Below, piece after piece: positions 1-64,000 of a stretch of 64,000 nucleotides of DNA. The stretch is taken from contig JAJPHL010000011.1 in assembly GCA_021325275.1 (NCBI GenBank), positions 62,001 through 126,000 on the forward strand, written 5' to 3'. A model generated the notes under the pieces. That model was not told the DNA's origin. It saw only the letters and a program-made list of their open reading frames with translations, and made no database searches. The position numbers and the translations under genes were made by a program. Origin of the DNA: Terriglobia bacterium. Lineage in GTDB: Bacteria; Acidobacteriota; Terriglobia; JAJPHL01. Every line of letters begins with the position of its first letter. The first letter of the stretch is position 1.

Positions 1-40
1 GAAAACGAATCTTTACGCGCGAGGCGCTCTCGGCGGATAA

Positions 41-1027
41 TTGCAGGTTCCCATGGAACTCCGTAAGGATCCGGTTACACAAAGTTGGATGCTGGTGGGT
101 GACGAAGCGCCCGTGGTTTCCACGGGTGACTCGGGCGCCGCGTGCGAGTGGTGCACCGGTGGACGCCTGGAGTCCAGGCGGCCGATTCTGGTTTCGCCTG
201 GCGGCGTCCGAGTGTACCCGCATCCGCGGCCGACCTTTCAGATCGAAGGATCGCCGAGCCATGCGGGCGAAGGACTCTACGACCGCATGCGAACTGTCGG
301 CGCGCACGAAGTAGTGCTGGAAAGCGCGGCGCACGAGCGGCAATTGTCGGTGGCGTCGGATCACGAAGTATCCGACGTGCTGAATGTTTTCGCCGCGCGC
401 ATCGTCGACCTGAAGAAAGACCAGCGATTCCGTTACGTCACCGTTTTCAAAAACAGCGGACGCCTGGGCGGCGAGGAATTTTCGCACGCGCACTCGCAGA
501 TCACCGCCACGCCATTCATCCCGCGCCGCATGGTCTACGTATTGAAGTCGGCGCGCGCGCATTTTCAAGCCAAAGAACGCTGCGTGTTTTGCGACATCGT
601 GCAAGAGGAAGAAAGCCGCGGCGTGCGCGTGGTGGAGACCACGCCCAACTACATCGCGCTTTGTCCGTTCGCGCCCCGCGTGCCGTATGAACTTTGGATT
701 CTTCCCAGATATCACGCCGCGTCCTATGAGGAAGACCTCGGGTCGCGCGCCGGAGCGTCGTTGGAGTTGGCCGGCGTGGTGCGGCGATCGCTCGCGCGGG
801 TGAAGCACATCACCGACGATTGCCACATGGTGCTGCACACCACGCCGAACACCTCGACGCAGCGCGGCGTGACGGTCCAATGGACGACCATCGCCGACGA
901 TTACCATTGGCACATCGAGGTGCTCCCGATTGTCGAGAAGCGCACGCGCGCCTACAGCATCAAAGAGGTGTACTACTGCCCGGTGAGTCCCGAGAAGGCG
1001 GCCGAGGAATTGCGGCGATCGAGCTAG
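41..1027 (+). CDS. galT: Galactose-1-phosphate uridylyltransferase-like (HIT superfamily)
   Basis: MELRKDPVTQSWMLVGDE start, CEWC and CVFCDI cysteine pairs, FSHAHSQITATPFIP and HWHIEVLPI motifs typical of GalT; start may be the Met at 53. Confidence 0.85.
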   Translation: MQVPMELRKDPVTQSWMLVGDEAPVVSTGDSGAACEWCTGGRLESRRPILVSPGGVRVYPHPRPTFQIEGSPSHAGEGLYDRMRTVGAHEVVLESAAHERQLSVASDHEVSDVLNVFAARIVDLKKDQRFRYVTVFKNSGRLGGEEFSHAHSQITATPFIPRRMVYVLKSARAHFQAKERCVFCDIVQEEESRGVRVVETTPNYIALCPFAPRVPYELWILPRYHAASYEEDLGSRAGASLELAGVVRRSLARVKHITDDCHMVLHTTPNTSTQRGVTVQWTTIADDYHWHIEVLPIVEKRTRAYSIKEVYYCPVSPEKAAEELRRSS

Positions 1028-3660
1028 CTCGACCGTAGCGCGGCCATCGGATCGATGCGCGATGCGCGCCACGCGGGCACATATCCCGCCGCCGCGGCCG
1101 CGGCGATCAGCAGCGCGGCCATTCCCGCAAAGGTCACTGGATCGCCGGGCGTGACACCGAACAGCAAGCTCCCGAGCGCGCCCGAGAGTGCACGCGCGCC
1201 GGCCATTCCCAACGCGAGTCCTAGCGCCCCCAGCGTCAGCGTGCGCAACAGCACGCGCCCCTGGACGTCTTGTGGCGTTGCACCAAGGGCGATGCGGATT
1301 CCGATTTCCTGTACGCGCTGGCTCACCGAATAGGAAACCACGGCGTAAATTCCCAACGACGCCAACAGCGACGCGAAGGCCGCGAATCCCGTCAACAAAA
1401 GAACGAGAAAACGCCGCGGCGAAACGGCGCGGTCGACTAAACCTTGCAGCGTGCGAAAGTCGCCGATCGGCAGATTGGGATCCACGCGGCGAAGCGCGTC
1501 ACGAGCGGCGGACGCTAGCGCGTCGGGCGCGAGCGACGTACGCAGCACCAATTCCATCGACGCGAAATCGCCGGTTTGGCGCAACGGAATGTACATCTCG
1601 TTTCCACCCGGCGTCTCGACGGCCTCATGTCGCACGTCGGCCACCACGCCCACCACGCGCCGTCCGCCGTTTTGGGTGACCATTTTTCCTATGGCGTCCT
1701 CGCCGGGCCACAGCGTTCGCGCCAGCGTTTGATTGATCATGACGACGGGCTCGGTCGAGGCGCGATCGTCCGCTGTAAACTCGCGGCCCGCGATCAATCG
1801 CACGCCGGTCGCTTCCAGGTATCCGTCGGTCACCACGCGGATGAACGCTTCCGGCGTGCGACCGCGCGGATAGACCACCCCTCTCGCGCCGACACCCCAG
1901 GAGCGCTCGCTGGCCAGCGGAATCGCGTCGGTGATTCCGGCCGCGGCGATTCCCGGAACGGCGCGAGCCTGTCGCAATAAATCGTCAACATAGATATTTT
2001 CGTGTTCAAGACTTTTGAAGCGAAAACTGGGATCGACTCGCAACGCGGCCGCACGCTCCGGCTGGAAGCCAAGGTCGACTTCCGACACGCGCACGAAACT
2101 GCGGATCAAGAGCGCCGCGCCGACAAGCAATGTACACGCGAACGCGATCTCCGATACCACAAGTCCATCACGAATCCAAACGTGGCGCCGGCCGGTACTC
2201 GAGCCGCGGCCGGAGTCTTGTAATTCGTCGCCCGGCGAGACGGAGGACACGCGAAGCGCCGGCAGCAGCCCAAAGATCACGCCGGTAGCAACGGCGGCGA
2301 GCAGCGTGAAAAACAGCGCGCGCGCGTCGATCCGGACGCTCGAGAGCAGCGGAAGACTGAACGCTTGCAAGTGCGACAGCTCGCGCGTGCCGGCGATCGC
2401 CAACACCAGTCCCAGCACGGCGCCGCAGCAGGAGAGCGTCACGCTTTCCGTCAGCGCCTGGCGAAGCAAACGCGAGCGGTCCGCGCCAAGCGCGCTGCGT
2501 ACGGCCAATTCTTTTTGACGCGCCGCCATCCGGATGAGCATCAGGTTCGAAAGATTCGCGCACACAATCAGCATCACCGTCGCCACCGCGCCAATCAAAA
2601 CGAGAAGCGCCGGACGGAGTTGCCCGCTGACGTGCGCTCGAAGCGGCGTCAGCGCGGGGTCAAGGCCGTTGCGCTCCGGATGTTGGCTCACCAGTTGCTT
2701 GCCGAGCGTCGAGAACTCCGCCTGCGCTTGGGAAAGCGCCACGCCTGGACGAATCCGTCCAATGATTTTCGACGTGTTCCCCTGCCGGTTGATGGCTTCG
2801 ATCAACGGAAACGGCACCAGCAAATCGATGGATGTTCCGGGGTCGAATACGCTCGTGAAATCGAACGACGGCGGCAGGACGCCGACCACGGTGGTCGGCT
2901 GATTGCCGATCATCAGCTTTCTTCCGACGACCGTGCGATCGCCGGCGAATTGCCTTTGCCAGAATCCATAGCTGAGAATCGTGACGCGAGGCGTGTCGGG
3001 CTGGCCCGCGCATTCTTCCGGCGCGAACGATCGTCCGATGATTGGATCGATGCCGAGCATCGGCAGGAAATTCTCGGTCACCGGAACGGCGGTCAAGCGC
3101 TGCGGCTCGCCGCTTCCGGTCAGTTGCCGATCGCCTTTTCGGTAGGCCGCGAAATACGCCGCCAGTTCGATGAACGATCGGTTGAGTTTCCTCAGGTCGA
3201 GGAGATGGTTGACCTGCGTTGAATACTCCTGTTCGCCCATGCCGGTGTTGGCGATCCAGACGAGCTCGGAAGCGTTGCGAAACGGCAGAGGACGCAAGAG
3301 CAGCGCATTGACGACGCTGAACACCGTGGAACTCGCGCCGATGCCGATGCCGGCGATCAAAATCGTGAACACCGCGAAAGCCGGATGGCGACGCATGCCG
3401 CGCAACGTGTGACGCAGGTCCTGCGTGAGGTCAGTGAACCACCGGGCGATCCATACGGTGCGTGCGTTTTCGATTTGTTGGGTCATATTTCCAAACTTTC
3501 CGCGCGCTGTTACGCGAGCTTCGCGTTCCGGCACGCCTTGGGCGACCAAATCCTCCACCATCGACTCGATGTGAAACTCCATCTCTTCCGACAATTGACG
3601 GTGCCGCGCGCCGCGATTCCACCAATAGCCGATCCGCCGCTGAAATCGCTGCCGGCTCAT
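1024..3660 (-). CDS. ADOP-type ABC transporter permease (MacB-like/FtsX)
   Basis: N-terminal HIESMVEDLVAQG domain, RHTLRGMRRHPAFAVFTILIAGIGIGASSTVFSVVNALLLRPLPF, C-terminal RVQEIGIRIALGATPQDV and WRASRIDPMAALR; start placed at MSRQRF, overlapping padR by 4 bp. Confidence 0.9.
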   Translation of the reverse strand: MSRQRFQRRIGYWWNRGARHRQLSEEMEFHIESMVEDLVAQGVPEREARVTARGKFGNMTQQIENARTVWIARWFTDLTQDLRHTLRGMRRHPAFAVFTILIAGIGIGASSTVFSVVNALLLRPLPFRNASELVWIANTGMGEQEYSTQVNHLLDLRKLNRSFIELAAYFAAYRKGDRQLTGSGEPQRLTAVPVTENFLPMLGIDPIIGRSFAPEECAGQPDTPRVTILSYGFWQRQFAGDRTVVGRKLMIGNQPTTVVGVLPPSFDFTSVFDPGTSIDLLVPFPLIEAINRQGNTSKIIGRIRPGVALSQAQAEFSTLGKQLVSQHPERNGLDPALTPLRAHVSGQLRPALLVLIGAVATVMLIVCANLSNLMLIRMAARQKELAVRSALGADRSRLLRQALTESVTLSCCGAVLGLVLAIAGTRELSHLQAFSLPLLSSVRIDARALFFTLLAAVATGVIFGLLPALRVSSVSPGDELQDSGRGSSTGRRHVWIRDGLVVSEIAFACTLLVGAALLIRSFVRVSEVDLGFQPERAAALRVDPSFRFKSLEHENIYVDDLLRQARAVPGIAAAGITDAIPLASERSWGVGARGVVYPRGRTPEAFIRVVTDGYLEATGVRLIAGREFTADDRASTEPVVMINQTLARTLWPGEDAIGKMVTQNGGRRVVGVVADVRHEAVETPGGNEMYIPLRQTGDFASMELVLRTSLAPDALASAARDALRRVDPNLPIGDFRTLQGLVDRAVSPRRFLVLLLTGFAAFASLLASLGIYAVVSYSVSQRVQEIGIRIALGATPQDVQGRVLLRTLTLGALGLALGMAGARALSGALGSLLFGVTPGDPVTFAGMAALLIAAAAAAGYVPAWRASRIDPMAALRSS

Positions 3661-4016
3661 TGCGCGAACCCCGAAGTGAATCCCATGATCCGCGCGACCG
3701 CGCCCGTCACCGCGCGATACCGCGCCGACTCTCCGGCCAGATGCTTGCGGCCTTCCGGCGTCAGTTTGTAAAAACGCGCGCGACGCTTGTTCGCGGAAAT
3801 GCCCCACTCGCCCTCAATCCAGCCGTTCAGTTCCAGGCGTTGCAGCGCCGGATAAAGCGATCCTTCTTCCACGCGCAACAAGTCGTCCGACTGTTGCTGG
3901 ATCAGTTGGGCGATCGCGTACCCGTGCAGGCGTCCGCGCACCAGGAGTTTCAGCACCAGCATGTCGAGAGTGCCGGGCAGGAGGTCGGCTTTGGCTTTAT
4001 CTTTTTCGCTTCCCAT
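3657..4016 (-). CDS. PadR family transcriptional regulator
   Basis: DLLPGTLDMLVLKLL..GRLHGYAIAQLIQQQSDDLLRVEEGSLYPALQRLELNGWI: PadR winged-helix signature. Confidence 0.93.
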   Translation of the reverse strand: MGSEKDKAKADLLPGTLDMLVLKLLVRGRLHGYAIAQLIQQQSDDLLRVEEGSLYPALQRLELNGWIEGEWGISANKRRARFYKLTPEGRKHLAGESARYRAVTGAVARIMGFTSGFAQ

Positions 4017-4171
4017 AGACTGTCTGAGTATAGGACGAAAGAACCAGCGAACGGTTAGGTGAGAAATCTCGCGCCGCCCGCCAGAGCATTCTCGCTATCC
4101 GATGTTCTTTGTGATAGAACTGCATAGATAGCGCCGCTAAGTCAGAAAAACATCGCCAGGAGGCATTCGAC

Positions 4172-4810
4172 ATGTGGAATAGAAAAGAAGAACCAGCCCC
4201 GCCCGTCAGTCAAGCGCCGGCGACGGCTCCCCCCGTGCGTGAAGCGGCGCGTGAAGTGAGACCTCCGGAACCGCCGCGCGAATCCGCGCTGCGCGGAGGC
4301 ATCGCCACCATCGGAAAGAATCTTGTGGTGAAGGGCAACATCTCGGGCGGCGAGGATCTCTACGTCGACGGTGAAGTGGAAGGCTCGATCGAACTCAAGG
4401 ACAACAACATCACCGTGGGACCGAACGGCCGGTTGAAGGCCAATCTGCACGCCCGCGACATCGTGGTGCTGGGCCGCCTGCAAGGCAACGTGAAGGCCGT
4501 GGAGCGCCTGGAGATTCGCAAGACCGGTTCGCTGATCGGCGACATCATCACGGCTCGCGTGGTGATCGAAGACGGCGCGTATTTCAAGGGCAGCATCGAC
4601 ATTCAGAAAATCACGGCGTCGGCCGCTGCGGCGGCCGCGGGCTCGGGATCTTCGGGATCGACGACTGCGTCTGCAACGCCGGCTCCGGCTCCGGCACCCG
4701 CGACTCCCGCGCTTTCATCGGCGCCGCTTTCCGCGACCACTTCGGCCAGTTCGTCCCCATCGTCTTCGGCCGGCGGCTTCAGCCTGTCCGGTGAACCGAA
4801 GAAGTACTGA
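4172..4810 (+). CDS. Bactofilin / polymer-forming cytoskeletal protein
   Basis: TIGKNLVVKGNISGGEDLYVDGEVEGSIELKDNNITVGPNGRLKANLHARDIVVLGRLQGNVKAVERLEIRKTGSLIGDI. Confidence 0.92.
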   Translation: MWNRKEEPAPPVSQAPATAPPVREAAREVRPPEPPRESALRGGIATIGKNLVVKGNISGGEDLYVDGEVEGSIELKDNNITVGPNGRLKANLHARDIVVLGRLQGNVKAVERLEIRKTGSLIGDIITARVVIEDGAYFKGSIDIQKITASAAAAAAGSGSSGSTTASATPAPAPAPATPALSSAPLSATTSASSSPSSSAGGFSLSGEPKKY

Positions 4811-4812
4811 GG

Positions 4813-5361
4813 ATGATCGAGGGCGCCAAACGACGCAGCAACGGACTGCGTGAGTTTTTCGCGCATCTCGAAGGACAGCAAGGCCTGCGAGTGCTGGATG
4901 TCGGAGTGCCCTCGCAGGCCAACGTCAATCTGATCACCGGCCTCGGCCATCGCATCTACACCGAAGATCTCTTCGACGATTTGCGGGCCGGGTCGCCTGA
5001 TCTTCTCGAGCGAAATCTCAACTACCCGGCGGCGCTGCTCGACGGCGTACTCGGTTGGGACATGCTCGACCTGCTTCCCGACCCCGAGTTGGTCCAACCC
5101 ACCGTCGAACGCCTCGCGCAAGTCACGCGCACCGGCGCGGCGCTGCTGTTTATGTTTCACACCGCTGATCCAGGGGCGAACGTCATGGCGTTCCGCACGG
5201 TGATGAGCGCGACCGGCGAGTTGACGCTGCACGGCCGCGGCACGTATCCGCTGAAGCGTCCGTTCAACAATCGCAACATCGAAAACATGTTTCGCAGTTT
5301 TCGCAGCTTGAAGTTTTTTTTGGCACAGGATCAACTCCGCGAGGTGCTGGTGATCCGATGA
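4813..5361 (+). CDS. Methyltransferase-like protein
   Basis: LRVLDVGVPSQANVNLITGLGHRIYTEDLF resembles a SAM-binding motif I region; compact coupling to bactofilin upstream. Confidence 0.5.
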   Translation: MIEGAKRRSNGLREFFAHLEGQQGLRVLDVGVPSQANVNLITGLGHRIYTEDLFDDLRAGSPDLLERNLNYPAALLDGVLGWDMLDLLPDPELVQPTVERLAQVTRTGAALLFMFHTADPGANVMAFRTVMSATGELTLHGRGTYPLKRPFNNRNIENMFRSFRSLKFFLAQDQLREVLVIR

Positions 5362-5933
5362 AGCCCACGTTTTTCAAAGCGGGCGCCGATTTCCGGCGTT
5401 GGCTTAAGGCGAATCACTCGAAAACCCCCGAGTTGCTGTTGGGTTTCTATAAGAAAGAGCTGGGGCGCGGGATCACCTATCCCGAAGCGCTCGACGAAGC
5501 GCTGGCTTTCGGTTGGATCGACGGCGTGCGCAAACGCTGCGACGAGAAATCGTACACCATTCGCTTCACGCCGCGAAAGTCGAAGAGCATTTGGAGCCAA
5601 GTCAACATTAAGCGAGTGAAGGAATTGATCGAACTGGGCCGTATGGAGGCCGCCGGGCTGCGCGCGTTCGAAACGCGCGATGAGGCTCGCACCAAGCTGT
5701 ACTCCTATGAACGCGAGGCGGCGAAACTCGACGCGGAAATGTCGGCAACACTGCACGCCAACGCGAAAGCGGTGGCGTTTTTCAAAGACCAGCCTCCGGG
5801 CTACCAGCGTCTCGCAACGTTTTGGATCATGAGCGCGAAAAAACCGGAGACGCGTTCGATGCGGATGGAGATTCTGGTAGCAAAGTCGGCACGCGGAGAG
5901 CGGCTTGATCCGTTAAGGCCAAATCGCTTGTAG
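5358..5933 (+). CDS. YdeI/OmpD-associated family protein
   Basis: NHSKTPELLLGFYKKELGRGITYPEALDEALAFGWIDGVRKRCDEKSYTIRFTPRKSKSIWSQVN. Confidence 0.85.
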   Translation: MKPTFFKAGADFRRWLKANHSKTPELLLGFYKKELGRGITYPEALDEALAFGWIDGVRKRCDEKSYTIRFTPRKSKSIWSQVNIKRVKELIELGRMEAAGLRAFETRDEARTKLYSYEREAAKLDAEMSATLHANAKAVAFFKDQPPGYQRLATFWIMSAKKPETRSMRMEILVAKSARGERLDPLRPNRL

Positions 5934-5937
5934 GGAA

Positions 5938-6222
5938 TTATTCAGGAGCGCCGAGCTTCTCGACGTCGCGCCACGCGCTGATCTTCAGGCGACGGCAAAC
6001 CCAGCACAACATGTCGTCTTTGCGGACGCCGCCACGGCTGCCGCAGACGCTGCACGTGAGTTGCTGTCTGCCGGCGAGGGCGATCTGGTCGGCCAACGCC
6101 GGATCGGGCGGCGGCATCGCGATAGGGGTAACTTCGGCCGGCAGAATCTCGCCACGCTTCTTCACAGACCCAGCATAGCACCAATGGCAAGACCGCTCAA
6201 TTGGGAATTGGATGGCGGCCAA
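5938..6222 (-). CDS. Small Cys-rich (zinc-ribbon-like) hypothetical protein
   Basis: CSVCGSRGG...CWVC paired CxxC motifs. Confidence 0.45.
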   Translation of the reverse strand: MAAIQFPIERSCHWCYAGSVKKRGEILPAEVTPIAMPPPDPALADQIALAGRQQLTCSVCGSRGGVRKDDMLCWVCRRLKISAWRDVEKLGAPE

Positions 6223-6239
6223 CCCATCTAAGAATCATT

Positions 6240-6626
6240 TCAGCCAACCCTCGGCCAAGTGGGACGAATGCCGGCGTGCTCGGCGACGCGCCTGACATCT
6301 TGCGGCGACAATCCGCAAACCTCGGCGACCCATTCACAGAATGCGAGCAAGTCGGCGTCAATCTCGTGTTCCGGCGGCCGCGGTTCGTAGCGATCCCAAA
6401 ATCCCAGGACCATCGCCATCGATGGGCGGCCGCGTCCCAGGTCCGCCAGCTCCAGCGCGTACAAATGACTGTGTTCCGATCGCCAGTAGACGCGCCCGGC
6501 GCGTTTCCGCACCGCGCGTTCGATCGCTTCGGCCATTTCCGGATGCACATCGAGTTCCTGCTCCCAGAGGAGCGGATCGGCGCGCAGGGACGCGAGCAAA
6601 TCCTCGGGTGGCGTAAGAAATTTCAT
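6240..6626 (-). CDS. Hypothetical protein
   Basis: Start MKFLTPPEDLLASLRADPLLWEQELDVHPEMAEAIERAVRKRAGRVYW; overlaps the upstream hydrolase stop by 4 bp. Confidence 0.6.
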   Translation of the reverse strand: MKFLTPPEDLLASLRADPLLWEQELDVHPEMAEAIERAVRKRAGRVYWRSEHSHLYALELADLGRGRPSMAMVLGFWDRYEPRPPEHEIDADLLAFCEWVAEVCGLSPQDVRRVAEHAGIRPTWPRVG

Positions 6627-7528
6627 TTCAGCATGCGGTTGAGGAATTCCACGATGGCCGCCGCCAAGTCGGCGCCGCGATCGTCTTGCAAGAAATGGCG
6701 CGCGCGATCGAACTCCACAGGACCTTCGGCGTGCGGCAACAATTCCTTCAGCTTTTGCGCGTACGACATGGGAAAAACTTCGTCGGCGGGCGCCCACAAC
6801 AACAGCGCCGGAACGCCGGCGAGTTCCGGTAAGCGATTTTCGATGTTGCGTATGTCAGCCCAACCACGATCGCCCTCGCGCATGGGAATCGTGCGCGGCC
6901 AAGTGAGCACCACGTGATCGGAATCCGGTTCCTCGAAGACGTGATGGTAAGCCCGCGCTTCGTCCGCGGTGAGTCCACGCACGGAAACGGCGGAGGGCCC
7001 ATGCTGCGAAAGCACTTTGTGCCGCTTCATGAAGAACTGACCGATGATCGGCGCGTGCCAGGTGGTCCAAGGCCGCGGTGAGGAATGAAATTTCCCAACG
7101 TGCCCCGTAAACAGCCACGTGTTCATCAGCACCAATGCACCGAGGCGATCAACGCGCTGCAGCGCCGCGCCGACGCCTTGCGGTCCGCCCCAGTCCTGGC
7201 CGACAATCACGAAGCCGCGCAAATCAAGTTGATCCAACAACGAAACCAAATCGGCGATGTGATGCGCGAGCGTGAGCGCGGCGTCGACGCGCGGATGGCT
7301 CGAGTAGCCGGCGCCGATCCAATCGGGCGCGATGGCGCGAAAACCTGCCGCGGCGAGCGGCGCGATGAAGTCGCGATAGAGAAATCCCCAGGTTGGATTG
7401 CCGGAAAGCAACAGCACGGGGCGACCCGCGCGATCGCCTTCGTCGATGTAGGACATCACGCGCCCGTTCACCGTGAGCGTCTTTTGCTCCCACGGAAAAA
7501 GGCGCGCCAGCCAGTCAGGTTTTACCAT
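6623..7528 (-). CDS. Alpha/beta hydrolase, haloalkane-dehalogenase-like
   Basis: LLLSGNPTWGFLYRDFIAPLAAAGFRAIAPDWIGAGYS and VIVGQDWGGPQG nucleophile elbow. Confidence 0.85.
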   Translation of the reverse strand: MVKPDWLARLFPWEQKTLTVNGRVMSYIDEGDRAGRPVLLLSGNPTWGFLYRDFIAPLAAAGFRAIAPDWIGAGYSSHPRVDAALTLAHHIADLVSLLDQLDLRGFVIVGQDWGGPQGVGAALQRVDRLGALVLMNTWLFTGHVGKFHSSPRPWTTWHAPIIGQFFMKRHKVLSQHGPSAVSVRGLTADEARAYHHVFEEPDSDHVVLTWPRTIPMREGDRGWADIRNIENRLPELAGVPALLLWAPADEVFPMSYAQKLKELLPHAEGPVEFDRARHFLQDDRGADLAAAIVEFLNRMLK

Positions 7529-7529
7529 T

Positions 7530-7658
7530 TGGAGTGCGGCGACTTGTCGCCGCTTTTTGACGCGCGAGGCGTGACCCGCGAGCCTGCTATGAACAGCGCG
7601 CCGAGCAGCCCGCGTCAAGCCGCGGGCTAACAAAGCGGCGACAAGTCGCCGCACTCCA
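7530..7658. repeat. Intergenic inverted repeat with self-palindromic arms
   Basis: 27-bp perfect arms 7530-7556 / 7632-7658; each arm contains GCGGCGAC-TT-GTCGCCGC or its complement. Confidence 0.9.
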
Positions 7659-7661
7659 CAA

Positions 7662-9200
7662 TTAGCGATTCCCTTCTCCGCCGCCGGCCTGCGCGCCGAA
7701 GAATCGGTCGAGGAAATCAAGGCCCGCTTTGTTCACTTCGCGGCGAATTTCAATCTTGTCGCCAAAAATGATCGACGGATCGTCCTTCGTCGAGTACGCC
7801 GGCCACACGGTCAATCCCTTACCGTTCGGATCGCCGGTGGCGGCGAAATTCACCCAGTAGCTCGACATCTTGTCGCTCAGCGTGCGATCGGTTTCTTCCC
7901 ACGGACGCGGCGGATTTAGCGTTCCGAAAACGTAGGCAATTTCCGAAGCGTGATACGCGCGGTAGCGCGCCGCGTTCGGTCCCGGCGGATTGCGCGTGAA
8001 GAAATAAAGATAGGCCTTCGACTTTCCGGTGGCCGTTTGCTGGCGCACCCACGTGCGCATCTCCCAGCCGAACGTGACGTCGCGAAACGCCTGGTTGTAC
8101 GATTCGCCGGCGACTTCATCCGATGTCGCGGGATAAAACTTCAAGAATTCGTCGGCCATCTTGCCGTAGCGCATGCTTGCCTGCGCCTGGAACGCTTTCG
8201 CTCCGCCGGAGAGCGGCGCGGTGAGCGACGTGGCTTCGTCCTGATTGTAGCCCGCGATCAACGGCACGTCGTTCTGCTGCCCCAGCGCAAAAATATCCGC
8301 CACCGAGCGCGGCAGCACGTAACCATCGATGTTGGGTGCGGCCGCGCCGCCTGCCTTCAGCAAATCCTCGGCGGATTTCGCGCGCATGTCGGCGAGCGAT
8401 TTCGCGCCCAGGCGTTCCGCGAGCGCCGTGCCCGACTTTTCGGCGTCGGCCATCGTTAGCTTGCGATTGAAATTCGCGCCGCTCTCGCCGATCACGCGAT
8501 GGATCAAGCCTTTCGTCAGCGGCGTGGCCATCATCAAATTCACGGCCCACGATCCGGCGGATTCGCCGAAGATCGTCACGCGCGAAGGATCCCCGCCGAA
8601 GGCGGCGATGTTGCGATGCACCCATTCGAGCGCCGCGACTTGATCCAGCAGCGCGTAATTTCCGGAAACGTGGTGCGGCGATTCCTTCGACAACTCGGGA
8701 TGCGCGTAAAATCCGAAAATCCCCAGGCGATAGTTGATCGTCACGACCACCGCACCCTTCGACGCCAGGACCTCCCCGTCGTAGGTGGGCGTCGACCCCG
8801 AGCCGCGCGTGAACGCGCCGCCGTGAATCCACACCATCACCGGGCGTTTTTCGTTCGCGGATTTCGCGGCGGTCCAAACGTTGAGGTAGAGACAATCTTC
8901 GCCTTGCGGCTGGGGCTTCGAGTAGTAGAGCGAGGTCTCGGCGTACGGCGCTTGCACGCACTCCTTGCCGAACTCCGTCGCCTGACGGACGCCTTTCCAG
9001 ACAATGAGCGGCTGCGGTTCTTTCCAGCGCAACTCGCCGACGGGAGCGGTGGCGTACGGAATGCCTTTGTAGACTTGCACCGCGGGGTTGTGTCCCGGAG
9101 CGCCGGAGACTTGTCCGTTATCCGTACGGATCGGATCGGTGACGGCGAAAAGCGGAAGCGCGCAACAAAGTGTGAAAACGGCCCAAGTGATTTTCCTCAT
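7662..9200 (-). CDS. Carboxylesterase type B (para-nitrobenzyl esterase-like), secreted
   Basis: Signal peptide; GESAGSWAVN, EDCLYLNVWT and YRAYHASEIAYVFG motifs. Confidence 0.9.
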   Translation of the reverse strand: MRKITWAVFTLCCALPLFAVTDPIRTDNGQVSGAPGHNPAVQVYKGIPYATAPVGELRWKEPQPLIVWKGVRQATEFGKECVQAPYAETSLYYSKPQPQGEDCLYLNVWTAAKSANEKRPVMVWIHGGAFTRGSGSTPTYDGEVLASKGAVVVTINYRLGIFGFYAHPELSKESPHHVSGNYALLDQVAALEWVHRNIAAFGGDPSRVTIFGESAGSWAVNLMMATPLTKGLIHRVIGESGANFNRKLTMADAEKSGTALAERLGAKSLADMRAKSAEDLLKAGGAAAPNIDGYVLPRSVADIFALGQQNDVPLIAGYNQDEATSLTAPLSGGAKAFQAQASMRYGKMADEFLKFYPATSDEVAGESYNQAFRDVTFGWEMRTWVRQQTATGKSKAYLYFFTRNPPGPNAARYRAYHASEIAYVFGTLNPPRPWEETDRTLSDKMSSYWVNFAATGDPNGKGLTVWPAYSTKDDPSIIFGDKIEIRREVNKAGLDFLDRFFGAQAGGGEGNR

Positions 9201-9254
9201 GCAGCGGACTTTATCGCAGCATGCGTTTCATCGCAACATGCATCGCCGTGCGAA

Positions 9255-10568
9255 TTATTCAGTCGCGATCAACAGATGTTCGGTGTCGACCGTCGCGTCT
9301 TCGTCGGCCAAAATGCACGCGCGTTCCACGGTGTGTTGCAATTCGCGCACGTTGCCCGGCCAGGTGTGCGCTTGCAGCATTTCGAGCGCCGCCGGCGTGA
9401 ATGTCTTCGGCGATTGTCCAGCCGAACGGCAAAACGCGGAGAGAAAATGCTTAGCCAACTCCACGACATCGCCTTCGCGATCCTTGAGCGGCGGCAGTTC
9501 GATGGGAAATACCGCCAGGCGATAGTACAGGTCTTGGCGGAATGTCCCTGCCTTCACGCGCTTCAGTAACTCGGCATTGGTCGCCGCGACCACGCGCGTC
9601 TCCACGCGAATCATGTCGGAACTGCCGAGACGCTGCACCTCGCCCGCTTGCAGGAATCGCAGCAATTTCGATTGCAGATTGAGCGGCAACTCGCCGATTT
9701 CGTCGAGGAACAGCGTGCCGCCTTGCGCCGCCGACACGCGGCCGATCTTGGTTCCCGTCGCGCCCGTGAAAGCGCCGCGCTGATGTCCAAACAATTCCGA
9801 TTCCATCAGCGACTCTGGAATGGCCGCGCAATTCACCGTCACATACGGACCCGCCGCGCGTGGACTAATTTCATGCAGCGCGCGCGCCACCAATTCCTTG
9901 CCCGTGCCCGACTCGCCCGTGAGCAACACCGTGGTGATGCGACGCGCGACCAATCGCGCCATGCGATAAACGCGCGCCATCGCTTCGCTCTCGCCGATCA
10001 TGCCGGGGAGCGGCGTGGCGGGCGTGGACTGTCCGGCTTTGATGATTCGCGGCATCGCCGGCGCGATAGCGCGCGTCACGGGCGCGGACGCAGGCAGAAT
10101 GCGCGGCGCCAAATCTTCCCGAATCACCGACGGCATTTCGTCCGCCATGCCGATGATCACCGAGTCGGCGGCGGCGGCGGTGCTTTCGGCGGCGGAATAT
10201 CCCGCTAAGTCGCGCTCCAGGATTTCGCAGATGCGCCGCAGGGACGGATCTTGCGCGGTCTGACCCGGGCACAGCGGCTGCGCCGATTCGGAATCGAACA
10301 TCAGCACTTCCACCTGCGGCGTGGTCGCGCGGATCAATCCGGCGATCTCCAGCGGATCGAGGTCGGCGAGCCGCGTGTCGAGCAACACAAAGTTGCACCG
10401 CAGCATTTCCATGCGCGCCAGCGCGTCGGCGCCGCCTTCGGCCTCCTCGGCGGCGGAGAATTCCTGACGAAGGCGCATCATGATGCGCTGCCGGAATCCG
10501 GCGTTGGAGCTGGCTACGAGCACAGCCGGGTTGTCTTGCAATTTAGTTTGCGCCGCAGTTAGGGGCAT
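9255..10568 (-). CDS. NtrC-type sigma-54 interaction ATPase with N-terminal receiver-like domain, no C-terminal HTH
   Basis: [47 protein letters not shown]; ends [23 protein letters not shown]. Confidence 0.9.
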
Positions 10569-10699
10569 GACGTCCTTCTCCTCACCTGTGTATCCATTTC
10601 AGACACTCTAGAGGTTAGTGTATTGAACTTGGAAAGGCGTTAGCCAGACGTTATTTGATTTTAATGTTGGACTTCCCAGAGGCGGAAGTGGAGAAACAG

Positions 10700-10736
10700 A
10701 AGAGCCGGCGACGCGTGGCGGGCGCCGCCGGCTCTT
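10700..10736 (-). terminator. Possible intrinsic terminator for 10769..11185
   Basis: Perfect 11-bp arms AAGAGCCGGCG / CGCCGGCTCTT just 3' of the minus-strand stop; followed on the minus strand by moderately T-rich TTCTGTTTCT. Confidence 0.45.
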
Positions 10737-10768
10737 CCGGGGAGGACAACTGGGGGGAATGTCTCGAA

Positions 10769-11185
10769 CTAGCGCGTGGCGATCGTCGATTCGGTGCGCG
10801 CCAATTCTTTTTCCAAGCGCTGCACGTCGGCGTGCTCGGCCTGGTCGACGTTTTTGGAATGCGCATCGATCGCGATCACGTGGCGGTTCCAATCCTTCTG
10901 GTTCGTGGCCAGCGTGTCGACACGGACGTCAACGCCGATGGCGTGACGAGCCCAATCCTTTTGGTTCGTCTCAAGCGCGTCGAGGCGCACTTTCAAATCC
11001 GTCAGCGACTGTTGGCCGGCGACGGTGGTGGCGGCATTCGCCGAGCGCACGTCGATCTGGTGGATGTACCAGCCTTGTCCGGCGACAACCAGCGCCAGCA
11101 GCGCGATGGCCGTCCACAATAGACGCGGCGTCGCCGGCGGAATGATGTAGCGGACGTTGTTGTTGGTTCCGTTTACTTCGCTCAT
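10769..11185 (-). CDS. Single-TM protein with coiled-coil-like internal repeats
   Basis: TM LLWTAIALLALVVAGQGWYI followed by two TNQKDWxRHxI units 21 aa apart. Confidence 0.65.
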   Translation of the reverse strand: MSEVNGTNNNVRYIIPPATPRLLWTAIALLALVVAGQGWYIHQIDVRSANAATTVAGQQSLTDLKVRLDALETNQKDWARHAIGVDVRVDTLATNQKDWNRHVIAIDAHSKNVDQAEHADVQRLEKELARTESTIATR

Positions 11186-11424
11186 GATCGTATAGTCCTC
11201 CGTAGAATTTCGTTTTCTTGCTTCCACAGAGTATGACGGACGATCCGGCGATTTGTTTCACGATCTAACCTAACTCCATGAAACTACACATACGTTTACA
11301 CAACGCCGCATTTTGAACAAACGGATGACGATTGCGCCAGCAACGCGGGCCCGTTAGATTTTCGTTGTGATGTCCGAGTAGCTTGGCGGTCAGTATCTTT
11401 CCGGCATTTTGCACGGGGCGCTCT

Positions 11425-11763
11425 TCAGTGAGCGCCTCCGTTTTTGCCGCGCACCATGCTGTCCACGATCTTGATCAGCGCGTCGAGGTTGTCTTTTGTT
11501 TGCTGCTGCTGATCGGCAAGAGAGGCAATCTGAGTCGCATTCCTCTCAATCTGACTAGTGTTCTTCTCAATCTGAAGAGCATTGTTCTGAGAGTGCTCCA
11601 TGATGGCGTGGACCGCGCGTGCGATGGCGCGGTTCTCCTGAGCCAACTGCTCGATTTCCGCCGACGCCCGGTCCAACCGGCCGTCGATCATCGCGATGTG
11701 AGCGTAAAACTGCGCCTGCTGTTCGACAATGAACTCCATTGTCTTTTCGATATCCATTTGCAA
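11425..11763 (-). CDS. Coiled-coil hypothetical protein
   Basis: Gln/Asn-rich helical sequence NNALQIEKNTSQIERNATQIASLADQQQQTKDNLDALIKIVDSMV. Confidence 0.55.
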   Translation of the reverse strand: MQMDIEKTMEFIVEQQAQFYAHIAMIDGRLDRASAEIEQLAQENRAIARAVHAIMEHSQNNALQIEKNTSQIERNATQIASLADQQQQTKDNLDALIKIVDSMVRGKNGGAH

Positions 11764-11816
11764 ATCCTACCACGCGCCACTTCTTCACCACCGACAAAGT
11801 GACCCTCGACCGTGCC

Positions 11817-12246
11817 TCATGGCGCCTCCGAAATGAGAGTCAGGCCCGGAATGCGCTCGAAGTGTCGCCTGTTGTTGGAAATGAGTGGAACCGAATAGCG
11901 GATGGCGAAGGATGCGATCCAAGTGTCGTTGTCAGCGAGCATTCGGCACTTCGAGTCGCAGCCGCGCTTTCAGCGCCGCATACTCGTCGCAGATCTTCGC
12001 ATCGAACGGCAGCACAATCGTCTCTGCCAGCCGTGCCTCCAGCTCGGCGATTGCGCCGGTGCCCCAGCGCCGACACCGGGCCCCATAGCGTAGCTCTCCA
12101 ATGGAAATGTACGTCAACGCGGTGAGCTTGCCCTTGAGGTGCGGAGTGTAGAGATCGCGCCGCGGCTCCCCCGGCCTAACAAGGTAAGAAAACACATCCG
12201 TGTCCAGCAAGACTCCTGCGATCTGGGCTAGAACGGGATTGTTCAC
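11817..12246 (-). pseudogene. PIN-domain toxin (VapC-like), disrupted by a frameshift
   Basis: ORF 11932..12246 (LLDTDVFSYLVRPGEPRR...ISIGELRYGA) stops at VPNAR*; a shifted frame continues ADNDTWIASFAIRYSVPLISNNRRHFERIPGLTLISEAP* down to 11817. Confidence 0.85.
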
Positions 12247-12479
12247 CGGCGTGTGCTGTAGATATCTTCCAGGAACGCGTCAATGTCCTCATCCGGAGGA
12301 AATCCACCCTTCAAGCTTTCCCGAGGATCAAAGGGCTTCACGCCTTGCTCACGAGCCAAGTCTTGAAGCTTCTTCCAAGCCTCGGTCTGACCCGACGTTT
12401 TCGATCCGGCTCGGCGCTTCCGCGTGCTTTGAACCTTGGTGTTCAAGAAATCAGGCCTTTCTTGGCCCAAGTATAGCAT
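12243..12479 (-). CDS. Putative antitoxin partner of the PIN toxin
   Basis: 78 aa MLYLGQERPDFLNTKV..FPPDEDIDAFLEDIYSTRR; overlaps the PIN start by 4 bp (ATGA). Confidence 0.7.
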   Translation of the reverse strand: MLYLGQERPDFLNTKVQSTRKRRAGSKTSGQTEAWKKLQDLAREQGVKPFDPRESLKGGFPPDEDIDAFLEDIYSTRR

Positions 12480-12499
12480 CTGGATTGACGGCTCTCGCG

Positions 12500-14464
12500 C
12501 TACTTCTTCACCACACTCAGCGTGACCGTCGACGGGTACTGCGTCGAGTGATGCACGGAATTGTGCGCCGTCACGCCGGTGGCTTCGTCGTAGTTGTTGC
12601 CGCCCGTGTTCATGTTGCGATCGAAACGCGGGAAATTGCTGCTGGAGATTTCCACGCGGATCCGATGGCCCGCGCCGAAATAATTGCTCGTGGTCATCGG
12701 CTGCAGCATGACCTTGTACACCTCGCCCTTGCGCATCCACACCGGCGGCTTGGTGTAGCCCTCGCGATAACGCAGGCGCTGAATCGTTTCGTCCAAGTTG
12801 TACGCCTTGCCGTCTGGTTCCACGTCGATCAGCTTGATCGTGATGTCGGTGTCCTTCGCGTCCGAGGAAACGTACAGTGTCGCTTCAATCGGTCCGCTGA
12901 CCTCCATGCCTTCCTTCAGCGGTTCGCTCGAGTACACCAAAATATCGTTGCGCTCCTCCATCTTCCGCTGATCCAGCGATCCGCCGTTTCCGGGGATCGC
13001 ATTTCCCGTGCAGCAAACGTTGCCGCCGTACGACGTCACCGGATTCATCGGGTCGTACGTGAAATTGTCGGGCGCATCGGTCGCGGGCGCGCTCGCCGTG
13101 AGCACACCGTCGCCGTTCAGCGTGTTGGCCTTGCCGCCGCTGCCGAGATAGAGCGTCCAAGGATGCGCGCCGGCTGGCGGCCACGTGTCCGACGACTGCC
13201 ATTTGTTCGCGCCCATCACGTAATACTTCACCTTGGGCATTTTTTCGAGCACGTGATTGTCTTCGCCCTTCAGGAAATGATCGAACCAACCGTATGTCAG
13301 TTCGTTGTAGTCGAGGCGCGCATCACCCATGTGACGCTCGCCGACCACCGTGTCCTCGGTCGCGCGCGTGTACGAGCAGTGTAGCGTCGGCGCGATGATC
13401 GCGTATTGCTGATTTCCCACGTCGCCCTTGGCGGTCTTGCGCACAAAGTTGTACGCGGCGAGATTCGGGCCGACCGAAACGTCGTACCACGACATAAACC
13501 AGAATCCCGGGATATTGATTTTGTGATCGTCGTGCCACAATCCGCCCTTGTACCACGCGGGATCGTTCGGCGCGCGCTTGATCATCGCGCCGCCGGTGTC
13601 CACAGGCATGGCGTCGGCGAAAATTCCATGCGGACCATCCACCGCCTTGATGATGTCCTGCTCCGGCAAATGCGTCAGCGCCTTCGACCAATCGATGGGC
13701 GGCAATTGCTGCGCCAAGTCGAACGACTTCGACGCGCGAATCAAATCTTCCTGCGACGTTCCCGGCGGAAACATCGGGCGCACCTGATTTTGCTCGCCGT
13801 AGATCCAAGCGATGAACAGCATTTGCACCGCGCCGCCGCGGTACCAGTTTCCCTGCTCCATGTACGGACCGACGCGGCCCACACCCGCGCCAAATCCTTG
13901 CGGGATCATCGTGGTGTACGACGGATTGTCGCGCGCTGCCACGGCCAGTTGCCACTCGGCAGTCGAGGAGCATCCGATGGTCCCGACTTTCCCGTTCGAC
14001 CACGGCTGCTTGCCCATCCATGCGAATTCGTCGTCGCCGTCGGTGAGCGGCGGACCCAAGATGTCGTAATTGCCTTCGGAGAAAAAGTGCCCGCGTTCGT
14101 TCATCTCCACGTAGGCGTAGCCGCGCTTGACGGCGTTGAGCGCCGTCGACATGTCGCGATACGTGCCGGTGCGCACGTCCCAGTAGTTGAAGTTGTACGG
14201 CGTGCGGCTGAAGATGATGGGATATTTCTTCGACGCGTCTTTGGGACGATAGACGTCGGCGGCCATGCGTTTGCCGTCACGCATCGCGATCATCACCTTG
14301 CGATCGACCACGGCGATCTGCTCGAGTTCCTTTTCGATCGCCTCGCGCCGCGCGACCACTTCCGGATCGCGCTGCCCGCCGCGTCCTTGCGCCGACGAGT
14401 AGGCGATCCCGATCACCAAAGGCGAAGCCACTGCACACAACCCAACCCAACGTGAGATTTTCAT
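12500..14464 (-). CDS. CocE/NonD family hydrolase (X-Pro dipeptidyl-peptidase S15-like), secreted
   Basis: [52 protein letters not shown], signal peptide at MKISRWVG. Confidence 0.88.
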
Positions 14465-14590
14465 GGGAGGAGTGTACCTCAGGCAGCGGTCTTTTGGAAC
14501 GAGACATCTGGAGAGGTGGCACACCCAACGTCGGGACCCTGGGACCAGGCATAAGTCAGCGCGATTCGTCAGCACGCCGTCCGTTTGGGC

Positions 14591-15505
14591 TTATCCCCCG
14601 AAATCAGCAGACGCTAGGTAAGCCTCGCCTGTTTGCGATGCGTGCCGCCGGACGCGATCAATGACGTCTGCCAAGCCCATTATCCCGCCAAGCACCAAAT
14701 AAATGTGGCCATGATCCAAGAGTAGTAGGGGCGTCCGCTCGCCAGAAGCTTCCTGGCGGGCAACTGATGAGTAACCAGATATCGAGAGCATCACGCCCAT
14801 CGTGTTGTCCGCTTTGGATGTCACCTTCTTGTGGAACGTATCGATATCAGTCGCACTGGCTTGCTCTGCGGTGAACTTCAGTTCGACCAAGTACGTTGTT
14901 CCTGACACCGTGAGAGACCCATCGATCTGTCTTCCCTGATGAACGTACGGTTTCCTGCTCGGAAGCTCCGAGAACGTGAGCAAGTCGTAGAACCACTCTT
15001 GGAAATCGTAGCCAGCCTGTTGACTACCCAATTCCCGACTGAGCGCGTTCAGGCGATCATTCAGCTTCTGGAGCGTTTGTTGAGAGCGCCCGACCTCCTC
15101 TTGTCGTTTGCTGAATTCACGCTTTGCCTTCAAGTTGTCATCCTGGGACTGAAGCTCGTCCTGTTGTTTTGCGTGATATGCGCGCAGGTTGGAAACCGCT
15201 TCACGAGCATCTTTGATCTTCTGCGCGGAGTCTTCCCACCCCTGGAGATCCGGGAAGCTTTGCTGGTCCATCAAGAACGTGGACATTCTAAGCAGACCCA
15301 AGCGCCCCGCGTCGCTTGTAGGAAGTTCGGCGAAGAGACGATCCAGGAAATCCCTCTTGCATTCATCGGGTGCCCATGCGGCGATGAACGCGCCCTTGAC
15401 ACCGCACTGGCGCAGGAACTTAGAAAGCGCTGCCTTTCTCCAAAATGACCTTAAACAGGCGTCGTAGGTCAAACTGATGTAGTAGGGGGTGAGTCTCGTT
15501 TTCAT
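14591..15505 (-). CDS. Coiled-coil protein with C-terminal PD-(D/E)xK restriction-endonuclease-like domain
   Basis: Coiled-coil AYHAKQQDELQSQDDNLKAKREFSKRQEEVGRSQQTLQKLNDRLNALSREL, then FQEWFYDLLTF...GRQIDGSLTVSGTTYLVELKFT (D-Xn-ExK); start placed at MKTRLTPYY. Confidence 0.7.
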   Translation of the reverse strand: MKTRLTPYYISLTYDACLRSFWRKAALSKFLRQCGVKGAFIAAWAPDECKRDFLDRLFAELPTSDAGRLGLLRMSTFLMDQQSFPDLQGWEDSAQKIKDAREAVSNLRAYHAKQQDELQSQDDNLKAKREFSKRQEEVGRSQQTLQKLNDRLNALSRELGSQQAGYDFQEWFYDLLTFSELPSRKPYVHQGRQIDGSLTVSGTTYLVELKFTAEQASATDIDTFHKKVTSKADNTMGVMLSISGYSSVARQEASGERTPLLLLDHGHIYLVLGGIMGLADVIDRVRRHASQTGEAYLASADFGG

Positions 15506-15674
15506 TGTCAGTGTAGCAGCGAGCACGCCGCAGTCAGAGCGGCTTGCTGTTTCGCCTCTTCGTAATAATATAGTACGCCTTCCGGAGACCGGTTCTGTGT
15601 CAGGGCCCAGGACGGATCGTGTCAATTTGTCGGCATCGCCGGCGATTCCGCAGTCCCCAAGCACGCTTTGAAGG

Positions 15675-16127
15675 CTATCCAATTTCTCTCCAAAGCTTCG
15701 CGGGAGCGAACAGATTCAAATGCCGCACATTGGACGTGGCGATCACCACATCATCGCCGTCGTTCATTAGCATTACGGCCTGGGCGGCGATCAGTACGTC
15801 CGCATCGAGCGCGGCATCGTCTGCGGATTTCCTCCCGCGCTTGCGGGCACTGGCCCAAAACTCCGCGGCCATCAGCATGAGCGCCGTTGAAATCGGAAAG
15901 TAAGAGAGTGTCAGCTTGAGCGCGTCCAGGCGCGCTACGCCCGATAACTTGTCGGCGCGCAATAGCTCTCGCCGGACTTCGTAATCAGCAATTTCAGGTA
16001 TGCCGAACTCGATGTGTCGATCTAATAGGCGGGCAGCCCAGGATTTGCATTCGTCATTTTCCGGTGTGCTCTTTGGATTCGTGAGCATGCCGAGCGGAGC
16101 ACTATCCAAGAGGATAATCTCGCTCAT
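15675..16127 (-). CDS. PIN-domain toxin
   Basis: EIILLDSAPLGMLTNP N-terminal acidic site, KSADDAALDADVLIAAQAVML, VVIATSNVRHLNLF. Confidence 0.8.
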   Translation of the reverse strand: MSEIILLDSAPLGMLTNPKSTPENDECKSWAARLLDRHIEFGIPEIADYEVRRELLRADKLSGVARLDALKLTLSYFPISTALMLMAAEFWASARKRGRKSADDAALDADVLIAAQAVMLMNDGDDVVIATSNVRHLNLFAPAKLWREIG

Positions 16128-16315
16128 GAAAACAGCTTGTATCCTTCAGGCCGATGCTCATCCAGGCCTCGCTTCAAAGCTTCAAAAGTTTCCTTTTGCT
16201 CAGCTTCGTCGCCTTGCATGAGGGCCTCCATCAACTTCGCAATTGCCGTCGCATCGGGCCGTCTCCGAATTGCGCCAAGCTGTTTCTGACCCGTCTCTTT
16301 GCCCGTTTCCTGCAT
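16124..16315 (-). CDS. Putative antitoxin of the adjacent PIN toxin
   Basis: 63 aa small charged protein; 4-bp overlap with the PIN start. Confidence 0.65.
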   Translation of the reverse strand: MQETGKETGQKQLGAIRRRPDATAIAKLMEALMQGDEAEQKETFEALKRGLDEHRPEGYKLFS

Positions 16316-16693
16316 AACACGATCCTAGCGCATGTTCGATCGAAAGTCCCGCGGATGTTTCAGAGTGCGATTCCAGTCAGCACTCATTGACAACGTCGCG
16401 AGAGTTGGAAAGATCTCGCGATTTGCCCGCGTTGTTTCCAACAACATAGCCAAAGGTCCGCAGACCGAGAGTTATTGCACTGCGGTTTTCTTGACCCATT
16501 GAATCAAGCATTTGGATTCGCTGCGGGGCTAAACGCGCTGCAACGATATGTCACAATGGGCTAAATGAGCGCTTGTCATCGGGAACAGTTGATCAAAGAC
16601 GGTTGGATGCTTAAAACGTAAAATTACAAAACGAACCTACGGAGTAGTTAACTGTATTCCGCGCAATAACTTGGACAGGCGAGGACGCCTGTC

Positions 16694-17599
16694 CTACTGG
16701 GGCTTCTCGGGTTTCGGCGCGTCCGGCTCGGCGGGATCGCCGGGGCGTGGCACTTTCGTGGCGGGGATTCCGGGAATGTACTCGTGCGCTTCCACAACTT
16801 CGTCCTGTTCGAAGACGATCAGTAATATTTTTTGCGGCGCCGTGCCGTAGACCCACGTTTCCTGATCCACGTGGCCTTTCTTCTCGCGAATCCGGTTGTC
16901 CGGCGGGCGGCCCTTTGACGCCAGCACTTGATCTTTTGTCATGCCGGCGATGATCGTGCGCTTCTTCACCGCTTCCAAAATCTCCGGCGGCCACGCGTCG
17001 CTCGCCAACACGACCGCCGAGCGTTGATCGAAATCGAGCACGGGTCCGAGCATCTGCTTCACGTCCTCCACCGTGAGGTCGGGAATCGGCCGGCCGAAAT
17101 CGAGAAAGATGTAGCATCCGATCCGCGCGGCTTGCGCTTCTTCCGGATCGATTTGCTCCTGTTCCTGCTGGACGCCGCCCGTGATCGGGCCGGCGGTTTC
17201 AATCGTGAAATGGCGCTGGCGCTTGATGCCGCCGTTCATCTCGAGAACGATCGACGTCTTTTGAAACTCAACTTTGGTGATTTGCGTGCGCTGGCCGGTT
17301 TTCACGGCGGCCCCGCCGTTGGCGAGCATCATTTTCTGCAAACGCTCGTCGATGGAACCGTCGTCGTGCAGGTGCAAACCTTCTTTGCCCTGCGGAACGG
17401 TCTTGCGCGCCACGGCGTACTCGGCGGTAAGTCCACGCAGAATCCAGGCTCGCGATTGCGGCGTCAGCGTGTCGCTGGAAGTGTTTTTCTTGGAGGAAGC
17501 TTTCGAGTCTTTGGTGTCCTGTCCGCTCAGACGCAGCGCGCAAAGCGGCAGAATCAAGAATGACGCGACAGTCACAACGCCGAGGAGTTTATGCTTCAT
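16694..17599 (-). CDS. Secreted hypothetical protein
   Basis: Signal peptide MKHKLLGVVTVASFLILPLCALRLSGQ; GMTKDQVLASKGRPPDNRI resembles an SmpA/OmlA-like motif. Confidence 0.65.
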   Translation of the reverse strand: MKHKLLGVVTVASFLILPLCALRLSGQDTKDSKASSKKNTSSDTLTPQSRAWILRGLTAEYAVARKTVPQGKEGLHLHDDGSIDERLQKMMLANGGAAVKTGQRTQITKVEFQKTSIVLEMNGGIKRQRHFTIETAGPITGGVQQEQEQIDPEEAQAARIGCYIFLDFGRPIPDLTVEDVKQMLGPVLDFDQRSAVVLASDAWPPEILEAVKKRTIIAGMTKDQVLASKGRPPDNRIREKKGHVDQETWVYGTAPQKILLIVFEQDEVVEAHEYIPGIPATKVPRPGDPAEPDAPKPEKPQ

Positions 17600-18389
17600 T
17601 CTCCCGACCCGCCTTTCCCTCTGCTTGCTTCATGCGCAAAACCAGAATCAAACTCGCGACCAGTACCATGGTCACCGCGACGCTCGCTTCCGGTCCATAC
17701 GCGCCGCCCGTCAACCAAACCGGCGGGGCCGACTCGGCATGCAGGGGCACACCACCCATTCTAATCCCGCTGACCGGAAAACCCAAGCTCGCTTCTGTAA
17801 TGTTCCAACCCCAATGCCATCCGATGGGCAGCCACAGGCGTCGCGTACGCAGATAGGCGTATCCGAAGACGAATCCCACAAGCACGGTGTTCACGGCGCC
17901 CGGCCACGACCGGTTGGGATTGTTCAGATGCGCCGCACCGAAGAAAAGCGCCAGCGCCACGAGCGCCGGCAACGCGCCGATGCTCTCGACCAAACGCTGG
18001 AATCCATAGCCGCGAAACAAAAGCTCTTCGCCCACCGCGGCGACGAAGAAAAGCGCGATCGCTGAAAGCCATTGGCGCGGAGTCCAGCCGGAATCGAGGC
18101 TCGGACACCGGCCCACGAAAATAATCGGCGCGACGGCAACGGCGATGGACGCACATCCAATCGCGAATCCGCCGAGTGATTGCGTCAGCCATCCGCGCTC
18201 AAACGATAGCCCGATAAACGCGGGACCACGGTGGTCGACGGCCAGCATGGTCGCGGTGGCGCCGAAGAACGAAGCGGCCGTCAGCAGCGACGTGGCGACG
18301 AACGAGTGTCCCAGCGGAACGAGCAAAAAAACCCACAGGACAACCGCGACGGCAAAGAGTCCGAAGCGGACGAGGGGATGGCGAATCAT
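17589..18389 (-). CDS. CPBP family intramembrane metalloprotease
   Basis: VGEELLFRGYGFQRL, ALFFGAAHLNN, GWHWGWN motifs across TM segments. Confidence 0.9.
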   Translation of the reverse strand: MIRHPLVRFGLFAVAVVLWVFLLVPLGHSFVATSLLTAASFFGATATMLAVDHRGPAFIGLSFERGWLTQSLGGFAIGCASIAVAVAPIIFVGRCPSLDSGWTPRQWLSAIALFFVAAVGEELLFRGYGFQRLVESIGALPALVALALFFGAAHLNNPNRSWPGAVNTVLVGFVFGYAYLRTRRLWLPIGWHWGWNITEASLGFPVSGIRMGGVPLHAESAPPVWLTGGAYGPEASVAVTMVLVASLILVLRMKQAEGKAGRENEA

Positions 18390-18395
18390 TGTCGG

Positions 18396-18514
18396 AAGTC
18401 CTGAGTGCTGAGTGCTGAGTCCTGAGTATAACGCGAGCTTCCTCAGGACTCAGCACTCACGACTCAGCACTCAGCACTCAGGACTCAGCACTCAGGACTC
18501 AGCACTACGCACTT
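18396..18514. repeat. Intergenic array of ACTCAGC/ACTCAGG words with an inverted left part
   Basis: GTCCTGAGTGCTGAGTGCTGAGTCCTGAGT followed by CTCAGGACTCAGCACTCACGACTCAGCACTCAGCACTCAGGACTCAGCACTCAGGACTCAGCACT. Confidence 0.9.
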
Positions 18515-18519
18515 CGCAG

Positions 18520-21177
18520 TTAATCGCACCTCAGCGCCGACATGGGATCGACGCGCGCCGCGCGCCGCGCCGGAATCCACGAGGCGATCAGCACGACTCC
18601 GGCGAGCACGCAGGCGCCGCCAATCAACATCCATGGATCGCCGGCGCGCACACCGTACAGCCACGCGCCGAGCAAGCGAGTGGCGGCCAACGTGGCCGCG
18701 ACGCCGATGGCCATTCCCGGCGCCACTACTTCCACGCCCTGTTTCAGCACCATCGCGCGAATGCTCGACGGGCGCGCGCCCAGCGCCATGCGCACGCCGA
18801 TCTCGCGTGTCCGCCGGCTCACGACGTAGGCAATCACGCCATAGAGTCCCACGGCGCTGAGCACCAGCGCGACGCCGCTCGCGGAAAGCAGCACGGCGGC
18901 CGCCAAGCGCGCTTGCATGAACTCGCCGTGCACTTGGTCGAGCATCGTCAGTTGCTCGGTCACGAGCACGGCGGGATCGACCTCCGCGACGGCGCGGCGC
19001 AACACCGGCAACATCGCTTGTGGATCGCCGTGAACGCGGACCGCGACGCGCGCGTCAGTCTCGTCGGGGCTTTGCCAGAACGGCGTGTAGAACTTCGCGA
19101 TCGGCGCGTCGGTCGCGCTGCGCAGTTCGGAGTCCTTGGCGATGCCGACCACTTGGAACGGTTTTCCATCGGCTATGAAAATTCGTCCCACCGCCGCGCC
19201 ATGGGAGTAGATATGCGCCGCCAACGTTTCATTCACTACGGCCACGGCGGGCGATCCCACGCGATCGTGCTCGTCAAACTCGCGACCGGCGACGAGTGGA
19301 ATTTTCAGCGTGGAAAAATAACGCGGCGCGATCACTTGTTGATTGGCGCGCATCTCCTGGTTGCTTCGATCCGGCAAAAACGCCAGGCCGCCGCCCTGCC
19401 ACAGGAAGCCTGTGCCGCGCGCGAACGTCACCGATTCCACGCCTGGCAGCGACTCGATCCGGCGAGCCGCGTCGCGCACGAAAGCCTGTGAACGCGCCGG
19501 CGAGTATTTCATCAAGCGCGGACGCAAGCGCATCAACGCCACGCCGCGCGGATCGAAGTTCTCTCCTTGATCGATATTCATCGCGCTGCGCGCCAACAGT
19601 CCGGCGGAAACCACCATCACCAGCGACAACGCCACTTGCGCCATCACCAACGCGGCGCGCACACGGCTGGAGGCGCCCCCGCGATTGAGAGCATCGCTCT
19701 TCAACGCCAGCGCGACATCCGGTTTCGTCGCTTGGAGCGCGGGGATCAGCCCGAACAACAACGCGGTGAGAATCGCCAGACCGAAGGAAAGCCCCAGCGT
19801 GAGCGAATCGGTCCGCAAATCGTAGAAGTTCGCGTAGCCTTCCGCGTTTCTGGCGTAAAAACTCAGCAGCAAGCGGCGTGTCCACAGCGTCAACAGCAAT
19901 CCCAGCGCGCTGCCGGCGATCGCCAGCACGGCGCTTTCCGTCAGCAGTTGGCGAATCAATCGCAGCCGGCCGGCGCCGACCGAGAGACGCACGGCGAACT
20001 CGCGTTGCCGCGCCACCCCGCGCGCCATCAAGAGTCCCGCGACGTTGGCGCACGCCAGAACCAGGAGCAGCGCGGCGACGGCCGCCATCAACTGCATGTG
20101 ATTCGTGTAGCGCCCGCGCACGTACTGCTCGAGACCGATCGCGCGATCGAGAAACGCGCTGCGCGGTCCGGCGTATCCCGGCATCGTGTCGGCGCCCGCG
20201 ATGATGGTGGACAATTCCGCCTTCGCTTCGTCAAGCGTGCGGCCCGGCGGCAAACGTCCGATGACCTCCAGCGGATCGCAATCGACGTTGAAGCCGTTGC
20301 ACCAGCGATATCCGGTTTCCAGCATCATCGTGGGAATCCAGATTTCGTTCGGCGAGTTGCCCGGCGCGATGCCGCGAAATTCCTCCGGCGCGACGCCGAC
20401 AATTTGGAACACCACGCCATTGATCGTCATGGTGCGCCCAAGGATTTTCGGATCGCCGCCGAAGCGCCGCTGCCACAAGCCCATCGAGATCACGGCGACC
20501 GCGTCGCGTCCCCGCACTTGATCTTCTTCCGGCAGGAAGAATCGTCCCAGCGCGGGCTGAATGCCGAGCATCGAGAAATAATTGGCGGATACTACGGCGC
20601 CGGAAATTTCCGAGCTCCCGTCGACGCCGCTCTCACCGCTCAAGGCAACTTGGAGCGGCGCGGTCGAATAATGCGCGACCAAATCCGTCAGCACCGTAGA
20701 CCGGCGGCGTATGGCGTCGTACAAGGGCCACGAGAAAAAGTCGATGCCGGGGCGATGTGCGCCCTTCGGGAATCCCCAGGCGTAGACGCGCACCAATTGC
20801 TCCGGCTCGTGAACGGGCAGCGTGCGAAACCACATGGCGTCGATCAAACTGAAGACGGTGGTGTTTGCGGCGATCCCCAGCGCGATCGAGATCAGCGCGA
20901 CGGCCGTGAATGCGGGCGCCTTACGCAGAACGCGCACGGAGTATCGCAGGTCTTGCATCAGGCGCTCGACGGTGGTCCAACCCCACGCCGCGCGCACGTC
21001 TTCTTTCACCAGCGTCGAGCTGCCGAAGGCGCGTTGCGCCGCGTCGCGGGCCGCTTGCGCCGAAAGGCCGGCGCCGCGTTGCTCCTCCGCTTCCAAGTCG
21101 AGATGATCGCGGAGTTCGCGATCGAGATCCGCTTCGCGCTTACGCGATCGCCATTGCCAAATTGAGCGCCACGACAT
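18520..21177 (-). CDS. ADOP-type ABC transporter permease
   Basis: LDRELRDHLDLEAEEQRGAGLSAQAARDAAQRAFGS, LRYSVRVLRKAPAFTAVALISIALGIAANTTVFSLIDAMWFRTLPV, RTREIGVRMALGARPSSI. Confidence 0.93.
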   Translation of the reverse strand: MSWRSIWQWRSRKREADLDRELRDHLDLEAEEQRGAGLSAQAARDAAQRAFGSSTLVKEDVRAAWGWTTVERLMQDLRYSVRVLRKAPAFTAVALISIALGIAANTTVFSLIDAMWFRTLPVHEPEQLVRVYAWGFPKGAHRPGIDFFSWPLYDAIRRRSTVLTDLVAHYSTAPLQVALSGESGVDGSSEISGAVVSANYFSMLGIQPALGRFFLPEEDQVRGRDAVAVISMGLWQRRFGGDPKILGRTMTINGVVFQIVGVAPEEFRGIAPGNSPNEIWIPTMMLETGYRWCNGFNVDCDPLEVIGRLPPGRTLDEAKAELSTIIAGADTMPGYAGPRSAFLDRAIGLEQYVRGRYTNHMQLMAAVAALLLVLACANVAGLLMARGVARQREFAVRLSVGAGRLRLIRQLLTESAVLAIAGSALGLLLTLWTRRLLLSFYARNAEGYANFYDLRTDSLTLGLSFGLAILTALLFGLIPALQATKPDVALALKSDALNRGGASSRVRAALVMAQVALSLVMVVSAGLLARSAMNIDQGENFDPRGVALMRLRPRLMKYSPARSQAFVRDAARRIESLPGVESVTFARGTGFLWQGGGLAFLPDRSNQEMRANQQVIAPRYFSTLKIPLVAGREFDEHDRVGSPAVAVVNETLAAHIYSHGAAVGRIFIADGKPFQVVGIAKDSELRSATDAPIAKFYTPFWQSPDETDARVAVRVHGDPQAMLPVLRRAVAEVDPAVLVTEQLTMLDQVHGEFMQARLAAAVLLSASGVALVLSAVGLYGVIAYVVSRRTREIGVRMALGARPSSIRAMVLKQGVEVVAPGMAIGVAATLAATRLLGAWLYGVRAGDPWMLIGGACVLAGVVLIASWIPARRAARVDPMSALRCD

Positions 21178-21178
21178 A

Positions 21179-21532
21179 TTACGCTCCCTTTACGGGCGAC
21201 ATGACACGAGCAATCGCGCCCGTCAGTTGTTTCCACTTCGATTGTTCGACCACCAGTTGCTTGCGGCCCGCCGGGGTCAGGCGGTAATACTTGAACTCGC
21301 GATTGCGGTCCTTGGCCTTTTCCCACTTGGCGGCGATCCAGCCGCGCTTCTCCAGGCGATGCAGCGCGGGATAGAGCGAGCCGTGTTCCACGCGCAGCAC
21401 ATCGTCGGTGGTTTGCTGGATGTGCTTGACGATTTGGTGTCCGTGCGCGGGACCAAACAGCAGGGTCCGCAGAATGAGCATGTCGAGTGTGCCTTGCAGC
21501 AGCTCGATCCGGCGAGAAGAGTCCAGGGCCAT
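21179..21532 (-). CDS. PadR family transcriptional regulator
   Basis: LLQGTLDMLILRTLLFGPAHGHQIVKHIQQTTDDVLRVEHGSLYPALHRLEKRGWI. Confidence 0.93.
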   Translation of the reverse strand: MALDSSRRIELLQGTLDMLILRTLLFGPAHGHQIVKHIQQTTDDVLRVEHGSLYPALHRLEKRGWIAAKWEKAKDRNREFKYYRLTPAGRKQLVVEQSKWKQLTGAIARVMSPVKGA

Positions 21533-21624
21533 AGAGTAGGCATTCTACCATCAATGCCTTCACGATAGTAGACGTTCGACCCTGATGGTCCGTTAGGAAT
21601 TTATTTTTGAGCGGGGCCGGGATC

Positions 21625-22023
21625 CTAGCCCTGGCGGTACTGCTCGTCTGTCACGTGCTCCATCCACTCGACGACTTTGCCGTTGAGGCGTTCTTGAATC
21701 GCGATGTGCGTCATGCCGGTCGTCCGCGAGGCGCCGTGCCAGTGTTTTTCTCCCGGCGAAATCCACACCACGTCGCCGGGACGAATCTCTTCCACCGGAC
21801 CGCCCTCGCGTTGCGCCCAGCCGCAGCCCCAGATGACGATGAGCGTTTGACCGAGCGGATGGGTGTGCCATGCGGTGCGCGCGCCGGGCTCGAACGTGAC
21901 GCTGGCGCAGGCGACCAGCGCCGGATCGGGCGCTTCGTTCAAACGATCGAGCCGGACGTTTCCGGTGAACCACTCCGCGGGACCTTTCCCCGAAGCTTGC
22001 GAACCAGCACGTTTGATTTCCAT
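21625..22023 (-). CDS. Cupin domain protein
   Basis: [58 protein letters not shown]. Confidence 0.9.
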
Positions 22024-22033
22024 GCGACCTCCT

Positions 22034-23038
22034 CTAGCTAACGGCGACCGTAAGCCCGCGGCTCGCGACGGTCACGTCGAGCACTCGCGCGCCGCCGCGC
22101 GCCACCGCTTGCATCACGCGGTGTTTCGCGCCGTCTTCGGTGAGAAAAAACACGCAACCGCCGCCGCCCGCGCCGCAAACTTTCGCGGCCAGCGCGCCGT
22201 TCCGCCGCGCCGCCGCGATCAAGTGATCGATCAGCGGCGTGGAGATTCCCGGGGCGTTCTTGCGGCGATGGCTCCACTCTTCGCGCAGCAATCGCGCCGC
22301 TTCGGTCCAGCGATTCGCTTGCAGCGCCGCGCGCATCTCGCTCGCGATCCGCGCGATTTGCGCGAAATTCCGGAAGACGCGCTTGTCGCCGTCGATGTGC
22401 CGTTTGGTCACTTCCCAATTGTTGATGCCGGAATGACGCGGCGCCCCGGTATAGCAAACCACCAGGCGCCGCTCAAACGCCGCCAAATCGGTTTGCAGTT
22501 TTTCCACCACCAAGCCACCCGGCGTAAGGTGAATGGAATTGAGCCCGCCATACATCGCGGGAAAATAATCCTGATCGCCGGTGGGCACCAAGATCACTTG
22601 CGCTTCCACGTTGCGCGCCACCTGTTGCAGCGCCGGCAGCGACAATTTCCGCGAGGTCTGGCGATTCAGCGCGCCGCAAATCGCAATGTTCAGCGCCGAC
22701 GATCCGGCGATGCCCGCGCCCGCCGGCGACTCGCTGTTAGTGACCATGCGAAATCCCCCGCGCGGCTCGAAGTAGCGGACCAACTTAGCGGCCAGCGGCA
22801 AGCGATAGTGCGACGCGCGTTTCAGCGCCGCGAAATCGGCGAAACGCTCGCGCCGTTGGAGATCGCGCGACTCAATTTCGATCGCGGAATCCGAGGTTGT
22901 TTCGATTTCGCAGTGCGCGCGTAGGCTGATGGCGGCGTTGACGGTTTGGGCGTCGTCGTGAAAAAGGTAGAGCGGCCAGATATCGAGCGTGCCGCCGGCC
23001 AAGTCGACGCGCGTGGGAGCGGCTGCCGTGATTCTCAT
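22034..23038 (-). CDS. GHMP family sugar kinase
   Basis: [58 protein letters not shown]. Confidence 0.9.
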
Positions 23039-23635
23039 CTACGCCCCAGCCAACTTCAACTGATGCGCTTCGCGCGGCACACCCGCTTCGAAGCAGCGGC
23101 GACACCGCGACTCATACGAATCCGCCGCGCCGACCACAATCAGGTCATTCGACTCGATGAGGCGTTGCGTGAACTTCGCGGGATTGCCGCAGCGCACGCA
23201 AATCGCCAAGGTCTTGGTGATTTGCTCGGCGATCGCCAACAAGTCGGGGATCGGCGCAAACGGGCGGCCGAGATAGTCGGTGTCGAGGCCGGCGATGATC
23301 ACGCGCTTGCCGAGGTCGGCCAGGCGTCCGGCGATTTCCGGCAAGTCGGCGCCGAGGAAATTCGCTTCGTCCATGCCGATCACTTCGGTGCGCGGCGCCA
23401 CTTTGTTCATGATCTCAGTGGCCGACGAAACCACTTCTGATTTGATCCGCAGATCGCTGTGCGAAACGATCTCGTCGGCGGAGTAGCGATTGTCGAGCGC
23501 CGGTTTGAAGATTTGCACGCGCTGGCGCGCGATCTCCGCGCGGCGCAAGCGGCGGATCAGTTCCTCGCTCTTACCGGAAAACATGGGACCACAGACTACT
23601 TCGATCCAACCCATATTGCCTTTGACGTTGTCCAT
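23039..23635 (-). CDS. tdk: Thymidine kinase
   Basis: [66 protein letters not shown]. Confidence 0.95.
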
Positions 23636-23649
23636 TGGCTAGGAATTTA

Positions 23650-23685
23650 TTGGAACACGGAAACTCACGGAAATCACGGAAAGTT
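23650..23685. repeat. CACGGAAA-word repeat, left copy flanking the GxxExxY gene
   Basis: TTGGAACACGGAAACTCACGGAAATCACGGAAAGTT; inverted relative to 24045-24082. Confidence 0.85.
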
Positions 23686-24094
23686 ATAGGACGCGACGAA
23701 GCGTATCGAGCGTGCCCCGGCCAAAATTCAGGAGCAAGCCCACTCGCCGTCCCGTTGTCTTCAAGTAGTTCAACAACTGTGCTTCATGCTCCTTCGCCAA
23801 GCGGTCGCGGGCCTTGAATTCGACAAGGACTTTTTCTTCCACGTCCATGTCCGCTACGTACTCGCCCACGACTTCCTGGTCATAGATGACCTTCAATCGC
23901 TTCTCCAGTTCAAAACGAATTCCCTTCTTACGTAATTCGTGCGCCACCGCCTTCACGTGGACCTTTTCAAGGAATCCGCGGCCCAAGGTCTTATGAACGG
24001 TAACCGCAGCTTCGAGGACTGCCCCCGACACATCCCCATGCAACAACCTTTCCGTGCCTTCCCGTGTGTTTCCGTGTTCCAAAACCCTTTCCAT
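23684..24094 (-). CDS. GxxExxY family protein
   Basis: AAVTVHKTLGRGFLEKVHVKAVAHELRKKGIRFELEKRLKVIYDQEVVGEYVADMDVEEKVLVEFKARDRLAKEHEAQLLNYLKTTGRRVGLLLNFG; start assumed at MERVLEHGNTREG. Confidence 0.88.
   Translation of the reverse strand: MERVLEHGNTREGTERLLHGDVSGAVLEAAVTVHKTLGRGFLEKVHVKAVAHELRKKGIRFELEKRLKVIYDQEVVGEYVADMDVEEKVLVEFKARDRLAKEHEAQLLNYLKTTGRRVGLLLNFGRGTLDTLRRVL
24045..24082. repeat. CACGGAAA-word repeat, right copy, overlapping the GxxExxY 5' end
   Basis: Minus strand reads TTGGAACACGGAAACACACGGGAAGGCACGGAAAGGTT. Confidence 0.85.
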
Positions 24095-24098
24095 GACA

Positions 24099-25025
24099 TC
24101 AACCTCTCTCCCCATGATCCCTCGGCAAACCGCGCACCGGCCGCCACGCGGCGCGCGCCTGCTGGAAGCGCTTCTTCCGGTACTCAAACAACCACGGGTG
24201 ATTGAGCACCGGACGCAGCATCGCGCGACGGATGATCCCCAACACGCGGCGGATCGCCACCCAAAACGGGTCCTCCGGCCGGCCCCACTGAAACAGCGCG
24301 AGCTTTGCGGCGATCTGGCCCAACAGCTCGTGTTCGAACGCCGGAAGATCGTCGCGGATACGCCGCCACAATTCTTCTTGCGGTGGCGCGCCCTGAATCT
24401 TGTAAAGCCCGATGGCTTGGGAAGGAATTTTCACCACCGAGAAGCGCGGACAATAAGCAAACTTCGCTCCGGCGCGATACGCTCGCCGGCTCCACTCGAA
24501 GTCCATCGCGATTTCCAAGGTGGACGGATCGGCCCAGTATCCGACGGTTTCTACCAAATCGCGGCGATGCATCCAAGACGACGGTGGGATGAAATGTTCG
24601 CCCAAGTTCTGACCCGCGGGCGCCGTTCCCACGCAACTCAGCCAGCCTTCCGCACCATAGATTCCGCAGATCGAATGGGCAAATCCGGCTTGCGTTCGTT
24701 CGAGCGTCTCCACCAAATCCTTGAGATGATCCGGCAACCAGATATCGTCCTGGCCGAGAAACGCCACATACTTTCCCGTGGCGCGGCGCAATCCTTCGTT
24801 GTTGGGATACCACTGGCTGCCGTAGTTCCGCTGCAAATTGTGCCAGTGGATCCGCGGATCGCCGAGAGAAGCGACGACGTCGCCGCTCGAATCGGTGCAA
24901 GCGTCGCCGATGACCCACGACTCCCAGTTCGTATACGTTTGATTGCGAATGCTCTCCAGCGCGACACGCAATGTCCTGCTGGAGTTGTACGCCGAGGTGA
25001 TGGTGGTGACGAGTGGCTGGTCCAT
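24099..25025 (-). CDS. Glycosyltransferase family 2
   Basis: LVTTITSAYNSSRTLRVALESIRNQTYTNWESWVIGDACTDSSGDVV, YVAFLGQDDIWLPDHL. Confidence 0.92.
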   Translation of the reverse strand: MDQPLVTTITSAYNSSRTLRVALESIRNQTYTNWESWVIGDACTDSSGDVVASLGDPRIHWHNLQRNYGSQWYPNNEGLRRATGKYVAFLGQDDIWLPDHLKDLVETLERTQAGFAHSICGIYGAEGWLSCVGTAPAGQNLGEHFIPPSSWMHRRDLVETVGYWADPSTLEIAMDFEWSRRAYRAGAKFAYCPRFSVVKIPSQAIGLYKIQGAPPQEELWRRIRDDLPAFEHELLGQIAAKLALFQWGRPEDPFWVAIRRVLGIIRRAMLRPVLNHPWLFEYRKKRFQQARAAWRPVRGLPRDHGERG

Positions 25026-25037
25026 GACCAGTCGATC

Positions 25038-25592
25038 TTACCAGCCAGACGGCCCGCTGAAATCGAAAGGAATCAAATCGTTCTTCAGAGGCAGCCGATG
25101 CTTGTCGGGATTGGCGTGATCGTACGCGCACGTAGGCATGTTCACGAAACAGGCTTCCGTTTCGCCGACGTTCTGGATTGCGTGAAACACGCCTTTGGGA
25201 ATCACGACGAGCGCGCGATTCCGCTCCGTAATCGTGAAGAGGTTGAGCAAGCGATACGTCGGCGAGCCGGAACGATTGTCGAATAGCGCAATCCTGATTC
25301 GTCCGGAACTGAGGAACAGCCGGTCATCCTGAAGATAGTGGACAACCCAACCCTTGATGCGTCCGGGACGAAGGCTCGCCTGATACACATAGACTACGGG
25401 CGCGGGAAGAACGCCCCACGCGGGATTGTAGATTTCGCAAATTTCTCCGCGTTCGTCTTCTTGGGGGCTGACGCGGCGAATCACGACGCCGCTGATCAAC
25501 GGCTCAACGCGACAACCTTCGGGAGTAACGGTCTGACGATCCTGAACAGGCACGGCCATCGCCGCCGCGCCACCTGTGTGTAGATTTTCCAT
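25038..25592 (-). CDS. dTDP-4-dehydrorhamnose 3,5-epimerase-like (RmlC-type cupin)
   Basis: DERGEICEIYNPAWG..VVYVYQASLRPGRIKGWVVHYLQDDRLFL, VVIPKGVFHAIQNVGETEACFVNMPT. Confidence 0.8.
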   Translation of the reverse strand: MENLHTGGAAAMAVPVQDRQTVTPEGCRVEPLISGVVIRRVSPQEDERGEICEIYNPAWGVLPAPVVYVYQASLRPGRIKGWVVHYLQDDRLFLSSGRIRIALFDNRSGSPTYRLLNLFTITERNRALVVIPKGVFHAIQNVGETEACFVNMPTCAYDHANPDKHRLPLKNDLIPFDFSGPSGW

Positions 25593-25773
25593 CGACTTTC
25601 CTTTCAGACAGCATTTCTGCGCGATCGATCCTGGGAACTCACGCACCGTCGCGCACGGGGACGTTTCTTGTATGATAATCTGCCGCGGGAATCAAAATGC
25701 GAATCTTTCACTTGCCGCCGATCGAGTGTCCCGAGCGGTTGATGGCGGCGATCCTGGAGTTTTTCAAACAATC

Positions 25774-26481
25774 ATGAAATTGAAAGATCAAGTCGCTGTT
25801 GTCACAGGCGGCGCGTCCGGCATCGGCCGCGCCATTATCGAACGCTTCACCGCCGAGGGCGCGAAGTGCGCGTCGCTCGACCTGAATCCCGCTCCGGAGG
25901 CGGCACTGAGCATCAAGGCGAACGTTTCGCAGCCGGCAGCCGTGAGTGCCGCCTTCACAGAGATCGCCGAGAAGTTGGGACCGGTGGACGTGCTGGTGAA
26001 CGGCGCGGGGCAAGCGGGACAATTGACGCCCGCCGCCAAAATGACCGACGAAGATTGGGACGCCATCATTCACGTGCATTTGAACGGCACGTTCTACTGC
26101 TCGCGCGCCGCGCTGCGTGTGATGCTGCCGCGACGCAAAGGGCGCATCATCAATATCGCCAGCGTCGCGGCGCTGCGCGGACTTCCCGGCGGTTCATCGT
26201 ATTCGGCGGCGAAAGGCGGAATCATCAGCTTTTCGCGCGCCATCGCCCAAGAAGCCGCGCCGGACGGCGTGCGCGTGAACGTGATCGCTCCCGGATGGGT
26301 CGATACGCCGATCGTCAACCATGTCCCGAAGGAGTTGCTGACGATGCTTCTGGCGCAAGTGCCGCTCGGACGCATCGGCCAGCCCGAGGAAATCGCCGGC
26401 GTTGCGCTATGGCTGGCGTCGGACGATTCCACCTACGTGGTCGGTCAGGTGATCAGCCCGAACGGCGGAATTTGGTTTTAG
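25774..26481 (+). CDS. SDR family oxidoreductase
   Basis: VAVVTGGASGIGRAI, DVLVNGAGQ, SYSAAKGGIISFSRA, VNVIAPGWVDTPI. Confidence 0.95.
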   Translation: MKLKDQVAVVTGGASGIGRAIIERFTAEGAKCASLDLNPAPEAALSIKANVSQPAAVSAAFTEIAEKLGPVDVLVNGAGQAGQLTPAAKMTDEDWDAIIHVHLNGTFYCSRAALRVMLPRRKGRIINIASVAALRGLPGGSSYSAAKGGIISFSRAIAQEAAPDGVRVNVIAPGWVDTPIVNHVPKELLTMLLAQVPLGRIGQPEEIAGVALWLASDDSTYVVGQVISPNGGIWF

Positions 26482-27041
26482 CGCGACGGGATGAATTGCG
26501 AGACGGGCTCGCTGAATCCGGGCAACACGGCGGGCGCTTCCAGCAGGTCGCCTTTGCGCAAAATGCGCTTCGGACGCCCTTGCTTGAAAACGTGAACTTC
26601 GAACGGATCGCGATCGAAGATCCAAACGACCTGCACGCCGGCGCGTAGGTAGTATTCAGCATTCCGGAAGAGTTTCTTCATTGAGTTCGACGGAGAGACG
26701 ACTTCGGCGATCAATTGCGGAATCACTTGTGCTGGTGTGGCATCGAGATCCATCGACGTCCAATGAGCGGCATCCCAATAGACGAGATCCGGTCGGGCCA
26801 GCGTGTTCGTATCAAACTGAATCCCGGTTTCGACGAGGACCTCCCCGCCGCGTTTGCTTTGACGCAAGAAGTTGCGAATCGCAGAGCGCAACTCGTCACG
26901 CGTCCAATTGTGACTAACGGTCGTATCGCCCACGTAAACTAGTTCTCCTTGCCAGAGCTCGTAGAGACACGACGTCTCTTCCGGCAGATCCAAGAAGTCC
27001 GCCATGCTCATCATTGTTTGCGCGAGCGTATTCACCGACAT
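26478..27041 (-). CDS. Uma2 family endonuclease-like (DUF820)
   Basis: ARPDLVYWDAAHW...PQLIAEVVSPSNSMKKLFRNAEYYLRAGVQVVWIFD. Confidence 0.9.
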   Translation of the reverse strand: MSVNTLAQTMMSMADFLDLPEETSCLYELWQGELVYVGDTTVSHNWTRDELRSAIRNFLRQSKRGGEVLVETGIQFDTNTLARPDLVYWDAAHWTSMDLDATPAQVIPQLIAEVVSPSNSMKKLFRNAEYYLRAGVQVVWIFDRDPFEVHVFKQGRPKRILRKGDLLEAPAVLPGFSEPVSQFIPSR

Positions 27042-27065
27042 AACACGAGTATACTCCTCCGGCCG

Positions 27066-28460
27066 CTATTTCGTACTGTACGGTGGATCGCTGGCCGCGC
27101 GGCGTTCCACGTTCGGCGAATAGCGTTTCATCAGCGATTCCACTTCCGATCCCTTGCCGACGACAACCCATACCAAGTTCTTCATCGGATAATCTTTTTC
27201 GATCACGCGTTTCGCGTCTTCCGCCGTCACCGCGTCGATGCGCGCCGCGTAGCCGTCGACTTCTTTGGCGTCCAGGCCGTAGATTTCGAATTCCGTCATC
27301 CAGTTCACGAGTTGATCCGGCGTTTCCACGCGCGGACCAAATTGCCCCTTGATGTATTCCTTCGCCGATTTCAGTTGCTCGGGCGTCAACCCCTTCTCGT
27401 GCAAATCGCGCAGCACCTGCACGGCCATGTCCAGCGCTTGCTCGGTTTTTTCGTTGCGCGTATACGAACTGATGTAGAACGCTCCGGGCTGCCGCCGGCG
27501 CACAAACGCGGAGTTCGCGCCATACGTAAGTCCCGAGTCGATGCGCAGCGCGGTATTGATCATCGACGTGAAGCGTCCGCCAAAAAGCGTGTTCACGATA
27601 TCCACCGCCGCGCGATCGGGATCGTTCCGCGCGACTCCCACGTTGCCGAAACGGAAGAAGGTTTGTGTGGCGTCGGGCTTGTCGATAAAAAGCAGGCGCG
27701 TGGCCGTCGCCGGCTCCGGCTTCGGGACCGTCACAACGGGAGCGCTTTGCTTCGGCATCCCGCCGAAGCGCGCGGCCAGCATCTTTTCCATCTCGGCGGT
27801 TTGAAAATCGCCGCACGCCGCCACGATCATGTTGCCGGCCACATAGTATTGATCGTGAAAGCGCACGATGTCGTCGCGCGTGATCGCGATCACCGAGCGC
27901 TCATCCCCGTTCGCCGGACGTCCATAGGGATGTTTGCCGAACAGGAACGCTTCGTAGCCTTCCGCCAGGAGAGCCTGCGGTTGATCTTTCTGCGATTTCA
28001 GGCGATCGGCCGTTTGCTTGAGAAGTTTGTCCACTTCTTCCTGCGGAAACGCCGGATGCAGCAGCATGTCCATCACGACGTCCATGCTTTCGCTTGTGTC
28101 TTTCTTCAGGAATTCGGTGAACGCACGCGTCGTGTCGTAAGTAGACTGCACACCGAACGTCGTGCCCATGAAATCGAGGTCCTCGGCGATCTTGGTGGCG
28201 TTGCGCGCGCCTGCGCCCTTGCGCAGAAGACTTCCGGTGATCTCCGCGAGTCCCTCTTTCCCGGCGGGATCGGCCACACTGCCGGTTTTCAGCGCCACTT
28301 GAACGTCGATGAGCGGAGCGCTGTGCTTTTCCATCACCATCAACACGACGCCGTTCGGCAAAACAGTGCGATGATACGCCGGGAATTTCACGGAATCGTC
28401 GGACGCGGCGGCTAAAACCACCGCGCCAAGGAGAAGCGCACTGATGAAGAGTTTCCGCAT
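27066..28460 (-). CDS. M16 peptidase family protein lacking HxxEH
   Basis: LPNGVVLMVMEKHSAPLIDVQVALKTGSVADPAGKEGLAEITGSLLRKG; M16 C-terminal domain GLTYGANSAF. Confidence 0.9.
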   Translation of the reverse strand: MRKLFISALLLGAVVLAAASDDSVKFPAYHRTVLPNGVVLMVMEKHSAPLIDVQVALKTGSVADPAGKEGLAEITGSLLRKGAGARNATKIAEDLDFMGTTFGVQSTYDTTRAFTEFLKKDTSESMDVVMDMLLHPAFPQEEVDKLLKQTADRLKSQKDQPQALLAEGYEAFLFGKHPYGRPANGDERSVIAITRDDIVRFHDQYYVAGNMIVAACGDFQTAEMEKMLAARFGGMPKQSAPVVTVPKPEPATATRLLFIDKPDATQTFFRFGNVGVARNDPDRAAVDIVNTLFGGRFTSMINTALRIDSGLTYGANSAFVRRRQPGAFYISSYTRNEKTEQALDMAVQVLRDLHEKGLTPEQLKSAKEYIKGQFGPRVETPDQLVNWMTEFEIYGLDAKEVDGYAARIDAVTAEDAKRVIEKDYPMKNLVWVVVGKGSEVESLMKRYSPNVERRAASDPPYSTK

Positions 28461-28462
28461 GA

Positions 28463-29791
28463 CTATTTTTCTCCTTTCGTGGGAACCAACGTTGCCACCG
28501 TGCGATTCTTCTCGGTGAGATATTTCTCTGCGACGCGCTGTACGTCTTCTTTTGTCACTTTCTCGTAGAGGCTCGGGGCATCGAGCAGCTTCTTGTAATC
28601 GCCGAAGAAGATTTCGTAGTCGCCGAGCAAGTTCGCTTGACCGCTGATCGTCTTCAGCCCGCGATACAGCTGGCCCAGCAAAATGTTTTTGGCCTTCTGC
28701 ATCTCGCGATCCGTTACGCCGTCGCGCTGCACGCGCGCGATTTCCTCGTAGAGCGCTTTCTCGGCGTTCTCGGGAGCGACGCCGGCGCGCATTTGCATGT
28801 TGATACGGAACAGCGTGGGATCGAACGCCACCGCCATCCCGCTGCCCACCCCGGTGACCAACTGATCTTTGTCGACCATCCGCTGGTAGAGACGCGAACT
28901 TTGCCCGGTGGTAAGAATCAGCGACAACACCGTGAGCGGGCTCCGGTCGGCGCTCGCGGTTTCCGGAACGTGCCATCCCACGATGACGCTGGGCAATTGC
29001 GCGATGCGCTCCACGCGAATGCGCTTCTCGCCCAGTTGCTCGGGCTCTTTGGTGCGCACCGGCGGAGGAGGATCGCGCGGCGGAATCGTGCCGATGTATT
29101 TTTCCGCCAGCGCGATGAACTCGGCGGAATGAACGTTGCCGCACACCACCATCACGGCGTTGTTCGGCGCGTAGCCCATGCTGAAATGCGCCTTCAAATC
29201 GTCCATGGTCCAACTCTCGATGTCGGACATCCATCCGACCACCGGCCAATGATACGGATGCGCGATGTACGCCGCGGCATTGAATTGTTCGAAGAGAATG
29301 CCGTTGTTGTTATTGTCGACGCTGGTTCGCCGTTCCGACGCCACCACGCCGCGCTCCGACGCCACCATCTTGGGATCGAAACTCAGGTCGCGAATGCGGT
29401 CGCCTTCGAGATCGAAAATCAACTCCAGCGCCGACGACGGAAACCAATCTTGATAAACCGTCACGTCGTTCGACGTATAGGCGTTGTTGCTGCCGCCGTG
29501 ACCTTCCATCTCGCGATCGAACATGTGCGGACCATATTTCTTCGCGCCGTTGAACATCATGTGCTCGAAGAAATGCGAAAGTCCCGTGGTGCCGGGGCGT
29601 TCGTTGCGCGAGCCGATCTTGTAGAAGACGTAGAGCGCCACGTTGGGAATCGAGTGATCCTCGTGGATCAGCACTTTCATGCCGTTCTTTAGCGTGTGCG
29701 TCTCCACAGGAAAATTCAGCGACGTTGGAACGTCGAGTGAAGCGGCGCTCGCCGCCATTGTCAGCAACAACACAGAAAGGATTTTACGCAT
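28463..29791 (-). CDS. M16 zinc peptidase with intact HxxEH
   Basis: LKNGMKVLIHEDHSIPNVALYVFYKIGSRNERPGTTGLSHFFEHMMFNGAKK. Confidence 0.93.
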   Translation of the reverse strand: MRKILSVLLLTMAASAASLDVPTSLNFPVETHTLKNGMKVLIHEDHSIPNVALYVFYKIGSRNERPGTTGLSHFFEHMMFNGAKKYGPHMFDREMEGHGGSNNAYTSNDVTVYQDWFPSSALELIFDLEGDRIRDLSFDPKMVASERGVVASERRTSVDNNNNGILFEQFNAAAYIAHPYHWPVVGWMSDIESWTMDDLKAHFSMGYAPNNAVMVVCGNVHSAEFIALAEKYIGTIPPRDPPPPVRTKEPEQLGEKRIRVERIAQLPSVIVGWHVPETASADRSPLTVLSLILTTGQSSRLYQRMVDKDQLVTGVGSGMAVAFDPTLFRINMQMRAGVAPENAEKALYEEIARVQRDGVTDREMQKAKNILLGQLYRGLKTISGQANLLGDYEIFFGDYKKLLDAPSLYEKVTKEDVQRVAEKYLTEKNRTVATLVPTKGEK

Positions 29792-29813
29792 GGCGAATGT
29801 TACCTCCTAATCT

Positions 29814-31682
29814 TTACGGAATCACCGGTAGTGTGACGTGCGAAGGCAACGCCGGAGAGCAGTAGACTCGCTGGTGCGCCACCGTGAAGTCGCTGTCCTT
29901 CGCTTGGTAGATGCTCGGAACGAATTTCTGCGGATTGCGATCGATGACCGGGAACCACGTCGACTGCACTTGGACCATCAGACGGTGGCCTTTCAGAAAA
30001 ACGTAATCGCGATCGCGCAACGGAATCGCGAAACGCGTGGGCTTGCCGGCGACGAGCGGCGCGGGACGCTCGTAGCTCGTGTTATAGCGTCCCCGGCGCA
30101 CCTCCATCGCCACCGGCAACTCAAATCCGTTTAGCGAATTCGCGTACGCGCCCGGCGCGGGACCGGCGTCGGGATTCCACGCGTTCTTCACCGCATCTTC
30201 CGGATACACATCAATCAGCTTGACCACGAAATCGCTGTCGGTGCCGCTGGTGGACGCAAACAACTCCGCGGCCACGGCGCCGGTGACCGTAAGATCGCGA
30301 TCGAGCGGCGCACTAGTAAAGGTCGCTACATCGGGACGGCCGTCGACGAAGCGTTGGTCGGCCGCTTCCCACGTGCGCCAATCGCCACCCGGATATGTCG
30401 GCGAAATCGGACGCGCGCGATACGGCACGGGACGCGCTGGATCGGAAACGTACTCGACCGATTCGCGATCGCGCGATTTCGGCGCGTCGAAGGAAAGCGA
30501 TCCGTCGGCGTGAAGATACAAATTCCTCGCGGTGGAAGGCGGCGGCCACGACGCGTAGGTGCGCCACGTATTCGATCCCGATTGAAACGTGCTGGCTTGC
30601 CACGCGGGCTTGGCGCCTTCGCCGTGCAAGTAGAAGCGGAAGAACGGCGCTTGAATGTTCTCGCGAAACTCGCGGCCGGTTTCGTGTCCACCGTTGGTAA
30701 CCGCGCCAAGACGTTCGCCCGCCGCGCCCGACCATTGCCCGTGATACCAAGGTCCCGCCACCATAAAGTTTTCGTGCTTCGGATCGTTCTCGGCGGAATG
30801 GCTGAAAATCTGCCACGGTCCCCATGGATCTTCTTGGTCCCAGAAACCGGCGACGTTCAGGTTCGGCACGGGCGTGGAGTGCAATTGATTCACCCACGCT
30901 TCGCGCTTCCAGAAATCGTCGTAGTCGGGATGATTGACCGTGTCGTTCCAGTACGGCAGCGAGTTGTGAATGTACTTGGCGTTGATGTTCGACACGGGGC
31001 CGAGCTTCAAATACCAGTCGTAGGTATCGTACGTGTCGAACTCGAAATGCTTGTTCTCGTTCTTGTCGCTCTGCTCCATCACGGCGTACTCGAAGTCGTA
31101 GCTCAAGCGCAGCGCGCCGAATCGATGATCGTCGTCGTTCATCCATTGATCCACCGGCGAGGCCTGCTCGGAGACGGCTTTCAGCGCCGGATGCGGATGC
31201 AGCATCGTCAGCCCGGCGGTCAAGCCGTCGTAGGAAACGCCGAAGATGCCGACGCGTCCGTTGTTACGCGGCACGTTTTTCACCAGCCAATCGATGGTGT
31301 CGTAGGCGTCGGTGGTTTCGTTCATGTCCGCGGGATCGTTCAGATTCACCTGCGACGACAGCTTGAACACGCCTTCCGACTTGAAGCGTCCGCGCAGATT
31401 TTGGAAGACCAGGATGTAGCCATCCTTCATCAATTCGCGATACGCCGAGGGCGGCGTGTCCCACGCGCGATCGGGTACGCCGTACGGCGTACGCTTCAGC
31501 AGAATCGGCAGCGGTTTCGCTTGGTCGACGGGCGCCAAGATTACAGTTTGCAAATGCGCGCCGTCGCGCATCGGAATCATCACTTCCTGAAAGTTGAACA
31601 GCGGTTTAGCCTGCGGCGCGGCGAAAAGAAACACGGCGAGAACGAGTGTCCACATTTGAAACATGCCCGCAGCATACCGCAT
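29814..31682 (-). CDS. CocE/NonD family hydrolase (S15-like), secreted
   Basis: VMIPMRDGAHLQTVILAPVDQAKPLPILLKRTPYG, VGIFGVSYDGLTAGLTM, C-terminal jelly-roll RDYVFLKGHRLMVQVQSTWFPVIDRNPQ. Confidence 0.9.
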   Translation of the reverse strand: MRYAAGMFQMWTLVLAVFLFAAPQAKPLFNFQEVMIPMRDGAHLQTVILAPVDQAKPLPILLKRTPYGVPDRAWDTPPSAYRELMKDGYILVFQNLRGRFKSEGVFKLSSQVNLNDPADMNETTDAYDTIDWLVKNVPRNNGRVGIFGVSYDGLTAGLTMLHPHPALKAVSEQASPVDQWMNDDDHRFGALRLSYDFEYAVMEQSDKNENKHFEFDTYDTYDWYLKLGPVSNINAKYIHNSLPYWNDTVNHPDYDDFWKREAWVNQLHSTPVPNLNVAGFWDQEDPWGPWQIFSHSAENDPKHENFMVAGPWYHGQWSGAAGERLGAVTNGGHETGREFRENIQAPFFRFYLHGEGAKPAWQASTFQSGSNTWRTYASWPPPSTARNLYLHADGSLSFDAPKSRDRESVEYVSDPARPVPYRARPISPTYPGGDWRTWEAADQRFVDGRPDVATFTSAPLDRDLTVTGAVAAELFASTSGTDSDFVVKLIDVYPEDAVKNAWNPDAGPAPGAYANSLNGFELPVAMEVRRGRYNTSYERPAPLVAGKPTRFAIPLRDRDYVFLKGHRLMVQVQSTWFPVIDRNPQKFVPSIYQAKDSDFTVAHQRVYCSPALPSHVTLPVIP

Positions 31683-31732
31683 TCTGTCCTCATTCTGTAC
31701 GGTGCACCTGCCGATAGTGAGGGTGTATAAGT

Positions 31733-32599
31733 ATGTCGACGGACAAAGGGAGTGTCACAGGATTCGTACTCGCCATTGGCGGGATCGTCGGCGGACTGCT
31801 GCTGGAAGGCGGCAACCTCCGCCAGATCCTGCAGCCGACCGCCGCGATTATCGTGCTGGGCGGGACGCTGGGCGCCGTCATGGTGGCGTTTCCCCTGGAC
31901 GCGGTGCTGACGGCGTTCCAGCGAATCGGCACGATCTTTTTCGGGCGGCCACCCGACTACGCGCGGATCGCCGCGACGATGGTGGAGTTGTCGAATCGCA
32001 CGCGCCGCGACGGCATCGTGTCGCTCGACAAGGAACTGGCGAGCATATCCGATCCGTTTCTGCGCCGAGCCTTGATGATCGCCGTCGATGGAACGCCCGT
32101 GGCAGACTTGCGCCACATGATGGAATCGGAAATCGAGTTGCGCATGGAGCGCGACGAAGAAATCCCAGGCGTCTTCGAATCGGCCGGAGGATTTTCGCCG
32201 ACCGTCGGCATCCTCGGCGCGGTGTTGGGATTGATCCAAGTGATGCAGCACCTCGACAACATCGAGGAAGTGGGGCGCGGCATCGCCGTGGCCTTCGTTG
32301 CGACGGTGTACGGCGTGGGCTTCGCGAATCTTTTTTGCTTGCCGGCCGCTGCAAAGCTGAAAGCGCGGCAGCGCGAACGCTGGCTGGCGGAACAAATCAT
32401 GCTGGAAGGCGTGATTTCGATTGTCGAAGGACTGAATCCGCGCATGTTGGAAGTGAAACTCGCCGGCTACCTCGAAAAGTCCGAGCCTGCGGCCAAACAA
32501 AAACCGCGCGCCGGCTCCAGAAATGTCCAACCGATCCGCGCGAGCGGTTTCGTCAAGGGGAACAACGATGATCCGGCCCAGACGCGCGCAGCACGCTAA
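31733..32599 (+). CDS. motA: MotA/TolQ/ExbB-type proton channel, MotA-like
   Basis: GFVLAIGGIVGGLLLEGGNLRQILQPTAAIIVLGGTLGAVMVAFP, FSPTVGILGAVLGLIQVMQHL. Confidence 0.9.
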   Translation: MSTDKGSVTGFVLAIGGIVGGLLLEGGNLRQILQPTAAIIVLGGTLGAVMVAFPLDAVLTAFQRIGTIFFGRPPDYARIAATMVELSNRTRRDGIVSLDKELASISDPFLRRALMIAVDGTPVADLRHMMESEIELRMERDEEIPGVFESAGGFSPTVGILGAVLGLIQVMQHLDNIEEVGRGIAVAFVATVYGVGFANLFCLPAAAKLKARQRERWLAEQIMLEGVISIVEGLNPRMLEVKLAGYLEKSEPAAKQKPRAGSRNVQPIRASGFVKGNNDDPAQTRAAR

Positions 32600-33299
32600 T
32601 CACGAACGTTGGCTCGTTTCCTACGCCGACTTCATCACGCTCATGTTCGCGTTTTTCGTCGTACTGTTCGCGTCGTCGCACGTCGATCGGCGCAAAGCGG
32701 GTCGCATGGCGCAGCAGATGCAGGAATCGTTCGCGAAGTTCGGCGTTCTCGATGGATCGAACGGCGTGGCCGGTGAACCGGTGCGCGTCGGGCCCCCGGG
32801 AGCCGAGAAAGTCGCGAAACAACTCGAGGAACAGCTCCGCAAAGAGATCGCTCGCAAAGACGTGTCGCTGAAGATGCGCCGCGATGGTCTCGTGATCACG
32901 TTGCATGAAGGCGGATTCTTCGATAGCGGGTCGGCGACGCTGAAACCCGCGGCCCTGGAAGCCCTGGTGACGATTGCGGGAACGCTCGCCGAGAGCAATA
33001 GCCCCGTGCGCGTGGAAGGTCACACCGACAATCAGCCGATTCACACCAGCCGCTTCGATACCAACTGGGAATTGTCGACGGCGCGCGCCACCGAGATCGT
33101 GAAGTATTTTGTGATGGCGCAAGGGCTGCCGCCGGAACGATTTTCGGCGGCGGGATACGCGGAATTTCATCCTGTGGCTGGAAACGAAACGGCGGAAGGA
33201 CGGTCGCAGAATCGGCGCGTGGATCTTGTGGTGCTCGGCGGGACTACTCCGGAAGAGCACGCTCCAACCACGCGGGTAGGCGCTCATTTTGAAAGATGA
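32568..33299 (+). CDS. motB: MotB-like OmpA-domain stator protein
   Basis: HERWLVSYADFITLMFAFFVVLFASS; peptidoglycan-binding VRVEGHTDNQPIHTSRFDTNWELSTARATEIV. Confidence 0.92.
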   Translation: MIRPRRAQHANHERWLVSYADFITLMFAFFVVLFASSHVDRRKAGRMAQQMQESFAKFGVLDGSNGVAGEPVRVGPPGAEKVAKQLEEQLRKEIARKDVSLKMRRDGLVITLHEGGFFDSGSATLKPAALEALVTIAGTLAESNSPVRVEGHTDNQPIHTSRFDTNWELSTARATEIVKYFVMAQGLPPERFSAAGYAEFHPVAGNETAEGRSQNRRVDLVVLGGTTPEEHAPTTRVGAHFER

Positions 33300-33825
33300 T
33301 CTCTCCTTGTCGCGCTTCGAGAAGAATAGTCGGAAGGACGCCCCACAAGCTATTGTCATAAACTTCAATTTGATCCGTTTCAAGGATCGCTCGCCCTAAA
33401 TTGGACATGCTCTGCTGCCAGATTCCGCGCAGGAGCGTCTCTGATGCGCTGTGACCTCCACGAAAGGCCCGCATCTTCACGCGCCTTGCATGCATCTCGA
33501 AAGACTCAAGCGCCACATATCGCATTTCGGTTGTAAAGCCAGCCTGCTTGGCGAGTTTCATCTGATCGAACGTGATAGCCGTTCGCAAGGTTGTCTCAAA
33601 GGCTAAGCTCTCACGACGTGAAATATGGTCCAGAATGAAAGCCTCGAAGAGGCGATTCACCTCGGAGCGAACCGCAAGCGAGATTCCAATATACGAACCG
33701 CCATTCAGAGTCGCCGCGGCGTCGTCGGCATTAAAGAAATGGAGACCAAAGCCCGAGACAGGAAACGCCGTCGACTTGCCGCCCCCTGGCGGGCCGGCAA
33801 TCACAACCATGCGAGGAGTCGTCAT
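33244..33825 (-). CDS. Zeta-toxin-like P-loop kinase
   Basis: VVIAGPPGGGKSTAFPVSGFGLHFFNADDAA, LAFETTLRT; 56-bp convergent overlap with the motB 3' end. Confidence 0.8.
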   Translation of the reverse strand: MTTPRMVVIAGPPGGGKSTAFPVSGFGLHFFNADDAAATLNGGSYIGISLAVRSEVNRLFEAFILDHISRRESLAFETTLRTAITFDQMKLAKQAGFTTEMRYVALESFEMHARRVKMRAFRGGHSASETLLRGIWQQSMSNLGRAILETDQIEVYDNSLWGVLPTILLEARQGEIIFQNERLPAWLERALPE

Positions 33826-34017
33826 CTATCCGCCGAAGTCTCGATCCTTCGACTCGCGCATGTCCTCTGGCAGGTCGTGACGCAGCAGTTCGCCGCGGCT
33901 ATTCGCGATTCCCAACCGTTCAAGCTCGTCGGCGGCGGCTCTCACCCGTGCGCCGGCTGCTTCAAGATGAGGATCGTACGTCGGCTTGTTCTGCTTCGGT
34001 AATTGCTTAGTTGGCAT
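33826..34017 (-). CDS. Small protein upstream of the zeta-like toxin, putative antitoxin
   Basis: 63 aa, stop codon directly abuts the toxin ATG. Confidence 0.6.
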   Translation of the reverse strand: MPTKQLPKQNKPTYDPHLEAAGARVRAAADELERLGIANSRGELLRHDLPEDMRESKDRDFGG

Positions 34018-34051
34018 TTGACCTTATTGTAGCGCAATCGCGCCGTGAGAT

Positions 34052-35785
34052 CTACGGCCGCGCCATCAACGTGACCTCCGCGGTCACCTTCGCGCCGCCT
34101 CGCATCACCGTCACGGTTACCTTGTCGCCGACTTTGCTGTCCTGGAGTTCGTGCGTGAAATCGTACAGATTCTTGATCGCGCGACCGTTCCACGCGACCA
34201 TCACGTCGCCCGCCTTCAATCCCGCTTTTTCCGCGGGACTCCCGGCGCGCACGTCCGCGAATTTCACGCCGTTTTCCGAATCGCCCATGTCCGGAATACT
34301 GCCGAACCAAGGACCGTAGCCGCCTCCGCCACCGCCCACGGGACGCGGCGGCTCTTGCACCTTCACGAATTTCGGCGCATCCGCCAGTTTGTCGAGATGC
34401 AACGCCACGCGCTCAACCAAGCGCAACACTTCGGCCGCCGACTGTGCATCGATCTTGTCCCAGGTGTCCGACGGCTTGTGATAATCGGCGTGCAGTCCCG
34501 AGAAGAAAAACAGCGAGGGCACTTGTTTCAGCGCGAACGACAAGTGATCGCTCGAATCGGTGCCGGTCTTCGAGTATTCAATCTTCAGGTTGCTGTCTTT
34601 CGCTTCTTCCTCCAGGATCGATTGAAACTCGGCCGCTGTGCCTACGTCGCCGATAAACAGCTTGTGGTCTTTCACGCGTCCGATCATGTCCATGTTGAGC
34701 ATGGCTTCGGTTTTTTCGAGCGGAACCAGCGGCGATTTCACGTACGCGGCCGAACCGAACAATCCCAGCTCTTCGCCGGAAAACGCCAGGAACACCAGCG
34801 TCCGGCGATGAGGGACGTTGCGCAACGCACACGCTAGTTCGATCACGCCCGCCGTGCCCGACGCGTTGTCGTCCGCGCCATGATGGATTTGTCCGAATTG
34901 GTCGGGCGCCAGCGAATCGCGGCCGCCCAGGCCCAAGTGATCGTAGTGCGCGCCGAAAATGATCGTTTGATCTTTGAGATGCGCGTCCGATCCCGGCAAT
35001 TCGCCGGCCACGTTGGCGATTCCCCGCGAGCGCCGCACGATATCCGCTTCACCCACGACGCGGCTTGTGAGAACGACAGAATGATTCGAGAAATCCTTGT
35101 CGATCGCTGCTTGCAAATCCTCGAGACGCGCCGGCGAAAGCAATTTATCGGCCACGCGACGCGTTACGTGGAACACCGGCAAGCCCAAATGCTCGATGAC
35201 CGCATCGGATTGGAACGATCGCAAACGATCGTCGCTGCTCTCGGAGTTCACGAGCAACAACGCCACCGCGCCCTTGGCCTTCGCGGTGAGAACTTTTTCC
35301 ACCAGTGCCGCTTTCGTCGAAAAACCCTTGCTTTGATTCGGCGTGCCGCGCAACGCGAGCACAACTTTTCCGGTTACGTCGATTCCCGCGTAGTCGTCAT
35401 AGTGCGGTGGCCAGGAAATTCCGTACCCCGCGAACGCGACGGTGCCCGAGAACTTGCCGGAATCGGAAATGCCGAGCGGCGAAAAGTCTTTGCCGAACGT
35501 GTATCCGGCAAGGCGATTTCCCTGCCCCATCTCGACGCCGACGATCGCGGAATATTTCTGGAAGTACGTGCCGTTGGCCGAATTGGCCGGTTGAAGGCCG
35601 CACGCTTTGAATTGCGCTTCGATGAAATGCGCGGCCTTGTCGAGCTCCGGCTCGTCGTTGCCTCGCCCTTTCAATTCGTCTGACGCGAGATACTTGACGT
35701 TGTCGAGATAACGCTGGGGGGAGATCTCGTTGGTACCAGCGAGAATCGCCACGGCCAAAAGTCCAGCGGCAAAAAATCTGTCCAC
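34052..35785 (-). CDS. M28 family aminopeptidase with PA-like insert and C-terminal PDZ domain
   Basis: IIFGAHYDHLGLGG, GADDNASGTAGVIELA, VFLAFSGEELGLFGS; PDZ ADVRAGSPAEKAGLKAGDVMVAWNGRAI; GTG start at 35785. Confidence 0.9.
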   Translation of the reverse strand: MDRFFAAGLLAVAILAGTNEISPQRYLDNVKYLASDELKGRGNDEPELDKAAHFIEAQFKACGLQPANSANGTYFQKYSAIVGVEMGQGNRLAGYTFGKDFSPLGISDSGKFSGTVAFAGYGISWPPHYDDYAGIDVTGKVVLALRGTPNQSKGFSTKAALVEKVLTAKAKGAVALLLVNSESSDDRLRSFQSDAVIEHLGLPVFHVTRRVADKLLSPARLEDLQAAIDKDFSNHSVVLTSRVVGEADIVRRSRGIANVAGELPGSDAHLKDQTIIFGAHYDHLGLGGRDSLAPDQFGQIHHGADDNASGTAGVIELACALRNVPHRRTLVFLAFSGEELGLFGSAAYVKSPLVPLEKTEAMLNMDMIGRVKDHKLFIGDVGTAAEFQSILEEEAKDSNLKIEYSKTGTDSSDHLSFALKQVPSLFFFSGLHADYHKPSDTWDKIDAQSAAEVLRLVERVALHLDKLADAPKFVKVQEPPRPVGGGGGGYGPWFGSIPDMGDSENGVKFADVRAGSPAEKAGLKAGDVMVAWNGRAIKNLYDFTHELQDSKVGDKVTVTVMRGGAKVTAEVTLMARP

Positions 35786-35849
35786 AGATTACACAGATTA
35801 ACACAGATGAAAAATGGGTCCAATCTGTGCAGTCTGTGTAATCTGTGGA
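35781..35849. repeat. CACAGATT-word inverted repeat
   Basis: TCCACAGATTACACAGATTAACACAGAT (35781-35808) versus ATCTGTGCAGTCTGTGTAATCTGTGGA (35823-35849). Confidence 0.9.
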
Positions 35850-35882
35850 TGGTTGTTGATTCGTAGATTGATCTGTGGAATT

Positions 35883-38800
35883 ATGAAGACCCTCCAGGGA
35901 AACTCCATGCGAATCCATTTCTCTCTCTGCCTCTCCTTTGTTCTGGCTCTTTCGATCGCACCGGCCGCCCAGCGCGGCGGACGCGGCGGCGAAGATTCCA
36001 CCGAAGCGCTGCGCTTCCGCTTCGTGGGACCCGCCGCCGGCAACCGCATCGCTTCGGTCGGCGCGATTCCCGGCGATCCGTCCACCTATTACGCGGGTGC
36101 GGCGTCGGGCGGCATCTTCAAGTCCACCGACGGCGGACATCAGTGGCTGCCGATTTTCGATTCGCAACCCGCCGCGGCGATCGGCGCGCTGGCGGTGGCG
36201 CCAAGCGATCCCAGCATCGTGTGGGCGGGCACCGGCGAAGCGTGGGCCATCCGCGACGCCGACATGATCGGCAACGGCATCTACAAATCCACCGACGCCG
36301 GAAAAACGTGGAAGAACATGGGACTCGAGGAAACCGGCCGCATCGGACGCGTGATCGTGCATCCGAAAGATCCCAACATCGTCTACGTATGCGCGCTCGG
36401 CCGCGCCACGGGACCACAGAAGGAACGCGGCGTCTTTCGCACCACCGACGGCGGCGCCCACTGGACGCAGGCGCTCTTCGTCGACGACAACACGGGATGC
36501 TCCGGCCTGACGTTCGATCCCAAGACCAACACTTTGTACGCGGGCATGTGGGAAGTGGTCATGCACACTTACGCCATGTTCTCTGGCGGCCCCGGCTCCA
36601 GCGTGCACGTGTCGCGCGACGGCGGTGTGACCTGGCAGCGCATCCAGGGCCGCGGAATGCCGCGGTCGCCCGTGGGGAAAATCGATGTGGCGATTGCGCC
36701 GAGCAATCCCAATCGCGTGTACGCGCTGATCCAAACACCGGATCAAGGGTCGCTTTGGCGCACCGACGACGCCGGCGACACTTGGCGTGTGGTGAATTGG
36801 GATCGTGGGCTTACCGGACGCGCCGGATACTACATTCGCGTCACGGTGAATCCGCAGAACGAAAATGAAGTCGTGGTGACGAATAGTTCGGTCCACCAAT
36901 CGCTTGACGGCGGCGAAACATTTCGACCCGTGGGATGGGGCGGCGACACGCACGACATGTGGTTCGATCCAACCAATCCCGACCGCTTCATCATCACCGA
37001 CGACGCGGGCATGAACATCACGATCGTTCACGGACGCGGATTCAATCGCGTGACGCTGCCGATCGGCCAGTTGTATCACGTGGCCGTCGACAACCAAGTT
37101 CCCTACTGGGTCTACACCAACATGCAGGACAACTCCACAATGCGCGGTCCGTCAAACGGTCCCGAGGCGGGAGGACGCGGCGGCGGCAACATTTGGGATC
37201 ATCGCATCGGCGGCTGCGAATCGGGATTCACCATTCCCGATCCCGCCGATCCCAACATCGTGTGGGCGAGTTGCTATGGAAACGAAGTGACGCGCTACGA
37301 CGCGAAAACCAAGCGCGCGCGCTCGGTGAGTCCCTGGCTTCACACTCTCGATTCGGCCCCCAATGAAGCGAAGTATCGTTGCCACTGGACCGCGCCGCTG
37401 GCCGCCGATCCGTTCGATCACAACACGGTTTATTACGGCTGCCAGGTGATTTTCAAAACGTCGAACGGCGGACAAAGCTGGCAAGTGATCTCGCCTGATC
37501 TTTCCACGCAAGATCCCAAGCGAATTATCCCGTCCGGCGGAATCGTCGGCGACAACTTGGGACAGTTCTACGGCGAAGTGGTCTTCTCCATCGCGCCGTC
37601 GAGCGCGCAAAAAGGTTTGATCTGGGCGGGAACCAACGACGGAAAAGTTTGGAACACCACCGACGGCGGCGCGCACTGGAACGACGTGACAAAAAACATC
37701 ATCGGCATGCCGGAATGGGGCGTGGTCTCGCAGATTTCCCCGTCGGCCATCGACGCCGGCACGGCGTACATCGCCGTGGACCTGCATATGATGGACAATC
37801 GCGATCCGTACGCGTTCAAGACCACCGATTTCGGCAAGACGTGGACGCCGATCGCGTCGAACTTGCCGAAAGGACCGCTCGGGTATGTGCGCGCCATCGC
37901 CGAGGATCCCAATCGCAAGGGATTGCTCTTCGCCGGAACGGGCAACGCATTTTATTATTCGCTCGACGACGGCGCCAAGTGGACGCCGCTGCAAGCCGGA
38001 TTGCCGCACTCGCCGGTTAGCTGGATCACCGTGCAGAAGCAATTTCACGACGTGGTGATTTCGACGTACGGACGCGGCATCTACATCCTGGATAACATCA
38101 CTCCGCTCGAACAGTCGACGCCGGCGATTAGCGAGGAGGCCGCGCATCTCTACATGCCCCGCCCGACGTATCGCGACGTGCGTGCCAATGCGCGTGCCGC
38201 GATCGATTTTTCAGTGAAAGCCGCGCCGCGTGGTCCTGTGAAACTGGAAATCCTCGACAGCGCAGGCTCGGTGGTTCGCGAATTGCGCACACCTGCACGT
38301 CCCGGATTGAATCGCGCGTCGTGGGACCTGCATTATGAAGCGCCGCACTTGGTCGCGCTGCGCACCACGCCGCCCGAGAATCCGCACATTTGGGAAGAGG
38401 TGCGCTTCCGTGGACAAGACACGCGGCCCATCACGCACTGGGGACTCGCGCAGGCGGAAGTGGGTCCCGTGGCCGCGCCGGGCAAGTACACGGTGCGGCT
38501 GACGGTGGAGGACAAGACGTACACCCAGCCGCTTGAGATTTTGCGCGATCCTCTGGTACCGGCGAGCGTCGCCGATCTTGAAGCACAAGTGAAATTCCAA
38601 CTGCGCATCCGCGACGATGTCACCGCGACGGCGGACATGATCAACACGATCGAGAAAATCCGTAAGCAGCTTGAGGATATGTCGAAGGCGCTGAAGCCCG
38701 CGCCCGTCGGCGGTGGTCGCGGTGGATTTGGCGGAGGCGGTGGCGGAGGATTTGGTGGTCGCGGAGGAGCGGCAACGGACGCGCCTGCGGCTCCGGCGGC

Positions 38801-39161
38801 TCCGAAATCTGAACTCGAAAAATCGATCGACGCGTTTGATCAGAAACTGCAAGACGTCGAGTACAAGCTGTTCTCGAAGGCTTTGCGCACGAGCGACGAC
38901 AAATATTTCATCCAGGCGTACAAGATTTATCTGAATTTGCTCTGGCTGAACGGCGAAGTCGGCACAGGAGCCGGCGACGTCGCGGGATCGGTGGACGACA
39001 AGCCCACCGATACGGCGGCCGGACTGCTTGCGGACATCGAGAAGGATCTAAGCGCCGCGAAGGTGGAGTACAGGCACTTGATGGATGTCGAAGTGCCCGC
39101 GTTCAACAAGATGATCGCGGAAAAAGGCGCCGACAAGGGCGCGGTTGCGGTTGTGAAGTAA
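35883..39161 (+). CDS. Secreted BNR/sortilin-like beta-propeller protein (WD40/YVTN/BNR-like)
   Basis: Repeated GGIFKSTDGGHQWLPI, GIYKSTDAGKTWKNMG, GVFRTTDGGAHWTQ and VWNTTDGGAHWNDV units; start may be Met 35907. Confidence 0.9.
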   Translation: MKTLQGNSMRIHFSLCLSFVLALSIAPAAQRGGRGGEDSTEALRFRFVGPAAGNRIASVGAIPGDPSTYYAGAASGGIFKSTDGGHQWLPIFDSQPAAAIGALAVAPSDPSIVWAGTGEAWAIRDADMIGNGIYKSTDAGKTWKNMGLEETGRIGRVIVHPKDPNIVYVCALGRATGPQKERGVFRTTDGGAHWTQALFVDDNTGCSGLTFDPKTNTLYAGMWEVVMHTYAMFSGGPGSSVHVSRDGGVTWQRIQGRGMPRSPVGKIDVAIAPSNPNRVYALIQTPDQGSLWRTDDAGDTWRVVNWDRGLTGRAGYYIRVTVNPQNENEVVVTNSSVHQSLDGGETFRPVGWGGDTHDMWFDPTNPDRFIITDDAGMNITIVHGRGFNRVTLPIGQLYHVAVDNQVPYWVYTNMQDNSTMRGPSNGPEAGGRGGGNIWDHRIGGCESGFTIPDPADPNIVWASCYGNEVTRYDAKTKRARSVSPWLHTLDSAPNEAKYRCHWTAPLAADPFDHNTVYYGCQVIFKTSNGGQSWQVISPDLSTQDPKRIIPSGGIVGDNLGQFYGEVVFSIAPSSAQKGLIWAGTNDGKVWNTTDGGAHWNDVTKNIIGMPEWGVVSQISPSAIDAGTAYIAVDLHMMDNRDPYAFKTTDFGKTWTPIASNLPKGPLGYVRAIAEDPNRKGLLFAGTGNAFYYSLDDGAKWTPLQAGLPHSPVSWITVQKQFHDVVISTYGRGIYILDNITPLEQSTPAISEEAAHLYMPRPTYRDVRANARAAIDFSVKAAPRGPVKLEILDSAGSVVRELRTPARPGLNRASWDLHYEAPHLVALRTTPPENPHIWEEVRFRGQDTRPITHWGLAQAEVGPVAAPGKYTVRLTVEDKTYTQPLEILRDPLVPASVADLEAQVKFQLRIRDDVTATADMINTIEKIRKQLEDMSKALKPAPVGGGRGGFGGGGGGGFGGRGGAATDAPAAPAAPKSELEKSIDAFDQKLQDVEYKLFSKALRTSDDKYFIQAYKIYLNLLWLNGEVGTGAGDVAGSVDDKPTDTAAGLLADIEKDLSAAKVEYRHLMDVEVPAFNKMIAEKGADKGAVAVVK

Positions 39162-39173
39162 GGAGAAAGAAAA

Positions 39174-40715
39174 ATGCGACGTTTCATTCTGTTTCTGCCG
39201 GTGATCGCGGCCGGTTCAATCCTGTACGCGCAAACGAACTTGAACGGCTATTGGGTTTTCCAAGTTCCGCGCGGCGACGGCACCTTCGCGCAATCGTTTT
39301 TCGAACTGACGCTTTCGGGCGACACCGTTTCCGGCCGCGCGATTCGCGGGGCAAACTCGACACCGATCTCGGAAGGCACGTTTTCCGGCGGCCAATTGCA
39401 TTTCGTCCTGGCGATTCCGGGCCGCGGCGGCGCGACAACGAAGGTCACCTACGAAGGCCATGAGTCCGGCGGCAAGTTTTCGATGACGCGCACCGGCCAG
39501 GGACCAAATCCCGTGTCGGGCGAATTCGTATCGAGCACGAAGGAAGCCGCGCTTCCTCCCGCGCCGCTTCCTTTGCCTGCGTTGCATGATGTTCGCGACA
39601 ACGGACTGGTCCGCACGCCGCCGATGGGTTGGAATAGTTGGAACAAATTTGCCGGCCGCGTGACGGCGGAAGACGTAAAGGGCATGGCCGACGCGATGGT
39701 CTCCAGCGGCATGGCCAAGGCCGGCTACATTTACATCAACATCGACGACACGTGGGAAGGCGCGGCGCGCGACGCCAACGGCAACATCACCACCAACACG
39801 AAATTCCCGGACATGAAGGCGCTCGCCGATTATGTGCATTCGAAAGGCCTGAAGATCGGCATCTATTCCTCGCCGGGACCGCTGACCTGCGCCGGATACA
39901 TCGCCAGTTTCGGTCACGAAGAGCAAGACGCCAAGCAATTTGCCGCCTGGGGATTCGACTATCTCAAGTACGACTGGTGCAGCGCCGGCAACATCTACAA
40001 GGACGAAGATATGCGCCCCGTCTACCAGAAGATGGGCGACGCGCTCGCGAAAGCCGGCCGCCCGATCGTGTACAGCTTGTGCCAGTACGGACGCTCCGAA
40101 GTTTGGACGTGGGGCGCCAAAGTGGGCGGAAATTTGTGGCGCACCACGGGCGATATTTCGGATCGTTGGGCGTCCCTGGATGGAATCGGTTTCGGCACGC
40201 GCGTTCCCGGCAATCGCACGCAACTCGACATCGCATCCGCGACGCAGCCGGGGCACGTCAACGATCCCGACATGCTGGAAATCGGCAACGGCGGCATGAC
40301 CGGCGACGAGTATCGCTTGCACATGAGTCTGTGGTCGCTGTACTCGGCGCCGCTGCTCGCCGGCAACGATCTGCGCACCATGACCGACGAGATCAAAGAC
40401 ATTTTGATGAACGCCGAAGTGATCGCCGTGAATCAGGACCGTGCCGTGAAGCCGGCCAAGAAGCTCGCCGAGGCCGGCACGAGCGTCGTCATCGCCAAGC
40501 CGCTGGCCGACGGGTCGGTCGCGGTGGGCCTGTTCAATCGCGCCGACGACAATGCGCCCGTGACGCTGAACTGGTCGGACGTGGGTATCACATCGAAGAA
40601 GCTGAAGGCGCGCGATCTGTGGGCGCACAAGGACGTGGAGGTCGCCAACGAGAGTCTTACGGTCACGGTACCGCGTCACGGAGTGGTGATGCTTAAGGTG
40701 TCGGCGGTCCGCTGA
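39174..40715 (+). CDS. Alpha-galactosidase, GH27-like
   Basis: RTPPMGWNSWNKFAGRVTAEDVKGMADAMVSSGMAKAGYIYINIDDTWEG, DYLKYDWCSAGNIY, WRTTGDISDRW. Confidence 0.93.
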   Translation: MRRFILFLPVIAAGSILYAQTNLNGYWVFQVPRGDGTFAQSFFELTLSGDTVSGRAIRGANSTPISEGTFSGGQLHFVLAIPGRGGATTKVTYEGHESGGKFSMTRTGQGPNPVSGEFVSSTKEAALPPAPLPLPALHDVRDNGLVRTPPMGWNSWNKFAGRVTAEDVKGMADAMVSSGMAKAGYIYINIDDTWEGAARDANGNITTNTKFPDMKALADYVHSKGLKIGIYSSPGPLTCAGYIASFGHEEQDAKQFAAWGFDYLKYDWCSAGNIYKDEDMRPVYQKMGDALAKAGRPIVYSLCQYGRSEVWTWGAKVGGNLWRTTGDISDRWASLDGIGFGTRVPGNRTQLDIASATQPGHVNDPDMLEIGNGGMTGDEYRLHMSLWSLYSAPLLAGNDLRTMTDEIKDILMNAEVIAVNQDRAVKPAKKLAEAGTSVVIAKPLADGSVAVGLFNRADDNAPVTLNWSDVGITSKKLKARDLWAHKDVEVANESLTVTVPRHGVVMLKVSAVR

Positions 40716-40727
40716 GTCCACAGAAAA

Positions 40728-40821
40728 AACGATCCACAGATTACACAGATTGCACAGATTAGGAGCGGCAAGGAGTGATTCGCGCCCTAATCTGTGCAAT
40801 CTGTGTAATCTGTGGATCGTT
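40728..40821. repeat. Perfect 36-bp inverted repeat made of CACAGATT words
   Basis: AACGATCCACAGATTACACAGATTGCACAGATTAGG (40728-40763) and its exact reverse complement (40786-40821); 22-nt loop. Confidence 0.95.
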
Positions 40822-40910
40822 CTTGTCTTGATCAGTGGAATCGCCGGATTGTGCTACAATAAACGTTTGTGTCCGCTTACGATTTTTGAGCTTAGGGGAA
40901 ACCAGCGACC

Positions 40911-41126
40911 ATGAAGGATAAGATTCATCCGATTTACAACGAGATCAACGTAGTTTGCGCGTGCGGCAACACGTTCAAGACGCGCTCCACGCACAAGGGC
41001 GATATCCACGTGGAAATCTGCTCGAGCTGCCATCCGTTTTTCACCGGCAAGCAGAAGCTCGTCGATACGGCGGGCCGCGTCGAGCGTTTCAACAAGAAGT
41101 TCGAGAAGCGCAGCAAAGCCAGCTAA
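40911..41126 (+). CDS. rpmE: 50S ribosomal protein L31
   Basis: [64 protein letters not shown]. Confidence 0.97.
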
Positions 41127-41153
41127 TAGCTCACTACGAAATCGGAGGGATGC

Positions 41154-42695
41154 ATGGAGGCAGCGGTTGCCCGCGTCACGCTTCGCAACCACTTCGCGCA
41201 ACCCTTCGATTCCGCCATCGCCGCGGCGCGCACGTGTTATTCCTCGCGCATCATTTCCCCCGGCGAAATCACCGATAAACAACGCACCACCATCGGTCCC
41301 GCGACGTTTCAAGGCGGTCACCACACCGTCTATCAACACGCCCACTTCGAGTTTGGCCTCGAAAACATTTCGCGACACTTGGTTTGGAATTTCCTGCACG
41401 GCCATCCCTTTTACAACTCCGAGCAACAGAGCCAGCGCTATGTGCGCATGAAGGAACCGGAGGCGTTCATGCCTCCGCTGGAAGGCCGCGCGCGCGAAAT
41501 CTACGCGGCGGCCATCGATCGCGCGTGGGAACACTATCGCGAACTGAGTGCGCTCCTCGAACCCGTGACGCACGAAGTCCTCGCCGACATTTGGGAGCTC
41601 GAACGCAAGGGCAGTCCGCAGCGCGTGCAGCGCGTGAAAGCGCAAGCGGGAAAAAAATCCATCGAGATCGCGCGATACGTCTTGCCGGTGGCCGCCGCCA
41701 CAACCATGGTCCACACTCTCAGCGGGATCGTGCTGCATCGCTTGCATCGCATGTGCAAATCCGGCGACACGCCGTGGGAAGCGGCGCAAGTGGTCGGCGA
41801 AATGGTGGCGCGCGTGAAGGAAGTGGATCCGCAATTCTTCGAACGCGTCGGTTTCGAGCCGATGGGCGAAGAAAAAATGCCCGAGAATTATTTCGCCTGC
41901 CACGGACAAGACGCCGCGGGCGCCAGGACGTCGGCCGCGGAATTCGATCGCCGTCTCGACGGACGCATTTCGAAACTCATCGACTATTCGCCAAACGCGG
42001 AACGAGTGGCGGCGGACGCGTTGCGGTTCACTCTGGGCGTCAACGAAGATGCGCTGCCCGACGACGAAGCGTTGCGCCGCCTGCTCGACCCTGGATTCAA
42101 TCGCTATCGCCTGGAAACGCTGAACGTGATGGAGCACGCGCCGATGATGCGTGCGCTGAATCACGCGCATTACACGTTCCTGAAAAAAATCAGCCACACC
42201 GCCGATTCACAGGACCAGCGCCATCGCATGGTGCCCGGATCGCGCCCCGTGACCACCGCGTACGATTCCCGCGATCCCGATTTCATCACGCCGATGCTGA
42301 TTCGCCAAAACGCCGCGGCGCGCGCGCGTTACGAACAGGCGATGGCCGAGGCGTGGTCCGCGAAAAACGAATTGCTGGCACTCGGCGTCGCACCGGAATT
42401 CGCGCAGTACCTGCTTCCCAACGCGCTGAGCGTGAGGCTTGTGGAATCGGGAACACTGATTCACCTGATGCACAAGTGGACCATGCGCACTTGCTTCAAC
42501 GCGCAGGAAGAAATTTATTTCGCATCGATGGATGAACTCGACCAACTGGGCGAAGTGCATCCTCGTCTAGCCAAATACATGGGCCCGCCATGTGTCGTGC
42601 GCATCGGCCACGCGTATCCGGTGTGTACGGAAGGCAGCCACTTTTGCGGCGTCCGCGTGTGGAACAGTTTTCCGAATATCGAACGCCGCATTTGA
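41154..42695 (+). CDS. thyX: FAD-dependent thymidylate synthase, long two-domain form
   Basis: First half AARTCYSSRIISPGEI, NSEQQSQRYVRM; second half DSQDQRHRMVPGSRPV. Confidence 0.88.
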   Translation: MEAAVARVTLRNHFAQPFDSAIAAARTCYSSRIISPGEITDKQRTTIGPATFQGGHHTVYQHAHFEFGLENISRHLVWNFLHGHPFYNSEQQSQRYVRMKEPEAFMPPLEGRAREIYAAAIDRAWEHYRELSALLEPVTHEVLADIWELERKGSPQRVQRVKAQAGKKSIEIARYVLPVAAATTMVHTLSGIVLHRLHRMCKSGDTPWEAAQVVGEMVARVKEVDPQFFERVGFEPMGEEKMPENYFACHGQDAAGARTSAAEFDRRLDGRISKLIDYSPNAERVAADALRFTLGVNEDALPDDEALRRLLDPGFNRYRLETLNVMEHAPMMRALNHAHYTFLKKISHTADSQDQRHRMVPGSRPVTTAYDSRDPDFITPMLIRQNAAARARYEQAMAEAWSAKNELLALGVAPEFAQYLLPNALSVRLVESGTLIHLMHKWTMRTCFNAQEEIYFASMDELDQLGEVHPRLAKYMGPPCVVRIGHAYPVCTEGSHFCGVRVWNSFPNIERRI

Positions 42696-42941
42696 CAGCG
42701 GCCAGTTGAGGAAGCCTGCAGAGCAGGCGCCACAAGCCCCTGGCGAGGCGTTTTGTGTGCCGAGCCTGGGGACACCGTATGCTGGCCTCCTGGATACCAG
42801 CACGACGTGCTGCCACAGTCGACCCATCCGTCGCGCTTAGGACCGACTAATCGCGCTCGCCACCGTGCCCGTTGGGGGTCAGTACCACGGCGTCCACAAT
42901 TAGTATGGTATTTGCTGCAAGTTTGTGCTACCTTCAGCCTT

Positions 42942-43352
42942 GTGAGACATCCCGACACCGATGAAGTAGCCTTGCGGCTGCCCTTGGCCGAAGACGCGGA
43001 GTTGCGCGCTGTCGATGCGCTGGATCGTCTGCTGGCGCGCCATCAAGTAGAGCAACAAGCGGCGGGTCAGGCGCGATTCGCGCTCGTCGAAGCGTGTCTC
43101 AACGCGATCGAATACAGCGGAGCGGAACGGCCTGCTGCGATGGACATTCGCTTGGCGATCCGCGGCGGCGAGTTGGTCATCAGCGTGGGAAATCCCGGCG
43201 CGCCATTTTCGGGAGATGTGGGTAGCGACAGCAAACCGCATCGCGGACACGGGTTGAAGATCATGCGCGCGTTCATGGATCGCGTGCGTTACCTGAACGA
43301 CGCGGCGGGAACGCGCGTGGAGATGGTCAAGCGGCTGGAGCCGATTCAGTGA
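42942..43352 (+). CDS. RsbW-like anti-sigma serine kinase (HATPase)
   Basis: FALVEACLNAIEYSG (N box), VISVGNPGAPF, HRGHGLKIMRAFMDRVRY; GTG start inferred at 42942. Confidence 0.85.
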   Translation: MRHPDTDEVALRLPLAEDAELRAVDALDRLLARHQVEQQAAGQARFALVEACLNAIEYSGAERPAAMDIRLAIRGGELVISVGNPGAPFSGDVGSDSKPHRGHGLKIMRAFMDRVRYLNDAAGTRVEMVKRLEPIQ

Positions 43353-43642
43353 GTGCCTCGCCATCGCCAGCCGTCATACTGCTCGAAGGATATTTGAATC
43401 AGCGCGGCGGCGAGAGCTTGCGCCGGCAAGTCCAACAGCTTTTGCAGCAGCATCCGGTGTCGCTGGCGCTGGATTTCTCCGGAACGAAACTGGTGAATAG
43501 CATCGGCGTGTCGTTTCTGCTGGAAATCATCGATGCGGCGCGGCGCGACAATACTGAAATTGAGTTTCTGCACGTTGCGCCGGACATCACCGATCTCTTC
43601 AACTTGCTCGGCATTACTTCCAAGGTAAAACTGCGCGAATAA
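43349..43642 (+). CDS. STAS-domain anti-sigma factor antagonist
   Basis: HPVSLALDFSGTKLVNSIGVSFLLEIIDAARRDNTEIEFLHVAPDITDLFNLLGI. Confidence 0.9.
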   Translation: MSASPSPAVILLEGYLNQRGGESLRRQVQQLLQQHPVSLALDFSGTKLVNSIGVSFLLEIIDAARRDNTEIEFLHVAPDITDLFNLLGITSKVKLRE

Positions 43643-43648
43643 TTCGGC

Positions 43649-44317
43649 ATGCCCAGAACCATCGCCATTATCGGCGGCACGGGACCCGAAGGGCGCGGCT
43701 TGGCCGCGCGATGGGCGCGCGCCGGTGAGCGCATCGTGATCGGCTCGCGTGAAGCGCAACGCGCTGCTGAAGTTGCCGCGGAGATTTCGCGCGAAACCGG
43801 CGTGGCCGTGGAGGGTCGCGAGAACCTGACGGCCGCGCAGGGCGCGCAAATTGTGGTGCTGACCGTTCCCTTCCCCGGCCAAGCCGCGATTCTCAAGTCC
43901 CTGAAGTCTGCGCTGCAACCGGGAATGCTCCTGATCGACACGACCGTACCTCTTGCCGCGGGCGTCGGCGGACGCGCGACGCGCGTGCTCGGTGTGTGGC
44001 AGGGGTCGGCGGCGCAGCAAGCCGCGGAACTTGTGCCGAAAGGCGTTTTGCTCGCGGCGGCGCTGCACAATCTCTCGGCGGAATTGCTGAAAGGCGACGC
44101 GCCAGTGGAGTGCGACGTGATTGTTTGCTCGGACGATGAGGGCGCGCGCCAAACGGCGTCGGAGTTGGCCGAAAAAATCCCCGGCGTGCGCGCGCTCAAC
44201 GGCGGCGCACTGGAAAACGCGCGCATCGTGGAGCAAGTCACCGCGCTGCTCATCAACCTCAACATCAAATACAAAACGCATCACGCGGGTCTGCGGATCA
44301 CCGGCCTTCCGAAGTAA
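43649..44317 (+). CDS. npdG: NADPH-dependent F420 reductase-like
   Basis: IAIIGGTGPEGRGLAARWARAGERIVIGSREAQRA, VVLTVPFPGQAAIL, ALENARIVEQVTALLINLNIKYK. Confidence 0.85.
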   Translation: MPRTIAIIGGTGPEGRGLAARWARAGERIVIGSREAQRAAEVAAEISRETGVAVEGRENLTAAQGAQIVVLTVPFPGQAAILKSLKSALQPGMLLIDTTVPLAAGVGGRATRVLGVWQGSAAQQAAELVPKGVLLAAALHNLSAELLKGDAPVECDVIVCSDDEGARQTASELAEKIPGVRALNGGALENARIVEQVTALLINLNIKYKTHHAGLRITGLPK

Positions 44318-44330
44318 GATCGAGTGCGAG

Positions 44331-45032
44331 ATGCTGCGCGTCGAGGGAATCTCCAAAACCTACGGACGCCGCGCCGTGCTCGACGGCGTTTCCTTCGAGC
44401 TGCGCCCCGGCGAGATCACCGGATTGATCGGACCGAACGGCGCGGGAAAAACCACGCTCTTTGAGTGCGTCGCGGGACTGCTTCCCTCCGACCGCGGCCG
44501 CGTCTTCGGCGACGGCAAAATGCTGGCGCCGGAAAATCGCAAAGACATTTTGTATTACGTCCCCGACGGCATTCGCCCGTGGCCCGATCAACGCTTGTCA
44601 TGGATGGCGGAGTTTTTCGAACATTTGTTTGCACGACCACCCGGCGAAGGCGCGCGCGTGTTGGAGTCGCTGGGTCTCGGTCATCTGACGAAATCGCCAA
44701 TGGGATGGCTCTCCAAAGGCGAATCGAAACGTGCGCTGCTGGCATTTGGTTTACTCACGCCACAACCGGTGTTGCTGCTTGACGAGCCTTTCGACGGCCT
44801 CGACCTTCGCCAGATGCGCGACGTGATGTTGCGGCTGCAGATGGAATCGCGCGGCGGCCGTACGTTGTTCCTGAGCGTGCACGAGCTCGGTCACGCGGCG
44901 CAAGTATGCGATCGCTTGGTGCTATTGAGCGCGGGAAAAACAGTGGGCGAAGGGACGGTCGCGGAGTTGCGCGCGCGTGCCGGCCTGCCGGAGACGAGCG
45001 CGATCGAGGAGGTGTTTCTTGCCCTCACTTGA
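44331..45032 (+). CDS. ABC transporter ATP-binding protein
   Basis: GLIGPNGAGKTTLFECVAGLL, WLSKGESKRALLAFGLL, VLLLDEPFDGLDLRQ. Confidence 0.94.
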   Translation: MLRVEGISKTYGRRAVLDGVSFELRPGEITGLIGPNGAGKTTLFECVAGLLPSDRGRVFGDGKMLAPENRKDILYYVPDGIRPWPDQRLSWMAEFFEHLFARPPGEGARVLESLGLGHLTKSPMGWLSKGESKRALLAFGLLTPQPVLLLDEPFDGLDLRQMRDVMLRLQMESRGGRTLFLSVHELGHAAQVCDRLVLLSAGKTVGEGTVAELRARAGLPETSAIEEVFLALT

Positions 45033-45054
45033 TCCCACACTCAAGCGATGCCTG

Positions 45055-46347
45055 ATGCTCGCAAAGAAGGACACTCGCGAAATTCTCGCCTCGCGCGCTT
45101 ATTGGCTGATGCTCGCGCTGCTGGGACCGCTGGTTGGTCACGCATTTCTCACCGCCGTTGAAACGTACGCCGAAGCGTCGCGAGGCGGCGCGTTGCCGCA
45201 AGGACTTTCGCCGCTCGACGGCATTCTCGTGCCGACCTGGGGCGCCTACGATCTCGCCGCGACGCTGTTCTTCCCTTTTGTATGTATTCGCCTCGTCGCC
45301 GACGAGCGCGAGCGCGGCGCATGGTCGCTGCTGTTGCAGGGTCCCGAGAAAGCCAGCCGCATGTTGGGCGTGAAGTTCGCCGTGTTGCAGGCCGCGTGGA
45401 TGGTCGCATGGATTCCGGGATTCATCGCCATGCTGATGTGGCGCGGGTATGGCGGACACATCAACGCGTTGGAGCTGGGGAATCTGCTCACGGGCTACGC
45501 GTTACGCGGCGCGCTGACGATTGCCGTGGCGATGGCCGCGGCGGCGGTGTCGCGCGGCGCAGCGTCCGCGGCCATCGTATGCCTCGGATTCACGGTGGGC
45601 AGTTGGGCGCTCGACTTCGCCGGCGCGGTCCATGGAGGATGGATCGAAAAAGCGGCGGCCTTTACGCCAACGAACGCGCTACGCAGCTTTGAGACGGGCT
45701 TGTTCGCACCGTCGAAGGTTTTGCTGTTCATCGTCGCGTCGGAAATGGGCTTGGCGCTCGCAACAATCTGGATGCGCCTGGGATGGCGCGCACGCCAGCG
45801 CGTGATCGCGACTGCGATCATGGCGGTGGTGTTCGGAATCGTCGCGGTGGCGATCGCGGGAATTCCAGCGTCGATGGAAACCGACGTGAGCGAAGACCGG
45901 CGCAATTCATTTCCGCCCGCGGACCAAGCGCTGCTCGCAACCATCCACGATCCGCTGCGCGTAACCGTGCATCTGGCGCCGGAAGACCCGCGCCTCACCG
46001 ACCTTGAACGCAATGTGCTCGCGAAATTGGCACGCGCCATGCCGGATTTCGAGGAAGTGCGGACGTCGGAAAGCCGCACGGGACTGTTTGATCGCAATTC
46101 GTACGGCGAAATTTGGTATGAGCTGGCCGGCAAACGCACCATGTCGCGCTCGACCACCGAAGCGGTGGTGCTGGAAGTGATCTACAAGCTCGCGGGAAAA
46201 TCGCCCCCGCCTCGGGCCGATGCGCTCGCCTATTCCGGTTATCCGCTCGATGCCCAGCCGCGATTCGTTACACCGTTATTGATTGTGCTTTGGCCTGCGC
46301 TGATCGCCGCCGCCTGTTGGTTCACGGTGTTACGGCGAAGAGCCTAG
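45055..46347 (+). CDS. ABC transporter permease (ABC-2-like)
   Basis: LAKKDTREILASRAYWLMLALLGPLVGHAFL and about 6 TM segments; adjacent to its ATPase; start uncertain (may be upstream, near 45019). Confidence 0.85.
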   Translation: MLAKKDTREILASRAYWLMLALLGPLVGHAFLTAVETYAEASRGGALPQGLSPLDGILVPTWGAYDLAATLFFPFVCIRLVADERERGAWSLLLQGPEKASRMLGVKFAVLQAAWMVAWIPGFIAMLMWRGYGGHINALELGNLLTGYALRGALTIAVAMAAAAVSRGAASAAIVCLGFTVGSWALDFAGAVHGGWIEKAAAFTPTNALRSFETGLFAPSKVLLFIVASEMGLALATIWMRLGWRARQRVIATAIMAVVFGIVAVAIAGIPASMETDVSEDRRNSFPPADQALLATIHDPLRVTVHLAPEDPRLTDLERNVLAKLARAMPDFEEVRTSESRTGLFDRNSYGEIWYELAGKRTMSRSTTEAVVLEVIYKLAGKSPPPRADALAYSGYPLDAQPRFVTPLLIVLWPALIAAACWFTVLRRRA

Positions 46348-46351
46348 GGAT

Positions 46352-46648
46352 TCAGGCCGCCGATAGTCTGGGAATTCGAATCTTCTTGCGGTTGCGTTCG
46401 GCTTGCCACAAGTCGTACTGAACCTGCTGGTTCATCCAACTCTCAGGCGTGGTGTTGAATGCTAGAGACAAGCGGATCGCCATTTCAGGACTGATTCCGG
46501 CGCGCCCGTTCACGATGCCGGAAAGCGTCTTACGGCTCACACGCAGCGCTTGAGCGGCTTGCGTAACCGAGATTCCCAAGGGTTTCAGGCAAAGCTCCAG
46601 AAGGACCTCGCCGGGATGAGGCGGATTGTGCATCTTCAGGTTTGTCAT
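46352..46648 (-). CDS. higA: HigA-type XRE antitoxin
   Basis: [57 protein letters not shown]. Confidence 0.9.
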
Positions 46649-46773
46649 CAGTGATAATCCTCATAGTCAACTTGCGTCGCGTCTTTGCCTGAAAACTCGA
46701 ACGTTACACGCCAATTTGCGCTGACCCTGACCGCCCAGGTGCCTTTACGCTCAGCGTGTTTCGTCGAGAGCAT
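46648..46773 (-). pseudogene. higB: C-terminal remnant of a HigB/RelE-type toxin
   Basis: Minus strand encodes [41 protein letters not shown], matching only the HigB C-terminal half; stop overlaps the higA ATG. Confidence 0.8.
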
Positions 46774-46790
46774 CGAGACGACACGACAAA

Positions 46791-47114
46791 TCAAGCCGCT
46801 TTCCGATGAAACGGCCGAATCTTGATCTCACGCTCGCGCCTTCGAGTCTGCGCAATGTCATAAGCGGACTGCATGCGCATCAAAGTGTCCATCTTCACGC
46901 CGAAGGCTTTCTCGATGCGCAAGGCCATTTCGCCCGACAAACCGGAATTGCTGTTTAACAGTGTCGATAAAGTGGGCCGCGAAACCTTCAGGACGCGCGC
47001 CGCCGCGGTTACCGACAAGCCGCTCGCTTCGATGATCTCAGTCCGGATGAAGTCGCCGGGGTGCGGCGGGTTTAGCATGGGCACGGGCGTGTTCTCCCTA
47101 GTGATAGTCCTCAA
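46791..47114 (-). CDS. higA: HigA-type XRE antitoxin, second copy
   Basis: MLNPPHPGDFIRTEIIEASGLSVTAAARVLKVSRPTLSTLLNSNSGLSGEMALRIEKAFG. Confidence 0.92.
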   Translation of the reverse strand: MRTITRENTPVPMLNPPHPGDFIRTEIIEASGLSVTAAARVLKVSRPTLSTLLNSNSGLSGEMALRIEKAFGVKMDTLMRMQSAYDIAQTRRREREIKIRPFHRKAA

Positions 47115-47388
47115 AGTTCACTTCGTAGATCTCGTTGCTCGCGGCGTCGACGCGAAAGGTCAAGCGCCAGTTCCGTGTGACGTGGAGGCTCCATGTGCCC
47201 TTAAGATCACCGGTTAAGATGTGGGCTCTCCAGGAAGGTAGCGCCAGCAACTCGCTCGAATCCTGCATGTTTTCGAGAAAAGCCAGCATCTTGCGAAGCT
47301 TGTCCAGCGTGTCCGGCGGCAACGCCTTCCCGTTGTCCTCAAGGTGAAAGCGCTTCAATCCCTTATGGACAAAGGCACGGATGACCAC
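47098..47388 (-). CDS. higB: HigB-type toxin, full length
   Basis: FVHKGLKRFHLEDNGKALPPDTLDKLRKMLAFLENMQDSSELLALPSWRAHILTGDLKGTWSLHVTRNWRLTFRV. Confidence 0.93.
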   Translation of the reverse strand: MVIRAFVHKGLKRFHLEDNGKALPPDTLDKLRKMLAFLENMQDSSELLALPSWRAHILTGDLKGTWSLHVTRNWRLTFRVDAASNEIYEVNFEDYH

Positions 47389-47535
47389 CGCCCTACTGTA
47401 GCCTGTAGCCTAACGCTTGTCAATGGCGACCGCCCAATGGGCGACATCCCGGCGTGGGTCACGAGAGCCGTTACCAGGCGAGAAACGCGCGATTCCGCGC
47501 AACCGGCAAGCGTCGCAGCGCGCTCACGCGCAGCG

Positions 47536-48861
47536 TTAGGACATTGACGCCAACAAGTCGTCTACCGGCACGGTTGCGAAATGCGTTTCGGAGTCCGAGA
47601 TGGCGAAGGGCAATATCAATTCCCGGCCATGCAGAATGCTTCCGCAGGAGTAGATCACGTTCGGCACATAGCCGTCGCGCTCGCTGCCCTCGGCCTCCAG
47701 GAACGGCGTCTTCATGCGCCCGATTACCTTACGAGGATCGGCGAGATCCAGCAGAAACCCGCCCATACAGTATTTGCGCATCGGCCCCACACCGTGGCTG
47801 AGCACCAGCCATCCGGCTTCAGTTTCGATCGGCGATCCGCAATTGCCCATTTGGATGAACTCCCACGGGAAAGCCGGTTCCAGGATTCGTTCCGCGGTAG
47901 GCCACGACTCAACGTCTTCGGAGAACAGCACGTAGAGGTTTTCGCCGTCCCGGCGGCCGATCATCGCGTAGAATCCGCCGATCTTGCGGGGAAACAGCGC
48001 CATGCCTTTGTTCCGCGCCGCAGGTCCTTTTAAGGTGCCGAATTTAAAATGAAGGAAGTCGGACGTTTGGAGAAGCTGTGGCTCAATCCGCCGGCCGTCA
48101 TACGCCGTATAAGTCGCATAGTAGGTGCGCTCGGCCCCGTCATCGAAGCGGACAAACCGCGCATCCTCGATTCCGTTGCTCTGGGCGCGCGTCATCGGAA
48201 ACAGGACGCGCTCGGGCAGCTTCGACCCAGCGTCGAAGCGCACTTCGTAATTCGAACCCGCCATGGCTTGAACTTCTCCCGGCGCGTGCTCCGCAACCGA
48301 CCCAGGAGGCTCCACGGTTCGGCCCTCTGAATTCACAATCTCGGGCTCGATTCGGTATCGCCCCGGCGGATCAATGGCGATCTGATTCCCAGCGTCCACC
48401 ACGCCGGTGCGAAAAGTGATCGAGGAAATATGTCCTTCCCCGGTGGCGCGCAGACTCAGGATAAAGCGCGTCGAACCAGCGGCAATACCGGATTGGTCTG
48501 GATGCGGCACGATGGAAGGATTGAACAGGGCCGCGGCTTCGAGCGAGTATTCGTGCGTGAAAAATGCGCCCAACAACAATTCCCGCTCCTCCGACATCTT
48601 CGCTTCGGTGACCGGACGCACGTGCAGGGTCCGATAATTCCTCCGGAAAGACTCGCGAATGTTCCGATGGCGTTCGCCAAACTCGGCCAGCACCTGGCCC
48701 AGCAGGCTGGCCACCTCGGAATCAGGAAGGGCCAAGATTCGCGAGCAGATTTTCTGCACTCGTTCTGCGCCCATGGGATGAAAAGGCCGCGCCAGCACGA
48801 AACCGGGATCGCCCCGCAAGACGACGCTGCTTCGTTTCACTCGGATAGTCTTGTCGGACAT
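47536..48861 (-). CDS. GH130-like glycoside phosphorylase/hydrolase
   Basis: EYSLEAAALFNPSIVPHPDQSGI..FILSLRATGEGHISSITFRTGVVD, GNCGSPIETEAGWLVLSHGVGPMRKYCMGGFLLDLADPRKVIGR. Confidence 0.88.
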   Translation of the reverse strand: MSDKTIRVKRSSVVLRGDPGFVLARPFHPMGAERVQKICSRILALPDSEVASLLGQVLAEFGERHRNIRESFRRNYRTLHVRPVTEAKMSEERELLLGAFFTHEYSLEAAALFNPSIVPHPDQSGIAAGSTRFILSLRATGEGHISSITFRTGVVDAGNQIAIDPPGRYRIEPEIVNSEGRTVEPPGSVAEHAPGEVQAMAGSNYEVRFDAGSKLPERVLFPMTRAQSNGIEDARFVRFDDGAERTYYATYTAYDGRRIEPQLLQTSDFLHFKFGTLKGPAARNKGMALFPRKIGGFYAMIGRRDGENLYVLFSEDVESWPTAERILEPAFPWEFIQMGNCGSPIETEAGWLVLSHGVGPMRKYCMGGFLLDLADPRKVIGRMKTPFLEAEGSERDGYVPNVIYSCGSILHGRELILPFAISDSETHFATVPVDDLLASMS

Positions 48862-48870
48862 GGTGGAGAA

Positions 48871-51228
48871 TTAGGCGGCCGGCTGATCGAACACCGTCAC
48901 GGTGCCTTGCATCAATCGCATTTCTCCCAGCGAAAGCTGAAAAGCAAGCGTCGACTCCGCGCCCTGATTGCCGTTCACGCGGTCCATGTGCAGCGCATCG
49001 CGGCATCCGCCGGTGGATGCCGAGAAGACTTCCAGACCAAGATCGTTCCAACCGAGGAACCAATCGAGGGCTCGATTGGCCTGTTGATACCACCATAAGT
49101 CGGAGGTCGAACGGTACGCTTCGAGACACGCCGAGACCGTGGCATAGGCGTCGATCGGTTGCTGGTCGAACTTAGCGCGCTCCGCCCCTCGGCGGTAGAA
49201 TCCATTGCTGCCGATCGGCCGGAAGTGACCATTTTCAGAGGTCTGAACTTCCACCAGCCAACGCAATGCCTGTAAGCCTCGCCCCTCGATCTTGGAATCT
49301 CCAGTTGCTCGTCCGGAGACGATCAAAGCTTGCGCAAGCTTGGCATTGTCGTAGGACAGCACATCTTCAAACCAAATCCAACCGGGCTGGGCAACCCTCT
49401 CGAAAAGGTCCATCAACCGTGTCACGAGGGCCTCACGTGTCTGGTTGGCCAAGCGATCTCCGCCCAACCGGCGAAGGTACTCGTGAATACCGAGCAGGCT
49501 GAATGCCCAGGCGCGCGGAGAGGTGAAGTCCATCGCAGCCGGTAAGGCACGCGCGAACAGGTGGGCGGCCATCATTTGAAAGTCGGGTAGCGGCGATCGG
49601 CCCACGCCAACGCCGAGCGCCCAAAGCGCCCGCCCATGGGAATCTTCCGATCCTTCGCGATCCAACCAGCGGCGGTCGAAGCTCATGAGGTTGTGGAAGC
49701 GATTGGTCGCGGGATCGAACGCGTGACTCAAGAACGCCGCACAGGTGGTGGCCAAGTTGCGAGCGCGGTGCGGCTCTTCTTTCAATTCGTCCAACAGCAC
49801 ACCCAAAATGAACCCGCGCGCGTTGTCGTCGGTGCAGTAGCCCTGGGAGAAATTGGGCACCGTCACAATCGCGTGTTGGAAAACGCCGGTGGAATCGGTC
49901 ATCCGCGCCAAGTGATCGAGGTTAATTTGCGGTATTTCGCGGGGCCGTTGGTCGAGCGTCTTGGTGGCGAATGATTTATGTGACAGAGCCGCTCCCTGCA
50001 CGCGAGCCTTTTGAAAGGAGTTCATGTACATCCGCGCTACGCGACTCCAAACGACCTCGCGACCCAGCTTGTAGGCGTTTTGCCGCATGGTCTGGGCGCG
50101 TGGAGTTTCCCGCAAGAACGCAATCACTTCGCGCGCCATCGCCGGAACATCTCCGAAAGGCACCAGGATGCCCCGCTCGTCCCTCAGGAGTTCCGCGGCG
50201 TGCCAGTAGGGCGTCGAGATCACGGCTTTGCCCGATCCAAAGGCGTACGCCAGCGTTCCGGAAGTAATCTGCGCTTCGTTGAGATAAGGCGTGATGTAGA
50301 GATCCGCCGCGCCAATGAACGCTTTCAGTTCTTCGATGTCCACGAAGCGATTGAAGAAGATGACGTTCTTTTCCACTTTGTTTTTCTTGGCCAGAATCTC
50401 AAGACTAAGCCGGTACGCTTCGCCGCGCTCACGCAGTTCGTTGGGATGCGTGGCGCCGGCTACGATGTACACAAGATCGGGAAATTCCGCGACGATTTGC
50501 GGCAGCGCATTGAGCACGCTTTCGATCCCCTTATTGGGCGAGAGAAGGCCGAACGTAAGCAGTACGGTCTTTCCTTCCACCGCGAATTGCTCTTTGTAAA
50601 AAGTCGGATCGACGAACGGCATGTCAGGAATGCCGTGCGGGATAAGATCGATCTTGTGGGACGGGATCTGATAGTACTCGCCGAGCATCTGGCGTCCTCG
50701 CTCGGTCATCACCACCAAGCGCGTGGACCGCGCCGCCAATTCCTGAACGACGCGGCGCTGCTGGTTGTCGGGATCGCGCAGAACCGTGTGGAGCGTGGTG
50801 ACCACCGGCATGTTGAGCGCGCGCACCAAGGCCAGAACGTGGCTGCCGGAGACTCCGCCGTAGATTCCAAATTCGTGCTGAACGCTAACGACGTCCACAT
50901 TGCTGAAGTTGATGAAGTCGGCCGCCCGCTGGTACGATCCCAACTCCTGCTCTTCGATTTCGAAGCGCACGGCGCCGGTGTATGGATAGCCGCCGTCGAT
51001 GTCGTTGACCGGCACGGCGAAACATTCGGTTCGAGCATGCTCTTCCGCCACGGCGTTCAGCAGGTCGCATGTGAACGTCGCAATGCCGCATCTTCGCGGC
51101 GGATAATCCCCGACGAACGCGATCCTGCGAATCACGGATTCCACTTCCAGCGTGGGTTCGGCCGCGACGGGACGGCGGCGAGACGCGAGCCGCGACTCGT
51201 TGGCAGCGGGGAGCGTTTGCTGAGCCAT
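48871..51228 (-). CDS. GT4 family glycosyltransferase fused to a C-terminal alpha/alpha-barrel-like domain
   Basis: N-terminal IAFVGDYPPRRCGIATFTCDLLNAV, TFGLLSPNKGIESVLNALPQIV; C-terminal QGYCTDDNARGFILGVLL, WIWFEDVLSYDNAKLAQALI, NGNQGAESTLAFQLSLGEM. Confidence 0.88.
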   Translation of the reverse strand: MAQQTLPAANESRLASRRRPVAAEPTLEVESVIRRIAFVGDYPPRRCGIATFTCDLLNAVAEEHARTECFAVPVNDIDGGYPYTGAVRFEIEEQELGSYQRAADFINFSNVDVVSVQHEFGIYGGVSGSHVLALVRALNMPVVTTLHTVLRDPDNQQRRVVQELAARSTRLVVMTERGRQMLGEYYQIPSHKIDLIPHGIPDMPFVDPTFYKEQFAVEGKTVLLTFGLLSPNKGIESVLNALPQIVAEFPDLVYIVAGATHPNELRERGEAYRLSLEILAKKNKVEKNVIFFNRFVDIEELKAFIGAADLYITPYLNEAQITSGTLAYAFGSGKAVISTPYWHAAELLRDERGILVPFGDVPAMAREVIAFLRETPRAQTMRQNAYKLGREVVWSRVARMYMNSFQKARVQGAALSHKSFATKTLDQRPREIPQINLDHLARMTDSTGVFQHAIVTVPNFSQGYCTDDNARGFILGVLLDELKEEPHRARNLATTCAAFLSHAFDPATNRFHNLMSFDRRWLDREGSEDSHGRALWALGVGVGRSPLPDFQMMAAHLFARALPAAMDFTSPRAWAFSLLGIHEYLRRLGGDRLANQTREALVTRLMDLFERVAQPGWIWFEDVLSYDNAKLAQALIVSGRATGDSKIEGRGLQALRWLVEVQTSENGHFRPIGSNGFYRRGAERAKFDQQPIDAYATVSACLEAYRSTSDLWWYQQANRALDWFLGWNDLGLEVFSASTGGCRDALHMDRVNGNQGAESTLAFQLSLGEMRLMQGTVTVFDQPAA

Positions 51229-51473
51229 TACCGTTTCGGTTTCGCCTCATTCACGGTGATGCTGCGGCCGCCCACTTGTGTGCCTTGCAGGGCAACGATG
51301 GCTTTCGCGGCGTCTTCCTGATGCATCATTTCCACGAATGCGAAGCCGCGCGGCTGGCCGGTTACGCGGTCGGTCACGATGTTGACTCCGGAAATCTCGC
51401 CGTACGGTTGGAACATCGATCGAAGATCCACTTCCGTAATCTGAACTCCAACGTTGCCGACAAATACTTTCAT
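51228..51473 (-). CDS. RRM-type RNA-binding protein
   Basis: MKVFVGNVGVQITEVDLRSMFQPYGEISGVNIVTDRVTGQPRGFAFVEM (RNP2 and RNP1). Confidence 0.93.
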   Translation of the reverse strand: MKVFVGNVGVQITEVDLRSMFQPYGEISGVNIVTDRVTGQPRGFAFVEMMHQEDAAKAIVALQGTQVGGRSITVNEAKPKR

Positions 51474-51569
51474 CATTTGGTTCTCCTTTTTGGACACAGC
51501 TTCGTTTAGACACTGCTTCCCGCAGTTTGGTGGTGATGCGCAGGCGCGGACGCCCCGGCGAGCGAAGCG

Positions 51570-51977
51570 CTAAAGCGATTCGCTTCCCGGATTTCGGTCC
51601 GTGATCGAGGGCATCGAGAGTACCGGAGTTTCCTGAATGCGCCAAAACGTGAGCGCCGCCAAGAACGTCGCGGCCGCGGCGAGTTCCACACCGATCCACG
51701 TGTAGCCAACCCGCTCAAACGGGATAATCGGATTGAAAACCGCGGCGATCGTGACAAAAACGGCGGCTCGAAAATATCGACGAGACGGAACCGCTTGAAG
51801 AGTCACGAGAAGTGCGCCCGCGCAAATAATGAATCCGACAAAAAGCACCGCGCCGCCCGCGGTTCGCAGCGAGATAGTGAGGAGGACCGCTGCAAACAGC
51901 GCCGCGACGGCGGACCATTTCATGATGGTCGTGAGGATGGTCACAAGAATCTGCCTTTCTGCTGACCCCGAGGCCAT
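51570..51977 (-). CDS. Hypothetical membrane protein
   Basis: About 4 hydrophobic TM segments. Confidence 0.55.
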   Translation of the reverse strand: MASGSAERQILVTILTTIMKWSAVAALFAAVLLTISLRTAGGAVLFVGFIICAGALLVTLQAVPSRRYFRAAVFVTIAAVFNPIIPFERVGYTWIGVELAAAATFLAALTFWRIQETPVLSMPSITDRNPGSESL

Positions 51978-52222
51978 CGTTGTTAGAAAGCGGTTGGTTT
52001 GGTTCCGGCTTGACCAGGAACTTTTTCGGGGCAAAAAAACTAAGAGGGAGATTCCAGAGGGCCTGCCTTAGTGCAGGCGGTTGGAGGCTGAGTAGAGGTT
52101 CTCAGTCAGCTTCAACCTTAGCAGAATGCACCGTCTCTGTCAATCGGCGGTGGTGTCTGCTTTAGCGTTTACCCGCGCTCAACGCGCGCAATGTTACAAT
52201 CGTCTTTCTGATGGGGGCTTCG

Positions 52223-52299
52223 TGGTGGGCGGCACAGGACTTGAACCTGTGGCCTCCTGCGTGTGAAGCAGGCGCTCTAACCAACTGAGCTAGCCGCCC
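52223..52299 (-). tRNA. tRNA-Val(CAC), CCA encoded
   Basis: Minus strand GGGCGGCTAGCTCAGTTGGTTAGAGCGCCTGCTTCACACGCAGGAGGCCACAGGTTCAAGTCCTGTGCCGCCCACCA folds as a cloverleaf. Confidence 0.97.
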
Positions 52300-52401
52300 C
52301 GGATGGCTTACTAGGAGAAAATCATCATACCACAACGTTCTGTTTCGGAAGCCGCGGCGGCCCCCTCGAGCATTGCTTCGCTGGGCGGCGCGGCCGCGCG
52401 A

Positions 52402-53316
52402 TTGCGGGCTTCCATTTCGTCGATCATTCGCGGAAAAGACGATGCCATCGAACTGGTCCTGACGGCGTTGCTGGCGCGCGGACACGTGCTGGTGGAAGAC
52501 GTTCCGGGCGTGGGAAAAACCACGCTCGCGCACACCCTCGCTCGATCCATCAATTGCGGATTCAATCGCGTGCAATTCACGAGCGACCTGTTGCCCTCCG
52601 ACGTCGTCGGCATTTCCATCTACAATCAAGTCGCCAACGCCTTTGAGTTCAAGCCTGGACCGATCTTCACCAACGTCTTGCTGGCCGATGAAATCAATCG
52701 CACCACGCCGAAAACGCAGAGCGCGCTGCTCGAAGCGATGAATGAAGAGCAGGTCACCGTCGACAATCGCACGTATCGATTGCCGCAGCCGTTCGTGGTG
52801 ATCGCCACACAGAATCCCATCGAACATCACGGCACGTATCCGTTGCCGGAATCGCAGCTCGATCGCTTTTTGTTGCGCATCCGCATGGGATATCCCGCCG
52901 AAGAGAGCGAGCGCGAGATCATCCGCCAACTGGCCACCACGCGCAAGGTGGAATCGATTGAAGCGGTGGTGACAGGCGAGGAGATTTCCGCGCTGCAAGA
53001 GCGGGTGAAACAAGTTCGCATGGACGATTCGCTACTGAATTACTTGGTCGCCGTGGCCGCCAAGACGCGCGCCAACGAATTTCTCACGCTCGGCGTAAGC
53101 CCGCGCGGATCGATGGCGTTGTTCCGCGGCGCGCAAGCGCGCGCGGCGCTGCACAATCGCGATTACGTCACGCCGGACGACGTGAAGTCGCTGGTGATCC
53201 CCGTGTTTTCCCACCGCGTGATGGTCAGTTCGCGCTATGCGTCGACCTCCAAGAAGTCGATGCAAGCCGATCAGATCTTGCGCGACATTCTCGACACCGT
53301 TCCCGTGCCGTTGTAG
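52402..53316 (+). CDS. MoxR-type AAA ATPase
   Basis: VLVEDVPGVGKTTLAHTLARSINCGFNRVQFTSDLLPSDVVG, LADEINRTTPKTQSALLEAMNE; start may lie upstream. Confidence 0.94.
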   Translation: MRASISSIIRGKDDAIELVLTALLARGHVLVEDVPGVGKTTLAHTLARSINCGFNRVQFTSDLLPSDVVGISIYNQVANAFEFKPGPIFTNVLLADEINRTTPKTQSALLEAMNEEQVTVDNRTYRLPQPFVVIATQNPIEHHGTYPLPESQLDRFLLRIRMGYPAEESEREIIRQLATTRKVESIEAVVTGEEISALQERVKQVRMDDSLLNYLVAVAAKTRANEFLTLGVSPRGSMALFRGAQARAALHNRDYVTPDDVKSLVIPVFSHRVMVSSRYASTSKKSMQADQILRDILDTVPVPL

Positions 53317-53324
53317 CCAAAGTC

Positions 53325-54755
53325 ATGTTTGAAAGCGTCAAACAAGCGATCGCGCGTGCGCGGAGCCCGGAACGCCTCGCCACGGAACGCGCGGCATGGA
53401 AGAACTTCTTTTATTCCATTGGGGCGCTCGGTTTGGCGTTTCTGCTCGCCGTCTACTCCGACGTTCTGGCGCGCGAAGGCAATCAGTTCGGCACGGCGCT
53501 GGCGGGATCCACGGCGCTCCTGCTGTCGGCGGTCGTCGGCGTCGTGTGGGTGCCCAGACTCGCGCGGCGCACCTCGCTCGAATGGCTCCGCGCTTCGGTC
53601 GACTATCACCTGACGCGCGCGGGCCTGGTCTACTTCGGAACCATCTTCGTCGTGGCGATCGCCGCGCTCAACACCGGCAACAACATGCTGTTCCTGATCC
53701 TCGCCGCGATGGTCGGGGCGATTCTCGTTTCCGGCATCGTGTCCCGCGTGGTGCTCAGCGGGATCGCCGTGGAAGTGCTGTTACCCGATCGCGTTTTCGC
53801 GCGGCAGCCGGTGCTGGCGCGCGTTTCTCTCGCCAATCGCAAGCCGCTGTTGCCGACGTTCTCCGTACTCGTCGGCGGCCAGCGCCAAACGGAAGAAGAC
53901 AAGAACAAGAAGCGCAAAAAGAAACGCGGCGAACCGGAACCCGCCGTAAAACCCGAAGACTCTCCCCTTCTCGCGCAGGGCGTCTATTTTCCATACGTCA
54001 AAGCGGGCACGCGATCGTCGCAGGTGGTGGAAGTGGAATTTCCCAAGCGCGGGCTCTACCACGAAGAGCGCATCGCCATGTCGTCGCGTTTCCCGTTCGG
54101 GTTTCTGGAAAAAGTTCGCAAGGTTCCCGCGAGCCGCGACATGCTGGTGCTTCCGCCGATCACGCCCAGCGAAGGTTTTTACGAAATTCTTCCGCTGCTG
54201 AGCGGTGAACTGGAGAGCTATCTGCGCGGCCGCGGACACGATCTCTACAGCATCCGCGACTACTTGCACACCGACACGGCGCGCCACGTCGACTGGAAGG
54301 CGTCGGCGCACACCGGCGCCTTGAAGGTGCGCGAATTCACGCGCGAAGACGAACGCCGCTTGCAATTGATCTTCGATCGCGGCTTGCACGACACCTCACC
54401 GGAGTCGCTCGAGCGCTTCGAAACGGCCGTGGAACAATGCGCCGCGCTGGCGTGGCACTTTGAGCAGATCGGCGCGCAGTTGCAGTTCCTGAGCGACGAG
54501 TTCCGCACCGAGTTCGCGCCGGCGTCCGAGGTCTTCTGGGAGATTCTCGAGTATTTGGCGCGCGTGCAACCCGGCGGCGAGGGAATGAATTGGAACGAGC
54601 TGGCGGCCACGCCCGACGATCAACCGGCGTTCCGCGTAATCTTCACGCCCGCGCTGCATGGCATGATCCCGACGAGTCTGTGGAACTCGTCGTATTTCAT
54701 TTTTATGCACGAGTTGACTGTTAGAACTAGTGGGCCGTCGGCGAGCTCTCGATAG
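53325..54755 (+). CDS. DUF58 domain membrane protein
   Basis: RGHDLYSIRDYLHTDTARHVDWKASAHTGALKVREFTREDERRLQLIFDRG; two N-terminal TM segments; downstream of moxR. Confidence 0.92.
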   Translation: MFESVKQAIARARSPERLATERAAWKNFFYSIGALGLAFLLAVYSDVLAREGNQFGTALAGSTALLLSAVVGVVWVPRLARRTSLEWLRASVDYHLTRAGLVYFGTIFVVAIAALNTGNNMLFLILAAMVGAILVSGIVSRVVLSGIAVEVLLPDRVFARQPVLARVSLANRKPLLPTFSVLVGGQRQTEEDKNKKRKKKRGEPEPAVKPEDSPLLAQGVYFPYVKAGTRSSQVVEVEFPKRGLYHEERIAMSSRFPFGFLEKVRKVPASRDMLVLPPITPSEGFYEILPLLSGELESYLRGRGHDLYSIRDYLHTDTARHVDWKASAHTGALKVREFTREDERRLQLIFDRGLHDTSPESLERFETAVEQCAALAWHFEQIGAQLQFLSDEFRTEFAPASEVFWEILEYLARVQPGGEGMNWNELAATPDDQPAFRVIFTPALHGMIPTSLWNSSYFIFMHELTVRTSGPSASSR

Positions 54756-54790
54756 TGTGGTAATCGCGCCGGCCGATGATCAGGTTTGTG

Positions 54791-54919
54791 TCAGGGCACG
54801 GCTTCAGCCGTGCCGAGAGCATTCGTTGAGCCCAGGGCTTTAGCCCCTGAAACTACGGGCGGGGGCTAAAGCCCAATTCGTCGGCGTCAGAGCTCGGCAC
54901 GGCTGAAGCCGTGCCCTGA
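54791..54919. repeat. Nested double inverted-repeat element
   Basis: Outer 27-bp perfect arms TCAGGGCACGGCTTCAGCCGTGCCGAG / complement (54791-54817, 54893-54919); inner GGGCTTTAGCCCC / GGGGCTAAAGCCC (54835-54847, 54862-54874). Confidence 0.95.
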
Positions 54920-54981
54920 TACGACGCCGATCCCTAAGCACGATTCCTCCGTCACTATCTTGAACTCCCAGACGGCCAATG

Positions 54982-56115
54982 CTAATCGCCGTTGAGATTC
55001 AAGAAACGCAACGCGTGATCGGGAAGTTCGGTGGCGTTCGCGCGGCCGGCGTAAAGCACAAAGACCGTCTCGATTTCGCCGAGGGCGTCGATCCAACGAA
55101 ACGTTGGCATGCCGAATAGTTTGCCCTGCGTGACGATATCGCGTTTCGGTCCTGGCAGCGGCGTCGTGGAAAACTCGATACCTCGCACCAGCGTGCGGCG
55201 CTTCCACGGCGGCGCGGATCGCGACAACTTCTCGTCCCAGATCCCCACCCACGGAAAATCCGAACGGCGGAATAAATATCCCACCGCCAGATCGATCTTC
55301 GGATTCGTGGCCGTGAACCACGCAAGATCCGAGGGCGTTTCGAGAAGCTGCGCGGTAAAACTGGTGGCGCGCTTGGCGCGCGGCATAAACTGCATGTCCT
55401 GACTCGCGGCGTCGAGTCGCGCGCCGCCTACGCGGTTTCCCGCCGCATTCCGCGCGGCCGCCAGCGGGCCATGGCGCAGCGGCGCCAGCGGCCACACAAA
55501 TTCGCGACCGGCGTCGAGATGCGCGTCTTCCCCGAGTTCGCCGGGATGGACCATGGCGCGGCGCGCCGGCAGCGAAAACTCGGTGTGCGGCGACAAAAAA
55601 GGCGGACCAAACGAGACGTGCTCGGCCCACGCGATCGGGCGATCCTGTTTTCCGAGATTCCGCACCACGGTCCGCACGCGCGCCATCGGCAGATCGTCGT
55701 GAAACGTGATTTCTCGCTTGACGGTGAGTTGCGAGCCCGGCAGTTTCGCGGAAAAGGAAGCCGATCCACGCCGCGTCTTGCCGCGTTTCCAGAGGACCAC
55801 ACCAGCTTCGCCGTGGGTAAGTCCGCCGGCGCGGATTTCCGCCTCCGACGGCGCGCCGAAGCTGTCGAGCGCCAGGTTGTGGCCGAGAATGCTGGCGAGC
55901 AGGCGGCCCTCCGGCGCGCCACCGTAGGCACGGTCGTCCCGCTTCGGCTTGTAGGCCGATGGTTCGATGCTGTGCCAGGGCGGAGTCCAAAGAGGATTCG
56001 GAGAAACTTTGCCTCGGGCGCCGTTTTTCAAATGCAAAGCGGCGATGTGGCCGCCCCCCGGCGCCACTAGAATGCGCAAGGCGCGATTCTCAAACGCCCA
56101 TAACTTTCGTTTCAC
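54982..56115 (-). CDS. Hypothetical protein, possibly galactose-mutarotase-like fold
   Basis: Long ORF; EHVSFGPPFLSPHTEFSLPARRAMVHP and beta-rich composition. Confidence 0.55.
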   Translation of the reverse strand: MKRKLWAFENRALRILVAPGGGHIAALHLKNGARGKVSPNPLWTPPWHSIEPSAYKPKRDDRAYGGAPEGRLLASILGHNLALDSFGAPSEAEIRAGGLTHGEAGVVLWKRGKTRRGSASFSAKLPGSQLTVKREITFHDDLPMARVRTVVRNLGKQDRPIAWAEHVSFGPPFLSPHTEFSLPARRAMVHPGELGEDAHLDAGREFVWPLAPLRHGPLAAARNAAGNRVGGARLDAASQDMQFMPRAKRATSFTAQLLETPSDLAWFTATNPKIDLAVGYLFRRSDFPWVGIWDEKLSRSAPPWKRRTLVRGIEFSTTPLPGPKRDIVTQGKLFGMPTFRWIDALGEIETVFVLYAGRANATELPDHALRFLNLNGD

Positions 56116-56185
56116 AGTTGGGGTAGCCTACCACAACGCCAGAGGAGAGCAAGCGTTTTCCGCCTGTTTTTTGCGATTTTTTGTC

Positions 56186-57511
56186 CTATTTTCGCCCGAG
56201 CGGCGCGGCCTGGGCCCGCACGCGATACAAGGCTTCCTGCGAGCGGATATAGATGGAATCCCCGGCCAGCGCCAGCGAGGTCTGCACGACCTCGTTGATC
56301 GAGTTCTTCCCCAGCACTTCGTGCTCGGTCCCGGCTTTCACGATGTAAGTATCGCCGTCTTCACTGGTGACGAGAATCTTCCCGTCGAACGCCACCATCG
56401 AAGAATTGAATTTCGATGGCGAGTCGAAGCGTTTTCCTTCGTAATAAACCTCGCCGGTCTTGGGATTCATGCAGCTCATCAGGCCCGCGTCGGTGAGCAA
56501 GTACAGGTAATCGCCGTAGAGCAGCGGCGAAGGAACGTAGCTGGTGCCCTTGGTGTATTTCCAGGCCACGCGCTCCTCGCCTTCCCCGGGATTCAAGCGG
56601 ATTCCCACCACTTGCTTGCCGGGATATCCCACGGACGCGATAAACATGCCTTGTCCCCACACCGGCGTGTGCACCACCACGCCCTGTGCGCCTTCAGCGT
56701 GCCAAAGTTCCTTGCCGTTGCTGGGATCGTAGGCGATCACCGTGGTCGCGCTGGCCACCAACTGCTTCTTCCCACCGACGTCGATCAGCACCGGAGTGGT
56801 AAACGTGCCCTGAGTGGCGCGCGGCGTTTTCCATACGACTTTGCCGTCAGACTGCGAAAGCGCCGCGATGAACGAGTGATCGCCGTCGTCCTGATCGGCC
56901 AACGCGATCACTTTGTCCTCGAAGAGCACGGGCGACGAGCCGTAGCCTAACCCGACCGTGTCGATCTTGCCGAGATCACCCTTCCAAATCACGTTGCCGT
57001 TGAAGTCGAGCTTGTAAAATCCTTCCGCGCCGAACGCCGCGTAGAGAAATTTGCCGTCGGTGGCGGGCGTGGCGAGCGCGTAGTTGGCGGTCTTGTGGAC
57101 TTCGTCGTACATCATGCCGTCGTACACCACGCGATCCCAAAGCTGCTTGCCGGTGGCGGCGTCGAACGCCAGCACGTGCAGCGCGTGCTTGTTGTTCGCG
57201 GGCACACTGTCGGGATTGCGGAACGGCCGTCCCCACGCGCGATGCTTGGGCGCGACGTAGCCTTCCACGGCCTCGCCGATCACGTCGGCGGTGAGAAACA
57301 CGCGATTGCCCCAGACCACCGGCGACGACAGTCCCTTGCCGGGGATCGCGGTGCGCCAGGCGATATTTTGCTTGTCGGACCAACTAAGCGGAAGATCTTT
57401 CAGCGGCGAGATTCCGTTCTGCGTGGGACCGCGCCATCCCGGCCAGTCCGTGCTGGTGGATGGTGCCGCGGCGGTGGCGATCGCGAGCAACAGGGAAAGG
57501 AGCAGGTTCAT
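56186..57511 (-). CDS. Secreted PQQ-like beta-propeller repeat protein
   Basis: DWPGWRGPTQNGISPLKDLPLSWSDKQNIAWRTAIPGKGLSSPVVWGNRVFLT; repeated FDAATGKQLWD and YDPSNGKELWH. Confidence 0.93.
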   Translation of the reverse strand: MNLLLSLLLAIATAAAPSTSTDWPGWRGPTQNGISPLKDLPLSWSDKQNIAWRTAIPGKGLSSPVVWGNRVFLTADVIGEAVEGYVAPKHRAWGRPFRNPDSVPANNKHALHVLAFDAATGKQLWDRVVYDGMMYDEVHKTANYALATPATDGKFLYAAFGAEGFYKLDFNGNVIWKGDLGKIDTVGLGYGSSPVLFEDKVIALADQDDGDHSFIAALSQSDGKVVWKTPRATQGTFTTPVLIDVGGKKQLVASATTVIAYDPSNGKELWHAEGAQGVVVHTPVWGQGMFIASVGYPGKQVVGIRLNPGEGEERVAWKYTKGTSYVPSPLLYGDYLYLLTDAGLMSCMNPKTGEVYYEGKRFDSPSKFNSSMVAFDGKILVTSEDGDTYIVKAGTEHEVLGKNSINEVVQTSLALAGDSIYIRSQEALYRVRAQAAPLGRK

Positions 57512-57533
57512 GGTTTTTCCTCTATGCGTGTAC

Positions 57534-57808
57534 AAATATACCGCACTGACCGGCGATTGTTACCACCGAGATCACAGAGAACACAGAGCGCACAGAGAAA
57601 AACAACACAAGGCAAAAGGCAAGAGGCAAAAGGCAAAAGTGAAATATACCGCACTGGCCGGCGATTGTTACCACCGAGATCACAGAGCACCCAGAGCGCA
57701 CAGAGAAGGGCAAAGGGAGCGTCACTTTTGCCTTTTGCCTTTTGCCTCTTGCCTTTTGCCTTGTGTTGCTTTTCTCTGTGCGCTCTGTGTGCTCTGTGAT
57801 CTCGGTGT
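57534..57808. repeat. Composite CACAGAG repeat: duplicated 108-bp unit plus inverted copy
   Basis: AAATATACCGCACTGRCCGGCGATTGTTACCACCGAGATCACAGAG at 57534 and 57642; inverted AGGCAAA/TTTGCCT tracts at 57603-57642 / 57721-57767; inverted CACAGAG block at 57773-57808. Confidence 0.93.
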
Positions 57809-57879
57809 CAAATGTGATCTCGGTTTCGAATGTGATCTTGGTGTCAAATTCGCGGTGGATCAGTTATCGTTAGAGGACC

Positions 57880-59214
57880 ATGCGAATCACTCGAAGGACG
57901 TTCACGCGCACGGCTGCGACTGCCGGCATCGCCGCGCTCAGTTATGGACGCGTACTTGGAGCCAACGATCGTGTACAGGTCGGCTTCATCGGCGTGGGAA
58001 ATCGCGGCGACCAAGTGCTCGACGCATTTCTCACGCATCCCGACGCGCAAGTCACCGCGTTGTGCGATTTGTATCAGCCGTATCTCGATTTCGCCGCCGG
58101 CAAAGTGAAAACGCCCACCACGCAGTTCAAGGATTATCGCAAGATGCTGGAGCGCCGCGATCTCGACGCCATCGTTGTCGCGACGCCCGACCATTGGCAC
58201 GCCTTGCACATGATCCACGCGTGCGAGGCGGGCAAAGACGTTTACGTGGAGAAGCCGTTTTCGCTCACGGTCCACGAAGGACGCCGCATGGTGGAGGCCG
58301 CCGCGCGGACCAATCGCGTGGTGCAAGTGGGATTGCAGCGGCACTCCGCGCCGTTCTGCGCCGAAGCCGCGCAAATCGTGCGCAGCGAGGCGATCGGCAA
58401 GATTACCGCGGTGCGCTGCTTCCACATCACCAACGAATATCCGCGCGGACTCGGCAATCCGGCGGACTCGGCGCCGCCCGCGGGATTCGATTGGAACGCC
58501 TGGCTCGGCCCAGCGAAAAAAGTGCCGTACAACAAGAACCGCTGCTTCTATCGCTTCCGTTGGTTCTTCGATTATTCCGGCGGCCAGCTCACCAATTTCG
58601 GCGTGCATTATCTCGACGTGATCAACTGGGCGCTGGGCTCGGAGCCGGAAGCGGTCACGGCGATGGGAGGAAATTTCGGAATCCCGGACAATCGCGAGAT
58701 TCCCGATACGCTGGAAGTCACATGGCGTTATCGCGGCGGGACGCTGGTGAGTTTTTCGCAGTACAACGCCAACGCCGCGCCCGCCGGCGCGCACAACGGC
58801 GAGATCGAATTTCGCGGGACGCAAGGAACGCTCTACCTGCAATCGAACGGCTACGAAATTGTCCCCGACGTTTTGGCGCAGCGCGAGGTGACCGCGCGCA
58901 CACCCGTGGACCGCGCGCAGGAACGCGGCTATCGCGAAGGAGCGCGCGCCATGATCGAGCCGCGCAAGACCGAAGGAAAATACACCAACGAAGCGCACGC
59001 CCGCAACTTTGTCGATTGCGTACGCAGCCGCAAGAAATGCAATTGCGATCCCGAGACCGGACATCGCTCCACCACGCCGGCGCTCCTCGGCAACATCGCT
59101 TATAAGACGAAGTCGTATCTCGAATGGGACGCGAAGGCGGAAAAATTCACCAACAACGAGGCGGCGAACCAGATGCTCAGCTACGCGTATCGCGCGCCGT
59201 ACAAATTGTCATGA
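57880..59214 (+). CDS. Gfo/Idh/MocA family oxidoreductase with Tat-like leader
   Basis: [68 protein letters not shown]. Confidence 0.94.
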
Positions 59215-60116
59215 TTACACGAAGAGAATTTGTGGCCGGCACGGCGGCGATGACCGCCGCGTCGAATCTAGCACGCGCCAACGAAGCGCCCGCGCCGAGT
59301 ATTGTTTTGTTTTCGAAGCCGCTGCAATCGATGCCGCCCAAGCGGCTCGCGGAAGCGGCGAAACAAATCGGTTTCACGGGCATCGACCTGACCGTACGTC
59401 CGGGAGGTCACGTCTTGCCCGAGCGCGTCGCGGAAGATTTGCCGAAAGCCTACGACGCCATTCACACGGCAGGTCTCGACGTCCCGATGATCACGACGGA
59501 ATTGCTCAGTGTCCGCGATCCCGCCGCCGAGCCGACCCTGGCAACGGCGGCGCGCCTGAAAATTCCATTGGCCAAGCCGGGCTACTACAAGTACAGGTTC
59601 AGCGACGTGCGCGCGGAACTCGCGGAAGTCGCGGCGGACTTCCGGCCGCTCGCGAAACTCGCGCAGTCGAAGGGCGTGAAGATGGGATTTCACAATCACA
59701 CGGGCAACGTCGGTGGTCCCGTGTGGGACATCGGCGAGATTCTCACAGGACTCGATCCGGCGTGGGCGGGATATTACTTCGATCCGGCGCACGCCGTCGC
59801 GGAAGGCGGCGGCGCGGGATGGAAAGTCGCGCTGGGCCGCGTCGCGCCGCGCATCTTCATGACTTCGATCAAGGATTTTCGGTGGGAGCGCTCGCGCGGC
59901 GGATGGCGCGAGTTCTGGGTTCCGCTCGGCGAAGGCATGGTCGATTGGAAATATTATTTTGCGGCGCTGCGGCGCGCAGGCTTCCGTGGTACCTTCTCGT
60001 TGCACATCGAATACAACCCCGGAGGCGCGACACCTTCGGCGAAAGAAGAGAACTTGCTGGCCGCCGCTCAACGCGATCTTACGTTTCTGACAAAACAAAT
60101 GGCTGATCCCGCTTGA
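59211..60116 (+). CDS. Sugar phosphate isomerase/epimerase (xylose isomerase-like TIM barrel) with Tat-like leader
   Basis: [64 protein letters not shown]. Confidence 0.88.
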
Positions 60117-61522
60117 CCAGACGAAAACTCCTTCACGCGATGGCGGCCGCGCCGTTCGTTTTCCCGCAAGTGCGGGCGGTGGCGAAGCCGGCGATCCGCA
60201 TTGAATCGGTGGCCATCGACTTCGAGGAATTCCGTTACCGAACGCCGTACGTTTTCGGCGGACGCTCGGTGGATCGCGCGACAATTTTGAACGTCCACGT
60301 GGAGGCGCGCTCGCGCGACGGACGCGTCGCGCATGGTTTTGGTTCGATGCCGCTGGGCAATCAGTGGGCTTTTCCTCCGGACGCGATGCCGAACGAAAAC
60401 ACGCTCGGCGCGATGCGCCGCTTGGCCGACCGGATTCACTTCATCACGGGTGGTTTTAAGGAATACGGCCATCCGCTCGACATCAATCAAGCGCTCGAGC
60501 CGGACATTTTGCGCGCGGCCGCGGCGGTTTCCAAGGAACTCAGCTTGGCCGCGCCCATTCCCAAGCTGGCGACGCTGGTTACCGCGAGCGCTTTCGACGC
60601 CGCGATTCACGACGCGTACGGAAAATCGCTCGGACTGAGTTGCTACGAGTGTTACGGCGAGAACCAGATGTCGCGCGACCTTGCTCCGTATCTCAACGCC
60701 GATTTTCGCGGCGAATATCTCGACCGCTACGTCCAGCGCAAGCCGACGCCGCGCATTCGCTTGTTTCATTCGGTCGGCGCCGGCGATCCCATCGAGCAAT
60801 TGGACGTCCGCAAGCCGATCGGCGATGGACTGCCCGAAGACTTGCCGTCCTGGATCGCGCACGACGGGCTGACGCGCCTGAAAATCAAACTGAACGGCGC
60901 GGACTTGAAGGAAGACGTCGAGCGCACCGTGCGCATCGATCGCGCGGCGGCGGCGGTGCGAAAAACCGATTGGAAATATTGCCTCGATTTCAATGAGCGC
61001 TGTAAGAACGTCGCGTACTTGCTCGATTTTCTGCATCAAGTGAAGGAACGCGCGCCGCAAGGCTTCGAGCGCATCCTGTACATCGAGCAACCGACGCGCC
61101 GCGATCTCAAGAGCGATCGCGCCAACGTGATGCACGAAGCGGCCAAGCTGCGTCCCGTGGTGATCGACGAATCGCTGACGGATTTGGAAAGCTTGTTGCT
61201 CGCGCGCGAAATGGGCTACACCGGGATCGCGCTGAAAGCATGCAAGGGACAAAGCCAAGCGATGTTGATGGCCGCTGCGGGACAGAAGTACAAGATGTTT
61301 TTGACCGTGCAAGATCTCACCTGCCCCGGCGCGTCGCTGGTGCATTCGGCGGGAATCGCGGCGCACGTGCCCGGCGTCGCGGGACTCGAAGCAAACTCGC
61401 GGCAATACATGCCCGCCGCGAACAAACCTTGGGAATCGCGATTCCCGGGATTGTTTCGAATTACCGACGGCACGCTGGATACGTCGCGATTGTCCGGGCC
61501 GGGCCTCGGAGTCGGCCCATAA
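60113..61522 (+). CDS. Enolase-superfamily (mandelate racemase/muconate lactonizing-like) protein with Tat-like leader
   Basis: [71 protein letters not shown]. Confidence 0.85.
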
Positions 61523-61529
61523 TAGAGGT

Positions 61530-63107
61530 ATGCAGTCGAAGTTGTTTCTGTGGGTGTGCTTCGCGGCAACATTTGTACAGGCTCCGGAAGTAAATGCTCA
61601 AAGCTTGCCGCAGTTCACGGTCGCCGGAGTGGTCAGCGCGGCCTCCTACGCCCAGCCGATTTCCCCGCAATCGATCGTTTCGATTTTCGGCGTGAATCTC
61701 GCGTCGACCACAGCGTCGGCCACGAGCGTTCCGCTTCCCACCACGCTCGGCGGTACTACGGTAAAGTTCAACGGCGAACCAGCGCCGCTGTTTTACGTCT
61801 CGCCGACACAGGTGAACGTTCAAGTTCCGTCGATCGCCGTGTTCTCGCCGATAACGGTGAACGTAAGCGTGACCACCGCGGCCGGCTCGAGTGACACGAT
61901 GGCCGTGCCGTTCTACGCCACCGGACCCGGAATGTTCTCGCAAGACCACAGCGGCTGCGGCCCGGCCGCGGCCTTGAACGCGTCGCAAGCGGGCACGCCG
62001 CTGAATTCGTCCGCGAACAGCGCGGCGCCCGGCGACTACATCACGCTGTTCGGTACGGGATTTGGACTGGCCTACTGGCCGACTGACGGAACACCGCCGG
62101 GGAAAGCGGCGAATCTCGAAGTGCAGCCGGGAGTCGATATCGACGGCGGATTGAGCCTCGTCTTCTCGCTTCAGTATGCGGGTCTGGCGCCCACGCTTGT
62201 CGGCGTGGACCAAATCAACTTTCAGATTCCCGCGACAGCGCGCCAAGGTTGCGCAATTCCATTCACTGTGCAGGCGCAAGGCTACACGAGTCCCGCATTC
62301 CCGCTGAGCATCCACACCGGCGGCGGGCCATGCGTCGACCCGCCGGCGCAGTCGTACGGACAAGTTTCGCTCGTGAAAACGATCACGGCAGGAACGTCCA
62401 GCAATGGAAGCACTGAAGTTCTCACCGCATCCTTCCCTTCCGGCCCCGGATTGCCGATTCCGGCGGCGCCGGCAGTGACTCCCTCGAACAGCTACACCTC
62501 CAACGCCTACTTGATGTCGCCCGTTTCACGAACCTGCGTCGCGGGATTTACGCAACTGTCGGCGGGCCCGCTGCAAGTGAGTTCGCCGGCAAATTCGGTC
62601 ACCGCCCAGCCAACGAACGGGGCCTACAATCAAACACTGCCCGCGGGATTCATCGGCGCGGGATCGTACAACATCACCGCCTCCGGAAGTCCGGTGGCGT
62701 TTCAAGGAACCATGGTCGTCTCCGCGCCAATCCAGATACAAACGGCGCTCCCGTCGGGAACGGTGATTTCGCAATTCAACCCATTCACCGTCACGTGGAC
62801 CGGCGGCGTGTCCGGCGATTTGGTGAAAATCACGGTGGTCACGCATGCCGGGGGACTCGGCACGTCGATGTATGCGTACGCCGATGCCGCGGCGGGATCG
62901 TTCACGTTCAATCCATCGTGCCAGTCCAGCCCGTCCTCCGGGAAATTCTGCACGTTCTACATCCCGCCTTCCGGAAACGTGCAAGTGATCGTCGAGCAAT
63001 CGCCGGGATCGGCCAACACGGCCGCGTTTCAGGCGTCGGGCATCACCACGAACGTTCAAGCCACGTGGACGTATCGGTGGATCTTTGGCGGTTTGAGCCT
63101 GCAATAA
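61530..63107 (+). CDS. Secreted Solibacter-type protein with TIGR03437-like domain
   Basis: GVVSAASYAQPISPQSIVSIFGVNLA...LPTTLGGTTVKFNGEPAPLFYVSPTQVNVQVPS...DYITLFGTGFG. Confidence 0.88.
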   Translation: MQSKLFLWVCFAATFVQAPEVNAQSLPQFTVAGVVSAASYAQPISPQSIVSIFGVNLASTTASATSVPLPTTLGGTTVKFNGEPAPLFYVSPTQVNVQVPSIAVFSPITVNVSVTTAAGSSDTMAVPFYATGPGMFSQDHSGCGPAAALNASQAGTPLNSSANSAAPGDYITLFGTGFGLAYWPTDGTPPGKAANLEVQPGVDIDGGLSLVFSLQYAGLAPTLVGVDQINFQIPATARQGCAIPFTVQAQGYTSPAFPLSIHTGGGPCVDPPAQSYGQVSLVKTITAGTSSNGSTEVLTASFPSGPGLPIPAAPAVTPSNSYTSNAYLMSPVSRTCVAGFTQLSAGPLQVSSPANSVTAQPTNGAYNQTLPAGFIGAGSYNITASGSPVAFQGTMVVSAPIQIQTALPSGTVISQFNPFTVTWTGGVSGDLVKITVVTHAGGLGTSMYAYADAAAGSFTFNPSCQSSPSSGKFCTFYIPPSGNVQVIVEQSPGSANTAAFQASGITTNVQATWTYRWIFGGLSLQ

Positions 63108-63211
63108 CAAGTCCTGCTCACCGTTTTAAGCGAGCCCCGTCAAAATAAGGGAACTGGACGAGGGGCTGCATCGTATTAAGGTGCAGAATGGGTCAACGGA
63201 GGAGCATCTCA

Positions 63212-63985
63212 ATGAAATCCGGCACGATTTTTATCGCGTTTCTCGCGCTCGCCTGTGCCGCAGCCGCGGCTCAAACCAAGCACGTCGATCGAACGCTGCC
63301 GCTGCACTCGAACGGCTCGGTTTCCATCGACAGCCACAATGGATCGATCACCGTCGATACCTGGGATCGCAATGAAATCGAGATTCATGCCCGGGTCGAG
63401 GCCGGCGGATCAAGCGCCAGCGACCGTCGGCGCTTCGACGAGACGAACGTGGAGATCGAGGGATCGGGCGATTCGGTGCGCATCAAGACGGTCATGCCGG
63501 ATTGGAACTTCAGTTGGTGGGGCAACGATTCCGGCAACAGCCCAGAGGTGCACTACACGGTGAAAGCGCCGCGCACCGCGCGCTGGACGCTGCGCGATCA
63601 CAATTCGCACATCGAATTGCACGACCTGCGCGCCGCGCTCGAGGTATCCACGCACAATGGACGCCTGAACGTCACAAATCTCGCGGGACCGCTGGCGCTT
63701 GAGATGCACAACGGCCGCGCCAGTGTGGAGTTCGCCGCCTTTACCGGCGAGAGCCACGTGGATACGCACAACGCCGAGGTGGAATTGTCGCTGCCCTCGA
63801 ACAGCCGCTTCAACCTCAACGTCTCGGGACACAACCAGAGCTTCCATTCGGATTTTTCGGTGATGACGCGGATGTCAAGCTGGCACGGCCGCCGCGATTC
63901 GCAGATCGAAGGTCCGGTGAACGGCGGCGGCCCGACGCTGCGCTTGTCGTCGCACAACGGCGGATTTCGATTACGCGCGCGCTAA
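63212..63985 (+). CDS. DUF4097-like secreted beta-helix protein
   Basis: Signal peptide; GSVSIDSHNGSITVDTWDRNEIEIHARVEAGG, LEVSTHNGRLNVTNLAGPLALEMHNGRASVEFA. Confidence 0.85.
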   Translation: MKSGTIFIAFLALACAAAAAQTKHVDRTLPLHSNGSVSIDSHNGSITVDTWDRNEIEIHARVEAGGSSASDRRRFDETNVEIEGSGDSVRIKTVMPDWNFSWWGNDSGNSPEVHYTVKAPRTARWTLRDHNSHIELHDLRAALEVSTHNGRLNVTNLAGPLALEMHNGRASVEFAAFTGESHVDTHNAEVELSLPSNSRFNLNVSGHNQSFHSDFSVMTRMSSWHGRRDSQIEGPVNGGGPTLRLSSHNGGFRLRAR

Positions 63986-64000
63986 AATCGGTCACGGGCG

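Follow-up and report, generated by a model that had tools for sequence, protein, structure and literature searches.

A GxxExxY gene between inverted arms of tandem words: a candidate single-gene mobile element in a Terriglobia bacterium

Does a small gene of the GxxExxY family that lies between two inverted repeats belong to a mobile element built from the gene and its repeats? The question arises from one locus in a window of 64,000 nucleotides (the whole stretch of DNA that was analyzed) from a Terriglobia bacterium, for which a preliminary description had proposed a small mobile element by analogy with REP/RAYT pairs. Arm alignment and word positions both confirmed that the repeats are present and inverted around the gene. 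The left arm (23650–23685, plus strand) holds three CACGGAA words beginning at 23656, 23666, and 23675 (steps of 10 and 9 nt) behind an outer TTGGAA. The right arm (24045–24082, minus strand) reads CACGGAA (24070–24076), CACGGGA (24060–24066), and CACGGAA (24050–24056) with steps of 10 and 10, CACGGGA being the one imperfect word of this copy. In alignment, 23650–23673 and 24059–24082 form a 24-nt repeat that is 92% complementary, with 385 nt between the arms, and the match continues inward at 23669–23683 and 24048–24062. Pairs of the CACGGAA word number 18 in the source genome, and the reversed control has 0. The gene itself (23684–24094, minus strand) encodes 136 amino acids from its ATG, with the GxxExxY domain at about 23696–24031. 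It stands in a minus-strand series whose order had been given correctly: GT2 glycosyltransferase (24099–25025), GxxExxY, thymidine kinase (tdk; 23039–23635), and GHMP kinase, the last two abutting. The right repeat had also been said to be translated as the N terminus of the protein; this is true when translation is counted from the ATG, and TTG codons just inside the arm provide alternative starts, one of which may be the actual start.

The open reading frame scored above the curated cutoffs of both family profiles, PF13366 (PDDEXK_3; 4.8e-36, 124.1 bits vs. 22) and TIGR04256 (3e-35, 121.1 bits vs. 35). In the name-giving motif, the window protein reads GFLEKVH, retaining the Gly and Glu and replacing the family Tyr with His. 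The preliminary description had also proposed predicting the fold and looking for nuclease residues. The AlphaFold2 (AF2) model (pLDDT 91, pTM 0.84) gave Foldseek matches that were weak (best E 2e-3) yet all of PD-(D/E)XK type, the nearest solved folds being Cas4-like SSO0001, AddAB, alkaline and lambda exonucleases, Cas4, and the R2 endonuclease. The D, ExK, and QxxxY residues are nearly invariant across GxxExxY proteins, and the core residues are complete. A search of PDB sequences with the protein returned no match; the closest named viral predicted structure was the PD-(D/E)XK nuclease of a haloarchaeal virus. Judged by the model, GxxExxY is a small Cas4/RecB-type PD-(D/E)XK protein and a predicted nuclease.

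We then considered how general the bracketing is. For 80 named loci and their relatives, the left flank was aligned to the reverse complement of the right flank, and a score of at least 30 was taken as bracketed; sites with matching geometry elsewhere in these 114 loci served as controls. The repeat enrichment that had been anticipated around GxxExxY genes was strong: 90 of 114 loci reached the score (79%) compared with 10 of 815 offset controls (1.2%). In an enlarged set, 149 of the 183 distinct proteins with enough flank were bracketed (81%) and 141 of the 183 had at least four word copies; bracketing was also seen for 32 of 41 held-out proteins. Within the named set, 64 of 79 reached the score with all but one origin group represented, and bracketed loci came from Bacteroidota, Chloroflexota, Planctomycetota, Verrucomicrobiota, Pseudomonadota, Acidobacteriota, and others. 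The bracketed-gene design thus recurs over most bacterial phyla, with differing words. Single words are short, and CACGGAAA occurs 8 times in the window where 3.3 are expected, so chance or low sequence complexity near a small gene that is common might be imagined to account for the pattern; however, the offset and shuffle controls lie near zero and refute it, leaving this explanation with practically no probability.

The words follow a grammar, CRCVRAD (C-R-C-V-R-A-D), with a minority of ACAGGAT type. An arm usually consists of three words at steps of 8–10 nt with an outer flank TTMAC, and the words point inward from the left arm in 131 of 141 cases. The CACRGA word that had been proposed as the repeat unit fits the window (CACGGAA) but fails as a common word, since copies use differing words. 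About 19% of GxxExxY genes have no detectable arms. These include apparently orthologous copies in one genus (G016/G024), which argues that some GxxExxY genes are resident and not mobile. At five loci (L069, L073, L079, L082, and L110), each arm is itself a word hairpin, an arrangement that resembles a gene placed between two hairpins of the gene-less kind.

The source genome (6.86 Mb) has seven PF13366 members, and a tandem-word inverted repeat accompanies all seven (7/7). In six cases the repeat surrounds the gene, and in the seventh (L005) the arms lie together as a hairpin immediately upstream of the gene rather than around it. These inverted repeats are 92–97% complementary over about 36 nt in six copies and over the 24-nt core in the window copy. 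The words of the seven copies are CACAAAG, CACCGAG, CGCCGAT, CGCAGAG (two copies), CACAGATT, and CACGGAA; because the word varies from copy to copy, a plain search for repeats would overlook this arrangement. The window also holds hairpins that have words and no gene. One at 35776–35866 (approximate ends) has CACAGATT-type words, the word family of a gene-bearing element of the same genome (L006), and another at 40720–40830 (approximate ends) has CACAGATT words. A third, at 57564–57808, is a composite in which outer CACAGAG/CACCGAG words enclose inner period-7 GGCAAAAGG words, and this nesting indicates that elements of the CRC-word and period-7 classes can land in each other. In 834 kb (12% of the genome), on which the hairpin density is based, we counted 48 short strong inverted repeats vs. 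0 in shuffled sequence. Triple CRC words were present in 26 of these 48 inverted repeats, which would put the genome-wide number of CRC-word hairpins at roughly 200 if the sample is representative. Their words mostly equal those of the gene-bearing copies; the exception is a CACAGAG hairpin family, found in this genome although CACAGAG is not among the words of its seven genes.

Paired arms around a gene could also be features of transcription or RNA, namely terminator-like or mRNA-stabilizing hairpins around an unrelated small gene, and the arms can indeed pair, are intergenic, and have A/T-rich outer flanks. We therefore compared the two arms within each element. Word letters mismatched in 4.7% of comparisons, a figure biased low because words served to find the arms, and spacer letters, whose figures are less affected, mismatched in 35%. 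The two arms nevertheless had equal spacer lengths in 204 of 221 comparisons, vs. 30% after shuffling. No clear sense-strand enrichment of G-U-compatible mismatches was seen among the arm pairs compared. Agreement of words and spacer lengths between arms, with much less agreement of spacer letters, is more in keeping with sites that a protein reads in fixed register than with a stem under selection for pairing. The poorly pairing spacers, the absent G-U bias, the distance of about 400 nt between the arms of gene-bearing copies, and word letters that follow the protein (see below) make an RNA feature very unlikely.

We then compared the words with the sequences of the GxxExxY proteins. We counted word changes on a tree of 93 proteins with <70% identity and compared them with shuffled assignments. 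Word position 7 required 12 changes (shuffled 27.3, SD 1.6), position 5 also 12 (21.9, SD 1.5), position 4 required 27 (34.3, SD 2.0), and the first spacing 18 (33.5, SD 2.1). Host phylum did no better than shuffled on the same tree (29 vs. 30.9). By these counts, word positions 4, 5, and 7 and the spacing track the protein tree and host phylum does not. Column statistics pointed to particular residues: when the residue immediately ahead of the IIGAAIEVH helix is Thr, word position 5 is G (50 of 50 cases), and when that residue is Ala, Val, or Cys, the position is A (18 of 18). Words with T at position 7 have Asn before the QxxxY tyrosine in 21 of 22 cases, so that Asn vs. Ser/Thr predicts position 7. 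Across independent supported branches, the position-5 relation changed the same way in about 5–6 pairs and the opposite way in none (p 0.03–0.06); the position-7 residue had too few changes for this test. For word position 2 (A/G), neither column statistics nor the tree gave a residue with a convincing explanation.

A further 41 proteins, fetched after the rule had been noted, yielded 24 words as a held-out set. Position 7 (G or not G) was called correctly for every CRC word (23/23), and of the 16 position-5 calls that were decidable, 14 were correct. The held-out proteins were 48–74% identical to the training set and came from already sampled genomes, so this result tests the rule rather than fully independent lineages. 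Recognition of the words by the GxxExxY protein is, on this comparative evidence, well supported, and the protein very probably binds the words of its own element directly.

Word arrays are also tied to the gene across genomes. In a survey of 149 genomes of the phylum (55 with the gene and 94 without), word arrays, counted with the gene's own arms, were found in 32 of 55 genomes with a GxxExxY gene vs. 3 of 94 without. Put the other way, the gene was present in 32 of 35 array-bearing genomes and in 23 of 114 array-less ones (p 1.8e-14 by Fisher's test, which ignores relatedness). CACAGAG triple arrays occurred in 30 of the 149 genomes, 27 of them with the gene (Fisher 2e-11), the other three carrying such arrays without it; CGCAGAT triple arrays occurred in 10 genomes, all with the gene. 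Word and gene agree as well. In a hand tally of 24 genomes for which the word of at least one gene, though not of every gene, was read, CACAGAG arrays were present in 12 of 12 genomes with a CACAGAG gene and in 3 of 12 with other words. The array step likewise matches that of gene-bearing CGCNGAT elements, being 10 nt in genome G000 and mostly 9 nt in genome G122. Identical CACAGAG arrays in genome G174 were embedded in larger mosaics and gave no clean ends.

At the window's own junction, the nearest relative compared (G001, locus L359) has tdk and GHMP kinase with a different gene upstream of tdk, resembling in translation an LpxD-type acyltransferase and lying behind a period-7 word array, so that no clean empty GT2–tdk site was found in that genome. 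Its tdk–GHMP kinase interval also resembles period-7 words. Presence/absence variation was found instead at two orthologous junctions within one genus of this phylum. At 30–36 nt, the thiolase/hydroxyacyl-CoA dehydrogenase junction is empty in 16 genomes, holds gene-less hairpins (CGCGGAG/CGCAGAG, CGCGAAA, or CGCGAAT) in eight, and holds gene-bearing elements (CGCAGAT or CACAGATT) in six, one of them with a shortened insert. The dihydroorotase/IMP dehydrogenase junction contains CACCGAT gene-bearing elements, CACCAAG hairpins, period-7 hairpins, an HNH gene, or almost nothing. On the local tree, an empty genome is nested with high support among hairpin-bearing genomes, and two sister genomes have different words at the same site. 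Elements thus come and go, with words changing in concert. Because the intergenic sequence on both sides of the junctions often differs, some presence/absence may have been imported by recombination of larger blocks, and local recombination may contribute to the pattern. No target-site duplication was read at the junctions studied, where empty and filled forms are too diverged, and no clean element ends were found. Taken with these comparisons, it is highly likely that GxxExxY elements have been mobile in the past.

The gene might instead encode a resident nuclease for which the hairpins are marks, decoys, or processing sites in repair, replication, or defense, the repeats having spread otherwise. 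The arm-less copies that persist in the G016/G024 genus would suit such a role, as would a fold of the Cas4/AddB group. So would the distribution of the family, for which single-query searches found 7 of 72,556 plasmids and 0 of 50,697 phage records, and viral contigs had none; the rarity of the family on plasmids and its absence from the phage and viral collections searched lend little support to phage- or plasmid-borne spread. However, gain and loss affect gene and arms together, a genome often has several such units with different words, gene-less forms occupy the same sites, and PADLOC gave Cas4-like matches below threshold only. We regard a resident nuclease as improbable.

Similar architecture also occurs with other genes. 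S23p (PF05635) genes have inverted period-7 arrays (AGTGCTG, GGCAAAA, CAGCTAT, and others; L156–L187), which bracket all four S23p genes of the source genome (contigs C31, C14, and C15) and, at a score of at least 34, 65% of 31 loci vs. 0 of 116 controls. This appears to be a system parallel to the GxxExxY one, from which rRNA intervening sequences may have come, and the parallel suggests that tandem-word arms around one small gene are a recurring design. The HNH gene at the dihydroorotase/IMP dehydrogenase junction encodes an endonuclease of 228 amino acids and lies between CACCAAG arms in two species (L300, 1481–2167; L301, 1527–2213; also L366), other species having the gene-less CACCAAG hairpin there; a relative in genome G065 has similar short arms. 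Other enzymes can therefore occupy the arms. In genome G132, an IS5-like insertion sequence (L218, 543–2117) took up a GxxExxY element with the word CGCGGAG near its end and amplified it, giving at least 28 matches, many of them truncated. Every match is interrupted at the element, so element-free copies of the carrier were not found in G132, and Rfam gave no match on it. The S23p and HNH arrangements and this carrier are what might be expected if the arms were non-autonomous ends moved by another enzyme of the cell, with the GxxExxY gene as cargo. Cargo, however, would not predict word letters and spacing, which follow the GxxExxY tree and specific residues, and the arrays are strongly tied to gene-bearing genomes; we consider a passenger role unlikely.

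The reading that we favor as probable is that the locus in the window is a copy of a word-coded mobile element with a single gene, organized as a duo like a REPtron but using an unrelated enzyme. Enrichment, junction variation, gene-less copies, word prediction, and fold all support the mobile element and the REP/RAYT analogy of the preliminary description. In this mechanism, the GxxExxY protein would bind the words of each arm of its own element, word and protein coevolving, and the bound protein would bring or hold the element ends together. From its fold, it would probably cut at or near the arms; the cut unit would enter intergenic junctions, being copied or moved, and gene-less hairpins with the same word would be derivatives served in trans. 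We infer that the protein itself is likely to catalyze the mobility. A broader proposal, toward which we lean by a narrow degree, is a separate class of autonomous mobile DNA in which a nuclease of ∼120 residues with a near one-residue-per-base code would move its gene and hundreds of hairpins, with many word dialects per genome and an S23p analogue on period-7 words.

Among known systems, REPtrons (REP/REPIN with RAYT/TnpA-REP; PMC2817692, PMC3116915, PMC8266576, and PMC3733652) come closest in organization. Both have a nuclease-type gene flanked by repeats that it presumably serves, with gene-less repeats as intergenic inverted doublets and coevolution of enzyme and repeat, and we found the gene flanked by its own repeats along with dispersed gene-less copies. 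However, RAYT belongs to the HUH tyrosine enzymes and acts on a folded REP that bears a GTAG-type tag, and the GxxExxY arms are tandem 7-nt words at 8–10 nt steps whose consensus lacks that tag. Membership was rejected on both counts: Pfam and fold yield PD-(D/E)XK only, with no HUH/Y1 tyrosine enzyme, and in place of a GTAG/CGTC tag beside a 20–40 bp palindrome, an outer consensus TTMAC precedes CRCVRAD. The predicted fold and the D, ExK, and QxxxY residues are shared with the Cas4/RecB/AddB/lambda-exonuclease group and the R2 restriction-like endonuclease; unlike that group, GxxExxY is a single domain of ∼120 amino acids between word arms and has no helicase, Cas, or RT partner. Insertion sequences and MITEs have terminal inverted repeats, one gene, and non-autonomous derivatives in common with GxxExxY elements, whose terminal repeats, unlike theirs, consist of short words in tandem that vary from copy to copy within one genome. 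An insertion sequence was rejected for the window copy, where only the GxxExxY gene fits between the arms and no transposase family matched. A homing endonuclease gene within an intron, intein, or conserved gene was likewise rejected, since the elements lie between genes both in the window and at the two junctions described above.

Open-license literature contained no description of GxxExxY word-arm elements (an earlier description elsewhere is possible); the literal repeat sequences appeared there only in animal papers, and one mention of GxxExxY in an RT paper was not about repeats. The findings point to an undescribed kind of mobile genetic element. Widespread GxxExxY/PDDEXK_3 genes of unknown role would gain a DNA target readable beside each gene, and a large class of dispersed bacterial hairpin repeats would be explained. 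The many natural enzyme–target pairs could be used to work out a protein–DNA code for a predicted nuclease of very small size, and the concept of nucleases that live alongside dispersed repeats of their own would extend to a second enzyme fold.

A possible source is also suggested for S23p intervening sequences in 23S rRNA (PMC4990558), which resemble GxxExxY elements in having one small ORF between terminal inverted repeats and for which earlier authors proposed mobility (PMC4990558). S23p is a four-helix bundle (PF05635) forming an unrelated homopentamer, and its sequences lie in rRNA and are removed by RNase III, whereas GxxExxY elements are intergenic and have other words. As an identity for the window copy, an intervening sequence was rejected, the gene being PF13366 rather than PF05635 and its neighbors GT2 and tdk. 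Dispersed intergenic tandem 7-mers, as here, are also known from heptanucleotide direct repeats such as TAACTGA (PMC4679880) and from cyanobacterial STRR; for TAACTGA, a protein that binds the repeats was suggested as the part that may be mobile (PMC4679880). Their period of 7 resembles the S23p-associated class and not the 8–10 nt CRCVRAD class. The window has an array of this S23p-type class as well: at 18397–18506, period-7 AGTGCTG/AGTCCTG words form an inverted array without a gene.
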